64,000 nucleotides of DNA from Stieleria bergensis (GTDB lineage: Bacteria; Planctomycetota; Planctomycetia; Pirellulales; Pirellulaceae), in assembly GCA_007745635.1 (NCBI GenBank), contig CP036272.1:4207521-4271520 (forward strand), in the 5' to 3' direction. How positions within the stretch are numbered: position 1 is the stretch's first letter; each line of letters begins with the position of its first letter. Under the pieces are notes generated by a model. The model did not search any database. It was not told where the DNA came from and saw nothing but the letters and a program-made list of their open reading frames with translations. Positions 1 to 64,000 of the stretch are shown in pieces. The translations under genes and the position numbers were made by a program.

Positions 1-3000
1 GAAAAACCATGTAAAGCACTCGCAGGACAAGCAAGGACATCACCATCGCGCTGATCACGCCGCCGATCACCACTGTGGCCAGCGGACGTTGCACTTCCGC
101 GCCCATGCCGGTGCTGAACGCCATCGGGACGAATCCCAGAGCGGCGACCAGCGTCGTCATCAACACAGGCCGCAATCGAGTGAGTGCCGCTTCCTCGACC
201 GCTTTTTCCAAACCGAGTCCACGCTGTCGCAGGGCACGTATCGTCGACACCAACAACATGTCATCCAGCACCGCGACGCCCGACAACGCGACGAACCCGA
301 TGGCCGCCGAGATCGAAAACGGCATGTCTCGCAGCCACAGCGCGATGATGCCGCCGATCCACGCGAACGGGATGCCGGTGAAGACGCGAACCGTGTCGAC
401 GATATTGCCATAAGTCATGTAGAGCAACGAGAAGATCAGCACGAGCGCGACGGGCACGACGATCATCAAGCGATGTCTGGCCCGAATCATGTTCTCGAAT
501 TGCCCACCGAACTCGACGTAATAGCGAGCCGAGGGCATCACAATCTGTTCGTCGATCTTGCGGCGCGCTTCTGCGACGAAGCTGCCAACGTCGCGTCCTC
601 GAACGTTGACCGACACCGTGACGCGGCGTTGGCCCCACTCGCGAGCGATCTGCGACGGACCGGTGGTGACGTCCACGTCAGCCAAGCGGCCCAGTGGAAT
701 TTGCTCGCCGCGCGGCGTCGTGATCGGGATCGCTCGGATCGACTCGGGGTCGCCGCGGTCCTCATCCGGCAATCGAACGGTCAATGGGAATCGCAACTGG
801 CCTTCAAACACATCGCCGACCGGACGGTTGCCGATCGCTTCGACGATGTTCAACACCGCACTGGCCGGAACTCCGTAGCGAGCGATCTCGTCCTGCCGGA
901 TTTTGATTTGCAACATCGGTTGGCCAGTCAACTGCGTCGCACCGACGTCGGCCGCACCATCGACCGTCAACAGCACGCGTTCGATTTCGGAGGCCTTGTC
1001 GGACAGCAAATCCAAATCGTCGCCGTATAGCTTGACCGCGATGTCGGAACGACTGCCGGTACCGAGTTCATCCAGTCGTAGCTTGATCGGTTGCGTGTAA
1101 GCCAATCGTTGGCCGGGCAAGTCGCGGAGTGTTTCCTCGAACAATCGAGTCAGCTGTGCTTGCGTGCTTGCTTTTTGCCACTGCGAACGCGGACGCAGCG
1201 TGATGAACACGTCGGTCAACTCAAGTCCCATCGGATCGGTCGCGATTTCCGCCGATCCGATGCGACTCCAAACGTGAGCGACCTCGTCGGGAAAAGCGTT
1301 CAGCAATGCCGTTTCCATTCGCGTGTTGAATTGGATCGAATCGTCCAGTTCTGTGCCGGCTAAACGGACCACATTGATCGCCACCGCACCTTCGCTTAGC
1401 TGAGGCATGAACTCGGTGCCCAGGTTGGGTGCGATCATCCCAAATGCGACGACCAGCACCGCCAACGCGAACCCGATCACCGCGATCCGTTGGTGCATCG
1501 TGAAATGCAAGATCGGCCGGTAGATGCGTTTGATCATTCGCACCAGCAACGGCTCGCGATGACTGATCTTCTTCGGCAATAGCAAACTGGCGAGCACCGG
1601 CATCAATGTCATCGACAACAGCATCGAACCGGCAAGCGCGAAGATGACAGTCAACGCCATCGGACGAAACATCTTGCCCTCGACCCCTTCGAGCGTCAGG
1701 ATCGGTAGGTACACAATCATGATGATCAGCTCGCCGAACATCGTCGGCCCGCGAACTTCGACCGCTGCGTCGCGGATGCGTTCGAGTCGACTTCGATTCA
1801 GCGGGTTCGCCAAACTCAAATGCCGGACGCAGTTCTCCACCATCACGACGCTGCTATCGACGACCAAGCCGAAGTCGATCGCACCGAGACTGAGCAAACT
1901 TGCCGCGATACCGAACCGCCACATGCCCGTGAACGCGAACAACATCGACAGCGGAATTGCCATCGCGACGATCAAACCGGCTCGCAAATTCCCTAGAAAC
2001 AGGAACAAGACCGCGACAACCAACAAGCCGCCTTCAAACAGGTTCTTGCGAACCGTGTCGATCACCGAGTCGACCAATTCGGTTCGGTCGTACATCGTCA
2101 CCAACGTCATGCCGGCCGGCAGGTTGGTTCTGATCTCGTCGACGCGCTGCTTCAGATTGGCGGTGTACTGATGCGTGTTCTCACCCATCAACATGAACCC
2201 CAAACCCATCACCGCTTCGCCGCGACCGTCGGCCGACACCGCACCGCGGCGAATCTCGTAGCCAATCTCGACGCTCGCGACATCGCTGATTCGCACCGGC
2301 ACACCGTCGACGGATTTGATCACTATCGCCTCGATTTGCTCTTCGTTGGACGTGCGTCCCAAACCTTGCACGAGCAACATCTCGCCGAGCCGATTGATGT
2401 TGCCGCCTCCGACGTTGCGATTGTTCTGTTGCAACGCCGTGATGACCTCGTCGAACGTCAGACCACGCGACACCAATCCTGCCGGATCGAGGCGAACCTG
2501 AAACTGTTTCTCGTACCCGCCCCAACTGTTGATTTCCGCCGTGCCCGGAACCGTCCGCAATTGCGGCTTAACGACCCAATCGTGTGTCGTGCGAAGCTGC
2601 GTCAACAATCGCAACCGTTCGTCTTCGGGCAGCGCCTGGAAGTCGACCTCGGGATACGTCAACACGTAGTGAAAGACTTCGCCTAGTCCCGTCGCGACCG
2701 GTCCCATCTCGGGACGATTGACGCCTTGCGGTAACTCGACGGTCGCTAGTCGTTCGCCGACGACTTGCCGAGCGAAGTAGATGTCGGTGCCGTCTTCAAA
2801 GGTGACGACGACTTGCGAGAAGCCGAACTTCGATACCGAGCGAATGTTTTCGAGCGATGGCAAACCGCTGAGCGATTGCTCGATGCTGTAGGTGATCTGG
2901 CGTTCGATCTCTTCGGGCGAAAGCGACGCGGCGGTCGTGTTGACTTGCACCATCACCGGCGTCGTGTCGGGAAACGCATCGATGTCCAGTTGAGCAAGCG

Positions 3001-3088
3001 CGTAGCCGCCGCCGGCGATCAGGACGACGACGCCGAGCAATACGGCGACGCGGTGGCGAAGCGATAGGTCGATGAGTTTTTCGAGCAT
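1..3088 (-). CDS. CzcA/CusA-family heavy-metal RND efflux pump, 3' end off window
   Basis: Inner-membrane proton-driven pump of the heavy-metal (HME) branch of the RND family, exporting divalent or monovalent metal ions through a tripartite periplasm-spanning complex. About 1029 codons are visible with no stop before the left edge, so only a short C-terminus should be missing (family about 1040-1070 residues). The N-terminus (MLEKLIDLSLRHR) leads into TM1, followed by the porter-domain FPDTTPV motif. The HME signature DFGLVVDSSVVMVEN lies in the central TM bundle, and a second TM cluster lies at the visible end. Its ATG is 3 bp after the stop of the fusion-protein gene, so the two are co-translated. 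The exact metal (Cu/Ag versus Co/Zn/Cd) cannot be fixed from what I read. The open frame continues through the window edge. Confidence 0.95.
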   Translation of the reverse strand, partial: MLEKLIDLSLRHRVAVLLGVVVLIAGGGYALAQLDIDAFPDTTPVMVQVNTTAASLSPEEIERQITYSIEQSLSGLPSLENIRSVSKFGFSQVVVTFEDGTDIYFARQVVGERLATVELPQGVNRPEMGPVATGLGEVFHYVLTYPEVDFQALPEDERLRLLTQLRTTHDWVVKPQLRTVPGTAEINSWGGYEKQFQVRLDPAGLVSRGLTFDEVITALQQNNRNVGGGNINRLGEMLLVQGLGRTSNEEQIEAIVIKSVDGVPVRISDVASVEIGYEIRRGAVSADGRGEAVMGLGFMLMGENTHQYTANLKQRVDEIRTNLPAGMTLVTMYDRTELVDSVIDTVRKNLFEGGLLVVAVLFLFLGNLRAGLIVAMAIPLSMLFAFTGMWRFGIAASLLSLGAIDFGLVVDSSVVMVENCVRHLSLANPLNRSRLERIRDAAVEVRGPTMFGELIIMIVYLPILTLEGVEGKMFRPMALTVIFALAGSMLLSMTLMPVLASLLLPKKISHREPLLVRMIKRIYRPILHFTMHQRIAVIGFALAVLVVAFGMIAPNLGTEFMPQLSEGAVAINVVRLAGTELDDSIQFNTRMETALLNAFPDEVAHVWSRIGSAEIATDPMGLELTDVFITLRPRSQWQKASTQAQLTRLFEETLRDLPGQRLAYTQPIKLRLDELGTGSRSDIAVKLYGDDLDLLSDKASEIERVLLTVDGAADVGATQLTGQPMLQIKIRQDEIARYGVPASAVLNIVEAIGNRPVGDVFEGQLRFPLTVRLPDEDRGDPESIRAIPITTPRGEQIPLGRLADVDVTTGPSQIAREWGQRRVTVSVNVRGRDVGSFVAEARRKIDEQIVMPSARYYVEFGGQFENMIRARHRLMIVVPVALVLIFSLLYMTYGNIVDTVRVFTGIPFAWIGGIIALWLRDMPFSISAAIGFVALSGVAVLDDMLLVSTIRALRQRGLGLEKAVEEAALTRLRPVLMTTLVAALGFVPMAFSTGMGAEVQRPLATVVIGGVISAMVMSLLVLRVLYMVF

Positions 3089-3091
3089 GAA

Positions 3092-4735
3092 TCAGTGACC
3101 GCAGGTGCAGCCGGCTCCCAAGTTGCTACGAAGGAGTTGGGCGCGGAGCACATCGCTACCGCTGCTCGCGACGACTTCGCCGGGCAACACGCCAGCGATG
3201 ATTTCGACAAAACCATCTTGCTTCGCACCTGGACGCACCGAACGAGTCACAAAGAACTTCGGCCGATCCTTTTCAAAGAATCTTGCGTCGCGAACAAACA
3301 CGACATGGCTCGACCCATCCCACTGCAACGATTCCTCGGGAACGACGATCGCCGCCGGTTCTTGACGCAGCACGATCTCGCCACGCCCAAACGATTCGTT
3401 GCGAAGGCTTGCGTCGGCGTTCGGTAGCTCGGCACGAACGCGAACGGTCCGAGTTTGCGGGTCGACATCGCTACTGATCCAAGTGATCGTGCCTTCGTGT
3501 TTGACTTGGCTGCCATCGCCTTGGTAGCGAACCGGCAATCCAAGCCGAGCCAGCGACGCTTGTTCGGCGGCAACTCGAAGGTCCAACCAAACCGTTCGCG
3601 TATCAGCGATGCGGAACATGCGACTGCCGCGATCGACCACTTCGCCCACCGTGATATCACGATCGACAATGCGACCTTCGATCGGTGCCGTCACCGCAAT
3701 CAAGTTATCGCCGCCGGTCGATGAATCAATTTGAGTCATTCCGATTTCACGAACCCGTCGTTTCGTCTCCGCGAGATTCGACGATTGCAGTGCGACATGA
3801 TCGACGCTCACGCCAAGGTTGGCGAAGTCGCGAATGACTCGTTCGACGGCGACGAGCGCTTTCTGCATCGCCGTTTTCACTTCGATCACGCGGCTGCCGG
3901 GCACCGCACCGCTGGGAGCGAGCTTCTCGACGCGAGCAAGCTGATCGAGTTGCAGGCGTTCTTCGAGGAGTGCCGACAGCAACTCCGACTTCAGCCGTCC
4001 GATGTCCTTGGAATCGACCACTGCCAACACGTCGCCAACTTTGACCCAGTCGCCGACATTGACCAGAACTTTACGAACGATGCCGTCGGCCGATGGCGAC
4101 ACTTGTGCGGTCTTGGTCGCGTTGTATTGAATCTCGCCCGCCGCTTCGATCGACTCGGTGATGCTCGCCCGAGTGACCGGTTCAACGTCCACGCCCGCTT
4201 TATTCATCGCTTCGATCGAGGCGAATTGAATCCGCGAACCCGCCGAGCTGCTCAGCGGCAGATTCTCCGCTCGCGGTATGAGCGACAACGCTTCGGCGGC
4301 TCGTTGCAAGTCCGCGTCGGTGATATCGACCGGCGTTTTGGTTTGTGCCAATTCAGGATGATGAAGCACGCAACCATGGACACCGTGTTCGTTACAGAAC
4401 GTCAGTTCCGGCGGCAATTCGAGCAGCGACGGATCGCAAACGACGCAGTCATCTTCCGGCACGCCGTGGCTGTCGCACCACTGCGGTCCCGATGCAACCT
4501 CCGTCGTCGCAATGGAAGTCAGCGATGGCAACTTCCAATCGTTGTGATGTCCGTACCAGCCGATGCCGGCCAATAGGCTCAGCACCAAGACGGACGGAAT
4601 CCACCCCAGGATTGTTACAACGATGCTCGCCTGCGCATTCGTCGCTACGTTTCGCTCGGCTTCCGGGACGCCATTTTGCGCCGGCTGTTTGGTCACCGGC
4701 GCATCGACGTCCGGCTTATCAAGAGTTGTAGACAT
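3092..4735 (-). CDS. CzcB/CusB-type membrane fusion protein with Cys/His-rich metal motifs
   Basis: Periplasmic adaptor of the RND pump encoded just downstream. The 547-residue protein has an N-terminal cytoplasmic stretch, one membrane anchor (about residues 38-62, VVTILGWIPSVLVLSLLAG), and then a metal-binding region with two CxxHG-type units (WCDSHG...CVVC, then FCNEHGVHGC...HH). The usual hairpin/lipoyl/barrel part follows (DGIVRKVLVNVGDWVKVGDV in the lipoyl half; APIEGRIVDRDITVGEVVDRG in the second half). The C-terminus ends GCTCGH, a further possible soft-metal ligand. The family is normally 350-500 residues, so the His/Cys insert explains the extra length. It is the middle gene of a set: Cys-rich exported protein, this adaptor, pump. 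The metal-binding role is inferred from the motifs. Confidence 0.93.
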   Translation of the reverse strand: MSTTLDKPDVDAPVTKQPAQNGVPEAERNVATNAQASIVVTILGWIPSVLVLSLLAGIGWYGHHNDWKLPSLTSIATTEVASGPQWCDSHGVPEDDCVVCDPSLLELPPELTFCNEHGVHGCVLHHPELAQTKTPVDITDADLQRAAEALSLIPRAENLPLSSSAGSRIQFASIEAMNKAGVDVEPVTRASITESIEAAGEIQYNATKTAQVSPSADGIVRKVLVNVGDWVKVGDVLAVVDSKDIGRLKSELLSALLEERLQLDQLARVEKLAPSGAVPGSRVIEVKTAMQKALVAVERVIRDFANLGVSVDHVALQSSNLAETKRRVREIGMTQIDSSTGGDNLIAVTAPIEGRIVDRDITVGEVVDRGSRMFRIADTRTVWLDLRVAAEQASLARLGLPVRYQGDGSQVKHEGTITWISSDVDPQTRTVRVRAELPNADASLRNESFGRGEIVLRQEPAAIVVPEESLQWDGSSHVVFVRDARFFEKDRPKFFVTRSVRPGAKQDGFVEIIAGVLPGEVVASSGSDVLRAQLLRSNLGAGCTCGH

Positions 4736-4853
4736 CAGGGCACACTCAAACGTTTTCGACTTTCAAAGATCGAGCGACGCCGACACAACATGCGTGCAGC
4801 AACCCGCTCAGGATTTGACGATCCGCTCGTCAAATGCGTAGGAAAGTCCGCTG

Positions 4854-5252
4854 CTAGATCAGCAGCGTGCAGAGAGTGGCCAATCGCTCGCCCGTCGTCG
4901 GCGGCCATTGGCAAACATCGAGCCGAGCAGACGCCCGATGCAAAGAGGCCAGCGTCGACGCCGGCGTGTAGACAACGAAATCAAACGAGAGCGAATCAAA
5001 CGAAAGCGAGTCCAAAGCACTCGGCCCAATCGGCAGCGCCCCCGCACAGAAGCAATCGTGACACTCGCCACCCTCAGCCGGACAAGCCGGCTCAGGTAGA
5101 TCCGAATCATGACAAGAGCAAGTTTCGCAAGCGTCGACCGCCGAAGTTACAGCGGCAAAGTCTGACGTTCCCGCATCGCAGCAACGACCGCCGAGTGTTG
5201 GGCAGGCCAACACGGTGACGATCATCAAAAAGCGAAGCAGTGGTGGAAACAT
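4854..5252 (-). CDS. Cys-rich small exported protein of the metal-efflux operon
   Basis: A 132-residue protein that I cannot assign to a named family. It opens with a hydrophobic signal-peptide-like segment (MFPPLLRFLMIVTVLAC) and contains about twelve cysteines, clustered as RCC, CETCSCH and CHDCFCAG. This pattern fits periplasmic metal binding or disulfide-rich folding. The remainder is Ser/Leu-rich without clear domains. It lies 118 bp upstream of the adaptor gene on the same strand, and I read it as the first gene of the efflux operon. A role as a metal chaperone or sensor is inference from position and Cys content only. The frame is open throughout and no strong Shine-Dalgarno is visible. 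Confidence 0.6.
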   Translation of the reverse strand: MFPPLLRFLMIVTVLACPTLGGRCCDAGTSDFAAVTSAVDACETCSCHDSDLPEPACPAEGGECHDCFCAGALPIGPSALDSLSFDSLSFDFVVYTPASTLASLHRASARLDVCQWPPTTGERLATLCTLLI

Positions 5253-5723
5253 GCCGTCATTATCGGTTGTGATTGCGGAGATGTAAAGCTAGATCCGCTC
5301 ACGCGGATGCTGCCACGCACCGCTTCTACCTGAAGAAGTGCAATCCGCCCATTTCCAAGAGCCAGATACGCTACGTCATCCCCGTTTTTGAGGCGGACAA
5401 GGTCTTCGTATCTCCCAACTGCATTACCCGGTCTTCTCGGCTGTTCTCCGAAGAAACCAGCTCTTGTTAGGGGGTGGCAAAATCAACGGTTCCAGAAACC
5501 CAGCGTTTTGCAGGGCCAAACCCTTTTCACGTCGGAACCGTCTGAGCGGTTCGGACGTTCGTTAACCCAGACCGACAGAGAAACGAAGAAACAAAGAAAT
5601 CTCGCCCCAAGACCCAAATTCACCCCCAACCCCATAACCCAGGTAACGGCCGGACCAAAGAAACGAAGAACGCGATCGAGCGGTTCCGAACTCGCAGACA
5701 CCGCGAAACACGGGGCAAAAACG
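5253..5723. other. Intergenic region, no gene recognised
   Basis: About 470 bp between the Cys-rich efflux gene and the initiator tRNA terminator. Frames here encode Arg/Pro/Ser-rich products on both strands without recognisable motifs. The metal-efflux operon promoter, reading leftward, should lie in its left part; I could not identify convincing -35/-10 boxes. Confidence 0.5.
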
Positions 5724-5758
5724 AAAAAAGGCCGACATGGAAACCATGCCGACCTTTT
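5724..5758 (-). terminator. Rho-independent terminator downstream of tRNA-fMet
   Basis: On the minus strand, AAGGTCGGCATGG and CCATGTCGGCCTT form a long stem around a 3-nt TTT loop, followed by a run of T. It lies about 45 nt past the 3' end of the initiator tRNA and would end that transcript. A few A/T bases on the other side could let it work in both directions. Confidence 0.8.
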
Positions 5759-5800
5759 ATTCACTTCAGGGTCGGAAACGACTTTGATCGTTCCGAGAAG

Positions 5801-5874
<74 letters not shown>

Positions 5875-6122
5875 CCGAAGTTATCGTCAATGAACTTCGA
5901 TGCGCCTAGTGGGTCTGAAAAGATTGGATGAAATTCTTTTCCATCCACAACGATCAGAGGATGACCGTGATCTCAGTCGCGGAGATCCCCTCATGCCATC
6001 GGCCGTTTTGGCGCTGGCCACGGCTCTGCGACCCGCCCCCATTACCACTTGAAAAAACTGCCCGAACGGCCTGCGGCTGATTGGACGACACCGACGAATC
6101 ATTCATGCCGCGCCGATTGCGA

Positions 6123-6425
6123 TCATTGAAACGATGCGATGGGCATCGTAAACACTTTGCCATCACCGATCCGACCACTGCGCGCGGCAGTGACGACCTT
6201 ATCCAAGGTTTCCTCATAACGTGAGTCATCAACCCACATCATGATTTCCACTTTTGGCAAAAAGGCTTCCGAGAACTCGGTGTCTTGATATTCGTCGAGA
6301 TAACTCTTTTGACGACCATAGCCTTTCACTTCACTCACCGTGATCGCTTCAAGGGGCGCTCGCTTGATGGCTTCAAGTACCGTTTCTGCTAGGTGTGGCC
6401 GGACAACGGCAATGATCTGCTTCAC
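6123..6425 (-). CDS. PII-type signal protein, short variant lacking Tyr51
   Basis: Small trimeric nitrogen/carbon signalling protein of the GlnB/GlnK superfamily that usually binds ATP/ADP and 2-oxoglutarate and controls enzymes or transporters. I start it at the GTG at 6425, giving 100 residues beginning [10 protein letters not shown]. This GTG overlaps the tgt stop (GTGA), so the two genes are translationally coupled; the longer upstream frame lies inside tgt. The T-loop keeps KGYGRQK, Tyr46 and FLPK (Lys58), and the B-loop reads [10 protein letters not shown]. At position 51, where classical PII proteins carry the uridylylated Tyr, there is Phe. The protein ends at about residue 100, so the C-loop with its two nucleotide-contacting Arg residues is missing (classical length 112). 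It may be a PII-like protein with altered ligand use. Confidence 0.9.
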
Positions 6426-7546
6426 TCGATTCCCCACTGCTGTTTTTTGGTGGCCATGTACTGAGCAAAACATCCCTGCTCAATCGCCTCCCGAGCTCCT
6501 TGCATCACTTTCTGATAATAAGTCAGATTATGCAAGGACAATAACGATGGCCCTAACATTTCACCAACAATGAACAGGTGCCGCAAGTAGCCACGACTGT
6601 GTCGCGTGCAGGCTAGGCAATCACAATTGGGATCCAACGGAGAGGTATCGGTTTTATGCTTCGCGTTGCGGATCTTGATCGGCCCGGCATCGGTAAAGGC
6701 GTATCCGTTGCGTCCATTGCGAGTGGGCATCACACAGTCGAACAGGTCGATTCCGCGAGCCACACTCTCGAGCAAATCGATCGGCCTGCCAACGCCCATC
6801 AAGTAACGCGGTTTCTGCTGAGGCAACTCTGGCGTGGTGGCTTGGGTGATGCGATACATTTCTGGCGGGGGTTCACCGACGCTTAAGCCTCCGACGGCAT
6901 AGCCTTCGAAGTTCATCGCTGCCATCTCGCGAGCGCATTGCACGCGTAGTTCAACGTCCAGCCCGCCCTGAACGATGGCGAACTTGGCTTGATCGGCTCG
7001 CCCCGCATACTCGAGACACCGTTTGGCCCAGCGGATCGAACGCTCCATGGCGTCCTGAACGGCATCCTTTTCTGCTGGCAACGCCACCACGTGATCCAAC
7101 ACCATGGCCACATCACTGCCGAGCGACTCTTGGATCTGCATCGAGTATTCCGGTGTGAGGTCAATTAAGGCACCATCGATGTGCGAACGAAAGATCACAC
7201 TGTGTTCGCTGATTTTATTGATCCCATCGAGCGAAAAGACCTGAAAGCCGCCGCTGTCGGTCAAGATCGGCCCTTCCCAGCCGCTCATCGCATGCAAGCC
7301 GCCGAGCGTCTTGACGACTTCGTGGCCAGGACGCAGACCCAAGTGATAGGTATTGCCCAGGATCATGTGGGCACCAGTGCCGGCGACCTGATCGATCGTC
7401 AAACCTTTGACAGTCCCTTGTGTCCCCACAGGCATGAAGCCAGGAGTCTGCACGGGGCCATGAGGCGTGTGAAAGACCCCGCGCCGTGCCGGCGTGCCAA
7501 GGGCAGTGCTGGTATCAGTGCACTGCAATTCAAATCGAAATGCCAT
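6422..7546 (-). CDS. tgt: Queuine tRNA-ribosyltransferase
   Basis: Exchanges guanine-34 of GUN-anticodon tRNAs for the queuosine precursor preQ1 in the cytoplasm. The 374-residue length is typical. Visible landmarks are GNTYHL, the [10 protein letters not shown] active-site loop with the general acid/base Asp at residue 97, the substrate-pocket region ([18 protein letters not shown]), the nucleophile region [14 protein letters not shown], and the C-terminal zinc site CDCLAC...H. The gene starts at ATG 7546 and its TGA overlaps the GTG of the PII gene, so expression of the two is probably linked. No other queuosine gene is in the window. Confidence 0.97.
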
Positions 7547-7717
7547 CTTCAGGCGAGGTCCTCATTCGGCGAGCCAAATCTGCGTCCCCATTTCAAACAA
7601 TCAACGGAGAGGATCAAAAAGTCTAAACTCTGGTCAGCACGCAGCGTTGGGATCACTCGACGCAGCCCCAGCATGCACGCCCAATCACCATCGCGACATG
7701 AATCCCGGCCAAGCGAA

Positions 7718-7758
7718 CGGAAAACGCCGATGCTGGAAAGCTTCCCTGCATCGGCGTT
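7718..7758 (-). terminator. Probable terminator after the TPR/alpha-CTD gene
   Basis: A perfect 11-bp stem (AACGCCGATGC with GCATCGGCGTT, 7723-7733 and 7748-7758) with a 14-nt loop, followed on the minus strand by a short TTTT. It lies 28 nt beyond the stop of the TPR/alpha-CTD gene and separates it from tgt. Confidence 0.65.
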
Positions 7759-7785
7759 GTCGCTTAAACGGGTTGACGGCTGCAA

Positions 7786-9117
7786 TCAGTCGCCACGGAG
7801 TTTCAAACCGAGGTCGGTCAGCTTCTCACGAACCTCTGTCAGACTGGTCACACCGAAGTTCTTGCACTCCAGCAATTCGTCACCGGTCTTACGCAGCAGT
7901 TCGCCAATGCTGTTGAGTTGCAAGCGAGCCATACACTTGCGAGCTCGCACGGACAGGTTCAGATCCGAAATCGGACGCTCCAGCATCGCCTGTTCGTCGG
8001 GCGAGAGGTGCGTGGTATCGATTGGCGGATCGGCTTTCTTGCTCTCATGAGCGAACTGGCCCAGTTTCAGGCCTTTGCTGACCAGCATTTCGCGAATTTC
8101 GATCAAGCTGGTTTCGCCAAAGTTCTTGCTCGAGAGCAATTCCGATTCGCTGGTGCGAGTCAGGTCACCGATGGTATCGATGCCCATCTTGGACAAGCAG
8201 TTGCGGCTACGAACGGAAAGTTCGAAGTTAGCCACAGGCATGTTCAAGGTCTGTGCAAGGCGATCGTTTTGACGTTGCAGTTCTTCGTCGTACAGCATGT
8301 TGCCGTTGGCCGAAGCGTCTTTCATGTACATCTGGGTTCGCGTGTCATCTGGATGGGCGTCCAGAATCCGCTTGTAGCAAATCTGCGCTTTGTCGAACTC
8401 GTTGCGATCTTCGTAGATCAGCCCCAAGTTCACCAATGCTCCCACGCCGGTTGGGAATGCTTTACCGGCACGCTCGTACAACCGAAGGGCTTCTTCGTCG
8501 TTGCCCATGCGATCGTTTTCCCAGGCCAGACCGAACAAGGCACCAGCGTGGTTTTCATCGGTCTGCACGGCACGTTGATAAAGCGCGATCGCTTCGTCAC
8601 GTCGGCCACCGATCCCAGCAACCGTGGCGGCACGCTGGTACATGTATTCGGCGGTCTGCTCGGCAGGACCAAAGATGTCGTCAAGCAACAACATCGCCTG
8701 ATCGATGCGACCAGCGTAGCGCTGTGATTCAGCGATGAAGATTTTGCACTGATCTTCGTGATAACCCGAAGCTTGGGCTTGCTGGTATCCAGCAATCGCT
8801 TCGTCGTATCGCTTCAGTTCAAACATTGCTCGAGCGGCGTAGAACAATGCCGTCGCGCTACCATCAGCTGCCTGCAGGGTTTGCAGAGCTTCAGCAAATC
8901 GACCAAGCAGGAACTGACAAACACCTTTCTTTGTGTTTCCAGATGGACTGAGCGCGGGATCCTCCTCCATCTGCTGAACCGCATCGCGAAGCTCCGCGAA
9001 GTGTCCATAGTTCTCTGAGATCATTTGACGAATCTCGGCAACATCATTCGGTCCGAACAAATTGTTCGAAAGAATGAGCGCTTTCAAGTCGACGACGTCC
9101 AGTTCGACTTCATTCAT
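7786..9117 (-). CDS. TPR protein with two C-terminal RNA polymerase alpha-CTD modules
   Basis: A 443-residue protein starting at the ATG at 9117 (MNEVELDVVDLK), chosen because AGGAGA precedes it and the 37 upstream codons look non-coding. The N-terminal two thirds are tetratricopeptide-type helical repeats (for example ALFYAARAMFELKRYDEAIA and GALVNLGLIYEDRNEFDKAQ). Two copies of the RpoA C-terminal domain follow, at about residues 291-355 and 379-443. The first copy keeps residues equivalent to E. coli Arg265 and Asn268 (LSVRSRNCL) and the Gly-x-x-Ser-Leu-x-Glu helix; the second has Lys in the Asn position. There is no RpoA N-terminal assembly domain, so this is not the polymerase subunit. 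I infer a DNA- or sigma-contacting regulator. The fusion seems characteristic of planctomycetes from memory. Confidence 0.9.
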   Translation of the reverse strand: MNEVELDVVDLKALILSNNLFGPNDVAEIRQMISENYGHFAELRDAVQQMEEDPALSPSGNTKKGVCQFLLGRFAEALQTLQAADGSATALFYAARAMFELKRYDEAIAGYQQAQASGYHEDQCKIFIAESQRYAGRIDQAMLLLDDIFGPAEQTAEYMYQRAATVAGIGGRRDEAIALYQRAVQTDENHAGALFGLAWENDRMGNDEEALRLYERAGKAFPTGVGALVNLGLIYEDRNEFDKAQICYKRILDAHPDDTRTQMYMKDASANGNMLYDEELQRQNDRLAQTLNMPVANFELSVRSRNCLSKMGIDTIGDLTRTSESELLSSKNFGETSLIEIREMLVSKGLKLGQFAHESKKADPPIDTTHLSPDEQAMLERPISDLNLSVRARKCMARLQLNSIGELLRKTGDELLECKNFGVTSLTEVREKLTDLGLKLRGD

Positions 9118-10224
9118 CGAGTCCAGTTCTCCTGCCCTCGGGCTTGTGAGGCTGAGTATTGAGGTTGTTGTTGAGCCAACGGTCGCACCGAGACTCGGAA
9201 ACCTTCGCATGCTGTATCGGCCGGCCACTCAAAGCACCTGCGTCCCCGCTTTTCAATCGACACACAAAGCCACTCGACAGCGACCCATCCGAATTGGATG
9301 CCCGGAGCGCAAATTGTTTGCCCAAAGACCGCACCGGTAAGGCGCCAGCGTTGGGAAGCGACGTTCAGGTCGATGACGGAAAATCCGTCCAAAACTCAAC
9401 CAAAGACGACGCTTCAAGTACAGACCGCCCCCGAAACCGTGAAGGACGGCCTGCGGGGATCTAAATTTTTACCGAAAAAATTATTTTTTGTCGAGGTGTG
9501 CCCGAGCACTCTCCCCGCAAAATCACCAGAACCACCCAAAATTCGATCAATTTGGATGCTGATGATGCCCAAGCAAACCGCAGGCCTTAAGAAAGACCCT
9601 CAAAAGGACTGCCCGCGTCACCCGACACAGAACAATCCACTTTGCGATGGATTTCGCGGTGCACACACACAGAACGCCAATCGAAATCCAAATCAGGTGC
9701 CCTTTCGGCCCGAAGTCTGCACGCGTTGGCGCCGCTCATGCAGCTCAGATGGTGAAAAAACGCCATTGCCTCACCGGCGGGCTCCAAAAACTGGAATGCA
9801 GCGACATGAATCGCAAAGCCAGATCCCGCTGCTGCCTCTGCACTTAGTCGCGTTACCGTATTGGCCGGGCGCAGCGTCGTTTCTGCAACTGGTTGGTCCG
9901 GACGCCGAAAAATTCGACGATCAGGCTCCCTGGTGCTCCCTGATCTGCTCAGGGAACCAGAAAACACCGGCACCCGAAAGAATTGATCCGCGGAACGAAT
10001 CGAAGGATTGCGAACCCATTCCAGCAAGCGGAGTCCTATTGGACAGTCCGGTAGCAAACCCACCGAATCTTTGGAATCTTGGCGGTTGGGCCTGGAAAAC
10101 ATCAGCTTGTTTTTGTAACTTGCTGGGCCGGTCACGCACGCGTTGAACGTTGGCATTGCCAACCGATTCATCAATCGCCTTCGCGTCAGTGATCGTCTCC
10201 GCGGGATCTACCACCGCACCCTAC
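9118..10224. other. Long intergenic region, no gene recognised
   Basis: About 1.1 kb between the TPR/alpha-CTD gene and tRNA-Thr. Long frames exist on both strands (for example plus 9298-10146), but their products are Pro/Arg/Ser-rich without motifs, and two overlapping frames on opposite strands both stay open, which suggests composition rather than coding. An A/T-rich patch (about 9461-9490) could hold the promoter of the leftward TPR gene; no convincing boxes were seen. Confidence 0.45.
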
Positions 10225-10297
10225 GCCGACGTAGCTCAGCTGGTAGAGCAAATCATTCGTAATGATTAGGTCGCCGGTTCGAATCCGGCTGTCGGCT
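10225..10297 (+). tRNA. tRNA-Thr (CGU)
   Basis: A 73-nt cloverleaf: acceptor GCCGACG pairing with TGTCGGC (one G-U), D arm GCTCAGCTGGTAGAGC, anticodon stem AATCA/TGATT with loop UUCGUAA, anticodon CGU at 10258-10260, T arm GCCGGTTCGAATCCGGC, discriminator U. CCA is not encoded. It reads ACG codons and stands alone between two intergenic regions. Confidence 0.95.
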
Positions 10298-10670
10298 CTG
10301 ATGGCAGGTCAGCCATCATTCACCACATCAACGCTGCGATTGCCTGCGTTGATAGGCATCGCTTCGTTTGCTGGCGGTCTCCATCGTGGTCCCGGACGGT
10401 CGCCGCTTTTCGAATGCGGCCGATTCTCTTGTGCGTTGGTGCTGAGCCGAGCACTTCTGCTGCTCGTTGGCAGCATGGCTTCGCCAATCCTTACAGGTGG
10501 ACTGCAGCCAAATTTTGCTCCGTCAGACCGGTGAATTTTGTGAAGCCTTGTCAAGCGAAGGCCGATGTCGACACAGACGCATGATGCGCCGTTGGACAGC
10601 AAGGAAGTTTGGGTAGGTTTTCGGAATCGGAAACCGTACATTTGTGACAGCTTCCTTTGGGTGACATCAC
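10298..10670 (+). other. Intergenic region between tRNA-Thr and the exported protein gene
   Basis: About 370 bp. A Rho-independent terminator for the tRNA was not obvious. A leftward frame (10309-10872) runs through it but overlaps the start of the exported-protein gene and has no recognisable product. I see nothing else that I can support. Confidence 0.4.
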
Positions 10671-11534
10671 GTGCAACGATCAAATCTGATTCTGCTGACA
10701 GTGATTGCTGGACTGCTTTTCTCACTGCCATACTTTCGCGTCGCAGCGCCAACACCGGCCCCCACTGAAGCGGCCGTCGATCCGCAGGCGCTTTCGCCAT
10801 CGTCGCTGGAACTCGCGGTGCGCGAATACAACCAAATGGCACAGCCAACGTTCGCCAGCACGGTTTCGGCATCCAACAAGCCGGCCAGCCGACCGACCTA
10901 TCAAGCGCCGCGCCCGTTGACCTACGCAGAAGTCGCCCTGCCGATTCCGCCCGACCCCATTCAGCGACGCAAGTTCAGCGCGTTACATGTCACGGAAACT
11001 CAGCGCGATGAAGCTCCAGAACAAACTGCAGACCGGGCTGCGGCCATCGCACCGCTGCAGACGCTCTCACCCACCAGCGAGCGTTTCCACTCGTCGTCGC
11101 AAACCGAGCTCGCGTTCGAAGAACTCGATCGGATGTTCGCTGAAAAGGAGTTTGTTGCTCAGCCTCAGACCACCGGCCTGAATCACAGCAATGCGATCGC
11201 CGGCGCCAACGCGATCCAGTCAACGCCATCGACACCACGCTCATCCCACTCGCCTGGTAACTTCGCCAGCGCGCGACAAGGACATGCCAACCACAGCGGC
11301 CAGATCATGCCGCTAAGCGAATCAGCGCAGGTGACAATCGGTCCGATGAACGTTAGGCTACAGGCCGACCAGGATTCGAACCAACATCACCCGTTGGCAC
11401 CACCGCTGAACAGTGGCCAGGCAAACGTGACACCAATCGCCTTACCCGTGTTACCGCAAAACGGTGCACGTTCATCAACGGTCGGCTCACAGTCGCGACA
11501 GCGCCCGCGTCATGCGATTCATCAGCCTGACTGA
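10671..11534 (+). CDS. Uncharacterised exported or membrane-anchored protein
   Basis: A 287-residue product starting at GTG 10671. It has a clear hydrophobic N-terminal segment (about residues 5-26, NLILLTVIAGLLFSLPYF), which may be a signal peptide or an anchor. The rest is low-complexity, rich in Pro, Ala, Ser, Gln and Thr, with only a short conserved-looking patch (LAFEELDRMFAEKEF). I cannot assign a family. Reality of the gene rests on the signal segment and the open frame. Its neighbours (tRNA-Thr upstream, lpxK downstream) give no functional hint, and it probably has its own promoter. Confidence 0.55.
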   Translation: MQRSNLILLTVIAGLLFSLPYFRVAAPTPAPTEAAVDPQALSPSSLELAVREYNQMAQPTFASTVSASNKPASRPTYQAPRPLTYAEVALPIPPDPIQRRKFSALHVTETQRDEAPEQTADRAAAIAPLQTLSPTSERFHSSSQTELAFEELDRMFAEKEFVAQPQTTGLNHSNAIAGANAIQSTPSTPRSSHSPGNFASARQGHANHSGQIMPLSESAQVTIGPMNVRLQADQDSNQHHPLAPPLNSGQANVTPIALPVLPQNGARSSTVGSQSRQRPRHAIHQPD

Positions 11535-11595
11535 TCGTTGCGTGCTCGCCCGGTTAGTGAGTCAGCGTGGTTACCGTTGCATCATGCAAATGACT

Positions 11596-11628
11596 CCATG
11601 ATGCCAACGAGCCCATGATGCCAACGAG
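11596..11628 (+). repeat. Tandem duplication, 16-bp unit with 17-bp period
   Basis: CCATGATGCCAACGAG occurs at 11596-11611 and again at 11613-11628, between the exported-protein gene and lpxK. It is probably a slippage product; no function is evident. Confidence 0.8.
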
Positions 11629-11652
11629 ACGTCGTGGACAAACCCGATCAGA

Positions 11653-12792
11653 ATGACTTGTCGCTATGATCCGGGTGCCCCATTGGTGGTCGTAGCGACC
11701 ACTGCATTCGCTTTCCCATCAGGACACCAAGCGTTGGACATTCGAACGGTCATCAGCGGACAAAGGAAAGGCCCCGTTGCAACGTTGCTTCGAATCGGAT
11801 TGCGTTTTCTAACACTCCCCTACGGCATCGCCGTTGGCGCTCGGAATCGACAGTTCGACTCCGGCAAACGTGAAACGATTCGCGTTGACTGCCCTGTCAT
11901 CAGCGTGGGCAACCTGACCACCGGAGGAACGGGAAAAACGCCGATCGTTGCCTATCTAGCTAGCTGGTTCCGCGACCAAGGCATTCGCGTCAGCATTGTC
12001 AGCCGCGGTTATGGTCGCGGTGACGCGGATCACAACGACGAGGCCGAGGAACTCCACCAGCGACTACCTGATGTTCCTCACCTGCAAGATCCCGATCGAG
12101 TCGCATCGGCACAGATCGCGATCGACGAACTAGAAGCACAGATCATCCTGATGGACGATGGTTTCCAACATCGCCGCTTAGGCAGGGATCTCAACATTGT
12201 CCTGATTGATATGACCTGTCCCTTTGGGCACGGCTATCTGCTGCCACGGGGACTGCTTCGTGAACCAATCGCGAGCTTAGCGCGAGCCGATGTCGTGATC
12301 CTTACACGAACCGATCAAGTCTCTGAACAACAGATCCATGCCGTTGAGCAACAGATCAGGAAAACCCATGACTCCGTCCCCGTTATTTACTGCGTGCATC
12401 AACCCAGCGGTCTCCTGCAATCTCCCAGCACCACAAAACGAGCCACTGAATTGAATCAACAGCGGGTCGCCTTGATCAGCGGAATCGGCAACCCGTCGGC
12501 CTTTCGCCAAAGCGTTGTCAGCCTGGGTGCAGAGGTGATCGACGAGTTCATCTTGCCCGACCACGCCCAATACGATGCCCAGACGATGGCGAAATTAGAC
12601 CGATGGGCACAAGCACTCGATTCTGTTGATGCCTTGGTTTGCACACACAAAGACCTCGTCAAGATCCAAAGCGATCGCATCGGCAAAGTGGATCTGTGGG
12701 CGTTGCTAATTGAAGCGGAGCTAGCGAACACGCAGCCGCTAATCCAGCGACTCGAATCTCTCAAGCAACAAGCCATCAACGGCTTGGCCTGA
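11653..12792 (+). CDS. lpxK: Tetraacyldisaccharide 4'-kinase (lipid A synthesis)
   Basis: Adds the 4'-phosphate to the lipid A disaccharide precursor at the cytoplasmic face of the inner membrane. The family landmarks are the amphipathic N-terminal membrane helix (about residues 43-62), the P-loop GNLTTGGTGKTP (Gly-Thr-Gly-Lys-Thr, residues 91-97), SRGYGR, and the DDGFQHRRL motif that follows the Walker B strand. The C-terminal half (RVALISGIGNPSAF, ILPDHAQY) is typical. At 379 residues it is slightly longer than the usual 330-350; the first about 40 codons do not resemble the family, so the true start may be a downstream TTG. No other lpx gene is in the window. It indicates a Gram-negative outer membrane with lipid A. 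Confidence 0.93.
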   Translation: MTCRYDPGAPLVVVATTAFAFPSGHQALDIRTVISGQRKGPVATLLRIGLRFLTLPYGIAVGARNRQFDSGKRETIRVDCPVISVGNLTTGGTGKTPIVAYLASWFRDQGIRVSIVSRGYGRGDADHNDEAEELHQRLPDVPHLQDPDRVASAQIAIDELEAQIILMDDGFQHRRLGRDLNIVLIDMTCPFGHGYLLPRGLLREPIASLARADVVILTRTDQVSEQQIHAVEQQIRKTHDSVPVIYCVHQPSGLLQSPSTTKRATELNQQRVALISGIGNPSAFRQSVVSLGAEVIDEFILPDHAQYDAQTMAKLDRWAQALDSVDALVCTHKDLVKIQSDRIGKVDLWALLIEAELANTQPLIQRLESLKQQAINGLA

Positions 12793-13151
12793 TCATGACT
12801 CGCTTGACGCTCTGCACCAGAGTCTTTTCTAGACACCAGCGATAGCGAGTCCCAAGCAGGGCCAATCGTTTACAAAGATTCGCCATGGCATCACTCAGCC
12901 GGTGTTTGGCGGAGTGAACGGTCGACACAGAGTGGCTCCAATCAAGGCACAGCGCAAGCGGCAAAACAGATTGTGGTTGGACACTTAGTTAGCTACGAGA
13001 CTTTGTATTTTTTCCAAAGAAAATCACTTGATTTTTCACGAGAAAAAGTCGCAAATCAGGGTTCGAAGAGTCCTGTCCGGCTCGCGATTTTCGCTCGATC
13101 CCGAAGCGACATCGTCGCGTTTTCGATGAGAGAAAGTCTCGCCGGAGAGAC
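12793..13151. other. Intergenic region, no gene recognised
   Basis: Between lpxK and the terminator of the leftward Rrf2-type gene. It contains an A/T-rich stretch (about 13000-13050) but no coding signal or RNA structure that I can support. Confidence 0.4.
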
Positions 13152-13193
13152 AAAAAAAGCCAACTCGCCAGTTCAACGAACTGACGAGTTGGC
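13152..13193 (-). terminator. Rho-independent terminator for the Rrf2-type gene
   Basis: On the minus strand GCCAACTCGTCAGTT and AACTGGCGAGTTGGC form a 15-bp stem with one mismatch and a 5-nt loop, followed by TTTTTTTG (13158-13151). It lies about 160 nt after the stop codon of the leftward Rrf2-type gene, the only candidate transcript. Confidence 0.85.
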
Positions 13194-13272
13194 GACTAAA
13201 CTTGAAACGATCCGTCGCCCTGCCGCCCGTGGCTGTGCTGTTTCGCACCACGAGAGAGAGGAATTGTGACCA

Positions 13273-13320
13273 ACCGGCTCAGTTGATTTTCAGCCCCGTA
13301 GAAAATCAACTGAATCCGGT
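13273..13320. repeat. Long imperfect inverted repeat downstream of the Rrf2-type gene
   Basis: ACCGG, 2 nt, CAGTTGATTTTC, a 9-nt loop (AGCCCCGTA), GAAAATCAACTG, 3 nt, CCGGT. The inner 12-bp and outer 5-bp arms are perfect. It sits between the gene's stop (13352) and its T-tailed terminator and has no T-run itself. It could stabilise the mRNA 3' end or be a regulatory or protein-binding dyad. Confidence 0.75.
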
Positions 13321-13351
13321 TGCAATCCATCGACAGCGACTTCAGAGCCGC

Positions 13352-13984
13352 TTACTCTGAACCCTTCAGGAAGCTGCGATCACCGTAGTTCGATCGGGAA
13401 AAGACCTGCCCCATCCGTGGCGTCCCTGGTTTCTGTGCCGTGTGCGACGTCATGCTGGCCGGATAGGTCGGCGTGGGCATCGGTGGCGCGGAAACTGGAG
13501 CGGGCACATAGGCTGGTTGAGCGGCCGTTGTGCTGGGTGTTGAAACAACCCCTGCAGCCGGTGTCTCGGCAGGGGTCCGCGGCGTCAACAAGCGGTTGTT
13601 TTCCAACAGACTTTGAATGGTCAAGGCTGCGAACGTGGCTTCGGTCGCTGAAAAGGCTCGATCTAACTCGTTGTGCAATGATCGCATCTCCTGGAACTGC
13701 TCCAGCCCGTCGGTGCAGGAATCGATGCGCCGCAGCGGGCTAACGGTGTTGATCACCTGCAGGACAGTGATTTCATCCGTAGGACGATTCAGTTCGTATC
13801 CGCCTCCTGGGCCGGGTCGGGAACGCACCAATCCAGACGCAGCCAAATCCTGCAGGACACGAGTGAGGTAGCGGCGCGGCACTTTGGTGTGTTTTGCCAT
13901 ACGATCAGCGGCCTGTGGTTTACCATACTGACTGGCCATAGAAACGACAGCACGGAGAGCGTATTCGGCGGTTTTGGATAGCAT
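13352..13984 (-). CDS. Rrf2-family transcriptional regulator with lost cluster cysteines and Pro-rich tail
   Basis: Winged-helix regulator related to IscR/NsrR. I start at ATG 13984 (MLSKTAEYALRAVV), the classical N-terminus; the 15 codons upstream do not fit the family. The wing-HTH region is well kept (KHTKVPRRYLTRVLQDLAASGLVRSRPGPGGGYEL). Members that hold an Fe-S cluster have three Cys between the dimerisation helices; here only one remains (RIDSCTDGL) and the rest of the loop (EQFQEMRSLH) has none, so a classical [2Fe-2S] site is unlikely. The last about 75 residues form a Pro/Ala/Thr-rich extension absent from normal family members (about 140-160 residues). It is transcribed divergently from a cytochrome c gene, the most likely target. 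A dyad in its own leader suggests autoregulation. Confidence 0.9.
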   Translation of the reverse strand: MLSKTAEYALRAVVSMASQYGKPQAADRMAKHTKVPRRYLTRVLQDLAASGLVRSRPGPGGGYELNRPTDEITVLQVINTVSPLRRIDSCTDGLEQFQEMRSLHNELDRAFSATEATFAALTIQSLLENNRLLTPRTPAETPAAGVVSTPSTTAAQPAYVPAPVSAPPMPTPTYPASMTSHTAQKPGTPRMGQVFSRSNYGDRSFLKGSE

Positions 13985-14004
13985 GTGGGGCCCCAAATAA
14001 ATTT

Positions 14005-14021
14005 GACTACTAAAACTAGAC
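14005..14021. promoter_or_regulatory. Possible Rrf2-type operator dyad
   Basis: GACTACTAAAACTAGAC is a near-perfect dyad (GACTA, 7 nt, TAGAC) 21-37 bp upstream of the Rrf2-type ATG, in the divergent spacer with the cytochrome gene. IscR type 1 sites carry similar GACT/AGTC half-sites. The assignment is inference from sequence and position. Confidence 0.4.
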
Positions 14022-14165
14022 ACCTGCATTCACAAATATTGAATTACCAGACCCACTTGGCAGGCTCTCACGTGCGTCCTGTAAAAAGTGTATGCACGTT
14101 ATCTTTTACGTCCCTTCAACCTTGTCGGTGATTTCAATCCCATTGTCGCCACACCCTGAATCAGC

Positions 14166-15470
14166 ATGCGTTCCATAACGTTTCTAACGATCCGATTGAT
14201 TACCGTTTCCCTCATGTTTTTGCCGGGGGTTTCGGCCATCGCTCAAGTGACTCACTTTGAACGCCCACCCATTGACTACAACAATGCGCCGGTAAACGAT
14301 CCCGTCGCTCAGCTTGCCAAGCGGTTAGCGTCTGGGGAAACCAAACTGGAATACAAACCAACGTTGGGTTACCTGCATGCAGTACTAGAAGAACTGAACA
14401 TTCCTGTTGAGTCGCAAACGTTGGTGTTTAGTAAAACCAGTCTGCAGTTAATGCGGATCTCACCAAAACATCCCCGGGCTATCTACTTTAATGACGATAT
14501 CTATGTCGGTTACTGCGACAACGGCGACGTACTGGAGTTTGCCGCAACCGACAAACAGCAGGGTGCAATTTTCTACACCATCAGTCAAAAAGAATCCGCC
14601 ACCCCGAAGATCGTCCGCGACCGAGGGAACTGCCTAGCCTGCCATGCATCAAGTCGCACACAGAACGTTCCCGGCTATCTGGTCCGCAGCGTGTTCCCGG
14701 ACGCCTCCGGGCAACCTCGCTATGGAAACGGTACTTATCTGACCGACCATACCAGTGACTTTGAAAAGCGTTGGGGAGGCTGGTACGTCACGGGGACTCA
14801 CGGATCGATGCGGCATATGGGCAATACCATTAGCAAAGGCAGCGAAATGGATTTCGACCGCGAATCCGGTGCCAATGCCACTTCGCTGGACGGCAAATTC
14901 GCCCCATCACACTACCTCTCTGCACACAGTGACATCGTAGCATTGATGGTGTTGGAGCATCAAACCCAGATGCACAACGCCATTACGCAGGCCAACTTTG
15001 AAACGCGAATGGCTTTAGCACAGTCACAGCAGATGAATAAACTGCTGGATCGCCCCGCCGATCACGTCAGTGAGAGTGCTCAGCGGCGAATCAAAGCCGT
15101 TGTCGACAACGTGTTGGATTATCTTCTGATGTGCGATGAATTCCCGCTCACGGACAAAGTCCAAGGCACATCGACCTATGCCGAATCCTTTGCCAAACAG
15201 GGACCGGTTGACTCTGCAGGCCGCTCGCTGCGGCAATTGAACCTGACCTCGCGCTTGTTTGAATACCCTTGTAGCTACCTGATCTACTCCCCCGCGTTCG
15301 AGGGTTTGCCGGATCAGGTTCGCCAACCGATTCTACAACGGTTGCAAGAGATTCTGAACGCTACGCAGCCCGAGCAGAAATACTCGCACCTTGACGCAGC
15401 AACCCGACAGGCCATCGATCAGATCTTAATCGCCACGCACCCAGAGTATGCCGCCTTGACCGACGGTTAG
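14166..15470 (+). CDS. Exported monoheme cytochrome c domain protein
   Basis: A 434-residue protein with an N-terminal signal peptide (MRSITFLTIRLITVSLMFLPGVSAIAQ). A single covalent heme-binding motif CLACH lies at residues 156-160, inside a domain that reads like an uncharacterised family common in planctomycetes (KHPRAIYFNDDIYVGYC before it; PGYLVRSVFPDASGQPRYG after it). The second half is helical with no further CxxCH. It is probably periplasmic and involved in electron transfer or heme sensing; the enzyme activity is unknown. It is divergent from the Rrf2-type regulator with a 181-bp shared spacer, so control by that regulator is likely. The heme motif is certain; the domain name is not. 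Confidence 0.8.
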   Translation: MRSITFLTIRLITVSLMFLPGVSAIAQVTHFERPPIDYNNAPVNDPVAQLAKRLASGETKLEYKPTLGYLHAVLEELNIPVESQTLVFSKTSLQLMRISPKHPRAIYFNDDIYVGYCDNGDVLEFAATDKQQGAIFYTISQKESATPKIVRDRGNCLACHASSRTQNVPGYLVRSVFPDASGQPRYGNGTYLTDHTSDFEKRWGGWYVTGTHGSMRHMGNTISKGSEMDFDRESGANATSLDGKFAPSHYLSAHSDIVALMVLEHQTQMHNAITQANFETRMALAQSQQMNKLLDRPADHVSESAQRRIKAVVDNVLDYLLMCDEFPLTDKVQGTSTYAESFAKQGPVDSAGRSLRQLNLTSRLFEYPCSYLIYSPAFEGLPDQVRQPILQRLQEILNATQPEQKYSHLDAATRQAIDQILIATHPEYAALTDG

Positions 15471-15586
15471 CACCAGCAGCAACGTTGAGTGCTAATTGGT
15501 GCGTGCAAGCATGGCAGCCTACTAGCCAGTCCTGGTTCGAGGAAACCGCAGGATCGGCAAGAATGAAAAACACGCTTGCGACGTGA

Positions 15587-18500
15587 TTAACCCGCGTCCT
15601 TGTAGAACGCGATCTCGTCATCCCCATCGCCGTCCCAGTCGCCAATCACGAGCTGACTATCGACATGCTCTGGTGGAATCTCAATGCGTTGATCGGCGGC
15701 CGTTAAACGGCGATCGCCATCAGAGTCGATGATAATCTGTCCGCCGCGGACAATCGCAATGTCATCCAGGCCGTCGCCATCAAAGTCACCGACCACAGGC
15801 CGATCACCCGCTTGTCCATATTCGAAAGCGCGTTCGCCTTGCAGTTGTCGCCCATCGCCTTCGAGGTCCAACATCCACGAACCGTTATTAAACACACCGA
15901 TCTGGTCGACCCCGTCACCGTTCCAATCACCGACAACGGGAATGTCAGCGGCTTGGCCGAACCGAAACACGTGATCCACGGCGTCGGTTCGCAAATCACC
16001 TTGATCACTGCGTTGCAGCACGCGTTTGTTTTGGCGGACCACCTGACCATTGGCATCGGTTTCTTCTGCGGCGATCAACTGATGCTGGAAGCGGTTTTCG
16101 ATTTTTCGACGATATTGATTCGCTGGATCTGGCAAACCGGCGTCCATTCGAATGCGCAACTCATCGCCGTCCCAGCGAGCTCCATAGATCCCGACGTCGT
16201 CCTTTCCGTCACCATCCCAGTCACCGACCACGGGCACGTCATAGGTAGTGCCAAGGACGACCCAGAGATCGCTACTGTCCCAGAAACCATTCCCGTTGAC
16301 ATCGATATACCAAACGCCACCGACATAGATCAGCACTTCATCACTGCCATCGCCGTCGAAGTCACCTGAGCGGGCAATGGCAAACTCATCGCCCAGCGTG
16401 AACGCCGAGGCTTGCTCGATGACATCGGTGTCGGAGCTCAGAAAACTCCACTGCCCCAGGTCATGCGGGGCATCAAAGTCTGGCCGTCGATTGCCAATGT
16501 CGCCCTGCCCTGTGGAGACCACGCGGAAAGCCGACCCCGCTTGCTGACCGCCGCGAGGGAAACCACCGTTGATGACACTGAGGTGCCAGACAACATACTG
16601 CTCTCCGCCGTAGATCGCTGGCGGCTGAATCTCGTCAGGGATCAAGGCACTGTAGAGAAGCGGAGTGCGTGGAATGTCCTGATACACCGGCCCCAGCAAA
16701 CGCGGTGGACGCGTCGGTTCCGGTTCCAGAATTGTCACCGGCGGTGGTGGCGTGACCACCACTTGAACTTCGCTGAAGTTGTTTTCCGTGGAAGTCTCAC
16801 CGGCAGCCACCATGACGCCAACAATTGCGTCGCCATCATATTCGATTGGAACGGCGTCCAAACGCAGCAACTCAGCGGAGGTGTAGGAGTGAACAACATT
16901 GTCGGACAATCCGCCAGTGGTTCCCGAGGTCTCTAGAAAGTCAAGGTAGTCGTCCGGGTGCGTTTGCAACAGCATGTAGTCGCCGGGACGTAGCCCAACA
17001 AACTGATAATAGCCCGCATCGTCGGTGAACGTCACGGTGGACTCATTCGCCCCTGCAAGCAAATCCTCGTCGGACAACGAGCGCCCATCCGCATGCCGCA
17101 ATTCAATTCGCACACCTGCGATTGGCGCATCATCTTCGCTGCGAAGACCATCTCGCCTGTCCAGCAGATCACTGAACGCTAGCTCTTCTTCGGATTCGAT
17201 CGTCGGTCCATCTTGAAAGACGAACCCAGAGATCATCGCGGGCGGAAGTTCAGGAAAGTCGTAGCCGACCGCGTGATCGCCACTGTTGAGCACAATGAAC
17301 GTGATCGTGTCGTCCTGCGTGACCTGGCCTCCACTGGTTCCGATCAGCTGCCCACTGTGGAAGTATCCACTGGGCTGTAATTCTGTCACGCCGAACGTTC
17401 CAGGCGTCAGGCTCTCAAAGCGGTACACGCCCTGGCTATCGGTCAGCGTGCTTTGCAACACCTGTTGATTCTCGTCGCGCAACTCGACGGTGACGCCTTC
17501 GATGCCGAATTCCGCTTGGTCACGGACCTGGTCGTCGTTGTTGTCCGACCACACCTGCCCTTGAATGGACACAGCCTGGACTTCGCTGAACACGTAGTCC
17601 GTCCCTTCAGCGCCGGGAGACAACGAAACCTGCACGGTGTTTGCATCCAAGACCAGTCCGCCTTCCGATCCAAGTTCCGCACAACCGTCGAGGTAACCCT
17701 CTGGTTGAACCTCCATCAACGTATAGGAACCCGCAGGCAGGTTATCGAACAGATATTGGCCCGACTGATCGGTCACACTTGTCGCGACCAATCCATTGCC
17801 GTCATGCAGTTCGATCGTGACTCCAGCAATGGCCGGTTCACCCTGCTCCCAAATGCAATCCTCGTCCAGATCCAGATAAACCGCACCGGCGACGGTGACG
17901 CCGGGCTCTTCGCAGAAGTCATAGTTCAGACCCTCCTGTCCAGATTCGATATCAATCTGGTTGATCTGATTCACTCCACGAACCCCGCCCAGGCTGCCCG
18001 GCGTGGCGCTACGATCGTAGTATCCGCTGGGCTGATCCTGGACAACGGTGTATCGTCCCGGGCTCAGCCCCTCAAAACGATAAATCCCCTCGTCATTTGT
18101 TTCGGCCTCTGCGACCTGCGTCCCCGATTCGTCAAGCAAACGGATCATGACTCCGGAAAGCGCCATCTCGCCGGGATCAAACACGCAGTCGCGATCGAGA
18201 TCCGCGTGCACCATGCCGCTGATCGAACCAGGCAACAATTCGCCGAAGTCATAGTTGACTGCCGCCAATCCCTGAGCAATCACAATGCTGGTAAACTGTT
18301 CTTGGCCGACTGTTCCGGTGGGTGATCCATTGACCGAACCGAGTGATTCTTTGCCATCCAAGTAGGCGACCGGTTGCTGCTGTCGAACTTGATAATTCCC
18401 GGCCGGTAGCTGATCAAATCGATATTGACCCGCTGAATCCGTAGTTGTGGTGGAGATCTGAGTGCCATTTTCATCGTGCAAACTGATCAACACGTCGGCG

Positions 18501-20056
18501 ATCGGTTCCTCACCGGACTGGCGGTTTCCATCATCGTTGCGATCATGGAAGACTGCACCTGAAATTGAAACGGGTGCGGCTTCGCAGAAGTCATAGTTCA
18601 CACCGACTGCGCCGGAAGTCAGCGTCAAGTGCCGGATTTCAGAACCGCCGGCAGCGACTCCAATCTCGACGCCGTTGACTTCGCCCACATGGGCGTCGCC
18701 TTCCAACAGTTCGGGCGGCGTTTGCTGAGTGACACGGTAGGTGCCAGGCATTAGCCCATCAAACCGATAGCCTCCGCTGCTATCTGAAGTCGTTGTGGCG
18801 ATCAACTCGTCATCCTGCCACAGACTGACAAGGACGTCGGCAAGCGGAGTATCGCTAGACGGATCATAAGGACCGTCGCAATCAGTGCCCGGTGCCAACA
18901 GATACACTTGACCACTGATGGATGCTGGCGTGAGTTCCGCAAAGTCCATCTCGACGGCCTGCGTGTCGCCAAGAGGAATCACGATCCCCGTCAGGACATC
19001 CGTGCCACTGGATTCACCCGTAGGATTTCCTTGAACACTGCCGGGCACGGCGGCCAAACTGAAATACCCAGCCGGTTGAGTCTCTACCACCTGATAAGTG
19101 CCTGGCAGCAAGCCAAAGGACTCGCCAAATTCGTAACGGCCCAGCTGATCGGTCTGGGTTTGGAAACCCGTTGAAGCGTAGGTTCCGTTGGATGTCAGTT
19201 CGTACAAATCTAGAACGACGTTCGCTATACCCGGCTCGCCCGGTTTGCGGACTTCGTCCATGTCACTGTCTAGCCAAACCGTTCCCGAGATGGAAACAGG
19301 CAAGGGCTGTTGCACGGTTGTCCCAATCGCTGCGGCACTGCGGTTCGGTCGACTGTCGACGTCATTGCCCTCGTCAGGTGGCAGGTCCAATGCAAATCGA
19401 TCCGCCGGATCGCCAAAGTCATTGACAAACACAGCATCGGCGTTGGCGCTATGAAAGTGCGGCGCTTCAAAGACAGCTTCTAAGATCGAATCCTGAAACT
19501 CTTGGCCCGATGTGATCACGTCCAAGCGATCGTTGAAGATGGCAAGGTCAGCCGAGTTACGCAGGACTTCGTCGACATCCAGCGTAAACTCCAATCGATC
19601 GCCGTTACGAAAGTTGGAAAGCTGTAGCACCAACTCCTGTCCACCGTCATCCACGCTGGCATGAACCGACGGCTGGTGATTTCCGTTTGAGATGATCTGC
19701 ACGACCTGGAAATCATGCGAGCCCGACTTGCCGCGTCCCCCAGGCTGTGTATCAAAAATGGGATCGCCAACACTCAATCCATCGGAATCTTTATCCGTCG
19801 AAATTCTTAACTCGGTCAGCTCGGTCCCTTCTGCGCCTCCTTGGAAGGACAGGAGAAAGCGATCCCCACGCGAGTCACTCCCCGTATCGTTGTCCGATTC
19901 AAGGTAGTCAGTCTCCAGGTAGACAAGACCAACATGAATGGGATCCGCTGCGAGTAAGAGGCGGCTTTCCAAACGCTGAGGCGACACCGAGACGCGATTA
20001 CGAGGCGTCGCGTCGTGGCGTCGTGCTTTGCGGGTTTTTCCAGAATTCCAAATCAC
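15587..20056 (-). CDS. Giant secreted SdrD/Cna-B-repeat protein with FG-GAP-like C-terminus
   Basis: A 1489-residue extracellular protein. The N-terminus is basic with the planctomycete-type motif QRLESRLLLA (about residues 29-38), seen in many of their large exported proteins and presumed to be a sorting signal. Seven SdrD_B/Cna-B-type repeats follow over roughly residues 250-1130, each opening ISGxVxxDxDxDxxxxxGE and carrying a GxYxFxxLxPGxYxVxxxxPxG core, as in Ca-binding stalk modules. A Pro-rich linker (VTPPPPVTILEPEPTRPP) leads to repeats of the type DFDGDGSDEVLIY and GDWDGDGKDDVGIY, FG-GAP/VCBS-like calcium-binding propeller blades. The protein is acidic. A role in cell-surface structure or adhesion is inference. 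It is followed 115 nt upstream by the WD40 gene, reading the same way. Confidence 0.9.
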   Translation of the reverse strand: MIWNSGKTRKARRHDATPRNRVSVSPQRLESRLLLAADPIHVGLVYLETDYLESDNDTGSDSRGDRFLLSFQGGAEGTELTELRISTDKDSDGLSVGDPIFDTQPGGRGKSGSHDFQVVQIISNGNHQPSVHASVDDGGQELVLQLSNFRNGDRLEFTLDVDEVLRNSADLAIFNDRLDVITSGQEFQDSILEAVFEAPHFHSANADAVFVNDFGDPADRFALDLPPDEGNDVDSRPNRSAAAIGTTVQQPLPVSISGTVWLDSDMDEVRKPGEPGIANVVLDLYELTSNGTYASTGFQTQTDQLGRYEFGESFGLLPGTYQVVETQPAGYFSLAAVPGSVQGNPTGESSGTDVLTGIVIPLGDTQAVEMDFAELTPASISGQVYLLAPGTDCDGPYDPSSDTPLADVLVSLWQDDELIATTTSDSSGGYRFDGLMPGTYRVTQQTPPELLEGDAHVGEVNGVEIGVAAGGSEIRHLTLTSGAVGVNYDFCEAAPVSISGAVFHDRNDDGNRQSGEEPIADVLISLHDENGTQISTTTTDSAGQYRFDQLPAGNYQVRQQQPVAYLDGKESLGSVNGSPTGTVGQEQFTSIVIAQGLAAVNYDFGELLPGSISGMVHADLDRDCVFDPGEMALSGVMIRLLDESGTQVAEAETNDEGIYRFEGLSPGRYTVVQDQPSGYYDRSATPGSLGGVRGVNQINQIDIESGQEGLNYDFCEEPGVTVAGAVYLDLDEDCIWEQGEPAIAGVTIELHDGNGLVATSVTDQSGQYLFDNLPAGSYTLMEVQPEGYLDGCAELGSEGGLVLDANTVQVSLSPGAEGTDYVFSEVQAVSIQGQVWSDNNDDQVRDQAEFGIEGVTVELRDENQQVLQSTLTDSQGVYRFESLTPGTFGVTELQPSGYFHSGQLIGTSGGQVTQDDTITFIVLNSGDHAVGYDFPELPPAMISGFVFQDGPTIESEEELAFSDLLDRRDGLRSEDDAPIAGVRIELRHADGRSLSDEDLLAGANESTVTFTDDAGYYQFVGLRPGDYMLLQTHPDDYLDFLETSGTTGGLSDNVVHSYTSAELLRLDAVPIEYDGDAIVGVMVAAGETSTENNFSEVQVVVTPPPPVTILEPEPTRPPRLLGPVYQDIPRTPLLYSALIPDEIQPPAIYGGEQYVVWHLSVINGGFPRGGQQAGSAFRVVSTGQGDIGNRRPDFDAPHDLGQWSFLSSDTDVIEQASAFTLGDEFAIARSGDFDGDGSDEVLIYVGGVWYIDVNGNGFWDSSDLWVVLGTTYDVPVVGDWDGDGKDDVGIYGARWDGDELRIRMDAGLPDPANQYRRKIENRFQHQLIAAEETDANGQVVRQNKRVLQRSDQGDLRTDAVDHVFRFGQAADIPVVGDWNGDGVDQIGVFNNGSWMLDLEGDGRQLQGERAFEYGQAGDRPVVGDFDGDGLDDIAIVRGGQIIIDSDGDRRLTAADQRIEIPPEHVDSQLVIGDWDGDGDDEIAFYKDAG

Positions 20057-20170
20057 CTGTTGGCACCTCCTTGTGCCACATGCGGATTGAACAGCATGTT
20101 CATTCGGCAGACATTAAATGTCCGCCAAGTGAACGGTCTGCAATCTTGCGAACCAACCCCATCCGAGGAC

Positions 20171-21292
20171 TCAGTTTGTCCCTTTCTCAATCACCGATGA
20201 GCGACCATCGGGTGATTCCACGCCACTGAGTTCCCAGCGACGAAGCGTCGCGTCGAACCCGCCAGAGAACAGCAAGTTTCCGCTGCTGGTCATCGCGGCG
20301 ATCGATCCCTGATGCCCGTTGATTTGTTCCACGATCTGTTCTCGCTGCATATCAACAATGCGAATCACATCATCGCTTCCAGCGACAGCCACATGGCGAT
20401 CGTCCAAAATCCGAGCAGAGAACAGTTGCCCGGTCGAAACAGCAACCCGCGCCAACTCGGCCATCGTCTCTGTATCAAACAGGGCCACCGTACCGTCTCT
20501 GCCGGCTGAAACAACGACCGATGATTCATAGGCAAAGTTCAAACTGTTGATGCGTCCTAGATGCAACTCCACCGATCGAATCTGATTGCCCTGCTCTAAG
20601 TTGATCAGATGCAAGTAACCATCACGGCCACCAGCCACCAGCAGTTTTCCATCATCACGAAACGCCAACGATCGGAGATCTTTACTGGGACACTTCACCG
20701 TGCGGTTGACGGTATTTTGTCCCTCCTGTTCCAATAAGTAAACTTGGCCGTCAAAGTCACCGGCAGCGATGGTTTGCCCATCGGGAGAAAATGCGACGCA
20801 TGACAACGCGGGCACTCCCTCGACTTTCCTAATGACTTTGTAATCCGCCTGGCAGTCGTAAACCAACATTCGTCCATCGTTGCCGACGCTGATCAAACGC
20901 TCACCGGCATCATCGTAGGCCAATGATTTGATGAGATCCGTATGTCCCGTCAGCGTCTTGGATAAGTCCATCTCAACGACGGAAAGAATCCGAATGGTAT
21001 GATCGTCGCAAGCCACTGCCAGTGTATTGCCGTCGGGAGTCACCGCAACGGACTTCACCATCACCGACACCTCAGCGCGGAGACTGGACTCGATCTGCAC
21101 GACGAGGTTCGACAGGACCTCAACTCCCTGGGGAACCTGCACCGGGTTGTCGGTGGAGATGGCTGACTCTTGGGCAAACGCCGAACCTGCCAGCGCGAAA
21201 TGAATCACCAACAAGCAAGCCATCATCCCTCGACGTGCAGACGTCATGGCGTGTTGTTGGTTCGTTTTCGCTGGTCCTGATCGTCGCTTCAT
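20171..21292 (-). CDS. Secreted WD40-repeat protein
   Basis: A beta-propeller of WD40 repeats, usually a protein-interaction scaffold; here exported. I start at ATG 21292 (MKRRSGPAKTNQQ), giving 373 residues with a signal peptide (MMACLLVIHFALAGSAFAQ, cleavage after AFA); an ATG at 21247 would also work, and the longer upstream frame is not convincing. About six repeats are visible, for example VKSVAVTPDGNTLAVACDD, LTGHTDLIKSLAYDDAGERL and INGHQGSIAAMTSSGNLLFS. It lies about 300 bp downstream of fhcC on the same strand and upstream of the SdrD-repeat gene; no functional link is evident. Neither start has a good Shine-Dalgarno. Confidence 0.85.
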   Translation of the reverse strand: MKRRSGPAKTNQQHAMTSARRGMMACLLVIHFALAGSAFAQESAISTDNPVQVPQGVEVLSNLVVQIESSLRAEVSVMVKSVAVTPDGNTLAVACDDHTIRILSVVEMDLSKTLTGHTDLIKSLAYDDAGERLISVGNDGRMLVYDCQADYKVIRKVEGVPALSCVAFSPDGQTIAAGDFDGQVYLLEQEGQNTVNRTVKCPSKDLRSLAFRDDGKLLVAGGRDGYLHLINLEQGNQIRSVELHLGRINSLNFAYESSVVVSAGRDGTVALFDTETMAELARVAVSTGQLFSARILDDRHVAVAGSDDVIRIVDMQREQIVEQINGHQGSIAAMTSSGNLLFSGGFDATLRRWELSGVESPDGRSSVIEKGTN

Positions 21293-21593
21293 TGCACTCG
21301 CCGGGGCGATTCCGTTCTTTTTTCGGTGCTTTGTTGCACCACTTCTGGGCGCGCAGAGACACACAGCCCGCGCGGCAGATAACCTTTCGTTCATCGGCAA
21401 CCGCTGGGGCGCTGCATGACCGCAACGACCCGAATTCTCTACGGAACCCGAAAACGAGGGCAAATGCTAGCAAACGGGAAGGCCAGTGGCGGGGCTGATG
21501 TAGGGGAATGCCCTTACCATGGACCGAATTCAAGGCCACGCGTTTGCCGCGAGGCCAACGAACAGACACCCCGCGAGAGAGACCAACGAGCGA

Positions 21594-22388
21594 TCACACA
21601 GGATCGTTCGCTGGAAAGATCACTTCCCCCAATCCGCCGACACTTCGGTCAGCGCGCCAGCGTCGCAGCGGCGACCGAATCAGCCGTTCAATCGGAGCAC
21701 GCTCGACCGTGAACTCCATCAGGTTGAGAAACCCGGCGTCGAAAGAAACTGCGGTGCTCAGCCGTGCGGCCAAGTGCTGAGCCAAGCTTGGTTGATTGAG
21801 CGCTTCCAAGGGACGGGTCAACACGATTGTTCCTCGCCGCATGCCGACGGCGATGGACGGCCCATCCAGTTCCCCTTGGACCAAGAGAGTCCCGGCAATC
21901 ATGGACGCCGCCAGGTTGCGTCCCACATTTTGGTTCACCTGAATCAAACCACGTCGCATTCGATGGCCACAGTAATCACCAGCACTGCCATCAACCTGAA
22001 TCACACCGCCGACCATCCCGGCTTTGGCGCCAGGTGCGGGTCCACCCAGGGAATCTCCAACACTGCCATGCACCACGACTCGGCCGCCCTGCAACCCGGC
22101 GGCCACATGATTTCCTGTGTCACCATGAATCAGAAACTCGCCCTGATCGTGATAACTGGCCAGCGCATCAACGCCCTGCAAATGCCCGTGGACTTCGATT
22201 CGATCGACGGCCGATGGTTGCAACTGGACGTCGAACAGTTCGTCCAGCAAAACCGGTGCGCCGTCCGCGTGCAACATGATCTGGCCAGCCCCCGATTCGA
22301 GTTGCTCGCGCAATCGACGTCGCGTGAGATTGCGTGCGTCGATCTGAACAGCTTCGTTTGACTTTCGATTTAGGATCCAGTGCGTCAT
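21594..22388 (-). CDS. fhcC: Formyltransferase/hydrolase complex subunit C
   Basis: Structural subunit of the Fhc complex, homologous to formylmethanofuran dehydrogenase subunit C, which with FhcA/B/D turns formyl-H4MPT into formate in the H4MPT-linked C1 pathway. The 264-residue protein shows the family's repeated beta-helix turns rich in Gly (HGDTGNHVAAGLQGGRVVVH, VDGSAGDYCGHRMRRGLIQV, GMRRGTIVL). It begins within the end of fhcD (ATGA overlap, 22385-22388), so translation is coupled. Last gene of the cluster. Confidence 0.92.
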   Translation of the reverse strand: MTHWILNRKSNEAVQIDARNLTRRRLREQLESGAGQIMLHADGAPVLLDELFDVQLQPSAVDRIEVHGHLQGVDALASYHDQGEFLIHGDTGNHVAAGLQGGRVVVHGSVGDSLGGPAPGAKAGMVGGVIQVDGSAGDYCGHRMRRGLIQVNQNVGRNLAASMIAGTLLVQGELDGPSIAVGMRRGTIVLTRPLEALNQPSLAQHLAARLSTAVSFDAGFLNLMEFTVERAPIERLIRSPLRRWRADRSVGGLGEVIFPANDPV

Positions 22389-23335
22389 GCCAACAACTGA
22401 TGCAAGTGAAAGTGGTGCCGACCGAGTTTGCCGCCATAATTGCCAGCGCTGATCGCGTTGAGCCCCTTGCCACCGGCCAAGTCACATGCGGCGTGAATGC
22501 CGGCTTTCGTCGCTGCGGCAATCGCATCAAAGCTAAGACCGTCCAAGACAATTTCCAGCACGACGTTATCCTGCTGCGAGAGTTCGCTATCAACGATCCC
22601 GCGCAAGGTCGGACAGTAGGCGTCATTGGTTGATGCGATTAACGCAGGATACTTAGAGCCGACCTTCGATCCACTGCGCACCACACCGCCGGGAAAGGGT
22701 GTGATGACATCCGGCATCATCGCGATCGCATCCACGGCGGCTCTTGAAGCTGCACTGACCGCTGCAAAGTCGCTTCCGAGCAGCAAAAAGTTACCGCCGC
22801 CAATGCCGCCTACACGCGCACCATCGTGCTGGCAGATGAATTCACCATCCATCACTGGAATGCGCCAATAGCGTGTCCCCTTCGTGAGCTTGCTAATCTG
22901 ATTGCCGTCACCAAAGAAACGCAGTGTTTTTCCTAAGGCAAAGGTCTTTGCATCGTCATGTTCACTTGCCACGATCCCGTTGAACAGGGCGGAAGAGGGA
23001 CACGTCAAAACACACTGACCGGCACGCTTCACGATCTGTTTCTCAAGATCGCCGCCGGACATTGCAAAGGCCAGGATTGCCACACCGGGTCGACCGTCCG
23101 GCGTTTCCTCTGGTGAAAGGATGCTTTCGATATCAATTTCAATTTTGCAATCGATGACGCTGGTTCCAAAGCCGCTGATGGCCTGGCCGGCTTGCAGAGC
23201 CCAGTAGGGGTCGGCCGCCGTGATGACAATCCGAGTGGCCTTCATATCAAACGCTTCGGCAAACGTCGGCGCGATGCGAACTTGATTAATCCGCAGCGAG
23301 TCCTCATTCACTTGGCTGGTGGGATGATCGATCAT
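22385..23335 (-). CDS. fhcD: Formylmethanofuran:H4MPT formyltransferase
   Basis: Transfers the formyl group between tetrahydromethanopterin and the methanofuran-like carrier, as the D subunit of the Fhc complex in the cytoplasm. The 316 residues cover the whole family: N-terminal APTFAEAFDMKATRIVITA, then VIDCKIEIDIE, and the C-terminal half with GGKLGRHHFHLHQLL. Its ATG overlaps the fhcA stop and its stop overlaps the fhcC start (4 bp each), the compact order fhcA-fhcD-fhcC. FhcB is not in the window, so it must lie elsewhere if the complex is complete. Confidence 0.94.
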   Translation of the reverse strand: MIDHPTSQVNEDSLRINQVRIAPTFAEAFDMKATRIVITAADPYWALQAGQAISGFGTSVIDCKIEIDIESILSPEETPDGRPGVAILAFAMSGGDLEKQIVKRAGQCVLTCPSSALFNGIVASEHDDAKTFALGKTLRFFGDGNQISKLTKGTRYWRIPVMDGEFICQHDGARVGGIGGGNFLLLGSDFAAVSAASRAAVDAIAMMPDVITPFPGGVVRSGSKVGSKYPALIASTNDAYCPTLRGIVDSELSQQDNVVLEIVLDGLSFDAIAAATKAGIHAACDLAGGKGLNAISAGNYGGKLGRHHFHLHQLLA

Positions 23336-25020
23336 GCCGTCCGCCTCCGTGTTGACGCTTCAATGGGGCTGCCCTGTAAAAACTCAGCCCACTGATCATC
23401 GCTGATCCATAGGTGTTGCATGTCAAAGGTTGATCGTTCGTTGTACCGTTGACGCAGTTGGTCAACATTAGCCGAGTCAAAGTCCAGCGAAGCATGAATG
23501 GCACGATGCTGCAATCGACTTGCCGCTGCATAGTCCAACCTGGTTTCGCCGTCGGTCCCCGCAGAGGCCACGACGGCCCCCTGAGCAAGCACAGACTGCG
23601 GAGACCGGAACATGGCCTCCAAATTGTCTTGCCGTTGATAGACAACCACATCTGCAGCCGCGCCTTGACTCAATCGGCCGTGATCCTTCAAACCCAAAAT
23701 GTTTGCGGGTGCACTGCGTGTCATCACCGCCAGTTCATGCAATCCATACTCTCGTTCGATCCCGGACAACGAACTGGCCGCTTTGGCATCGGGATGCAAC
23801 TCTGCCAGCGCTGTCTCGCGCAGACTTCGATCAGCAAGCAACCCAATCAAATGCGGGTACGCAGTGAACGGTGCTCCGTTGGGATGGTCGGTCGTCAGAA
23901 AGACGCGACTGGGGTCATCGATCATCAAAAACAATTCTAAACCGATGGCCCACTGCAAGGCATTGACATACTGTTTGCGACGGTAGCGAAACGGAACCAC
24001 TCCGCAACCCGCTTCGCATTCAACGTCGACAATCGCGGACTTCTTGGGCGTCGCATGCAAGCGATTGGCAAACTGGTGAGCGGCGTCCGCGCTGACAGTC
24101 ACCGTTTGCCCAAACATGACCTGACCGACGTCGATGGTCACGTTGGGATGTTGATTCAATGCCTCTGCCAACTGCACCGCTGCTGAGGACATTCCATGGT
24201 CACTGGAATCATCGTAACTATGGAATTGAGCGTGCGTCAGGTGAATCGGAAAGCCATCGGCCGCTTGAATCGTCGCCAGAGTCGAGCGAATGTTGCCAGG
24301 CACCCCCAGGTTGCTGCAATGAACGTGCAACGGATGGACAAGCCCGATTTCACTGACCGCGCGTGCCAGCGTGCGAATCACATCGGCGGGCGTGATGCCA
24401 TAGCGAGGATGGACTTGATCGACATCCAATTCGCGCTGGCCAAACTTAAACGCATTGATACCGCCCGCGTTGACCACTTTGACCGCTAGGGATCGAGTCG
24501 CGGTGACCATCCAAGCCACATAATCATTGATCAAGGCTTGCGGCGCCGATTCACTGATCAAACGCAACAGCAAGTCGTCGTTGCCCAGCAAACAGAAGCC
24601 GCCGGTGGTCAGCCCCGGCATGTCAGCCATTTCGGCGTGCGCTGCTCTGGCATTACAGGGAATCATGGCGGGTTCAAAACCAGCCGTGTAACCCATCGCT
24701 AGATAACGCTGCGCCGTGACACCAGCGCTAGGCAACACTTCGTACTCGGCCGCGGCGATTGCGTGCTGTCGCGTTTCGGCATCAATCTGATCCTGCAACA
24801 ACATGCGGGCAATCGACAATTTGCCGCCACCGATGTGAGTATGCAGGTCGATGCCACCCGCCATCACCACACAGCCGCTGGCATCAATGCAGCGATCCGC
24901 TTGTTGAGCGGTGAACGAATCCATCGCTGCGATCTGCTTGCCGTCGATCCACAGATCGCGAACCTCATCGACACCGCTGGCGGGATCGATGACGTGACCT
25001 CCTTGTATCAATATCTTCAT
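23332..25020 (-). CDS. fhcA: Formyltransferase/hydrolase complex subunit A (amidohydrolase)
   Basis: Metal-dependent amidohydrolase-fold subunit that releases formate from the formylated carrier in the Fhc complex. The 562 residues begin MKILIQGGHVIDPASGVDEV, with the metal-binding DLHTHIGGGK (HxH, about residues 60-62) and a further histidine-rich region (HPLHVHCSNLGVPGN, ...HLTHAQFHSYDD). It starts 9 bp after the stop of a secreted-protein gene, and its own stop overlaps the fhcD start. The H4MPT pathway in planctomycetes is usually tied to formaldehyde oxidation or detoxification rather than methanogenesis; that is general knowledge, not seen here. Confidence 0.95.
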   Translation of the reverse strand: MKILIQGGHVIDPASGVDEVRDLWIDGKQIAAMDSFTAQQADRCIDASGCVVMAGGIDLHTHIGGGKLSIARMLLQDQIDAETRQHAIAAAEYEVLPSAGVTAQRYLAMGYTAGFEPAMIPCNARAAHAEMADMPGLTTGGFCLLGNDDLLLRLISESAPQALINDYVAWMVTATRSLAVKVVNAGGINAFKFGQRELDVDQVHPRYGITPADVIRTLARAVSEIGLVHPLHVHCSNLGVPGNIRSTLATIQAADGFPIHLTHAQFHSYDDSSDHGMSSAAVQLAEALNQHPNVTIDVGQVMFGQTVTVSADAAHQFANRLHATPKKSAIVDVECEAGCGVVPFRYRRKQYVNALQWAIGLELFLMIDDPSRVFLTTDHPNGAPFTAYPHLIGLLADRSLRETALAELHPDAKAASSLSGIEREYGLHELAVMTRSAPANILGLKDHGRLSQGAAADVVVYQRQDNLEAMFRSPQSVLAQGAVVASAGTDGETRLDYAAASRLQHRAIHASLDFDSANVDQLRQRYNERSTFDMQHLWISDDQWAEFLQGSPIEASTRRRTA

Positions 25021-25029
25021 CGAGATGAT

Positions 25030-25890
25030 CTACTTTTCGTCTGCGGCTTTTTTCTCATCGGCGTTTTCCTCATTGGGTGCGTCACCTTTTGCGTCCGCTT
25101 TGTCTTCATCAGCGGGATCGTCTTTGGCACCGCGTTTGCGTGGCCGCTTGGCCTCCGGCTGCTCTGTTTTGAAGACACGATCGGTTGTGATCGTGATTCG
25201 GTCAGCGCGAATTTGATTCACTTTGGGAGGATTGTAAAACCCAGCCACGGTCACTTTATCGTCGGCCTTGGCAAGAGTGAGATCGTTAAACCGGACTTCC
25301 CACTTTGTTTGCTCATTGACTGGGGCTTGCAAGCGATACTTGCCGGCTTGAACCAGCATCACTCCATTGCCGCTAATCCCGATCAACTTCCCAACGACTG
25401 ATTTCTTGCCAGCCACACCCTGCTGATTGGCTGGCTGATGGCGATCTCCGTAAACCCCTGGGGTGAATTGCTCACGCTCTTGACCCTGCAGTTGTTTGGG
25501 ATTCACTTGATTGAACAGCGTCACCACCTGGACTGGCTGAATGGGCAACCCGGTGGGCCCCAGGTTGACCGCAAAACGTACCAACATTCCGGGCCGCAAA
25601 AAACTGGGCTCGGCTTCGGCGACGAAAGAGAATGAAGTCAGACGTTCCGGAGGCAGCACCATTGCCTCGGTGCCATCGTCCTTGGTCACCATGATCACCC
25701 CCCGCTGAAAGCCCTTGAGCTTTCCCGTAAAGTTGGTGATCTCGTTGGCAGGCGTCGCTCCAAAGGCCTGCTGAGCCCCAGGAGCAGCTTGATTAAATGC
25801 GCCCTGTCCACAGGAGGTCGAAGTGATCGCAGCGACCAGGGGAACGATCGTCCAAATGAATTTTGATTTTACAGCAGCAAATCCGGGCAT
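25030..25890 (-). CDS. Uncharacterised secreted protein or lipoprotein upstream of fhcA
   Basis: I start at ATG 25890 (MPGFAAVKSKFIW), which has CGGAG 7-8 nt upstream; the earlier ATG at 25968 lacks one. The 286-residue product has a hydrophobic N-terminus ending STSCGQG, a poor but possible lipobox. The middle shows two beta-rich modules (ITNFTGKLKGFQRGVIMVTK and VVGKLIGISGNGVMLVQAGK) that look like a repeated unit. The C-terminal about 50 residues are highly charged (Lys/Asp/Glu/Ala). I do not recognise the family. The 9-bp gap to fhcA makes co-transcription likely, although an exported protein has no known part in the Fhc complex. Confidence 0.8.
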   Translation of the reverse strand: MPGFAAVKSKFIWTIVPLVAAITSTSCGQGAFNQAAPGAQQAFGATPANEITNFTGKLKGFQRGVIMVTKDDGTEAMVLPPERLTSFSFVAEAEPSFLRPGMLVRFAVNLGPTGLPIQPVQVVTLFNQVNPKQLQGQEREQFTPGVYGDRHQPANQQGVAGKKSVVGKLIGISGNGVMLVQAGKYRLQAPVNEQTKWEVRFNDLTLAKADDKVTVAGFYNPPKVNQIRADRITITTDRVFKTEQPEAKRPRKRGAKDDPADEDKADAKGDAPNEENADEKKAADEK

Positions 25891-26570
25891 CGGGAGACTC
25901 CGTACAGAAATGCGAATGAGGGAATCGTGCTTGCGATAAGACGCTGATTTCGAAGGACTCAGAACCAAAGATTGGATCGTGAACCGCCGCCTAATGGGTT
26001 GGGATCAAGCAGCCAGCGAAAACATCGTGAGGGCAAATCACGCAATCAGGGGATAGGAGGAAGGGAAGAGTTGTTGGTGAAACGCGTCACAGGCTGGCGA
26101 ATTCAACGTGGTGGCGGCAAGCCCCACTCTCAGAGACTTCTCTTTCGCGCAAACCACCAGTCCGTGGCACCGGTCTGAGGCACCGCGACACGCCAACCCA
26201 ACACATCAGCACTCTCGCTCTGCCCCTAGTTTAATCCGAAAGCGATCCATTTGGACACACGGGGTGTCCAAGCATTCGAATTCACATGGCGCGGCCACAG
26301 TGCAGACCGAATTGCAATTCTGTGAGCCGATAACCACTGCGTGAGCCGATAACCACTGCGTGGGCCCCTTCCATCTGGGGGTGAAACAAGCCGCACTGAA
26401 AAGCTGTTCGTGACAGATCATCCCCAGCACAATAAGAACAACCGTCTCTCCCTAACAGGGGCTGACCTTTGCCGGGTTACCGTTTGACGAACTGTTGTGA
26501 TAATAGAGCTCGACGACGGCCTCAACTGGCCCTTCCTAAAGACGTCTCCAATCAAGGCAATACGTTTCCG
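25891..26570. other. Divergent intergenic region (fhc cluster / panB)
   Basis: About 680 bp between the leftward secreted-protein/fhc cluster and panB. Both promoters should lie here, but I found no convincing boxes. It contains a 19-bp tandem duplication (26322-26359). No gene is supported; the panB frame extends upstream to 26469 but without family similarity. Confidence 0.5.
26322..26359 (+). repeat. Perfect 19-bp tandem duplication
   Basis: GTGAGCCGATAACCACTGC occurs twice back to back (26322-26340, 26341-26359), about 210 bp upstream of panB. It may be a slippage product or a duplicated binding site; nothing else supports either. Confidence 0.9.
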
Positions 26571-27404
26571 ATGAGTGAAGCAAGGCAAAACAGCGCTGCA
26601 GAGACCACCGCCAAAGTGCCCAGAGTCACAACCAAGAGTCTGCAGCGGAGCCGGGAGCGAGGCGAAAAACTGACGATGCTGACGGCATACGACTTCCCCA
26701 CCGCAAAACTGCTGGATGAAGCGGGCATCGACCTGCTGCTAGTGGGTGATTCGCTGGCGATGGTTGTCGGTGGACATGAGACCACGCTACCGGTGACGAT
26801 GGATCAAATCCTCTATCACGCGGAAATGGTCGGTCGCGCTGCGAAACGTGCCATGGTGGTGGTGGACCTGCCTTTCCCTGAAGGCCAACTGTCAATCAAC
26901 CGGACGCTTGAGAGCGCCGCTCGCGTCCTCAAAGAGACTCAGTGCCACGCCGTGAAACTTGAGGGCGGCGCCGAGCAAGCCGAGCGCATCAGTGCTCTGG
27001 CGACTGCCGGTATCCCCGTGATGGCGCATGTCGGGCTGCGTCCACAAAATGTACATCTTGATGGCGGGTACCGAGTCCAACGGGACCAGCAACGCCTGGT
27101 TGATGATGCGTTGGCGGCGGAACAAGCCGGCGCGTTTTGCGTTTTGATTGAATGCGTTCCACCGGCGATCGCCCAGGCAATTGACCAAGCGGTTGCTGTG
27201 CCCACCATTGGGATCGGTGCTGGGAACCAAACCACCGGGCAAGTGCTTGTCACACACGATATGATCGGATTGACCACTGGATACACTCCTAAGTTTGTTC
27301 GACAATTTGGAAATGTTGGCGAACAGATTCGTGCCGCGGCGACAGAATATCGTGACGCCGTTTGCAGCGGAGAGTTTCCAGCTGAAAGCGAATCGTTTAA
27401 ATAG
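26571..27404 (+). CDS. panB: Ketopantoate hydroxymethyltransferase
   Basis: Makes ketopantoate from 2-oxoisovalerate using 5,10-methylene-tetrahydrofolate, the first step to pantothenate and coenzyme A. I start at ATG 26571 (MSEARQNSAAE), giving 277 residues, the family length; the open frame extends 34 codons further up without similarity. Motifs: KLTMLTAYDFPTAKLLDEAG, the metal-binding VGDSLAMVV, GHETTLPV, KLEGG, VMAHVGLRPQ and IGIGAGNQTTGQVLV. Alone on the plus strand, 148 bp before pepF. Other pantothenate genes are not in the window. Confidence 0.96.
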   Translation: MSEARQNSAAETTAKVPRVTTKSLQRSRERGEKLTMLTAYDFPTAKLLDEAGIDLLLVGDSLAMVVGGHETTLPVTMDQILYHAEMVGRAAKRAMVVVDLPFPEGQLSINRTLESAARVLKETQCHAVKLEGGAEQAERISALATAGIPVMAHVGLRPQNVHLDGGYRVQRDQQRLVDDALAAEQAGAFCVLIECVPPAIAQAIDQAVAVPTIGIGAGNQTTGQVLVTHDMIGLTTGYTPKFVRQFGNVGEQIRAAATEYRDAVCSGEFPAESESFK

Positions 27405-27552
27405 TCGCCCTTGGCAGGATGCAGTCGTTTGGCACAATCGTCCTGCATGGGTGCAGATCAGCCAGCCGCGTCGAGTCGCTTGACACCTCGTCGCGCACCT
27501 TGAAGTTCTTTCCAAGTCTCCTGAACCACTCAAACTCTCGTAAAGGTTTTTG

Positions 27553-29373
27553 ATGTCTTCCGAATCTGCTACCACTGCCACGCTTTCGCTTCCCAAACGA
27601 TCAGAAGTTGCTGCGGCGGACTGTTGGGATCTATCAAGTTTGTTTGCGTCGGATCAAGAATGGGAAACCCTGTACAGGGAACTCGAAGGCAAAGTCGCCG
27701 GCTTTGAGTCCTTTCGTGGCAGACTTGGCGAGTCAGCCGAGACGCTGCTGGAAGCCATGGAATATGACTCGGTGTTTTCACGTGATGCCGAACGATTGGC
27801 GATTTACGCGTTCTTAAAGACCACCGAAGATCAAGGCAACAGCGACTATCAAGGCATCAAGTCGCGGTTTCAGAACCTGGCCGTCAAAGCCAACCAAGCC
27901 GCCAGTTTCTTCTCGCCAGAACTGTTGGCGATTGAACCTGAAGAAATGCAGGCTTTGGTTGACGATCCCAAGCTAGCCGGTTACAAACTGCAACTGCAGC
28001 GATTGCTTCGCCAACGTGATCACACGCTCAGTGACCGTGAGGAACGCCTGCTGGCAATGCAAGGTGAAATGTCAGGAGCAGCGGGCAACGCCTTTCGACA
28101 ACTGAATGATGTCGACATGAAGTTCGGCACTTTGGACGACGGCCATGGCAACCAAAAAGAACTCTCACACGCTACCTTCAGTGAGTTTTTGATCAGCCCC
28201 GATCGCTCGGTTCGTCGCAATGCGTTCCACCAGTTCTATCAAGAGGTCGCCGATCACGAAAACACGCTGGCAGCAACATTATCAGGCAGCATTCAACGCG
28301 ACATCTACTACGCTCGCGCACGCAATCATGAAGGCTCGTTGGCTGCGGCCCTTTTCCCTGACAACGTGCCTAGCGACGTTTATGACAACCTGATTACAGC
28401 CGTCCGGAACTCTCTGCCGAACGTTCATCAATACCTTGATGTGCGACGTCGCAAGATGGGGCTCGATGACATCCATCAATATGACACCTATGTGCCCATT
28501 TTAAGTGACATGACAAAGCATCACACCTGGGACCAGGCTGTCGATGTGGTTGTCGAGTCACTGCAGCCGCTGGGCAACGAATACGTGACGACTCTGGAGC
28601 AAGGCTTGCGCACTCGCTGGGCGGATCGCTACCCCAACAAAGGCAAACAAAGCGGCGCCTTTAGCTGCGGTTCGTTTGACGGCGACCCGTATATTCTGAT
28701 GAACTTCAAGCCCGACGTGCTGAACGATGTCTTTACACTGACGCACGAAGCCGGTCACTCGATGCACAGTTGGTACTCGGCCAGCAACCAGCCGTTCCAA
28801 TATTATGACTACACCATTTTTGTGGCCGAAGTCGCCAGCACGTTCAACGAACAACTGTTGACTGAGCACCTGCTCAAAAACGCTGCCGATGACAACGAAC
28901 GTGCCTATCTGATCAACAATGAACTCGACAGCATTCGTGCCACCGTGGTGCGGCAGACGATGTTCGCTGAGTTTGAGAAGATCACACACGAGATGGCCGA
29001 AGCCGGTGAGCCCCTGACCGTTGCCTCGTTCCGCCATGTGTATCGCGAACTGCTAGACGCTTACTTTGGTCCCAATTTTGTTGTCGATGAAGAGCTGGAA
29101 TTGGAGTGTTTCCGCATCCCACACTTCTACCGAGCCTTTTATGTCTACAAGTATGCAACGGGTCTGAGCGCCGCGGTGGCCTTGTCCCGACGCGTCTTAG
29201 GCGGTGGAGAGGCCGAGCTAAACGACTACTTGAATTTCCTGAAAGGCGGTTGCAGTAAAGACCCGTTGGACCTGCTGAAAGATGCCGGCGTCGACATGAC
29301 CACGCCGCAACCAGTCGAAACCACCCTGCAGCGATTCAAGGAATTGACCGAAGAGCTAGATCGCATTCTCTAG
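27553..29373 (+). CDS. pepF: Oligoendopeptidase F (M3 family zinc metallopeptidase)
   Basis: Cytoplasmic zinc peptidase that cuts short oligopeptides. The 606 residues start at ATG 27553 (MSSESATT), preceded by AAAGG; a TTG directly before it is not needed. The catalytic motif THEAGHSMHS (HExxH, His at about 398 and 402) is followed by the third zinc ligand region EVASTFNEQLL. The family's substrate-binding C-terminus is present (FYRAFYVYKYATGLSAA). Length and domain order are normal. Nothing indicates export. Confidence 0.95.
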   Translation: MSSESATTATLSLPKRSEVAAADCWDLSSLFASDQEWETLYRELEGKVAGFESFRGRLGESAETLLEAMEYDSVFSRDAERLAIYAFLKTTEDQGNSDYQGIKSRFQNLAVKANQAASFFSPELLAIEPEEMQALVDDPKLAGYKLQLQRLLRQRDHTLSDREERLLAMQGEMSGAAGNAFRQLNDVDMKFGTLDDGHGNQKELSHATFSEFLISPDRSVRRNAFHQFYQEVADHENTLAATLSGSIQRDIYYARARNHEGSLAAALFPDNVPSDVYDNLITAVRNSLPNVHQYLDVRRRKMGLDDIHQYDTYVPILSDMTKHHTWDQAVDVVVESLQPLGNEYVTTLEQGLRTRWADRYPNKGKQSGAFSCGSFDGDPYILMNFKPDVLNDVFTLTHEAGHSMHSWYSASNQPFQYYDYTIFVAEVASTFNEQLLTEHLLKNAADDNERAYLINNELDSIRATVVRQTMFAEFEKITHEMAEAGEPLTVASFRHVYRELLDAYFGPNFVVDEELELECFRIPHFYRAFYVYKYATGLSAAVALSRRVLGGGEAELNDYLNFLKGGCSKDPLDLLKDAGVDMTTPQPVETTLQRFKELTEELDRIL

Positions 29374-29378
29374 GCCCC

Positions 29379-29408
29379 GAAACCGTGGCGAACGCCAAAA
29401 CGGCTGAT
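29379..29408 (+). repeat. Dispersed hairpin repeat, copy 1
   Basis: A 30-bp sequence starting GAAACCGTGGCGAACGCC and ending ACGGCTGAT, just after the pepF stop. It can fold through CCGT/ACGG and GGC/GCC. A second copy, matching at 27 of 30 positions, lies at 43018-43047, also after a plus-strand gene, which suggests a REP-like 3'-flank element. Confidence 0.75.
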
Positions 29409-29459
29409 GGGAAATGCGTGGCTGACCGCTGATGGGCGGTCGACTGCCGGGAAGGGAGG

Positions 29460-30722
29460 TCAGTTCATTCGCACGGCGGACAGAAATCCGAAGGGACCGC
29501 CAAAGAACTGGCTCACTCGCAACAACGCCATGACGTTGACAACCTTGCCTTTTTCCGGCTCCAAATACTTTGCGTCGATGCCCTTCCTGTTCAAACGTTC
29601 TGAATTCAGAAAGTCCAATGGCGGATCATCCAACAACTTTTTGACATTCAAACCTAATCCCGGCTCCGCATCGCGAAATGCAAATCGCAGCAAGTCGCTG
29701 GAAAGGACGCGTTGACCTTTAAGCATCAATCCCACTTCACGCATCATTTCCAACCAAGCGTCAATTTGCTGATCGGACAGTGGCAATCCAAGCTGATCCG
29801 TTTGCCCTGGCTTGGGTAGCCATTCGAAATCGTCGTCTGTTTCGGCGCGGATGTGACTCCAAGTGGTTTGGTTCAGATCACACACGGCCACAAAATGCAG
29901 TCTCATGCGACGTAAACGCGGTGGATCGACAATGGTCGCACCAAGCACCTCCTCGTCGGCTTCGGCCCGAATGCCATCAACCTTCGGAAAGATCTCAGCG
30001 ATTCGTGCTTCAAAACCCTGGCCTGCATCGACGGCTCGATAGGCTTCCACCATTCCGGAAAGCAGGTGGCAATAGGCTCGCAACCAATCAACATCGCCGC
30101 GATCGAAATGAACGCGAAACTCTGGGTTCGCCTTTTCCAGGCCCAAGCGGCCTCGATTGAAGTGCACCAAAAGATCGATCAACTTGGTCTTTTTCTTCCC
30201 TGTCCCTGTAAAGTCAAACTGAATCGCTGCCAGACGCAGCGGTAGTTTGACATCATCATCGGTGATTTCTCCCAGCGTCTGGTTCGCGCGGCTCAGGTCG
30301 TGGGCGAAAACATCCAAGATGCGACCAACCTCCTGATAACTGATTGTTGCTGGTTGATCGTTCTTGGGCACTGGCAAACGCAGGAAGGGCTGACGAGCCT
30401 TCTCAGAAATGGCTCCGTGCTCATGAAGGGCAGCACCGAGGTTCTCGATGGCCCGTGCAAACTGAATCACTCCAAGACCAAAGCGAACTTGATCATTGCC
30501 TCGATCTTTATCGAGCGCCAACAGGCAGGCCGTTTCACCTTCAGCGAACGTGCCCTCGTGCAAGAATTTCTCGGCCAAAGCGGGCTCAGGCAATTCATCG
30601 GCTTGGGCAGTTCCGGCAAACAGGCCGCAGACGAAGATCGACACCCCAGCGACCAGCAGCAACGCCAGGCTGTGGTTGGACTGCAGAGACACCGGCCGAC
30701 AGCGGATCATACGAAACATCAC
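29460..30722 (-). CDS. Uncharacterised exported protein
   Basis: A 420-residue protein with a signal peptide (SLALLLVAGVSIFVCGLFAGTAQA, cleavage before DELPEP). The mature part is helical and acidic; TPR-like helices appear near the start (LAEKFLHEGTFAEGETACLLA). I do not recognise the domain; it resembles conserved hypothetical exported proteins of planctomycetes. Convergent with pepF (87 bp between stops). The start is the first ATG at 30722, with a second at 30719; an ATG 12 nt further in is possible. Confidence 0.8.
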   Translation of the reverse strand: MMFRMIRCRPVSLQSNHSLALLLVAGVSIFVCGLFAGTAQADELPEPALAEKFLHEGTFAEGETACLLALDKDRGNDQVRFGLGVIQFARAIENLGAALHEHGAISEKARQPFLRLPVPKNDQPATISYQEVGRILDVFAHDLSRANQTLGEITDDDVKLPLRLAAIQFDFTGTGKKKTKLIDLLVHFNRGRLGLEKANPEFRVHFDRGDVDWLRAYCHLLSGMVEAYRAVDAGQGFEARIAEIFPKVDGIRAEADEEVLGATIVDPPRLRRMRLHFVAVCDLNQTTWSHIRAETDDDFEWLPKPGQTDQLGLPLSDQQIDAWLEMMREVGLMLKGQRVLSSDLLRFAFRDAEPGLGLNVKKLLDDPPLDFLNSERLNRKGIDAKYLEPEKGKVVNVMALLRVSQFFGGPFGFLSAVRMN

Positions 30723-31079
30723 ACACTCCCTTTAGAAAGACAAGGAATCAATAGAACGGACTGATTCACAGAGCCCATTGGCGGACCAGGCTTTCGTCCA
30801 ATAAGTCCAGTTACTTGAAAAACCTTGCGGCAGTTTCAGGGATCGAGAAAATTTCGCAAAAGACGCACCGGGCAGAAGACAGCCGCAGAGGCTGATGGCA
30901 ACCGGAAAACCTTGGCGTGCCGGCATGCGAGCTGGCGAAAGAGAATGCGAGGCGAGCTCGATTTTGACCAAAACGCCGACGCCAATGACAAAAGCAGGCT
31001 GCTGTGAGGCAACCGGCTTTCGTCGGATGCGACGTAGCGCTTCGTCGCATGTTATGATAAGGAGAGTCAATCGAAGGCG
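30723..31079. other. Intergenic region, no gene recognised
   Basis: About 360 bp between the exported protein and the Gly-rich protein, both leftward. Frames on both strands (30732-31070 minus, 30895-31233 plus) lack motifs; the plus one runs antisense into the Gly-rich gene. The promoter of the exported-protein gene should lie here. Confidence 0.45.
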
Positions 31080-31988
31080 TTACGCGTCTTCGCCGGAGCC
31101 TTGTCCGCGAGCACCACCTCGACCTCCACGTCCGCCTTGCCCCTGTCCGCCAGGACCACCTTGTCCACCGCGTCCTCCACGGCCGCCGGCACCAGGTCCA
31201 CCTTGGCCGCCACGACCAAAGCCGCCACGCTGAGGGGCTTCAAAGGGCTTGCCCTTCATCTTTTCAAGCTTCTTTTTCTGATCAGAAGACAGCACATCCA
31301 TCACTTCTTCTTCGTTTTTATTGCGAATGTCTTCAAAGGCTTTCTGGATGGCTTCGCGATCGTTGCCGGCTGTCTCACGCAGCTTCATGAACTGATCACG
31401 CATGCCTTCGCGTTGAGCTGTGAACTTCTCTTCGATTTCCTTCTGCTGAGAATCGGTGATTTTGATCTCTTTCTCAACACGTTCCATGGTGATGGCCCGA
31501 ATGCCAGCCATCTGAACTTCAATCTGTTGCAAGCGTTCCATCTGCTCTGGGAACAAGATTTCTTCTACCTCTGAACTTGCTTTTTTGGCAAACTCCTCGG
31601 CTTGCTCTCGCATTTTTTCCATCGCTTCACGCAACTTCGCTTGGTTTTCTTCGCTACGATCGCGGAAGTCCAAACCTTCAGGGCGTTCGAAGCGAGGCCG
31701 TTTTTCGCCGATCTTCTTCAACGCTTCTTGTTGGTCGGGCAGCAAATCAATCTCTTCACGAACTTGAGGGATTTGCAGCAAACCCATCACTCCGCCACCA
31801 CCACCGGGACCGCGGCCGAAACCACCACCGGGACCGCGACCGCCCTGGCCACCAGGACCACCTTGGCCTCCGGGACCACGCTGGAATCGACCTTGTGGAC
31901 GTCCGTCTTCTTGTGCAGAAACTTCAGTCACCATCAAGGCAACGAGCGCTGCGAATAGCAAGGCCATGGGCCCTTTTGTAATCTTCAT
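31080..31988 (-). CDS. Exported coiled-coil protein with Gly/Arg/Gln-rich ends
   Basis: I start at ATG 31988 (MKITKGPMALLFAALVALM), which gives a clean signal peptide ending VSAQ and has AGGA just upstream. The 302-residue protein has three parts: a Gly/Arg/Pro-rich stretch directly after the signal, a central all-helical domain (about residues 70-245) very rich in Glu, Lys, Gln and Met with long coiled-coil potential (QMERLQQIEVQMAGIRAITM), and a second Gly/Arg/Gln-rich tail of GGQGGPGG-type units. The helical part loosely resembles Spy/CpxP-like periplasmic chaperones, but I see no decisive motif. Such proteins are frequent in planctomycetes. Confidence 0.8.
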   Translation of the reverse strand: MKITKGPMALLFAALVALMVTEVSAQEDGRPQGRFQRGPGGQGGPGGQGGRGPGGGFGRGPGGGGGVMGLLQIPQVREEIDLLPDQQEALKKIGEKRPRFERPEGLDFRDRSEENQAKLREAMEKMREQAEEFAKKASSEVEEILFPEQMERLQQIEVQMAGIRAITMERVEKEIKITDSQQKEIEEKFTAQREGMRDQFMKLRETAGNDREAIQKAFEDIRNKNEEEVMDVLSSDQKKKLEKMKGKPFEAPQRGGFGRGGQGGPGAGGRGGRGGQGGPGGQGQGGRGGRGGARGQGSGEDA

Positions 31989-32212
31989 TGATCCTGTTTT
32001 TCCCGGCGAATTGGTAGAAAAGTAATTCTTGAAAACCAGCCTCTGCTGCCCCGCACTCACCTTCAGTGAGTTACCCACAAATCCAGAAACCAGTTGCTGT
32101 GTCGCGTGCCTTCCTGCGAATCGAAAGCACATCCTGAAGACGAATTCGATCGACCGAAGTCTGATCCAAGGTCCAAGCGAAACCCTTGAACACCTCGCCT
32201 CGTCACGGTGAT

Positions 32213-32235
32213 AAAACCCTGCAGCTCGTTGCAGG
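32213..32235 (-). terminator. Possible terminator of the CRTAC lipoprotein gene
   Basis: On the minus strand CCTGCA, a 6-nt loop and TGCAGG, followed by GTTTTAT. It lies about 105 nt past the CRTAC gene's stop. The stem is short, so this is tentative. Confidence 0.45.
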
Positions 32236-32338
32236 TTTCACACGGATCGAAACTTTTCCGCGGAATTTAAGAAAAAAATGAATCCGAGCTCCAACGGCCC
32301 GGTTTCAGCCGCATTGTCAACACACCTCACGCCAGCGA

Positions 32339-35300
32339 TCACTCCCGTTGTGACTCCACCCAGGGAGATTGAGACTGAACGACGGTGTATCGTTTCCCGA
32401 GCTTCAACCCATCGAGTTGCTGGGTTTGACCTCCCGGCCAAAAGATCGTGACCTGAGCGGGCTCATCAAGATTACCAACACCGAAATGCAACACCGGTTC
32501 GTTGTTGCACATGTAACCATCGCCAGCGGTTTGCCACTGCCAGTGCTCTTCGCCAGCAAGCGTCACCCGAACGCGAGCACCAATCGCATCGCGTTCACAC
32601 TCGATCCCAATTAAACGAATTTGGATCCAGTTGCCCGCCTGAGACTCATTTTGCAAAACGCCGACCGGATGATGCAAGTCATTGGTCACAAGGTCGAGAT
32701 CACCATCATTCTGAAAATCGAAGACGGCAACGGTGCGCCCTAACGATGGTCGCTCAAAGAACGGTTCAGCACCATGCTGTTTCAAAAGTGAAAAACCAGC
32801 CGGGCCACCTTGAAACAGCTGGTGTGGCATGCGAAACGGCTTGCCCTCATGTTCAGCATTAAAGACATGCCCATTGAGAACCACCAAGTCCAGCCAACCA
32901 TCATTGTTTAGATCGGGAGCCTGTGTTCCAAAGCCCAACACTTCACGGGATGGCTTGGCGAGCCCCATCGAAATCGCTTCATCATTGAAGGCGCCACCAT
33001 CGGTTTGCATGTACAGCGCGACAGGTTCGCCAAGAAAGTTGGTGACATGCAGATCTAAGGTACCGCTGCGATCGAAATCACCCGCCGCGACGCCCATACA
33101 AGCCTGAGACTCGCCAGAACGTCCCACGCTACAACCGAGCAGCGTCCCACTTTCAGACAACTCAAACCCCGCGCCGGTTGCGTTTGAGCTTTGCCAAAAG
33201 GGATTCAAATCGCCATCGTTGGCCACAAAGAAATCGTTGCCCGCTCGGCCATCAAAATCGGCCACGACCAAGCCAAACCCCAACGTCGGTTGCTCGGCCA
33301 TCTGCTGACAAACCGATTCCCATGGCTTGAACGCGCCCGTTGCTGTACTGCGATACACTCGATCAGCCGCCTTGCGAAAATCCTGTGGCTGGCAATCCAA
33401 ATAGTTTTCGGTGCAGGTTCGCGTCAGCACGCGTTGATCAGCAAGATCAATGTAATTGATTTCAATCAGATCCGGTAACTGGTCTCCGTCGCAATCGGCC
33501 AAGCCAAGCGTCGAAGTCCAATTTTCGCCGCCCTTGGGAAGCAACTCGCTGGCCTCACGAAAGGTGCCATCGCCTTGATTCAAATACAGCACGTTGGGGC
33601 CGATGTTGGCGACCAGTAGATCGGGAAACCCATCCTGATTGAGATCGCCCACCGAAACGCCTTGAGCGAAATGCCGATCGCCAGCATTCGCAGCGTTCTT
33701 GGTGTCAATGAACCGCTGATCGCCAAGATTACGAAACAGCTCGTTGGGGAGTGAGTCGTTGACTCGGTCAGGCCTTCCGCCAGACTGTCCCAAATAGAGA
33801 TCACAATGGCCGTCCAGATCATAATCAAACGCCGCAATGCCAGCACCGTTGACTTGATACGGAGAAAACGGCTTGCCAGTTTCGGGGAAACCACACACAT
33901 ATTGGCTCTTGAGCCCCAGCGATCTCGCAGCCTCTTTTAAAGCAATGGGAAATGCGGACTCGTCAGCGATTGTCCCGCCGGAGCCCTCTGTCTTTTCATT
34001 GCCCTTGGCCAATAACGGCTGAAGATCAATCTGCAACTTGGCTTGACCGCTAAGCCCCGTCGTTTTTGCTAAACGAGTGCTGGCAATGGCGGATGCGTTC
34101 TGTCCCGTTTGCCAACGAATGACATACTGTTCTTTCTGCTCGATCTGCTGCATCGCTGCGGCACGTTGGCCGGGTGCCAAAAACTGTAACGCCACGACCG
34201 ACCACCCCAGTGATTCCCAAGGACGCACTTGATCAAACAAACTGGCCGCGATCTGTTCAGTCTGCTGATCGTCTGCGTCTCTGGCGAAGCGATACATGCG
34301 ATCAAGTTCCGCCAGTGTTTTGCGTGCCTGTTCTGCTTGCTCGTTGCGATCAAGACTGTCCCAGCAGGCGATCATTGACCGCAGGGCGCCTCGATTGGTC
34401 GGATCGCCGAGCATGGCTTTGCCAAAGGCCGACACTGCTGGCTGATACTGTTTCTCGGCCAGCAGCCATTCCCCCAGCGCCACCCAATATTCCGGATGTT
34501 GATCGGTTCCAGCAGGGACTCCCTGCAACCATTTTGGAAGTGCGTCGTATTGCCCGTCGTTGGCCAACAAGTAACCTTCGAACGCGGCCGCTGCTGGACT
34601 CTGGGGAACGTCTTGGCGTGCCTGACGAACCAACTTCAGGACCCCTTCCAACGGCGTGCGTTGAAACAACTGCATGCGGGCCTGACCGAGCAAAAACAGA
34701 TCAACGTCAAGACGCGGCAGATAGCCCTCGTAGGAGACCAATGCAAACGGCCCGGTCAAATCAATCAAGCTTAACAGTTCGTTGCGAACCACTGAATGCG
34801 CTTTAATCAACTCAATCACATGCTGCCGAGATTCCCAGCGTCTGCCTTGACTGTTGTAATACTGAGCCGACAAGCGATGTGCGACCACATTCTTGGGTTG
34901 CTGTACTAAAGCGTCTTGCAGGAGCTTTTCCGCTTGGCGAAACTGACCGGCCACCAGATGCAGATCAAAACCTTCTCGGATCAATTGGTCAACGGCTTCG
35001 GAGGCGCGTTGATTCTCCATGGCAGACTGCAGGGCAAGCTCCACGTAACCGGCTCCCTCTTGATACCGCTTGGTGGCTCGACAGGCAGCAATCATCATCC
35101 GCACGGTGTTTGCGTCGTCGGGATGAGAGATCAATTCTGCTCGCAACAATTCAATCGCCGCCGCGGCGTTGCCTTGGGACAGCAGTCGCTCCGCCTGAAC
35201 CCGGTTGTTCACCCAATCATCGGTGGTCGCAGTTTCCGAATCATCCAGCTGACTGTTCGCCGTGGAATCGGAATCCACAGCTTGCGGGTCCATCCCTGTT

Positions 35301-35431
35301 TCCGCTGGTATTGATGAATCACAGCCCGCCAAAAACGTCCCCAGCAAGACGCAACCGAACCACAACGAAAACGCGGCAGCGCGACACGACGATGAATTTG
35401 GCCGTCGACGCTCACCTGAAGGAAAGCTCAT
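32339..35431 (-). CDS. CRTAC-type lipoprotein: TPRs, FG-GAP propeller and ASPIC/UnbV domain
   Basis: A large exported lipoprotein (1030 residues from ATG 35431; an ATG at 35458 is also possible). The signal ends VLLGTFLAGC, a good lipobox. Residues about 70-430 carry tetratricopeptide-like helices (QGNAAAAIELLRAELISHPD, QYQPAVSAFGKAMLGDPTNR). The rest is an FG-GAP/VCBS propeller with Ca-binding loops (DYDLDGHCDLYLGQSG, DLNQDGFPDLLVANIG, DLNNDGWLDLVVLNG, DFQNDGDLDLVTNDL). The C-terminus is an ASPIC/UnbV domain (VTIFWPGGQTQQLDGLKLGK). This combination is common in planctomycetes and suggests surface-bound carbohydrate or protein binding; the function is unknown. No start has a clear Shine-Dalgarno. 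Confidence 0.9.
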   Translation of the reverse strand: MSFPSGERRRPNSSSCRAAAFSLWFGCVLLGTFLAGCDSSIPAETGMDPQAVDSDSTANSQLDDSETATTDDWVNNRVQAERLLSQGNAAAAIELLRAELISHPDDANTVRMMIAACRATKRYQEGAGYVELALQSAMENQRASEAVDQLIREGFDLHLVAGQFRQAEKLLQDALVQQPKNVVAHRLSAQYYNSQGRRWESRQHVIELIKAHSVVRNELLSLIDLTGPFALVSYEGYLPRLDVDLFLLGQARMQLFQRTPLEGVLKLVRQARQDVPQSPAAAAFEGYLLANDGQYDALPKWLQGVPAGTDQHPEYWVALGEWLLAEKQYQPAVSAFGKAMLGDPTNRGALRSMIACWDSLDRNEQAEQARKTLAELDRMYRFARDADDQQTEQIAASLFDQVRPWESLGWSVVALQFLAPGQRAAAMQQIEQKEQYVIRWQTGQNASAIASTRLAKTTGLSGQAKLQIDLQPLLAKGNEKTEGSGGTIADESAFPIALKEAARSLGLKSQYVCGFPETGKPFSPYQVNGAGIAAFDYDLDGHCDLYLGQSGGRPDRVNDSLPNELFRNLGDQRFIDTKNAANAGDRHFAQGVSVGDLNQDGFPDLLVANIGPNVLYLNQGDGTFREASELLPKGGENWTSTLGLADCDGDQLPDLIEINYIDLADQRVLTRTCTENYLDCQPQDFRKAADRVYRSTATGAFKPWESVCQQMAEQPTLGFGLVVADFDGRAGNDFFVANDGDLNPFWQSSNATGAGFELSESGTLLGCSVGRSGESQACMGVAAGDFDRSGTLDLHVTNFLGEPVALYMQTDGGAFNDEAISMGLAKPSREVLGFGTQAPDLNNDGWLDLVVLNGHVFNAEHEGKPFRMPHQLFQGGPAGFSLLKQHGAEPFFERPSLGRTVAVFDFQNDGDLDLVTNDLHHPVGVLQNESQAGNWIQIRLIGIECERDAIGARVRVTLAGEEHWQWQTAGDGYMCNNEPVLHFGVGNLDEPAQVTIFWPGGQTQQLDGLKLGKRYTVVQSQSPWVESQRE

Positions 35432-35671
35432 TTCGGTGATCGCAGACAGGACTGACATGGGAAAACGCAATCGGAAAAGACTCTTGCGGTACAAACGAAC
35501 AAAGACAACGGAGCGCGAAGAAGACCACTGGGCGCGAAGAAGACCACTGGGCGGAACCATCGACCCGCGATGACTGCAACCAGCGACTCACTCCAAGCGG
35601 ACTGTTATTCTAACTAAAAAAGGTCAGCCCTGCGTTCTAATGCAGCCCACGATCGGTCCGCAAATCGGTGC

Positions 35672-36820
35672 TTATTGCTTGAGCAGGTCATCTTCCAGCA
35701 AGTGGCAGTAAGCGTCGTACCTGCGGGCGTCAATCCGACCGTCGGCAACTGCATTTTTCACCGAACAATCGTCTTCGGCCAAGTGCAGGCAATTGGCGTA
35801 GCGACACTGGCCAACGTAAGGACGAATGTCAGGCATCAGTCCCGAAACCTCTTCAGGACTAATATCCCACAATTGGAACTGCCGGATCCCAGGCGTATCA
35901 AACACTGCGCCGCCGCGCGGATCGGTGATTGGAATCAACTGAGCCGAAGTTGTCGTGTGCCGGCCTTTCTGGTTGTCACGACTGACTTCCGAGACCGCCA
36001 ACCCCAGTCCAGGCTGGACGGCGTTTAACAAACTGCTCTTGCCGACCCCACTTTGTCCGGCGACGGCTGTCTGTTTGCCAGCGAGAAGTTCACGCAGAGA
36101 ATCAATGTTCACACCGCTCTGGGCGCTCGTGAACAAGGTTCGATATCCCATTGACGCATAGACGCCGACGAGTTGCTGCAAGGTTACCGGATCCACAAGA
36201 TCACACTTATTGATGATGATCACGGGACTTAGATCACATTGCTCGGCGGACAACAAGAAGCGATCGATCAACACCGGCTTCAAACTGGGCATGGCTGCAC
36301 TGGCAACAATCAGCAAATGATCGACGTTGGCCGCGATCACATGCTGTTGCCCTCGACTGGTCCGACTGATCACACCGCGTCGTGGATCAACGTGTTCAAT
36401 CATTCCGGTTGATTCGGTTTCCATTCGCACACGGACGCGATCTCCGGCGACAACGGTTCCCCGTCCGTCAATGCTAAGCGACTTTAACACTTGGCGAATC
36501 GAACATTCCAGACGCTGGCCATCATCGGTTAACACGGTGTTGGCCAAGCCATGGGCGCGAAGCACGCGTCCGGCGACCAAATCAACCGCCCGCGACGGAT
36601 CATTTTCGTGGTCTTTGAGCTGCGAAACGGTCCGTTTCCGCGTCAAATCTCCTTTGCCACTGACGCGTTCACTCTGGCGAACGTCAGCCAGCGAATCCTG
36701 TTCGCCCTGATTGAATTCCCGCGTTAAGTCGCCATCGCGCACTCGGCCCTGATAGCGTTTGCGAAAATTAACGCGTTCGCCTTTGGATGGATTCTTTCGA
36801 TTCGATTTCTTTTTCCCCAT
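35672..36820 (-). CDS. rsgA: Ribosome small-subunit assembly GTPase RsgA
   Basis: Circularly permuted GTPase that checks late 30S ribosome maturation. The 382 residues start at ATG 36820 ([14 protein letters not shown]); the frame opens two codons earlier at a TTG. G motifs come in the permuted order: G4 NKCDLVD, G5 TSAQSG, G1 [10 protein letters not shown]2 GRHTTT, G3 DTPGI. An N-terminal OB fold precedes them ([20 protein letters not shown]), and a zinc finger ends the protein (CRYANCLH...C). The N-terminal about 70 residues are basic, longer than usual. Confidence 0.95.
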
Positions 36821-37256
36821 GCACAAAGTCTACCACGACCGCCCCACCCTCACTCAAGGGCACCTTGCATTCGGCGCGGCAATTGCCGTGGCTTTTACCA
36901 GTGACTTCCTCCGCCAATGCGCTGCACCAACGCATTTCACGATCGCGAGCGACGGGTTCAATCGAACCAACCGGAATGGTCTCGCTGGGACGCAATCACG
37001 GTGCTTCCCTGACCGACAGAGCATTGCCGAGGCAGATCGCATGTCTGTGCCGAAGACAAGGCAGCCCACCAGCTAAACACTGCCCCCCCCGCCGAGCACT
37101 CCCCCCCCACCACTGATGGTGAACAGCGCCGCGAGAGTTTCCATGCGAAGACAACACTCAATTTTTGGTCGCGTATGGCTTGCGAAGCGACATTACGCTA
37201 GACTTACCGCCCACTATGTGCCCAAACTTCTTCCCTAGAATGTTTTCATATCATCG
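36821..37256. other. Divergent intergenic region with two poly-C runs
   Basis: About 435 bp between leftward rsgA and acs. Two C8 runs (around 37083-37090 and 37101-37108) lie about 150 bp upstream of acs. No RNA or small gene is supported. The overlapping Ser/Arg/Ala-rich frames on both strands are not convincing. Confidence 0.5.
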
Positions 37257-39212
37257 ATGACAGACCCCGCATCCGGTCAGATCGACCACGTCCTGGACGA
37301 AACCCGCCTTTTCCCGCCACCGGCCGAGTTCACCGCCAAAGCCGTGATCTCCAGCGAAGAGCAGTACCAGGAACTTTATAACCGCGCGCGTGATGACCGT
37401 GACGGTTTCTGGAAAGAGCAAGCGTTAGAACACCTGCACTGGTTCAAACCGTTTGATCAGGTCTGCCAATTCGAAGCACCGCATGCCGAGTGGTTTGTTG
37501 GTGGGGAAACCAATGCCAGCTACAACTGCGTGGATCGCAACATTGACCTCGGTCGTGGCGACAAACCGGCAATCATTTGGGAAGGAGAACCGGGCGACAC
37601 TCGTACACTGACTTACAATGAACTTCGTACCGAAGTCTGCAAGTGTGCGGAAGCCCTGCTGGAGCTAGGCGTTGAAAAAGGGGACGTGGTCAGCATCTAC
37701 ATGCCGATGACTCCCGAACTGGCCATCGCCATGCTGGCTTGCGCTCGGATCGGCGCCATTCACTCGGTGATCTTCGCTGGTTTCAGTGCCGAGTCCATCG
37801 CCGATCGCAACCAAGACGCTTCTGCAAAACTGATCATCACCTCCGATGGTCTTTATCGTCGTGGCAAAGTGCTGCCGCTGAAAAAGACCGTTGACGAGGC
37901 CTTGGAAAAGTCACCCAGCATTCAAACGTGCTTGGTCCTTCGTCGCGTTGGCAACGATGTGCCAATGACCGAAGGCCGCGATGTCTGGTGGCATGATGTC
38001 GTGGACAAGCAACCCGGCGAACTTCCCGCCGTGCCCCTGGACAGCGAGACCACGCTCTTCATTTTGTACACCTCCGGTAGCACTGGGAAACCCAAAGGCA
38101 TTCGCCACACCACTGCTGGATACAACCTGTGGGCGAACCGAACGTTCCAATGGGTCTTTGATCACCGCGATGACGACGTCTATTGGTGTACCGCCGACTG
38201 CGGCTGGATCACCGGACACAGCTACATCGTCTACGGTCCCATGTCGGCAGGGGCAACCTGCTTGATGTTTGAAGGCGCCCCAAACTACCCGGCTGAAAAT
38301 CGCTTCTGGGAGCTGGTGGAAAAGTACAAAGTCACCATCATGTACACCGCTCCGACCGCGATTCGCGCGTTCATCAAATGGGGCGACGAACATGTCGACA
38401 AACACGATCTGTCCAGCCTGCGATTGCTCGGCAGCGTCGGAGAAGGCATCAATCCCGAAGCCTGGATGTGGTACCACGAGAAAATCGGCGGCGAGAAATG
38501 TCCAATCGTTGACACGTGGTGGCAAACAGAAACCGGCGGCATCATGATGAGCCCGCTGCCAGGCATCACTGCGACCAAACCGGGCTCGTGCACTAAACCG
38601 TTGCCTGGCGTGATTCCTGTGATCCTGGATGAAACCGGTCATTCCGTCGACGCAGAACATGGTGGCATGCTGTGCATTGATCCGCCGTGGCCGGGAATGC
38701 TACGAGGCGTCTGGGGCGATGAAGAACGCTTCGTCGAAACCTACTGGGCAACCGTCAAAGGCAAGTACTTGACCGGTGATAACGCCCGCTGCGATGCCGA
38801 CGGCTATTACTGGATCATGGGCCGCATCGATGATGTGATCAATGTCTCGGGACACCGCTTGAGCACGATCGAAGTCGAAAGCGCTCTGGTCAGCCACGAA
38901 GCGGTCGCCGAAGCCGCCGTCGTCGGGCGACCCGACGACATCAAAGGTCAAGCGATTGCTGCCTTTGTCACCATTAAAGATCGTGAACCCACCGAGGAAC
39001 TGCGTCAAGAGCTGCGAATGCACGTGCGGAAGCAGATCGGCGCTTTGGCTCAACCGGACGAAATTCGCTTCGCAGCCGGTGTACCGAAGACTCGCAGTGG
39101 CAAAATCATGCGTCGCCTGCTGCGTGACATCGCCGCAGGTCGCGAATCCGCTGGCGATACCAGCACACTGGAGGACTTCAGCGTCTTGGCATCACTTCGC
39201 GCTGAAGACTAA
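37257..39212 (+). CDS. acs: Acetyl-CoA synthetase
   Basis: ATP-dependent activation of acetate to acetyl-CoA through acetyl-AMP. The 651 residues match the family length. Visible motifs: the AMP-binding P-loop [11 protein letters not shown], the substrate-pocket region [16 protein letters not shown], the hinge [20 protein letters not shown] and the C-terminal [15 protein letters not shown], whose first Lys after GSK-type context is the usual acetylation site. The start ATG has no strong Shine-Dalgarno. A T-tailed hairpin follows the gene. Confidence 0.97.
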
Positions 39213-39245
39213 CCGGCGTGCCGCCAGAACTTGATCGATCACCCA

Positions 39246-39280
39246 CCCAGTGTGCGTCTAACGCCACTGGGTTTTGTTTT
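39246..39280 (+). terminator. Rho-independent terminator after acs
   Basis: CCCAGTG (39246-39252) and CACTGGG (39265-39271) form a 7-bp stem with a 12-nt loop, followed directly by TTTTGTTTT. It lies 34 nt after the acs stop. Confidence 0.8.
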
Positions 39281-39383
39281 GGCAACCTCTCACTCCAGAA
39301 AAGGGGACAGATCGACATGTTGCAAGCGTTCACCCTGGGGATCCAGCGAGGCTTCAACCTGGTTTCGCTCGCACGCGTCTTCG

Positions 39384-40529
39384 CTAAACGCTTGCACCGA
39401 CAGGTTCGCCGCTACTCCAGCGAGTGAAGTCCTGCTGATCGCGAACCACATGATTGTAAACGGTGTCGCGTTCGATGGGGTCACGACCGGCTTCACTGAT
39501 CAAGTGCTTGATGTAGTCGACACTCAGACTTTGTGGCGTCGTGGCACCTGCATCGTGATAGATCAGTTCGTGACGCACCGTTCCGTCGATGTCATCGGCA
39601 CCGTAAGCCAAGGCTGCTTGAGCGGTTTCAATTCCTAACATGATCCAGTAAGCCTTGATGTGCTGGACGTTGTCCAACATCAATCGACTGACGGCAACGG
39701 TACGCAGGTCCATCAGCGCAGAAGGCTTTTTCAGATCCGACAATTTGGTGTTTTCGGGGTGAAACGCCAGCGGAATAAAGACTTGGAAGCCACCGGTTTT
39801 GTCTTGCAAGTCCCGCAGCCTCAAGAGGTGGTCGATGCGGTGATAAGCCTTTTCAACGTGGCCATACAACATGGTGCAGTTCGTTCGCAGACCGACTTCG
39901 TGGGCCGTTTGGTGAATCTGCAACCATTGGTGAGTGTCGGCCTTGTGTTCGCAAAGCTGGTCACGCACTTCAGGGTGGAAGATTTCAGCTCCACCACCGG
40001 GCATGCTACCTAGTCCGGCTTGCTGCATGTCTTGCAGCACCCACTGCTTGGTTTTCTTGGTTTGAAATTCAAACCAATTGATTTCAACGGCTGTCCATGC
40101 TTTGAGATGAATCTGGGGATAGTTGGTATGCAGCAGTTCGATGATGCCGCGGTACCATTCATAAGGTTGCTTATGATGCAATCCGCCAACGATGTGCATT
40201 TCGGTGCAACCATTCTCGGTCGCTTCTTGACCACGGGCCAGGATTTGCTCGTCCGACATCAGGTACCCTTTCGGATCCCTCAAGTCACTTCGGAAAGCGC
40301 AGAATCGGCAGCGGTACACGCAGACATTGGTTGGATTGAGGTGCGTGTTGATGTTGAAGTACCCGACGTTCCCATTCATCCGCTCGCGCACCAGGTTGGC
40401 AAGCTGCCCCACTTCTTGGAGCGGAACTTCCGGATCATAGAGAAACAGTCCATCGTCCAATGTCAGACGCTGCTGGTTTTCGACCTTGTCGCGAATCTCA
40501 CGAAAACGGGCTGCGTGTTCGGCCTTCAT
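39384..40529 (-). CDS. mqnE: Aminofutalosine synthase, radical SAM (menaquinone pathway)
   Basis: Radical SAM enzyme that joins the chorismate-derived enolpyruvyl benzoate to adenosine in the futalosine route to menaquinone. The 381 residues carry the 4Fe-4S motif CVYRCRFC (Cys 70, 74, 77). Sequence marks that favour MqnE over its sister MqnC are HIVGGLHHKQPYEWY, LKAWTAVEI, PGGGAEIFHPEVR, TMLYGHVEKAYHRIDHLLRL and FIPLAFHPENT. It stands alone; other mqn genes are not in the window. Convergent with acs, with the acs terminator between. Confidence 0.93.
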   Translation of the reverse strand: MKAEHAARFREIRDKVENQQRLTLDDGLFLYDPEVPLQEVGQLANLVRERMNGNVGYFNINTHLNPTNVCVYRCRFCAFRSDLRDPKGYLMSDEQILARGQEATENGCTEMHIVGGLHHKQPYEWYRGIIELLHTNYPQIHLKAWTAVEINWFEFQTKKTKQWVLQDMQQAGLGSMPGGGAEIFHPEVRDQLCEHKADTHQWLQIHQTAHEVGLRTNCTMLYGHVEKAYHRIDHLLRLRDLQDKTGGFQVFIPLAFHPENTKLSDLKKPSALMDLRTVAVSRLMLDNVQHIKAYWIMLGIETAQAALAYGADDIDGTVRHELIYHDAGATTPQSLSVDYIKHLISEAGRDPIERDTVYNHVVRDQQDFTRWSSGEPVGASV

Positions 40530-40761
40530 GCTGTGATCTCAAATCTCAATGCGATTGCGTAATCAGCGAGCGGTCAGTGAAACGGCGGATGCCTGACACC
40601 ACTCCGGAAACGATACCAAGGGGACCGTATTTTGCACCTTTTGATAACCGATGGGCAGTCCAAAGGGGGCTCCTGAACAGGATAATTCATAGGGAAGCCC
40701 AAATCGGGCGAGCAACCCAGCGGAAAAGCACATCGTTGGAGCGTCTCAAGCGGCCTTCTCT

Positions 40762-41772
40762 CTAGGACTTTGCCAACTGATCGAGTTTGTCCTTGGCCGC
40801 CCCGGCGTCAATGGCGGCGGCCGCTCGCTCGGCTCCCTGCTTTAGATCAGCCACTTCGTTGACCAACAGCAAGGCGGCGGCGGTACCGGCGACGACGGTG
40901 TCTCGCTGGGGCCCGGGCTGACCGTCCAGCAGGTTTCGGATGATCTGAGCACTGTGGGCGGGCGACTCAGCCACCAACGCCTCGCGACCAGCTGGCAACA
41001 GACCGAAATCGTTTGGAGTCCAGCGATGGGCGACTTGCTGCTGTGCTTGGTCAACTTCGATCACGTCCGTGTAGCCGTCCAGCGAAACTTCATCCTGTCC
41101 GTCAGCGGCATGCACAACGAATGTTCTGGTGGTCCCCAGCTGGGCCACGCTGGCCGCGATCTTTTTTTGCACGTCAGCCGTGCTGGTCCCTAGCAACTGA
41201 TGCGTTGCTCCCGCCGGATTGCACAGCGGGCCGAGCAAATTGAACAGCGTCTTGACGCCCAGTTTTCGGCGAATGCCGACCACATGACGCATCGCCGGAT
41301 GCAGCTTGACCGCAAAGCAAAAGCACAACCCAATGTCATCCAAGCGACGAGCGACCTGTTCGGGATCGGACTCGATCGGCACCCCCAGCTCCTCCAGAAC
41401 GTCGGCCGAACCGGTCACACTGGTGGCCTTGCGATTGCCATGTTTGGCGACGGAAACTCCGCAGGCGGCCGCAACCAGCGCGATCGCTGTACTGATATTG
41501 AACGTTCCGCTCTTGCTGCCACCGGTGCCACAGGTATCGAGCAACGTTGTATGATGATGGGGGATCGCAGTCATGTGCCGTCGCATGGCGGTGGCCGCCC
41601 CAGCGATTTCGTCAATCGCTTCGCCCTTCTCGCGCAAGGCCAACAAGAACTGTCCGATCACCTCCTCGTCCGCTTTCCCTTGCAGCATTTGGTCAATCAA
41701 ATCAGCCGTTTGATCGGCGGAAAGATCAGTGCCATGTTGGACAATCTTGATCGCGGAGACGAAATCGGTCAT
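40762..41772 (-). CDS. trpD: Anthranilate phosphoribosyltransferase
   Basis: Second step of tryptophan synthesis, joining anthranilate to PRPP. The 336 residues show the PRPP-binding DTCGTGGSKSGTFNISTA, KHGNRKATSVTGSADVLEELG and the metal-binding DEVSLDG. The start at ATG 41772 is clear from similarity (MTDFVSAIKIVQHG). No other trp gene is adjacent, so the trp genes are scattered, as in other planctomycetes. Confidence 0.96.
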   Translation of the reverse strand: MTDFVSAIKIVQHGTDLSADQTADLIDQMLQGKADEEVIGQFLLALREKGEAIDEIAGAATAMRRHMTAIPHHHTTLLDTCGTGGSKSGTFNISTAIALVAAACGVSVAKHGNRKATSVTGSADVLEELGVPIESDPEQVARRLDDIGLCFCFAVKLHPAMRHVVGIRRKLGVKTLFNLLGPLCNPAGATHQLLGTSTADVQKKIAASVAQLGTTRTFVVHAADGQDEVSLDGYTDVIEVDQAQQQVAHRWTPNDFGLLPAGREALVAESPAHSAQIIRNLLDGQPGPQRDTVVAGTAAALLLVNEVADLKQGAERAAAAIDAGAAKDKLDQLAKS

Positions 41773-42019
41773 GAAATTTGCTTTTTAGATCAAAGAGAGA
41801 GAAGGTGAAAATCAACTGCAATGCGGCTTTCGACCGATGAAAAGTGTACGCAAATTAGCCCTTTGATGTGAGCCCTGGCAGTGCAACCGGTTCCCAAATC
41901 GATGGCCCCAGACGGCGCAGCGCTGAGAACGGTCTCACTGGCGCTGGCGGGCCGAATCCCGCTTATGCTTTCCCCAATGGTGATCGCATCTAGCTCTATC
42001 GAGATCTATAGTTTGGTCT

Positions 42020-42967
42020 ATGGCAAGAAAACTCATTATCGATACGGACTCAGGGATCGACGACGCAGTCGCGCTGACGATGGCTCTGTTTGATCCTCGG
42101 CTAGAGGTTTTGGCGATCACGGCCACCGCAGGGACCGTGCCCGCCGAACAGGCGACCGACAATATCGCCGCGGTGGTCGCAGCGCTCGACCCGCCCCGCT
42201 ACCCTCGCATCGCGAAGGCAAACTCCCCCAGCGATGACGTGGTTAGCGACGCGCGTTTCCTGAATGGCCCCAACGGCCTCGGGGATTTCACTGCCGTTGC
42301 CTCCCAACGCCAGCACTTGACAACCAGCGAAAAAGTGATCGCCGACCTCGTCCGGCAAAACCCCGACGAAATCACGCTGCTGTGCCTTGGACCACTGACG
42401 AATCTCTCCAAGCTCTGCCGCTTCGACCCAGGCGCACTCCAAATGGTCGACAAGTTGGTCATCAGCGGTGGCACCTACCAAGCCCCAGGCAATGCGTCTG
42501 CCGTCGCGGAATTCAATCTGTCTTACGATCCGCTGGCCGCCGACGAGGTCTTTCGATCAAAGACCACCAAGTCGCTGGTGCCACTCGATATCACTAGTCA
42601 AATCACCTTCGGCGTTGAACTCCTTGATCAGTTGCCACCGCGGCACAACGCCGTCGGGAACTTTCTGCACTCCATCCTGCCCTTCTCGTTCCGCGCCCAT
42701 CACCAGCGTTTAGGCTGCGAACTATTGGCGCTCATGGATGCGACCGCCGTGGCGTCAGTGCTAGAGCCGGAACTGTTTCAGTGGCATCAGATGGCCGCGA
42801 AGGTCGAGACGGAAGGCACCTACACCCGTGGGATGAGCGTCTTCGACCAGCGCTTGCGTCCCGAATGGCAGAATAATCTGGAAGTTGCCCTAGGCGGCGA
42901 CATTGATGAGATCAAAGGCCTGATCCTGCGTTCGCTGCAATTCGCCGGCCAGCAAAGCAGCAGCTGA
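42020..42967 (+). CDS. Inosine/uridine-preferring nucleoside hydrolase
   Basis: Calcium-dependent hydrolase that splits nucleosides into base and ribose for salvage. The 315 residues begin MARKLIIDTDSGIDDAVAL, with the diagnostic DTDxGxDDA cluster that binds Ca2+. Further family marks: EITLLCLGPLTNLSKL, VISGGTY and NLSYDPLAADEVF. There is no signal peptide, so it is cytoplasmic. The preferred base cannot be predicted here. Divergent from trpD. Confidence 0.94.
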   Translation: MARKLIIDTDSGIDDAVALTMALFDPRLEVLAITATAGTVPAEQATDNIAAVVAALDPPRYPRIAKANSPSDDVVSDARFLNGPNGLGDFTAVASQRQHLTTSEKVIADLVRQNPDEITLLCLGPLTNLSKLCRFDPGALQMVDKLVISGGTYQAPGNASAVAEFNLSYDPLAADEVFRSKTTKSLVPLDITSQITFGVELLDQLPPRHNAVGNFLHSILPFSFRAHHQRLGCELLALMDATAVASVLEPELFQWHQMAAKVETEGTYTRGMSVFDQRLRPEWQNNLEVALGGDIDEIKGLILRSLQFAGQQSSS

Positions 42968-43017
42968 TCTGCCGCAGACCGTTAGGCCGTTTTTTCGGAT
43001 GAGCCGCTGCCCGCACA

Positions 43018-43047
43018 GAAACCGTGGCTCACGCCGAAACGGCTGAT
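43018..43047 (+). repeat. Dispersed hairpin repeat, copy 2
   Basis: Starts GAAACCGTGGCTCACGCC and ends AACGGCTGAT; matches 27 of 30 positions of the copy at 29379-29408. Like that copy it lies in the 3' flank of a plus-strand gene, here between the nucleoside hydrolase and the leftward terminator. Confidence 0.75.
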
Positions 43048-43050
43048 ATG

Positions 43051-43073
43051 AAAAAAGCGGCATGACGCCGCTT
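43051..43073 (-). terminator. Rho-independent terminator of the DUF1598 gene
   Basis: On the minus strand AAGCGGC, loop GTCAT, GCCGCTT, then TTTTT. It begins about 33 nt after the gene's stop at 43106. Confidence 0.9.
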
Positions 43074-43105
43074 CTTTGCTCATTGAAATCAGTGCGTTGC
43101 AAACA

Positions 43106-44458
43106 CTATTTGTTCCACCACCAAGCATCAGCGGTTCCAACCGAAGCCACTTGCTCCAGCCCAGCATCCACTTGCTGCTCAGTGATCAACTGGAAAGGGT
43201 TGATCGAGACGCCGCCTGATGCGGTCACAACCCAGCCAGCGTTGCCACGAATGAAACTGCATTCGGGACTGATCGTGCGAGGTGTATCGTAGGAGACGGG
43301 GCTGAGCAGATCATTATCGCGGAACACGGTGAGCTGTAGACCGGACTTTGATTCCAGACTCTCTTGAGCGATCAAAGTGGCAACGACGGTCAAGTCCATC
43401 AGGTTTTGCAACTCGCCAAAAATTGGCTTCTTGGCAGCCAATTCAACGTAGTTAGCAGTCATGGCGTCCGCCCATTTCTGAGCAAACTGATCATTGCGAC
43501 CGGTTGACTCAAGTTGGCCGCTCTTGTTGACAACTTCGTCTTCGGTCAGCGTCTTGACCCCTTGACCGGACAACTTCCAAGCCGTGCCGGCTTCGTTGCG
43601 AGTCAAGCTATCGTACGCACATTCGATCCACCAACGCGGGTTGGATACCGAACTGTGACGAGCGTTGCGAGCCATGGACAAGTAACTTGGCAGCTCCTTG
43701 ACAGGTGAATCTTCCAACGCCATCGCCAAACGCTTCATCTCATAGTCAGCGGCAACCAAGGTCGCAGCATAGCGAGAGTCGGTGGGGATTCCGTTGAATT
43801 TGACTTGCTGTGGCCCGAAGGCTTGCTTCATCGCGTTTTCGATCACTGCGGGGTTCTGTCCCGGTTTCAGTGTCACGCGACGAAGAAGTTTCTGCAAACG
43901 ATCGCGGCCTTCTGCGGTGGGTTCAATAGAAACACTGATGCCACCGTGACGTGAATTGTCAACGTTTCGAAGAGCGACGATCAAGTCTTCCAAACGCAGA
44001 ACCGCTGCCCCGGTCTTGGTTCCAACGATGCTGCCATCGTCACCAATCTTCCAAGGCTCAGCTGGACCGGCGATCACGATGTCCTGGTTCTGCTGATCAA
44101 CGTAGACGTATTCGATGGAGGTCAAACCAGCCAGAAAACGCACGTCGGCAGGCAAACGCCCACCGCCTTGGCGAGCGGTTTCAATCGCTGCTTGGATACC
44201 CTTGAGCGAGATCATTCGCGTCTCGGCAGCTTGGGCCAAGTCACCCTTTGCAACGGGCACACTGGCACGCAACAAGTTGATGAACTCTTGATTTTCCTGA
44301 ACCGTTGCCGCGCGGACGACCCCGGCTGGATCAATGGAAACACCACCAACCCGGTTGCCGCCGCCGCCACCGTTGAATCCGGCGAAAGAAAGTGTTGTTA
44401 CCGAGGCCAAACCAATAGCCACAATAGCTAACAGCACTCGAGCTGGGGACAGTTTCAT
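43106..44458 (-). CDS. Exported DUF1598-type protein
   Basis: A 450-residue exported protein with a clear signal peptide (VLLAIVAIGLASVTTLSFA) followed by a Gly-rich linker (GFNGGGGGNRVGG). The mature part matches my recollection of DUF1598, an uncharacterised family seen mainly in planctomycetes (LPADVRFLAGLTSIEYVYVD, IAGPAEPWKIGDDGSIVG). No catalytic motif is apparent. It has its own terminator. The function is unknown, and the family assignment is from memory. Confidence 0.85.
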   Translation of the reverse strand: MKLSPARVLLAIVAIGLASVTTLSFAGFNGGGGGNRVGGVSIDPAGVVRAATVQENQEFINLLRASVPVAKGDLAQAAETRMISLKGIQAAIETARQGGGRLPADVRFLAGLTSIEYVYVDQQNQDIVIAGPAEPWKIGDDGSIVGTKTGAAVLRLEDLIVALRNVDNSRHGGISVSIEPTAEGRDRLQKLLRRVTLKPGQNPAVIENAMKQAFGPQQVKFNGIPTDSRYAATLVAADYEMKRLAMALEDSPVKELPSYLSMARNARHSSVSNPRWWIECAYDSLTRNEAGTAWKLSGQGVKTLTEDEVVNKSGQLESTGRNDQFAQKWADAMTANYVELAAKKPIFGELQNLMDLTVVATLIAQESLESKSGLQLTVFRDNDLLSPVSYDTPRTISPECSFIRGNAGWVVTASGGVSINPFQLITEQQVDAGLEQVASVGTADAWWWNK

Positions 44459-45128
44459 CGAATCGTTACTCCGATAGGATTTTCATGCGTCGTGTCGCGT
44501 GTGACACGGTCTACTTTAGATTACGGTGGAAAAGACGTCCGTGCACGGGGCCGTGACGCTTTAGAGAATAGTTACCGACTGCGCAAGTCGCAACCTGAAC
44601 CTTATTTTCGGCAAAGACGGACGCCGAATTCTTGAGCACCTGAGAATAATCGCTCATTGTACCTGAACTTTCTAGGCTCTGGAGACAAAAAACGGTCCCC
44701 AGGGGGGTGCCACTCTGGTTCAAGTTAGGCCATTCGACGGCCCAACGCCCAATAAATCCCTGATAATCCTCATTTCCCCAACCCGATGCTCGGTCCCTTC
44801 GCCTTGGCGTCACTTGGGCACCACATTGGACCGGCGGATTTGACGACTGATTCAAAGCCTCCCGACGTGTCCTTTTCGTCGGGTAAACCTCGCCGAAGGA
44901 CAATCCCGCAGCTTGGCTTTGCAATCAGAACAGGAGCGCACCGATTGACAGGAGCGCACCGATTGAGAGGTTCTGGCATAATGAGGTACCTTGTCCCTTG
45001 TCCAGAATTGCCTGGAACTCGGCGGCCTAAGACTTTGCAGCCCGCAACATTGCCGATCGAGCAACCGCTGCCCTCCGTCAGGCTGCCGATGGAAAGCTGC
45101 CGCCAACGGGCGATTTCAGTGACTTGCG
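44459..45128. other. Divergent intergenic region before the sigma54 activator
   Basis: About 670 bp between the DUF1598 gene and the FHA/sigma54 activator. Contains an 18-bp tandem duplication (44930-44965). No convincing -24/-12 or -35/-10 promoter was found; TTGACA (44945-44950) has no matched -10. Frames in both directions lack motifs. Confidence 0.45.
44930..44965 (+). repeat. Perfect 18-bp tandem duplication
   Basis: ACAGGAGCGCACCGATTG occurs twice back to back (44930-44947, 44948-44965), about 165 bp before the activator's first possible start codon. It could be a duplicated protein-binding site or slippage. Confidence 0.9.
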
Positions 45129-47297
45129 TTGACGGTTCGGTCCGAGTTTCGTTTCCAGCTTAGTGGTGTCAAAATCTTGCCAGCCTCCAGTTCCCAGCCC
45201 CCCTCGGATCCACAGCGTTCCTCGGCCCCGCTGCACTCGTCGCCCCCCCTGCACTCTTCGGGCGGGTCCACTGGCTACCTCGTCATGCAGACCGCTGGAC
45301 GTTGGACGGACGTGTTTCGTCTGGCGGGCCAAGGCGAAATCACCATTGGTCGGTCAAGTAAAAGTGACATCACCGTTCGCAGTGAAAAAGCCAGTCGCAT
45401 GCACACGCGACTGTTCCCCAGCCCGCAAGGATGGCTGATTGAAGATCTTTCAAGCCGCAATGGCACGCTGGTCAACGGGAACGCGATCAGCGAGCCCACT
45501 CCGCTAAACGATCGCGACCGCATTCAAGTCGCCGGATTTTCGCTGCAGTTTGTGTTACAGATCAACCATGCCGATGGCCCCGTCGATGCGATTCCTGCTG
45601 CGGGAACTTCTGATGATCAAGCAACCATGGGCCTGGATGGCGCGTCGATCACCGATCGCATTCGGCAAAGCGGTTACCTGCACGATGTCGATGCAACCGG
45701 ACAGGACGCAATCACCGCAACAGCGGGGACTGATCGCCAAGCCACCTCGCAGGGGTTTCAGACGTCTGATCTGACATCACAACTGTTGCGGCTAGCCTTT
45801 GACCTGGCTGCAAGCCAAGGCCCCCATGATGCCGTTGAGCGCATGCTCGATTGCCTGCAAGACTGCATTCATTACCATGCCGCAGGTGTTTACCTGATTG
45901 ATTTTACGGTCCCCGAACCACAGCACCGCACACTGACCCCCGACGCCTTGCAATTGGTCGCCACTCGGCAACGTTCGCACGCCGACGCTGGCTCGTCAAC
46001 CTACCGCCGAGCCGCCCCGCAGGCGATGACCAGTGTCATCGGCCCCGACGGCCAAGCCATCTTGGCGCGAAACATCGGCGGTGACCAAACCTTGGCAACG
46101 GCCAACACGCAAGGTGAAATCGAAGCCACCAGCATGATCCTGGCTCCTGTACGCGATCGTGAAGGCCACTTGCTGGGCGTGCAACACCTGTTCACCAATG
46201 TTAACGATCCGCCGCTAACGACCCAGGATCTGGAGTTCGTGCTGGCGGCCGGCGAGATTTTGGCCGAATCGCTACGCAATTTGCAAACCCGTGGCAAACT
46301 GGATCGGTCACTGCAAAAATCCAAAAAGCAGCTCCTGGCACTGCGCAAACAGCTGAGCGAAAAAGTTCAGATCGTTGGCAACAGCGCAAGCGTCAAAGAC
46401 ATTATCGAAAAGGTGACGCTAGTCGGCCCCACCAATGCCACCGTCCTGGTCCGCGGGGAATCCGGGGTCGGCAAAGAACTGGTGGCCTCGGCGATCCATC
46501 ATGCCAGTAAACGCGCCAACGGTCCCTTGGTCTGCATGAACTGCGCTGCTCTGTCCCCCAGTTTGCTGGAAAGCGAATTGTTCGGCCACGAAAAAGGTGC
46601 CTTTACAGGAGCAACCGATCGGAAGCCCGGCAAGTTCGAGGCCGCGGACGGCGGCACATTGATGTTGGATGAGATTGGTGAGATGGACCCCGAGATCCAA
46701 GCCAAGTTTCTGCGCGTCCTGGAGGGGCATCCGTTTGAACGCGTCGGCGGACAGGCTTCCATCAAAGTCGACGTGCGTGTGGTTGCCGCCACCAACCGCG
46801 ATCTGCAGCAAATGGTTTCTGAAGGCTCGTTTCGTCAGGATTTGTTCTACCGCTTGCATGTTGTCGAAGTGCTGGTCCCACCGCTTCGGCAACGAGGTGC
46901 CGATGTCGTCGTGCTTGCACATCATTTTCTGCAACAATTCAATGCTCAAATGGGACGCAGAATTGAATCGATCAGCTCCGAAGCTGAGAAGATGCTGCTT
47001 GACTACCGCTGGCCGGGCAACATCCGCGAATTACGCAATGTGATTGAACGCGCTGTGGTCTTAAACTCTGGCACTCGCATTGAAGCCAAACACCTGATGC
47101 TGACACCGGCCGCACAAGGACCACAGCCTGATGCAGAACTGTCCACATCCAACATCGAACTCTCGCTAAGCGAACTCGAACAGCAACACATCCAGCGTGT
47201 CTTGCGACACACTGACGGCAACAAGAGTCGCGCGGCAAACATCCTGGGAATCGAGCGCAGCACACTCGATCGGAAACTCAAAAAATTCGCCAAGTGA
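45129..47297 (+). CDS. FHA-GAF-AAA+ sigma54-dependent activator with Fis-type HTH
   Basis: Bacterial enhancer-binding protein that opens promoters with sigma54-RNA polymerase. Order of parts: FHA phosphothreonine-binding domain (about residues 50-145; [24 protein letters not shown]), GAF domain (about 215-380), AAA+ ATPase (about 415-640; Walker [12 protein letters not shown], sigma54-contacting [16 protein letters not shown]), and a Fis-type HTH at the C-terminus ([20 protein letters not shown]). The 722-residue frame opens at TTG 45129; the first in-frame ATG (45285) would cut into the FHA domain, so an upstream TTG is likely. FHA suggests control by Ser/Thr kinases. The neighbouring WecG-type gene may be a target; that is inference. 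Confidence 0.93.
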
Positions 47298-47622
47298 AGG
47301 CCATTGGCGAATCGAGCGTCTGGCCCCACGTTGAACAAGTGCTCTGCGACGCATTCAATGGACTCAGCACCGTTAAGACAAGTACGTTAAGACAAGCACC
47401 GACATCGCAAGAAGGGGGCACTCACGCCCCTCGCGAAAGTCTTTCTCTCTGCGGTGCCTTATGCCCCGCGAATCCTCACAGCCGGCCTAAGCCTTTGCAT
47501 TGAGGGTGCACAGACACCAATTTTGGGGAGACAATTGGCCATCAGAGGAACCGCCTCGTAACGTTGTGTGTCTTTACCTCTTCGAACCGCCTCGGCACTC
47601 CTCCTCTGCACAAGTTCTTGCC
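47298..47622 (+). other. Intergenic region before the WecG-family gene
   Basis: About 325 bp after the activator gene. The glycosyltransferase frame extends back to a TTG at 47500, but those 41 codons do not match the family. No terminator, RNA or sigma54 promoter was recognised. Confidence 0.4.
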
Positions 47623-48528
47623 ATGGATCAGGTCACAACTCGTGATTCCAGTCATTTAGGACAAGTACCGATTGTCACTGGGTCCTCCAGTGATTCCCCC
47701 AATGCGCCCCGCAAGGGAACTCGTGCGCAGACGCCGTCCTACCGGGCTCCGCTAACCAAGCCGAAAACCGACCGGCGAGTGATTTGGGACGTCCCCTTTG
47801 ATTGCGTCTCCATGGCCCAGACGCTGGACTGGATCGCTTGGCTGATCCAACGACGGGTTCCCAGCTATCTGATCACGGCCAACCTTCACTACGTGATGTT
47901 GCACCAGAAGGTCGCTGGCATGCAAGGGATCACTGATGGCGCCGCCATGATTCTGGCCGATGGTCAACCGATCGTCTGTCGCAGTCGAATCGGCACCCCG
48001 AATCTGCCAGAGCGTGTCGCGGGCAGCGAGATGATTTTCCAGCTTGCCGCGCGAGCGGCCGAAGAGAACTGGGGCATCTATTTCCTTGGCGGCGAACCGG
48101 GCGTTGCCCAGATGTGCGCCGAGAAACTGGCCTCCCAGTATCCGGGACTTCGTGTCGCCGGTGTTGAATCACCGCCGTTCCGGGAGCTTTCCGAACTCGA
48201 ACAAGCGGAACAAGATCGACGCATCCTGGATGCAAAGGCCGACATTCTGTTGGTCGCCTTTGGCCAACCCAAAGGCGAACAATGGATCGCCAAGCACCAT
48301 CGGCGTCTCGGTGTTCCCGTCAGCATCCAGCTGGGAGCTTCGTTCGACTTCGTTGCCGGCACGGCCAAACGAGCGCCGCGTATCTTGCAGCGCATCGGCA
48401 TGGAATGGGCCTACCGAATGTTCAGCGAGCCGCAGCGTCTGTTGCCTCGATACGCTGCCAACGCAGTGTCCCTGTTCAAGACGCTTTGCCTAGAAATGCT
48501 TGGCAAACGAACCAAGCGTCGCTCCTAG
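47623..48528 (+). CDS. WecG/TagA/CpsF-family glycosyltransferase
   Basis: Transfers a sugar (often N-acetylmannosaminuronate or N-acetylmannosamine) to a lipid-linked precursor for surface polysaccharide. I start at ATG 47623 ([10 protein letters not shown]), giving 301 residues. Family marks are [59 protein letters not shown] and the C-terminal [16 protein letters not shown]. Acts at the cytoplasmic membrane face. It lies downstream of the sigma54 activator on the same strand and converges with the PhoD-like gene, sharing a CTAG at the stops. Confidence 0.92.
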
Positions 48529-50855
48529 CCGATCACGTTGTCGCCGCCGTTTTCACGTTGGTGCAACAGAACAGGCCAGCCGGGGAATTCATTTTCTGGA
48601 TTGCCGTCGGTGGCATCAATCAAAAACCGGAACGAATGGATGTTGTACGTTTTGGCTTTGGGGTCGATTTCAACCAAACCGAATCCGCTCGCTTTTTGGT
48701 GCGCCCGTTCATAGCGATTCTTTTTGCTGGCAACCTCGGGGTTACCGACGGCGTAGACGTAGACTTTATTGCCCAAGCCATCTTCGTATTCACCCGTGTG
48801 CGGCATGCCATGCTTGGGACGGTTGGTGTGTTCCATCCCCACTTCATCAGCGCGCCACCAGCGTGGATAACCGGCCGCGATCGCTGGGGTGCAGAACGAC
48901 CAAAACCCATCGCGTTGCTCATCCACACCGTACTGCGCCAGTGACGTGAGGTGCTGGTCACCATTGATGTGCAACGGCATAGCTTTGCCAGCCAACTCAA
49001 TCGCCGCATTGCGTTCAGTTTGAGGCCATCCGCCACAGTCTAGATCCGCCACAAGATAGTTGTTGTAACTTCCATGGTGAGTGGCGACTCCGGCAAAGAC
49101 GGTTTGACTGAGCAAGACTTTCATCGATGCACCACGCCAATCGTCGGCCCACTTTTCGAGGAACTCTTTTTGACGCTCTCCCAGCAGCACCAAACCAGGC
49201 TTGTCCAGTCGCAACGGATCAATGTCCGGGTCCTTTAAGTGATCCGCTCGTCCGGAACCGGTGTCGACGCGCTGCGGGCCGCTTTTCCATTGGCGGTCAG
49301 CAATGATCGCAAAGCTAACCCCACCGTAGACCATGTCCCCGTAATAAACACTGATGTCTTGTTTGCACGGTGTCGGATCATAAAAATCAGGATGATGTGC
49401 ACAGTTGGTCAAATGAACGACGTTGACCATTTTGGCGGGTTCAATGTAACCCCCGTTGCTTGATGCACCGCCGTTTAGCACATCCATTGGTGCGCCGCCT
49501 TCGCCCCAAATGTTGCCTTGAAAGACATCGTGATCATCGGGCAAACAGATCGTGGGGCGGTCCTTCATTGCATGCCGGAACGACCAACCAAATTGGTAGT
49601 ACTTTCGCAGGTAATTCAAGATCGCTAAATCGGCAGGCCGGCGAATCAAGCCATATCCACCATGCCCTTCATAAAGCTGATCACCAGAGAAGTACAGAAT
49701 ATCTGGATCCAGCTTGATCACGTTATCAGCGACCGGTTGATATGGGAACGCATAATCGTTTTGGCACGTCAATGCACCAAAGCGGAGCGGACGTCCGGTG
49801 GGATTGGCTTTGACGGTTCCGGACCACTGCGACTCGGTTTCCTTACCGCTGGGATGCGTTTCCTTGTAGAGCACGCGATAAGGCACATCAGCAGACGCGT
49901 CCCAGTTTGGAATCCGGAACGTGCAGGTCCACGCATCACGGTCCAAGGTCGCGTTGCCAAGCGATTGCCACTGGCCACCGCGTTGGACTTGCAGCTCCAC
50001 CTGATCACTGTCCTGTTCGCCCAGTGGTCCCGTCAGCGCGGACAACTTCATCACGAACCCGTCATCACCACGCGAGTCGCTTAACGAATACATCGTCCAC
50101 AGGATGGGACCAAATGCCCGTTCCTGATCGACGGTAAACGCATCGCCTGCGACAGCCCAATCGCTGAAGCGATAGCGAGCGCCTTTGCCCTTTTTCAGTT
50201 GCGGATCAAAGTTATTGACCACAGCAATATTTCCAGTCACCGCTTCAGGGGTAACCGTTGTCGTCAGACTGCCAAGCGCCTGTCCTTCGCTGCTGGTGGC
50301 AGTCAGAGTCAACTCCACCGAATCGCCACTGGGCCTCCCGCTAAGTTTCAAACGTACACTTTGAGGATCAGCAGCACCTTCGATCGCTTTGCTTTTACGG
50401 TTGATGGTTAGCTTGCCGTTGATCAAGCCTGCTTTGACGCCCGACTTTGCAAACACGTTGGCGCGATGGTCATTGATGTCGCTCTTGACGCCCACTTTAA
50501 ATCCAACACCATCATCTTTGCCAGCAACAGCGACGCGTGAGACGACGACGCTGGTTTCAAATGACTTGCCAGGATCAGTCAGCTGATGAGTGATCAAATG
50601 GATGTTGCGGTCACCGCCTGTTGTCAAGCACTCTGCAGCTCCATCTCGAATCATCCAATCCTCCATCGGGTTCGCCCAGCAGTTACCCGCGAGCCAGATC
50701 CGGTCGTGAGTGTCGCTCCAGTGAACGACTGGCTCAAGCGAATCGCGAACGCTGGTGTCGGCTTGATTGGCCGCTGCGTTCTCGGACAGGCCCATCAACG
50801 CACCACTTGCTCCGAGCGCCTTGAGCGCAGATCGACGGGGAACTGAATTGGACAT
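48525..50855 (-). CDS. PhoD-like metallophosphatase, exported
   Basis: Probable secreted alkaline phosphatase or phosphodiesterase of the PhoD-like family, with Fe/Ca at the active site. I start at ATG 50855 ([15 protein letters not shown]), preceded by AAGGA; the result is a 776-residue protein with a twin-arginine-like signal ([18 protein letters not shown]). Metal-site motifs: [36 protein letters not shown] and [14 protein letters not shown]. The N-terminal third is a beta-rich, non-catalytic region. Its stop TAG overlaps that of the convergent WecG-type gene within CTAG. The substrate is unknown; regulation by phosphate is plausible but not visible. Confidence 0.88.
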
Positions 50856-51129
50856 CTTGGTTGAATCCTTCATCGAGATTTGGCTGTATAACACTGTCAT
50901 CAAAAGACACTGGCAATCGAGCATTCAGCGTCGGGCTCATCCGCCAGGTGGAAGTCCCGTATTGTAATTCGCTCCTACCCGCTGCGTAATCCGGGCGCGC
51001 CCTTATTTCAGGGGTTTCCGTGCCCGGGCACATGCGACGAAGCCTGGCGGACAATCAACCGTGATGTCGCCGCAAGGACGTTTTTACAAGCATCCCAGTT
51101 AAGGCTTCCTCCTTGCACGACCGAATTTA

Positions 51130-51138
51130 TGCTATAAC
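51130..51138 (+). promoter_or_regulatory. Possible extended -10 promoter of the polyamine operon
   Basis: TGCTATAAC is an extended -10 type (TG-N-TATAAC). TTGCAC 15 nt upstream is a poorly spaced -35. Transcription from here would begin around 51145, consistent with the downstream GTG start at 51200 and not with the TTG at 51113. Tentative. Confidence 0.4.
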
Positions 51139-51199
51139 GGCCCCCAACCGACAGACGCCCGGTCGGCTGATCATTCCATTTGATTTTTTGGACACTCGC

Positions 51200-51643
51200 G
51201 TGACTGTATCTGGTGATACCGATCTTGCTTCATCAAGCCCCCTGGCTGGGTTTGATGGCGGTTGCCAGTTCATCGTCGAGGCCTCCGCGTGCGACGCCCA
51301 TGCACTGCGAGACGCGGAAACGATTGAATCGATCTGCCAAAAATTAATCAATGACCTGTGCTTGCAGGTGGTTGGGCAACCACAGCGGCACGTGTTTCCT
51401 GACCCTGGCGGCGTGACTCTGTTGTATCTGCTCCGTGAATCGCACTTGGCCTGTCACACGTACCCCGAATTTGGATTTGTTACCTTTAACCTGTACAGCT
51501 GCCTTCCAAAGCCGGATTGGCCTTGGCAAACTCAGTTGCAGCGTCGCTTGAATGCCGGCGACGTACGGGTCAGGAAAATTCACAGGACACGACCAAACGG
51601 GCAAGACGCCGAAACGGCAACCGGATGGGGAGCGGGTCAATGA
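51200..51643 (+). CDS. speD: S-adenosylmethionine decarboxylase (SpeD family)
   Basis: Pyruvoyl enzyme that makes decarboxylated AdoMet, the aminopropyl donor for polyamine synthesis. I start at GTG 51200, giving 147 residues, since the likely promoter lies between this and the upstream TTG (51113). The self-cleavage site is visible: RESHLACHTYPE, with Glu80-Ser81 the expected break and Ser81 the pyruvoyl source, His86 the processing histidine, and Cys101 (YSC) the catalytic acid. The Gly-Gly-Val just before the site also fits the family. The start TTG at 51113 would add 29 unmatched residues. Its TGA overlaps the ATG of the next gene (ATGA). First gene of a six-gene operon with a spermidine-synthase-like enzyme. 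Confidence 0.9.
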   Translation: MTVSGDTDLASSSPLAGFDGGCQFIVEASACDAHALRDAETIESICQKLINDLCLQVVGQPQRHVFPDPGGVTLLYLLRESHLACHTYPEFGFVTFNLYSCLPKPDWPWQTQLQRRLNAGDVRVRKIHRTRPNGQDAETATGWGAGQ

Positions 51644-53190
51644 AACGGATTCAGACCAATTGTCCGTCTTGTGGCGGACCGCTTGAGTTTCAAGCCGGTG
51701 GCGCGATGGTCGCCATCTGTGATTTTTGCCACACCGCTGTGGGACGAAGCGACCGAGCGTTAGAAGACTACGGAAAAGTCGCGGAAGTCGGCGATCCGGC
51801 ATCTGGCCTGAAGCGAGGCATGACTGGCCGGTTCAATGGCAAACGATTCACGATCGCCGGCCGCGTTCGTTACCGGCATGCTGGCGGCGGCAGCTGGGAC
51901 GAGTGGTACCTCTCCTTTGGCGGTCAGCAATGGGCTTGGTTAGCCGAAGCGCAAGGCAAATTTTCCATCACGCGGAAACACACGCTCAAAAAATCACAGT
52001 CTCTTCCAGAATTTGATTCCATCGAGCTCAACAAAGCGATTCCGCTGAAGAACGAAACCTTTACGGTTCGCGAAAAAGGGGTCGCGACTGCCGAGGGCGC
52101 TGAAGGCGAACTGCCCTGGCAATTTCATCCCGGCAGCTCACATCACTATGTCGACTTAATCGCCACCGACAACGCGGTTTCAACCTTCGACTACGGCGAC
52201 GGCAGCGAGGGAGCCGAGCAAGCCGCGTACATGGGCAAAATGGTTACGCTGGAAGAACTCGGCATTGACCTTTCCAGTTTGGATCCCAACGCGGGTGTCC
52301 AGAGTGTAGGCTCGCTGCAGCTAAACTGCCCACAGTGCGGCGGCCCGTTGAAGCTACGAGCACCGGACCAAACCCTGCGAGTGGCCTGCCCGAATTGCTC
52401 GTCACTGCTTGATGCGTCGGAGGGCAAACTCACCCTCTTCCAGACGCTCACGCAGAAACGTCTCGACCCGCTCATACCGCTGGGATCCGAGGGGACCATT
52501 GGCGGCGTCAAGTTTACCTTGATCGGATACATGAAACGCCATGTGTTGTATCAAGGTCAGACGTTTCCTTGGACGGAGTACCTGCTCTACAATCGCGAGA
52601 CCGGTTTTCGCTGGTTGGTTTGTCAAGATTATCACTGGAGCTTTGTCGCCCCAGTGGACGAACCCGTCACGCGTTACGGTCAAAGCATCACCTACGATGG
52701 CGAGACCTTCCGCTTGTACGATCGTGGCACAGCGCATGTCAGCTATGTCTTGGGCGAATTTTATTGGCAGGTCAATGTAGGTGACCAAACGGAGACGTTC
52801 GACTACATTGCGCCTCCGCGCATGCTTTCGTTCGAGACCACCGGCTGGGGCGACACACAGGAAGTCACCGTTTCGGAAGGCCAGTACATGGCCCCGGAGG
52901 AAATCGAAGCGATCTTCGGCGTCAAAGACCTGCCACGCCCCTGGGGCGTTGGCGTCCTGCAGTCTGCACCGACAATGGAGAAGAGTTTTTGGCTCACCTG
53001 GATCGGAGGCGTGGTTTACCTGCTGTTGGTCTATGGCGTGTTCAGCAGCAAGGCCGACGCTTGGCTGCTAACGTACGCCTTGGTGGGCGTCAGTCTCTTC
53101 CCAATGGGTTTCTTGCTCTATCGCCGTCAGTTTGAAGTGCAACGGTGGAGCGACAGTGATTTCAGTCCTTATCTATCATCGGATGATTAG
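51640..53190 (+). CDS. Double zinc-ribbon/DUF4178 membrane protein
   Basis: A 516-residue protein of unknown function. I start at ATG 51640 (MKRIQTNCPSCGG), with GGGGAG upstream and a 4-bp overlap with speD. Two zinc ribbons each begin a repeat unit: Cys8-11-27-30 (CPSCGG...CDFC) and Cys230-233-250-253 (CPQCGG...CPNC). Each is followed by a beta-rich DUF4178-type domain (FTIAGRVRYRHAGGGSWDEW and FTLIGYMKRHVLYQGQTFPW), so the protein is an internal duplication. Two transmembrane helices end it (about residues 447-497). DUF4178 often neighbours spermidine synthase and DUF350 genes; the role is not established. The zinc ribbons are probably cytoplasmic, by inference. Confidence 0.9.
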   Translation: MKRIQTNCPSCGGPLEFQAGGAMVAICDFCHTAVGRSDRALEDYGKVAEVGDPASGLKRGMTGRFNGKRFTIAGRVRYRHAGGGSWDEWYLSFGGQQWAWLAEAQGKFSITRKHTLKKSQSLPEFDSIELNKAIPLKNETFTVREKGVATAEGAEGELPWQFHPGSSHHYVDLIATDNAVSTFDYGDGSEGAEQAAYMGKMVTLEELGIDLSSLDPNAGVQSVGSLQLNCPQCGGPLKLRAPDQTLRVACPNCSSLLDASEGKLTLFQTLTQKRLDPLIPLGSEGTIGGVKFTLIGYMKRHVLYQGQTFPWTEYLLYNRETGFRWLVCQDYHWSFVAPVDEPVTRYGQSITYDGETFRLYDRGTAHVSYVLGEFYWQVNVGDQTETFDYIAPPRMLSFETTGWGDTQEVTVSEGQYMAPEEIEAIFGVKDLPRPWGVGVLQSAPTMEKSFWLTWIGGVVYLLLVYGVFSSKADAWLLTYALVGVSLFPMGFLLYRRQFEVQRWSDSDFSPYLSSDD

Positions 53191-53379
53191 ATGAAAAACG
53201 CATTCTTGATCAGTTACTTTGTTGCCGCCGGGATTTGCTGCTCTGGTTTCACGACCGCAGCGGTCGCCGGTTGGAAAGCGCCCAGCTTTGGTGTGCTGCG
53301 TGTCATCTCATCAGGGATGCGATCCTCCAGCGGTTATGGTGGACGTTCCTTTGGTGGTTCATGGGGTGGAGGAAAATAA
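53191..53379 (+). CDS. Small Gly/Ser-rich exported peptide of the polyamine operon
   Basis: A 62-residue product whose ATG follows directly after the stop of the DUF4178 gene. It begins with a signal peptide (MKNAFLISYFVAAGICC...AVAG), then a short Ser/Gly/Tyr/Arg-rich mature part ending SFGGSWGGGK. The mature peptide is only about 35 residues. I do not recognise a family. The terminal codons GGT GGA GGA AAA also form the Shine-Dalgarno of the next gene, so part of the GGK ending may be due to that. Since it sits inside a polyamine enzyme operon, it could be a substrate for modification or a secreted signal; this is speculation. Such a small gene could be spurious, but its position and signal peptide argue otherwise. 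Confidence 0.65.
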   Translation: MKNAFLISYFVAAGICCSGFTTAAVAGWKAPSFGVLRVISSGMRSSSGYGGRSFGGSWGGGK

Positions 53380-53380
53380 G

Positions 53381-53674
53381 ATGAACTTATTGAATTTAAA
53401 CAGTCTTGCGTTGCTAGCTCAATCCGCCGATTCGGAGGGTTCCTCCGTCGCGGCGGCCGGATTTGCGCTCCTGGGTGTTCACTTAGTGGCCGCAATCGTT
53501 TTCGCCGTGCTCGGCATCGTGTTGTTGTTCTTCGGCCTCTGGCTGATGGAAAAACTGACGCCGTTTTCAGTGATGCGTGAGATCGAAGAAGATCAGAACC
53601 AAGCACTAGCGATCATCATGGGAGCCATCGTGATTGGGATTTCGATTATCATTGCCGCGGCCATCGTCGGATGA
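53381..53674 (+). CDS. DUF350-family small membrane protein
   Basis: A 97-residue protein starting at ATG 53381 ([12 protein letters not shown]) behind a strong Shine-Dalgarno (GGAGG, 8 nt). Two clear transmembrane helices ([20 protein letters not shown] continuing to about LFFGLWL; then [20 protein letters not shown]) flank a charged segment ([10 protein letters not shown]), the pattern of DUF350 (YjfL-like) proteins. The first about 20 residues may be a signal or extra helix. The next gene's ATG overlaps its TGA (53671-53674). DUF350 proteins are often encoded beside PspA, spermidine synthase and ATP-grasp genes (from memory). The biochemical role is unknown. Confidence 0.85.
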
Positions 53675-55203
53675 TCAATCGGGCACCCAACTACCTGCTC
53701 TATTTGAATGTTCTGGTCATTGCGACCTGTGGTTTGATCTATGAGTTACTGGCTGGCACGTTGGCCAGCTACTTGCTCGGTGACAGCGTCACACAGTTTT
53801 CTTTAGTCATCGGCGTTTACTTGTCGGCTCTGGGGATTGGTTCCTGGCTGTCGCGTTATGTCGACACTGGAGTGGCTCGGACCTTCATCGAAATTGAAAT
53901 TGCGATCGCCTTGGTCGGCGGCCTTTCGGCTCCGATCCTTTTCATTGCCTTCGCACAGATCGCATGGTTTCGGATCCTGCTGTTTGGCATGGTGCTGCTG
54001 ATCGGCATCTTGGTCGGCCTCGAGCTACCGCTGTTGATGCGGATTCTGAAGGAAAATCTTGACTTTCGCGAACTCGTCGCGCGTGTGCTGACGTTTGACT
54101 ACATTGGCGCTCTGATGGCGTCACTCTTGTTCCCGATTCTGCTGGTGCCACATCTAGGACTGGTGCGAACTTCGCTGCTGTTTGGGTTACTAAACGCTGC
54201 GGTCGGCATTTGGGGAACCTCGCTATTGCGACCGCTGTTGTCCCAGCGTTCGGTGACGGGACTGCGAACGCGAGGCTTCATCGTTGTTGGAATCTTGGTC
54301 GTCGGCTTCATCAAAGCCGACTCGCTGACTTCGCTTTCAGAGGAAGTCATTCTGCAGAAGCCGATCGTGTTTACACAGCACAGCCCGTTTCAGCGGATTG
54401 TGGTCACGAAGGATAAGGAAAACTTCCAGCTGTATCTCAACGGCAACTTGCAATTCAATTCACGCGACGAATACCGGTACCATGAAGCCCTGGTCCACCC
54501 CGCGATCAGCAGCCGAGACCAGGTGCACGACGTGCTGGTCCTGGGAGGTGGTGACGGATTAGCAGTGCGTGAAGTCCTGCGGTATCCGTCGGTCAAAACG
54601 GTGACGTTGGTGGATCTGGATCCCGCGATGACGTCCCTGGCGGAAAAGTTTCCGCCGCTGAAAGAACTCAACCAAGACTCGCTGAACGATGAACGCGTCA
54701 CGGTGATCAACCAAGACGCGTTTGTCTGGGCCACCGAACAACAGAAAACGTTTGATGTCGCGATCATCGACTTTCCTGATCCAAGTTCGTATTCGGTCGG
54801 CAAGCTCTACACCACGCGATTCTTTCAGATGTTGCAAAAAGTGCTGAACGACGACGCCGTTATCACGGTCCAGTGCACCTCGCCGCTGGTTGCCCCACAA
54901 TCCTATTGGTGCATTCTGAACACGCTGTCGGCGTCCGGTTTCCTGGTCCAGCCCTACCAGACATCGGTGCCGACGTTTGGCGTCTGGGGATTTGCTTATG
55001 CACGCTACACTGGCACCGACGTCAGCGACACTCGGCCTTGGCAATCGCGACGGGCGCTCCCCGACGGGCTTCGCTATCTGGATCAATCAACCATGCAAAC
55101 GTTGTTTCAAATGCCCGCTGACATCGCTCCAGTCGATGTCAAAATCAACCGGCTGAACGATCAAGTTTTGGTGCGTTATTACGAACAGGAATGGGGTTCG
55201 TGA
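53671..55203 (+). CDS. Membrane-anchored spermidine-synthase-like aminopropyltransferase
   Basis: A 510-residue protein. The N-terminal about 210 residues contain about seven transmembrane helices ([20 protein letters not shown] through [11 protein letters not shown]). The C-terminal half is a spermidine synthase/methyltransferase fold: dcAdoMet-binding [15 protein letters not shown], acidic loop TLVDLDPAM, and [10 protein letters not shown] at the catalytic Asp site, then GKLYTTRFF. With SpeD in the operon it could make aminopropylated products at the membrane. The membrane domain is unlike cytosolic SpeE. It may be a transporter-like or sensor part fused to the enzyme. The acceptor amine is unknown. 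The start overlaps the DUF350 stop, and the stop overlaps the next gene's GTG. Confidence 0.9.
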
Positions 55204-56873
55204 GCTCAGCACAAGGCAACGAAACACTCAAACAGCCGACACGCCGAACGTGGATCAAGTGGCTGGGAACAACGCCGCTGGCAATGCTCGTTGGCTGTTC
55301 CGGAAAGCCCTCGGCAGCTTTCAGCGGGGAACTCTTGCAACCGGACCTCAGTGTTGGACACCGGATTCGCGACGGCTGGAAGCTGCCACAGCCAACGGGT
55401 GCCCCTTCCAAGCATGCGGTGGTGATCGTCGGCGGAGGAATCGCTGGCCTTTCCGCTGCTTGGGAACTTCAGCGGCAAGGCATCCAAGACGTTGTGATCC
55501 TAGAAATGGAGTCCACGGCCGGCGGCACCAGTCGCAGCGGCAAATGGGAGGCATCCCAGTTTCCTTGGGCAGCCCATTACGTCCCGGTGCCCATGTCATT
55601 CAACCGAGACTTGCTGGAACTGTTTCAGGAAATGAACATCGTCACAGACGTCTCGGCCGACGGTCAGGTGACTGTCGCCGAAGAACACCTGTGCCGCGAA
55701 CCCGAAGAACGCGTGTTTCATCAAGGGCGTTGGCTGGAAGGACTTTATCCCGCATCCATTCAAGAGATTCATTCCACCGATCGTCAACAACTGGAACAAT
55801 TCCAACTGCAGATGAATCAGTGGGCGCAGCGGCGCGACGAACAAGGCCGACGGGCGTTCGCCATCCCAATGCAGCTGGGGACGGACAGCGATCCAGAGGT
55901 CATTCAGTTGGACCAGATCTCAATGGCCCAGTGGATGACCGATCAAGGCTATGACTCAGAGGCACTGCGTTGGCTGGTCGATTACGGGTGCCGCGATGAT
56001 TATGGACTGACGCTGGAACAAACCAGCGCATGGGCAGGCGTTTTCTACTTTGCGTCTCGACTGAGCGGTCAGGCGAATTCGATTGCTGAAATGGAATCCC
56101 AGCCGGTGATGACATGGCCACAGGGCAATGGCAAAATCGTCCAGCACTTAAGTCAGCGCTTTGCCAAACAGATCCGAACCGAACACGCTGTCACCAAAAT
56201 CACCAAGCAACCAAATGGTCAATCCATGCGCGTCACGGCTTACGACAAGGCCAGGGATCGCATGGTCGAATTGATTGCCGACGACGTCGTGTTTGCTGCC
56301 CCACAGTTTTTGGCAAGTCGCCTGATCGACCAATGGCAACAGGCCGGACGCGACGCGACCACGTTTCAATACGGTGGCTGGGTCGTCGCTAACCTGTTGC
56401 TGAAAGCGAGACCAAGTGAATCAAAAGAAGATGGGCTGGCGGCCTTGATGGCCTGGGACAATGTGATCTGCCATAGCGATTCACTGGGCTATGTAAATGC
56501 CTCGCATCAGTCAGGTGCTGATCATGGGCCGACCGTGATCACCTGGTACCACCCATTGCTAAAAGACGATCCCAAGTTGTCTCGGCAAACACTTTTGCAG
56601 ATGACGTGGGACGATTGGGCAGCAATTGTCTTAGCCGACCTGTCCCGGGCGCACCCTGAGATCGAGACGTTGATCCAGCGCATGGACATCATGCGATGGG
56701 GACACGCGATGATCCAACCTCGCGTAGGATTTATGTTTGGGAAACAACGCCAGCAAGCAGCCGAATCGCTCGGGCGGATCCATTTCGCGCACTCGGATCT
56801 AAGCGGCATTGCTTTGATGGAAGAAGCGTTTGCCAGAGGCGTTGCCGCAGCAAGGAAATGCGGCGCGTCGTGA
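55200..56873 (+). CDS. Exported FAD-dependent amine-oxidase-like lipoprotein
   Basis: I start at GTG 55200, overlapping the previous stop (GTGA) with AGGA 8 nt upstream; an ATG at 55191 lies too close to that site. The 557 residues begin with a twin-arginine motif ([11 protein letters not shown]) and a lipobox (AMLVGC, Cys33), so a folded, cofactor-loaded protein is probably exported and lipid-anchored. The FAD dinucleotide motif [18 protein letters not shown] follows at residues 74-91. The C-terminal FAD contact region ([21 protein letters not shown]) is present. It belongs to the flavin amine oxidase/NAD(P)-binding Rossmann group. Polyamine oxidation is inferred from the operon, not from active-site residues. 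Confidence 0.88.
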
Positions 56874-56942
56874 GCGCAAGCATCAAGCGATTCGCCACGA
56901 CGCACCAGCGGCGGGTGACGCCACCGTTGACGTGCGCGCGGA

Positions 56943-58196
56943 CTAGCGGCGGCGTTTGACTTTGCGGTTCATCGGATTGAGCCGCTTGGGGCTGGGCGCG
57001 ACGGCAACATCTTCTTGCGGCTCCGGCTCTGGCTCTTTTTCAAAGCCCTTGATGGAGTCTCGAATCAGCAGCTTATTGATCCGCTGTTCGATGCTGGTCA
57101 GAACATCACCTTGGCCGGGAACAATGAATGTGAACGCCACGCCTTCGCGTCCCATACGGCCGGTCCGCCCAACACGGTGCACGTAATCGTCACTGTCTTC
57201 GGGGACGTCGTAATTGACGATATGGGAGATCGTGCTGATGTCGATCCCGCGACCCACCACGTCGGTTGCCACCAAGATACTCAGTTTGCCATCACGAAGC
57301 TTTTGCAGCACTCGGTCACGCGCGGTCTGTGCCATGTCACCATGCATTGCCGCCGCGTCGGGATAATCTTTGCTCAGGGCGCGCCACAAGCGATCGGTTC
57401 CACGCTTGGTGCGGCAAAAGATGATCGCCTGCTTGGGCTGCTCGCGTTTTAGCAACGCTCGCAGCAAGTCCTGTTTTTGATCCTGGGGAATGGTAAAGTA
57501 ATGCTGCTCAATCGTCTCGACAGACATCTCTTCTTTGCAACAGTCAATGACAAGCGGCTCATGCATGTACGATTCGGCCAGACGTTGAACCTGGGTGGGC
57601 AACGTGGCGGACAGCAAGAGCGTCTGTCGATCACGAGGGCAGCGACGTAGGATGCGTTCAATCTGTGGACGGAATCCGATGTCCAACATGCGATCCGCTT
57701 CATCCAGCACAACACACCACACGTCCTTGGTACGCAGCGATCGACGCTGCAAGTGATCGTGCAAGCGACCGGGAGTCCCGACAACGATCTGAGCGCCATT
57801 TTCGAGCTGACGGAGCTGGCCACGCATGTTCTTGCCGCCCGACAACACTGCGATTTCGGTGGGTACGCCATAAGACAAACGCTCGGCCTCGCGAGCGACT
57901 TGATCGGCCAGTTCACGCGTCGGCACCACGATGATCGCCTGAGGATCTCGGCAATCGTCGAGGGAATCTAACTGCTCCAGGATCGGAATCGAGAATGCAG
58001 CGGTTTTCCCGGTTCCCGTTCGCGCCTGACCAATGACGTCCATCCCGTCGAGTGCCGGCGGAATCAACTCTGCCTGAATCGGTGATGGGGATTCAAACCC
58101 CGCTTGTTTCAGCGAACGAAGCATCACCGATGACAGCCCAAGCTGATCAAACGAGGACGCGGGCTGAGACTCTTTTTTGTTCTGCTTTCTATTCAT
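56943..58196 (-). CDS. DEAD-box RNA helicase
   Basis: ATP-dependent RNA helicase of the RhlE/CsdA type for RNA or ribosome handling. I start at ATG 58196 (MNRKQNKKESQ), giving 417 residues. Motifs: Q-motif (FDQLGLSSVMLRSLKQAG...PIQAELIPPALDG), I ARTGTGKTAA, Ia PTRELADQ, II VLDEADRMLD, III SATLPT, V VATDVVGRGIDI, VI HRVGRTGRMGREG. A short basic C-terminal tail (NPMNRKVKRRR) ends it. Convergent with the FAD oxidase gene. Confidence 0.94.
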   Translation of the reverse strand: MNRKQNKKESQPASSFDQLGLSSVMLRSLKQAGFESPSPIQAELIPPALDGMDVIGQARTGTGKTAAFSIPILEQLDSLDDCRDPQAIIVVPTRELADQVAREAERLSYGVPTEIAVLSGGKNMRGQLRQLENGAQIVVGTPGRLHDHLQRRSLRTKDVWCVVLDEADRMLDIGFRPQIERILRRCPRDRQTLLLSATLPTQVQRLAESYMHEPLVIDCCKEEMSVETIEQHYFTIPQDQKQDLLRALLKREQPKQAIIFCRTKRGTDRLWRALSKDYPDAAAMHGDMAQTARDRVLQKLRDGKLSILVATDVVGRGIDISTISHIVNYDVPEDSDDYVHRVGRTGRMGREGVAFTFIVPGQGDVLTSIEQRINKLLIRDSIKGFEKEPEPEPQEDVAVAPSPKRLNPMNRKVKRRR

Positions 58197-58300
58197 GCCG
58201 CATAGCATAGCGGCCAATTCAATTTCGCTCCATCCGGCTTACGCGCCCACAGCAGGATTGGCCAGCATTCAGGTTGGGATTGTAGGGTGCCAGCCGCCAA

Positions 58301-59308
58301 TCAGCCTCGTGGCAACCACTTGCTGGCGGCGATGGACTGCTGCAAACCGACACTGCCCTGGCAGCTCATCTGTTCTTCACCCGATGAAAGCCGTACGTCA
58401 ACCTGCACTTTCTTTCCAGTCGGTAACTGTTGCCTAAAGTCACACAGCACGTGAAAGCCATCCACCGGCGAGTTGCGAACAAAATCGCGTACCTGCTGAG
58501 CATCGAAGTCCCAACGGGCAATCTCTGCGGCTGCCTGCTGTTCATCCGCGGCCGGCTCTGTGATCACGACGGTCATGCTGGCGTCGATATCAAAGTTCTG
58601 CAGATTCACCATTTCATCTTGATCATCCTTGACGGTGATCACCAAATACAGCCCCTCGGGGACTGAATCGCTGTCCTCGTGGTGACCTCCAGAGAGTGTT
58701 TCGTGTAGCTCCAGGTGATCCGGCATGCTCAGTTCCGGCATCGCATCACTGGCATCGCCCAAAGGCGGCAGCGGAATTTTGCCCGGTGACGGCGGATCAA
58801 GCATGGCCGGAGGGCTAACATCCCCGGGCACAATCGGATCGATTTCTTGCAGCTGTTCCGGCCTGGGTGGTTCCAACATGTCTGGATCCGGCACCACCAT
58901 GGGCTTCCCTGAACCCGGTTGGTCGGGCTGGTTCTCCAGGTCTTGAAACTTGGGATCAGGCACGGGAACTGGCGCGCCCTGTTCAATCGGATCCGCCAGC
59001 GGAACACCGGCTGGCGGCTCGGAATTCACGCCCTCTGTGGCTTTAAAAGCGGGAGTCTGAGGCAAATTCTGGTAGGGGTCTTCGTCTTCGCTGACCTGCC
59101 CCATCTGATCTCGGAGCACGCGATTGTCGTATTCGCTCTGGTACAGCTCGTCTTCAAGCTTGCGAATCCGCTGAGCCATTTTGGCCTGGTAAACGCTGTC
59201 ATAGGCTCGACCACGGCACCCCGGACCGGCCATCAGCAGACCGCCGAAAAGAAGCCCTGCAACCAGCGACAACCTGCCGACGCCACGCTGCCACTCAGGT
59301 GACTGCAT
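58301..59308 (-). CDS. Uncharacterised Pro-rich putative lipoprotein
   Basis: I start at ATG 59308 (MQSPEWQRGVGRL), giving 335 residues and a signal ending LLFGGLLMAGPGC, a near-lipobox with Gly-Pro-Gly before Cys. A short coiled coil follows (MAQRIRKLEDELYQSEYDNR), then a long Pro/Asp-rich linker (PVPVPDPKF...), and a C-terminal beta-rich domain (YLVITVKDDQDEMVNLQNFD). The family is not known to me. Earlier ATGs (59335, 59470) lie in the same frame, but their added sequence does not look like a signal. 105 bp upstream of the helicase gene and possibly co-transcribed. Confidence 0.8.
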   Translation of the reverse strand: MQSPEWQRGVGRLSLVAGLLFGGLLMAGPGCRGRAYDSVYQAKMAQRIRKLEDELYQSEYDNRVLRDQMGQVSEDEDPYQNLPQTPAFKATEGVNSEPPAGVPLADPIEQGAPVPVPDPKFQDLENQPDQPGSGKPMVVPDPDMLEPPRPEQLQEIDPIVPGDVSPPAMLDPPSPGKIPLPPLGDASDAMPELSMPDHLELHETLSGGHHEDSDSVPEGLYLVITVKDDQDEMVNLQNFDIDASMTVVITEPAADEQQAAAEIARWDFDAQQVRDFVRNSPVDGFHVLCDFRQQLPTGKKVQVDVRLSSGEEQMSCQGSVGLQQSIAASKWLPRG

Positions 59309-59653
59309 CCCGATACGGATCCATTGCAGCACCATGCATTGATGGAGTCGTGGCGAAACACTCGGAAAATGGCGAGGCAAAAACTTCACAAATCTATCGA
59401 AAAACGGCTGGAATCGACTCAACATTTGGCTCGCGCGAACCGAGAGCCGGTGCAAACCAGGGATTACCAAGCCAAGGCGGTCGAGGTCAAGAGAAACTCA
59501 ACGGGTGGCGCCCCCGGTTCTTGCGAGACACGATTGCGGTAAAGCCCGATCACGCAAATTTAGCTCCCGCAACTGCAACCGTTTTCCCCCATGCCATGCC
59601 AACCAGCGCATCCGACGGCCACTGACTGCATTCCCCAATGCCGAACTCAGGGT
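59309..59653. other. Divergent intergenic region before the 14-bp repeats
   Basis: Part of the 580-bp spacer between the leftward Pro-rich lipoprotein and the sialidase. No gene recognised; overlapping frames on both strands are composition effects. Confidence 0.4.
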
Positions 59654-59765
59654 GCCAGGGAGACCACGCCAGGGAGACCACGCCAGGGAGACCACGCCAG
59701 GGAGACCACGCCAGGGAGACCACGCCAGGCAGACCACGCGAGGCAGACCGCGCCAGGGAGATCAC
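59654..59765 (+). repeat. 14-bp tandem repeat array, 8 units
   Basis: Eight head-to-tail copies of GCCAGGGAGACCAC: the first five perfect, the last three with 1-3 changes each. Because 14 is not a multiple of 3, it is not a coding repeat. It lies 120-230 bp upstream of the sialidase start. Copy-number change could affect promoter spacing. Confidence 0.95.
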
Positions 59766-59887
59766 TCAAAATGGAACCAGCGAATTGGCCCCAAAAAAGG
59801 GACCGGAGAAGCGGTCACGGATCTGTATTCGGTGAGCTATCCTTGGCCAATCGACCACCCGATCATCGCACCCAAAGGTCCATCACC

Positions 59888-61498
59888 ATGCGTCTTCGTC
59901 TCGCCGCAGCTGTTCTGTCGCTTGCCTGCCATTGCCTCTGCCTGTCCGCTGCACAATCAGCTGAAAAGACACTCTATCAAACCTCCTTCGAGACACTGCC
60001 GGCCGGTGCGTTCACTGGCATCAGTTCTGGGCCAGTCATGATGCGAGTCCAGGGAAAGGCTGCGGTCACAGCGAAATTCGCCAGCGATGGCAAACAGAGC
60101 CTGCAACTTGCCGGCGGCGAAACCACCACGCTGGCCATCTCGACCACGGCACTGAAACAACCGGTGCGCGGCTTAACCTTCAAAGCCGAACGCTGGACCA
60201 ATCACGCCCCATTTGAGTGCCACGTCGACATCCTAAGCTCGGGCCAGTGGCAAACGCTTGTTAAGCTTGATCAAGTGATCGCTGTCGGTGCCAGATTCCT
60301 GAGTGACATTCGCTTGGCAATTCCCAATGACGCGAAGCCAACGATGATTCGGATTCAAGTGGTCTCTCCCAAGGACTCCGGCATCCTGCTGGACCAACTG
60401 GCGTTACTTGCCGAGCCACCGGCGAATCCTACTCGACTACCAGCACCACCACCGACCAGACGAATCGCGTTGCTTCACAGCGAGTCGCTGTTTGTTTCGG
60501 GCACCAATGACACACACACCTTTCGCATTCCCGCGATCGACACAGCCGTCAACGGCGACTTGATTGCCGCATGCGACGCCCGACGCAAAAACGGCGCAGA
60601 CCTTGTCCACCAACGCACCATTGACATTGTCTATCGACGCAGCACCGATAACGGAAAAACCTGGACGCCAATGCAGGTCATGGATCCCGTCACCGATGGT
60701 GGTTGCAGCGATCCTTCGTTGATTGTCGATCGCGAAACGGGGGCGATCTTCTGTTTTTACAACTACCTGCCCATGAACAAAGCCAACCGAGAGTATCGGT
60801 TCTATGTTCAGAAGAGCACCGACAACGGCCAGACCTGGCAAGCGCCTCAGGACATCACTGACCAAGTCGCCGGCCCTGAACTGAAGAACGCTTTTAAGTT
60901 CATCACGTCTGGCCGTGGAATCCAAACCCGTGACGGTCGGCTCCTGCAAAACTACGTGCGTGTCGGTCGCGGTCTAACTGTGTTCTGCAGCGACGATCAC
61001 GGCGAAAGCTGGCATGCACTGAGCGACTGCGCCCCAGCGGACGAATCCAAACTGGTTCAACTCCACGACGACAGCTTGATGATTAACTGCCGCTGGCAAC
61101 CCGGAAAACGCGTGATCCATCGCAGTGATGCCAAGGGTTTAAAATGGGACACCGAAAACGACCTTTCACTGATCGATCCACGCTGCAACGCGTGCATCAT
61201 TCAGTACACGGCCAAGCAAGATGGATTCAGCAAAAATCGACTGCTATTTTGTAATGCAGCGAGCAACAACGGGCGCAAGAACCTTGCTGTACGAATCAGT
61301 TACGACGGTGGCAAGACATGGTCCGAAGGCGGCGTCATCGATCCCGGCGCATCGGCCTACAGCGAAATCACCGTCCTCCATGACGGCACCTTGGGCGTGC
61401 TCTACGAGCCCGGCTATGGCGAAGTCAAATTCGTGCGTTTCGATCTGCCAGCCATCACCGCTGATCAAGACAAATTGCAAAAGCCCTGGCAACCATAA
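59888..61498 (+). CDS. Secreted sialidase-like BNR-repeat glycosidase
   Basis: Probable exo-alpha-sialidase (GH33-type six-blade propeller). I start at ATG 59888 (MRLRLAAAVLSLACHCLCL), which gives a signal peptide cleaved near AQSAEK; the longer frame includes the 14-bp repeats. The 536-residue protein has a beta-sandwich-like N-terminal domain (to about residue 190), then the Arg-triad opening FRIPAIDTAVNGDLIAACDAR and Asp-boxes STDNGKTWTP, STDNGQTWQA, SDDHGESWHA and SYDGGKTWSE. It would act outside the cytoplasm on sialic acid or sulfated polymers; the exact glycan is unknown. It stands alone before a repeat-rich region. Confidence 0.92.
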   Translation: MRLRLAAAVLSLACHCLCLSAAQSAEKTLYQTSFETLPAGAFTGISSGPVMMRVQGKAAVTAKFASDGKQSLQLAGGETTTLAISTTALKQPVRGLTFKAERWTNHAPFECHVDILSSGQWQTLVKLDQVIAVGARFLSDIRLAIPNDAKPTMIRIQVVSPKDSGILLDQLALLAEPPANPTRLPAPPPTRRIALLHSESLFVSGTNDTHTFRIPAIDTAVNGDLIAACDARRKNGADLVHQRTIDIVYRRSTDNGKTWTPMQVMDPVTDGGCSDPSLIVDRETGAIFCFYNYLPMNKANREYRFYVQKSTDNGQTWQAPQDITDQVAGPELKNAFKFITSGRGIQTRDGRLLQNYVRVGRGLTVFCSDDHGESWHALSDCAPADESKLVQLHDDSLMINCRWQPGKRVIHRSDAKGLKWDTENDLSLIDPRCNACIIQYTAKQDGFSKNRLLFCNAASNNGRKNLAVRISYDGGKTWSEGGVIDPGASAYSEITVLHDGTLGVLYEPGYGEVKFVRFDLPAITADQDKLQKPWQP

Positions 61499-61579
61499 CA
61501 GCTTGCACGCACCAAAAATCATAACGTGCCGTGCTTGCATCAAACCCCGGGTTGATCGGTTGTTGGACAAGCCATTTCA

Positions 61580-62146
61580 ATCCGCCTGGCCAATCAAACG
61601 CACTCTCACCGCGTCAATCCATCGCCAAGTCGTCAAACGCACGGCCCTTCTAACAAAGCCACCAGCCCAAACACGCCTTGGACACCCAAGTCAAACCAGG
61701 CAACCCATCAAGGCTCAACCTCCGGCCCCACGTCAGAACTCGGTTGATGGCTTGTTAAGTCAAGGCGACAGCCTCGAATGCGAATGGAAGCAATTGCTGG
61801 AAATGGAGAACGCTAATAAGCACTAATAGGCACTCATCGATTAGCCTTGATTAGTGCCTATTAGTGTTCCCGATTCGAGACGTCAAACACTCCATCTCTT
61901 GTACGACGAGCGTGAAGCATGGGGGCAGCGTGAGCCACTGAGCGAAACGCGAAATTTCACCGTCCCCATTGCCCAACGCTAAAAAGAGCTTCCGCAAACT
62001 TGCTGGTCACCAGTCACTCCCGGACTTGATCGCAGCTCTGGCACGCCCCAGAAAAGTCGGCACCGGATCGGCTTCGCCCCTGTAAGCTCCATCAAGTCAT
62101 CACCAGAGAGACCAGCAAGAGCTTTAACAGCTGCTGGGACATCCCC
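61580..62146. repeat. Long direct repeat, copy A
   Basis: About 567 bp highly similar to 63259-63812 (mostly offset by 1680 bp, with one 14-bp indel near the right end). Contains an internal perfect 14-bp hairpin CACTAATAGGCACT/AGTGCCTATTAGTG (61821-61834, 61853-61866). No gene is evident inside it. Confidence 0.85.
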
Positions 62147-62234
62147 CAAATCGATCGATGGTGTGGAAGCGTCCCCAATAGTGGGTAGCACTGAAAGGTT
62201 GCGTCCCCTGGCAATTGTGGTGAAGTGAGGAATA
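62147..62234. other. Spacer in the repeat region
   Basis: About 90 bp between copy A of the long repeat and the first 50-bp repeat; contains no recognisable feature. It is unlike the sequence at the corresponding right-hand junction. Confidence 0.4.
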
Positions 62235-62284
62235 AACCACGAAGGACACGAAGAGCACGAAGGAGGAGGACACAATCATCCTCC
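62235..62284 (+). repeat. 50-bp repeat with CACGAAG units, copy 1
   Basis: Starts AACCACGAAGGACACGAAGA and ends CACAATCATCCTCC, containing three 9-bp CACGAAGgA-type units. A very similar sequence lies at 62814-62863. From memory, this AACCACGAAGGACACGAAGAG family is widespread near small mobile or toxin-like genes in planctomycetes. Confidence 0.8.
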
Positions 62285-62355
62285 CGGAACTGTCGCCGAA
62301 TCGTCCATGTGCAGCAGAGAACACTTGCTCTCCGGTCGGTGTGCCCAAACCGCAT

Positions 62356-62652
62356 GTAGAACACCTACGGCGTTCGCAGGTTTGATCGTTCCACTGACCC
62401 AAGGTGCGCTTCGCGACCTTGGGCTGTGAAAATGGAACACCTACGGCGTTCGGCAGGCCAGGCTGACGTTCCTTCGAAGCACATGATCAGAGAAACGCAC
62501 TTCGGTAACCTGCCAAAGCAAAGGCGGTGGCTTTCACAATCGCATCCCGATTTCCGAACGCCGAAGGTGTTCTACCCCATAGCCCAGGGTCGCGCAGCGC
62601 ACCCTGGGGACAGGCCCCAGGCACATCGTGTCCGAACGCCGTAGGTGTTCTA
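62356..62652. repeat. Inverted pair of ~98-bp hairpin-bearing elements
   Basis: Two copies of an element in opposite orientation, 62356-62453 and 62554-62652. Each is bounded by two GAACGCCGnAGGTGTTC-type units and holds an inner hairpin (CCCAAGGTGCGC...GACCTTGGG at 62398-62425; CCCAGGGTCGCGC...ACCCTGGG at 62583-62608). About 100 bp separate them. Similar repeats are known to me from Rhodopirellula genomes, so this looks like a MITE-like or REP-like family. Confidence 0.85.
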
Positions 62653-62813
62653 CAACGGATTCGGGAGAGCCGCTTGGAATGCAAGGAACGCCAAGGCATC
62701 TTGCCCAAACCCTTGCACTAGAAAACTGACACCAGCGCCGCTGGCCATGCAAACTCTGAGAATCTGCCGGGGACAGTCCACCGAAACTTGCAATCGTCGC
62801 AAAACCGGGAATG

Positions 62814-62863
62814 AACCACGAAGGACGCGAAGAGCACGAAGGAGGTAATCACAATCATCCTCC
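62814..62863 (+). repeat. 50-bp repeat with CACGAAG units, copy 2
   Basis: Starts AACCACGAAGGACGCGAAGA and ends CACAATCATCCTCC; close match to 62235-62284 in the same orientation. The inverted hairpin elements lie between the two copies. Confidence 0.8.
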
Positions 62864-62875
62864 GCTGCAAAACCT

Positions 62876-63148
62876 GTGACGGGCGTGTGCAGTTACATGA
62901 AGCCGCTGCTGGAGCTTGGCCAGCGGGCGCTGGATCAGCTTGAACGCTGGCAGGACACCGAACACTGGGAACACTGGCGGCAGGCGGTCGGAGTGGCGAT
63001 TGTGCAAGCGGAAAGCTCGAGCACGCTGATTGAGAGTTTTCAACGCGGGGTGATGGTACTGGATGACCAGTGGCTGAGCCGAGTGCTCCAAACGATGGAA
63101 TTGCTCGACGAGCTGCGGCCAGCCGACCAGGAGCGGCCACCCCCATGA
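62876..63148 (+). CDS. Short orphan ORF in the repeat region, 90 residues
   Basis: Opens at GTG 62876; an ATG at 62897 would give 83 residues (MKPLLELGQRALDQLERWQ). The product is all-helical and looks protein-like, with Leu/Gln/Trp/Glu-rich amphipathic segments and a Pro-rich end (QERPPP). It matches nothing I recognise and may be a fragment of a larger gene broken by the repeats. No Shine-Dalgarno. It starts just after the second 50-bp repeat, a position where small accessory genes are often found. Confidence 0.4.
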   Translation: MTGVCSYMKPLLELGQRALDQLERWQDTEHWEHWRQAVGVAIVQAESSSTLIESFQRGVMVLDDQWLSRVLQTMELLDELRPADQERPPP

Positions 63149-63258
63149 TCAACAACAACGGGGCCACGACTGAAGAGCGAAAAATCGAGCTGGTAAACCT
63201 CGATCCGGCTAGCTCTATGTTTTCAGTGAATCCAAACGCGTTAAAACCAAGCGATTTT

Positions 63259-63812
63259 CATCCAGCGGGCCAATCAAACGCACTCTTACCGCGTCAACAC
63301 ACCGCCACGGCATCAAACGCACGGCCCTTCTAGCTCAGCCGCCCGTTCAAAAACGCCTTGTACACCCAAGTGAAACCAGGCAACCCATCAACGCTCAACC
63401 TCCGTCCCCACATCAGAACTCGGTTGATGGCCTGTTAAGTCAAGTCCACTGCCTCGAATGCGAATGGAGGCAATTGCTGGAAATGGAGAACGCTAATAAG
63501 CACTAATAGGCACTCATCGATTAGCCTTGATTAGTGCCTATTAGTGTTCCCGATTCCAGACATCAAACACTCCATCTCTTGTACGACGAGCGTGAAGCAT
63601 GGGGGCAGCGTGAGCCACTGATCAAAACGGGACACTCCACCGTCCCCCTTGCCCAACGCTAAAAAGAGCTTCCGCAAACTTGCTGGTCACCAGTCACTCT
63701 CGGCCTTGACCACAACTCCGGACGCCCCAGGGGCATCGACACCCCCTGCAAGCTCCATCAAGTCATCACCAGAGAGACCATCAAGAGTTTTAACAACAGA
63801 TGGGACATCCCC
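63259..63812. repeat. Long direct repeat, copy B
   Basis: The partner of 61580-62146, with the same internal hairpin at 63501-63514/63533-63546. Its right end abuts the transposase fragment at about 63813; the end of copy A is followed by unrelated sequence. Confidence 0.85.
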
Positions 63813-64000
63813 TTTTCACTACTTCCAAGAGCAAAGTCCAAGACGTGCTTGCGGCCTTGGTCATCGACCCCCAGTGCAACCACAGCGGTTTGTTCTTTGC
63901 TTAGCCGAATCCCGTCGAGCATCAAAGCACACCACGTCGTTGATGCCAGGCCTCTGCTACGCAGTTCCTGCACAAACTTGCTTCCAGCTTCTTGCCACAA
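63758..64000 (-). pseudogene. Truncated IS256/Mutator-type transposase fragment
   Basis: From the right edge, reading leftward, the frame encodes about 62 residues typical of the Mutator/IS256 transposase catalytic core: STTWCALMLDGIRLSKEQTA (the LDG Asp is the first catalytic acid), VVALGVDDQGRKHVLDFALG and SSE. The similarity breaks off at about 63813, where the frame runs into copy B of the long direct repeat and stops at 63758. The remaining transposase domain is missing, so this copy is dead. Its N-terminal side lies off the window. Confidence 0.85.

Follow-up and report, generated by a model that had tools for sequence, protein, structure and literature searches.

In 2019, Li and colleagues reportedly described S-adenosylmethionine decarboxylase (AdoMetDC) genes clustered with those for DUF350 and for an MFS-type membrane fusion of spermidine synthase (SpdSyn), and are said to have called the acceptor of this fusion unknown and not putrescine. 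Operons that combine a membrane SpeE-like protein (TM-SpeE), DUF350, and DUF4178 with CesT/Tir-PspA were placed by Ravi et al. 2024 (PMC11237479) in their second major group; the available part of that paper names the Ctha_1186 lipoprotein as the partner and mentions no C-terminal lysine. The YgiB-YgiC and YjfL-YjfM-YjfC peptide-spermidine ligase systems are covered, in the part of the paper available here, by Pederick et al. 2023. In Escherichia coli, YgiC and YjfC, annotated as peptide-spermidine ligases, adjoin the DUF1190 proteins YgiB and YjfM, which end in -GG, and the yjfL-yjfM-yjfC run also includes a DUF350 gene. We take both ligases to be ATP-grasp enzymes. At the 30 DUF1190 loci drawn from the 41 places found, 23 central frames end in -GG, as does a second frame at L329; the remainder end otherwise or have the wrong frame.

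The window analyzed here comprises 64,000 nucleotides of Stieleria bergensis contig CP036272.1. Six plus-strand open reading frames (ORFs) at positions 51113 to 56873 form the operon as it was described in an earlier note on this DNA (Table 1), and both its coordinates and its overlaps or near-zero gaps could be read from the sequence. The speD stop TGA (51641-51643) and the DUF4178 start ATG (51640) form an ATGA overlap, as do DUF350 and SpeE at 53671-53674; the peptide ATG (53191) directly follows the DUF4178 stop, which ends at 53190; the peptide TAA ends at 53379, upstream of the DUF350 ATG at 53381; and the SpeE stop TGA (55201-55203) overlaps a GTG start of the FAD protein (55200), for which an ATG at 55191 is an alternative. 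Pfam searches recognized AdoMet_dc (2.5e-21), DUF4178 (3.2e-41), DUF350 (1.2e-13), Spermine_synth (1.2e-38), and Amino_oxidase (6.4e-18).

Table 1. Features of the Stieleria bergensis operon (positions within the window)
Feature	Position	Strand	Description
SpeD	51113..51643	+	class-1b-type S-adenosylmethionine decarboxylase, Pfam AdoMet_dc
DUF4178 protein	51640..53190	+	zinc ribbons, two DUF4178 domains
62-aa tail peptide	53191..53379	+	exported/anchored, proposed aminopropyl acceptor
Codon AAA, C-terminal lysine of tail peptide	53374..53376	+	stop TAA 53377-53379
DUF350 (YjfL-type), small membrane protein	53381..53674	+	Pfam DUF350
TM-SpeE	53671..55203	+	TM segments, then aminopropyltransferase domain
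FAD protein	55191..56873	+	Tat motif, lipobox, Pfam Amino_oxidase

Of the 149 genomes from the host's own family, 40 encode TM-SpeE, and the order SpeD-DUF4178-(peptide)-DUF350-SpeE-FAD is repeated around many of these matches, with some losses and rearrangements. Given this recurrence, which agrees with the co-occurrence expected in the earlier note, the operon is not a chance arrangement. The view of its six genes as one functional unit is supported, as is the suggested kinship to PspA-linked operons; DUF350 and DUF4178 lie next to a 7-TM SpeE. In a Pfam scan of ten proteins from the operon and its surroundings, neither PspA nor CesT/Tir was matched and, in line with the earlier note, no ATP-grasp ligase; a DUF1190 partner was likewise unmatched in this set, and the operon tail ends in Lys. 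Elsewhere, Pfam confirmed PspA at locus L130 only, where the proteins taken as CesT and DUF4178 had no Pfam match; L142 has TelA instead. Judging from the available part of PMC11237479, the operons described there share with this one the 7-TM spermidine-synthase-like protein, DUF350, DUF4178, and one exported partner; unlike them, the present operon adds SpeD and the FAD protein, and in place of the Ctha_1186 lipoprotein it encodes a 62-aa peptide with no Pfam family. The E. coli ygi/yjf systems, so far as the accessible portion of their description goes, resemble it in an exported partner with a Gly/Ser/Arg-rich tail, in polyamine chemistry, and, for the yjf run, in DUF350; they differ in having a ligase and a -GG end where this operon has an aminopropyltransferase using decarboxylated AdoMet (dcAdoMet) and a -K end.

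The 62-aa peptide, for which Pfam returned no family, consists of an N-terminal TM segment or signal and a Gly/Ser/Arg-rich tail that ends in GRSFGGSWGGGK. Its earlier description as a small exported peptide passed over its most telling trait, the terminal Lys, which is kept in at least eight phyla. Tail genes were picked blind to their C termini from 163 loci (L031-L070, L101-L143, and L144-L223), with the upstream gene set apart; omission of 36 loci that had no DUF350 match in place and of 3 cut by a contig end left 124 loci with 119 distinct tails. Lys is the last residue in 108 of these 119, compared to only 9 of 457 control genes from the same loci. In ten of the 11 exceptions, the locus contains a K-tail that was not picked, and the eleventh (L062, genome G019) has one beside DUF4178 at a second locus. 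Seventeen of the omitted 36 loci contain a K-ended tail ORF (L066, L104, L120, L125, L128, L133, L134, L136, L139, L142, L152, L176, L180, L191, L193, L205, and L221) and seven others have a tail beside DUF4178 outside the fetched SpeE region (L044, L168, L192, L198, L210, L211, and L223); L067 and L068 show no tail, and the remaining ten are ambiguous or on short contigs (L107, L113, L122, L143, L160, L161, L174, L197, L204, and L207). The tail of L198 is perhaps only about 9 kb from the SpeE region. A tail-less fetched SpeE region combined with a tail-bearing DUF4178 region was seen in G019 and G130; of 9 more such genomes, 6 gave the same picture and 3 could not be read.

TM-SpeE was also detected in 31 of 299 sampled genomes from the phylum of Comamonas. 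The later Pseudomonadota set comprised 30 of 31 genomes, as the 31st, G541, is L208 of the earlier set; SpeE of L274 is 97.9% identical to that of L217 in the earlier set, and the others are at most 89.3% identical. A scan targeted at K-ended ORFs, with about six spurious ones left uncounted, found a tail in 26 of these 30 loci; the tails of L282 and L285, found by reading the gap, end in -IK. Two further tail scans were likewise targeted at K-ended ORFs and yielded a few spurious ones. No tail, DUF350, or DUF4178 was matched in the fetched regions of L273, L280, L290, and L293 or in those of L067 and L068, whose TM-SpeE is divergent; DUF4178 was also unmatched in the respective genomes of the latter two, G134 and G105.

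The tail occurs as a free 1-TM peptide, fused to DUF4178, or at the C terminus of a larger exported protein, and it is kept together with TM-SpeE across those eight or more phyla. On the SpeE tree, carrier length, counted from the K-ended picks (97 short and 8 long carriers), changes at least 4 times, and the GK/HK type of the end changes twice. A lipobox was noted by eye on the tail proteins of L133, L135, L142, and L066; the last is a lipoprotein-like ORF ending in GFSFGK directly before SpeE. The larger tail proteins of L130, L135, and L142 belong to no Pfam family. With Lys at the end in almost every relative examined, the tail is the best candidate substrate of the membrane spermidine-synthase-like enzyme. 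Although the operon type itself is already known, no description of the terminal Lys was found in print.

The membrane-anchored SpeE-like enzyme proposed in the earlier note appears catalytically intact, judging from its alignment. TM-SpeE scores above the cut-off of NCBIfam NF002956 ("polyamine aminopropyltransferase," 1.3e-194), a model that spans the membrane part, and is the only Spermine_synth-family protein found in a genome-wide search. The motifs GGGDG, DxxD, DA, Q, and Y are intact; D349, D367, D370, Q261, and Y270 are unchanged in all 158 aligned rows, and D295 is conserved in 154 and replaced by Glu in 4. The roles of these residues in dcAdoMet binding and catalysis are assumed to be those of known spermidine synthases. 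The predicted structure (pLDDT, 93.1) shares its fold and catalytic residues with the soluble spermidine/spermine synthases 1uir, 7xif, 3anx, and 6bq2. Unlike TM-SpeE, those enzymes, which act on free amines, have no 7-TM part. The model has six helical stretches, and the count of seven TM segments depends on reading the 54-residue one as two. In every one of the 158 rows, the even loops are richer in Lys and Arg than the odd ones; combined with seven TM segments, this pattern predicts, by the positive-inside rule and not by measurement, that the SpeE domain lies outside the cytoplasm, on the same side as the tail and the Tat-exported FAD protein. With modeled TM segments and a domain predicted outside, TM-SpeE does not resemble a soluble cytoplasmic enzyme. 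Comparison of SpeE residues between the GK and HK types revealed clade differences only and no clear specificity site.

SpeD is the likely source of dcAdoMet, as was suggested earlier: its Ser (in ESH), His, and Cys align with those of the Thermotoga maritima AdoMetDC (1tlu) and presumably play the roles known for class 1b enzymes. The protein passes the Pfam AdoMet_dc cut-off, misses that of TIGR03330 (59.8 versus 75.65 bits), and is the only AdoMet_dc found in a search of the genome. In the earlier note, absence of SpeD or of the FAD gene from most relatives would have spoken against the proposed pathway; this objection fails for SpeD, which is encoded in 39 of the 40 TM-SpeE genomes of the family versus 4 of the 109 without TM-SpeE.

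For the FAD gene, that expectation is partly borne out: FAD is unmatched in PspA-type and Ensifer-type loci, where the tail is present. Many tail loci have no FAD match, so the FAD protein was rejected as the reason for the tail; it can be regarded as an optional module. Its export is supported by a Tat motif (RRTW) and a lipobox (LVGC); by simple patterns, a Tat motif was recognized in 26 and a lipobox in 19 of 40 homologues. The fold, closest to those of putrescine oxidase, MAO, and SpdH, is of the MAO/PAO type and the FAD motif is present. MAO/PAO enzymes carry a conserved, important active-site lysine, and no alignment column of this family has Lys in 24 or more of the 40 rows, which weakens the case for a canonical polyamine oxidase. 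The DUF4178 protein, with two DUF4178 stretches, zinc-ribbon matches, a pair of hydrophobic C-terminal segments, and an acidic end, is predicted to be cytoplasmic.

On balance, this operon probably encodes an envelope protein-modification system, in which TM-SpeE aminopropylates the C-terminal lysine of the tail. SpeD would make dcAdoMet, and TM-SpeE would move its aminopropyl group to the side-chain amine of the terminal Lys rather than to putrescine, so that a stalk anchored in the membrane would bear a spermidine-like tip outside the cytoplasm; elsewhere, the acceptor would be a tail fused to DUF4178 or a larger exported tail protein. DUF350 might serve as a partner in the membrane, perhaps one that lets dcAdoMet pass or presents the tail, the DUF4178 protein with its zinc ribbons as a cytoplasmic partner or sensor, and the FAD protein in an optional later step that oxidizes the product or a free amine. 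This model is favored because of the Lys end in the blind pick and in the later Pseudomonadota loci, the tails beside DUF4178 where the SpeE region had none, the sharing of the end by different carriers, the outside topology, the invariant catalytic residues, the single SpeD and SpeE-family genes in the genome, the co-occurrence of SpeD, and the parallel that aminopropylation of the tail would form with the YgiC/YjfC systems of E. coli. Compared to the clusters ascribed to Li and colleagues, a concrete acceptor, the lysine tail, is proposed here. In hypusine/deoxyhypusine and silaffins, lysine side chains also bear polyamine-type groups; those are internal lysines modified by other enzymes, whereas the residue proposed here is C-terminal and the enzyme is a SpeE homologue. 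Several points count against the model: an extracytoplasmic aminopropyltransferase needs dcAdoMet outside the cytoplasm, for which we know of no precedent; L067, L068, L273, L280, L290, and L293 have no tail in the fetched region; the topology depends on the positive-inside rule and on one long helix counted as two; some of the tail scans were aimed at K ends; and the Corynebacterium glutamicum control genome has no AdoMet_dc match, though TM-SpeE and DUF4178 score there.

The conserved Lys could also be a docking or charge element. That the tail is an unmodified docking, sensing, or pseudo-substrate element of TM-SpeE/DUF350, with a lipid, glycan, or small molecule as the true acceptor, is unlikely, yet it is the strongest of the alternatives: tail, DUF350, and TM-SpeE stay together even where no FAD or SpeD is nearby, and the two GK/HK changes that track SpeE clades would be expected for binding as well. 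It fits less well with the near invariance of the last residue only, while the rest of the tail drifts and the carrier changes, with the terminal primary amine, which is what an aminopropyltransferase needs, and with the -GG end of the sister ATP-grasp system.

The earlier note envisaged a compartmentalized pathway in which free polyamines arise at the membrane through SpeD and TM-SpeE, are exported, and are then oxidized by the FAD protein. Its single unit, dcAdoMet supply, membrane SpeE, and exported FAD protein are supported; free polyamine synthesis and export are not, and, because of the single SpeE-family gene and the near-universal tail, are kept only as a rival. That rival appears improbable: the intact SpeE residues, the NCBIfam label, and the FAD folds nearest to putrescine oxidase and spermidine dehydrogenase agree with it, but it leaves a Lys tail in at least eight phyla unexplained, as well as the many tail-keeping loci with no FAD match, and such SpdSyn fusions, according to what Li and colleagues reportedly found in 2019, do not replace spermidine synthase.

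Modification of the tail by TM-SpeE in the cytoplasm, before export, would draw on dcAdoMet where it is made and on the C terminus being the last to leave, but it is slightly less probable still, as the Lys/Arg distribution of all 158 rows places the SpeE domain outside and several tails are on lipoproteins (L133, L135, L142, and L066). Finally, GGAGGAAAA at the lysine codon probably also serves as the DUF350 ribosome-binding site, the tail end overlaps GGAGGAAAATAAGATG, and Shine-Dalgarno-like strings occur in the last bases of 80 of 164 tails, but the -GGK end is almost certainly neither a by-product of the next gene's Shine-Dalgarno sequence nor chance, and as a full explanation this artifact is refuted by codon, HK-end, and spacing counts: 43 of the 164 tails have a His-Lys end and 3 an Ile/Val-Lys end, the terminal Lys codon is AAG in 60, Gly is encoded by GGC or GGT in 55 of 118, 38 tails keep a GK, HK, or IK end at a distance of >25 nt from the start of the next ORF, and other genes of these loci seldom end in Lys.

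Aminopropylation of the tail lysine by TM-SpeE, if true, would be a protein modification new to biology. Such a modification, dcAdoMet-dependent, extracytoplasmic, placed on a C-terminal Lys by an enzyme that also exports dcAdoMet, and spread over at least eight phyla, is put forward tentatively, as a proposal that falls just short of being probable. SpeD would then have a function other than polyamine synthesis in a bacterium whose only spermidine-synthase-family gene is TM-SpeE, and one chemistry would join DUF350 and DUF4178 with some of the PspA envelope-stress systems. Together with the ATP-grasp/-GG systems, the modification would define a general class of envelope proteins with polyamine tips, centered on DUF350. 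The Lys-ended partner narrows the acceptor question of the widespread membrane spermidine-synthase fusions to one experiment.

The six genes predicted for the operon in the earlier note, all on a single strand and joined by 4-bp overlaps or near-zero gaps, are borne out by reading of the ORFs and their junctions (see the table). The flanks scanned encode a WecG-type transferase, a PhoD-like phosphatase (on the opposite strand), a DEAD-box helicase, and one unassigned protein, none of which looks like a part of the operon. Farther downstream, a tandem array lies directly upstream of a sialidase-like ORF, or inside its long reading. The operon encodes the sole Spermine_synth protein and the sole AdoMet_dc protein found in this genome (one contig, 96.47% complete).

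Features of the operon and its surroundings in the window
Feature	Coordinates	Description and basis
Operon	51113-56873, + strand	six genes; ORF reading
Gene 1		AdoMet decarboxylase (SpeD); profile match
Gene 2		DUF4178 protein, two DUF4178 domains and zinc ribbons; profile match
Gene 3		62-aa peptide without family; profile search
Gene 4		DUF350 protein; profile match
Gene 5		Spermine_synth domain preceded by membrane part (TM-SpeE); profile match
Gene 6		flavin amine-oxidase-like protein (FAD); profile match
DUF4178 protein, end as read	53140-53190	
BNR-repeat (sialidase-like) ORF	59591-61498	
Tandem array	59654-59765	8 copies of 14-base unit GCCAGGGAGACCAC, 92% matches

Among 149 genomes of the same family, TM-SpeE is present in 40, DUF4178 in 37 (36 of them shared with TM-SpeE), and SpeD in 43 (39 shared); of the 109 that lack TM-SpeE, 4 encode SpeD. 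The order SpeD-DUF4178-peptide-DUF350-SpeE-FAD recurs repeatedly in loci fetched from other genomes (L-numbers), with FAD or SpeD absent or relocated in some. On a Novosphingobium plasmid (L138), the run SPFH-DUF4178-DUF4178-tail-DUF350-SpeE-FAD-SpeD-rhodanese includes two extra genes, SPFH and rhodanese, and its tail ends in -SHK. The control genome of Corynebacterium glutamicum gave matches for DUF4178 and TM-SpeE but none for AdoMet_dc, which leaves the donor in Actinomycetota in doubt.

The catalytic site of the SpeE domain is intact, and the solved structures nearest to the TM-SpeE model (pLDDT 93.1) are aminopropyltransferases. Six helical stretches precede the enzyme domain in this model; the 54-residue one is read as two, which would give seven TM segments, as likewise stated for related proteins (Ravi et al. 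2024, PMC11237479). Without exception among 158 homologues, Lys/Arg is more abundant in loops 2-3, 4-5, and 6-7 than in loops 1-2, 3-4, and 5-6 (mean, 9.0 versus 2.0), and the segment C-terminal to TM7 is acidic. By the positive-inside rule, this pattern would put the enzyme domain on the extracytoplasmic side, together with the predicted tail and the FAD protein. Among 40 FAD homologues, 26 carry a Tat motif and 19 a lipobox, although start codons are uncertain. The fold modelled for the FAD protein (pLDDT 89.9) is similar to those of putrescine oxidase, MAO, and the spermidine dehydrogenase SpdH, but the 40 homologues share no conserved lysine column, so this similarity does not fix the substrate.

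Nearly all complete loci encode a short one-TM protein between DUF4178 and DUF350, whose sequence drifts while its end stays constant. In a codon-based pick blind to the C-terminal residue, Lys was last in 108 of 119 distinct tails; for 10 of the other 11, the locus holds an unpicked Lys-ended tail, and for the 11th such a tail adjoins DUF4178 elsewhere in the genome. Among control genes taken from these loci, 9 of 457 have a terminal Lys (SpeE, 5/156; DUF350, 1/121; FAD, 1/92; SpeD, 2/88). The ending -GK prevails in planctomycetes, acidobacteria, myxobacteria, and gemmatimonads, whereas -HK is the usual one in Bacteroidota, many proteobacteria, Verrucomicrobiota, and Leptospiraceae; three loci have -VK or -IK. 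In Burkholderiales, L126, and L177, the DUF4178 protein itself carries the tail, fused on behind a hydrophobic segment. In six further loci (L120, L130, L132, L133, L135, and L142), exported proteins of 232 to 520 aa ahead of DUF350 or SpeE finish in an R/S/G-rich tail with -GK; in L130, Pfam confirmed PspA beside this protein. On the SpeE tree, the GK/HK type (134 rows) changed at least twice and the short or long tail carrier (105 rows) at least four times; thus, the architecture varies and the Lys end is kept. Of 119 distinct DUF4178 proteins, 83 have Asp or Glu as the last residue and 9 have Lys; those Lys-ended ones that were read have a fused tail.

Two predictions were examined with scans for Lys-ended ORFs, less strict than the end-blind pick. 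Genomes without a tail in the fetched TM-SpeE region should hold one elsewhere: DUF4178 was present in 13 of 13 genomes checked, and a tail adjoins it in genomes G019 and G130 and in 6 of 9 further ones, the remaining 3 being not readable. A later Pseudomonadota sample should also carry the tail: TM-SpeE occurred in 31 of 299 genomes, and 26 of 30 regions fetched (one almost a duplicate of a previous locus) had a Lys-ended tail (24 -GK or -HK, 2 -IK); L273, L280, L290, and L293 showed no such tail and no DUF350 or DUF4178 match. A ribosome-binding site, which does overlap the tail end in the window, cannot account for the Lys, since across 164 tails the ends (118 GK, 43 HK, 2 IK, 1 VK), the Lys codons (104 AAA, 60 AAG), and the spacing (38 tails >25 nt ahead of the next ORF start) vary.

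Divergent TM-SpeE genes in L066, L067, and L068 have no SpeD, DUF350, or DUF4178 matches nearby. No tail was seen in the fetched regions of L067 and L068; in L066, a lipoprotein-like ORF ending in GFSFGK immediately precedes SpeE, and a UvrA-domain gene (Pfam), with a look-alike in L068, follows it.

Operons of TM-SpeE, DUF350, DUF4178, and lipoprotein genes have been described, with aminopropylation of other substrates suggested, in a paper whose main-text account of them does not name the lysine tail (Ravi et al. 2024, PMC11237479). It was the only paper found in a DUF4178 search, and a search on aminopropylation, lysine, and related subjects found no such report, both covering mostly open-access texts. 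On balance, the C-terminal Lys of the tail probably accepts the aminopropyl group from TM-SpeE. Confidence in this assignment is kept moderate because of the tail-less TM-SpeE loci, the C. glutamicum case, the predicted nature of the chemistry, and the passage of decarboxylated AdoMet to the outside of the cytoplasm, which to our knowledge would be new.

A sister system exists in E. coli, where RefSeq names both YgiC and YjfC as peptide-spermidine ligase. Their DUF1190 neighbors, YgiB and YjfM, have -GG ends, and YjfL belongs to DUF350. The yjfIJKLMC locus (L332) combines a PspA homologue, DUF350, the -GG-ended DUF1190 protein, and the ligase in a single run. The -GG end was found in DUF1190 proteins from 24 of 30 loci of a proteobacterial sample. 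Whereas that system pairs a ligase with a -GG carboxyl end, the one in the window pairs an aminopropyltransferase with a lysine amine end; by this analogy, the last residue would in each case suit the type of enzyme.
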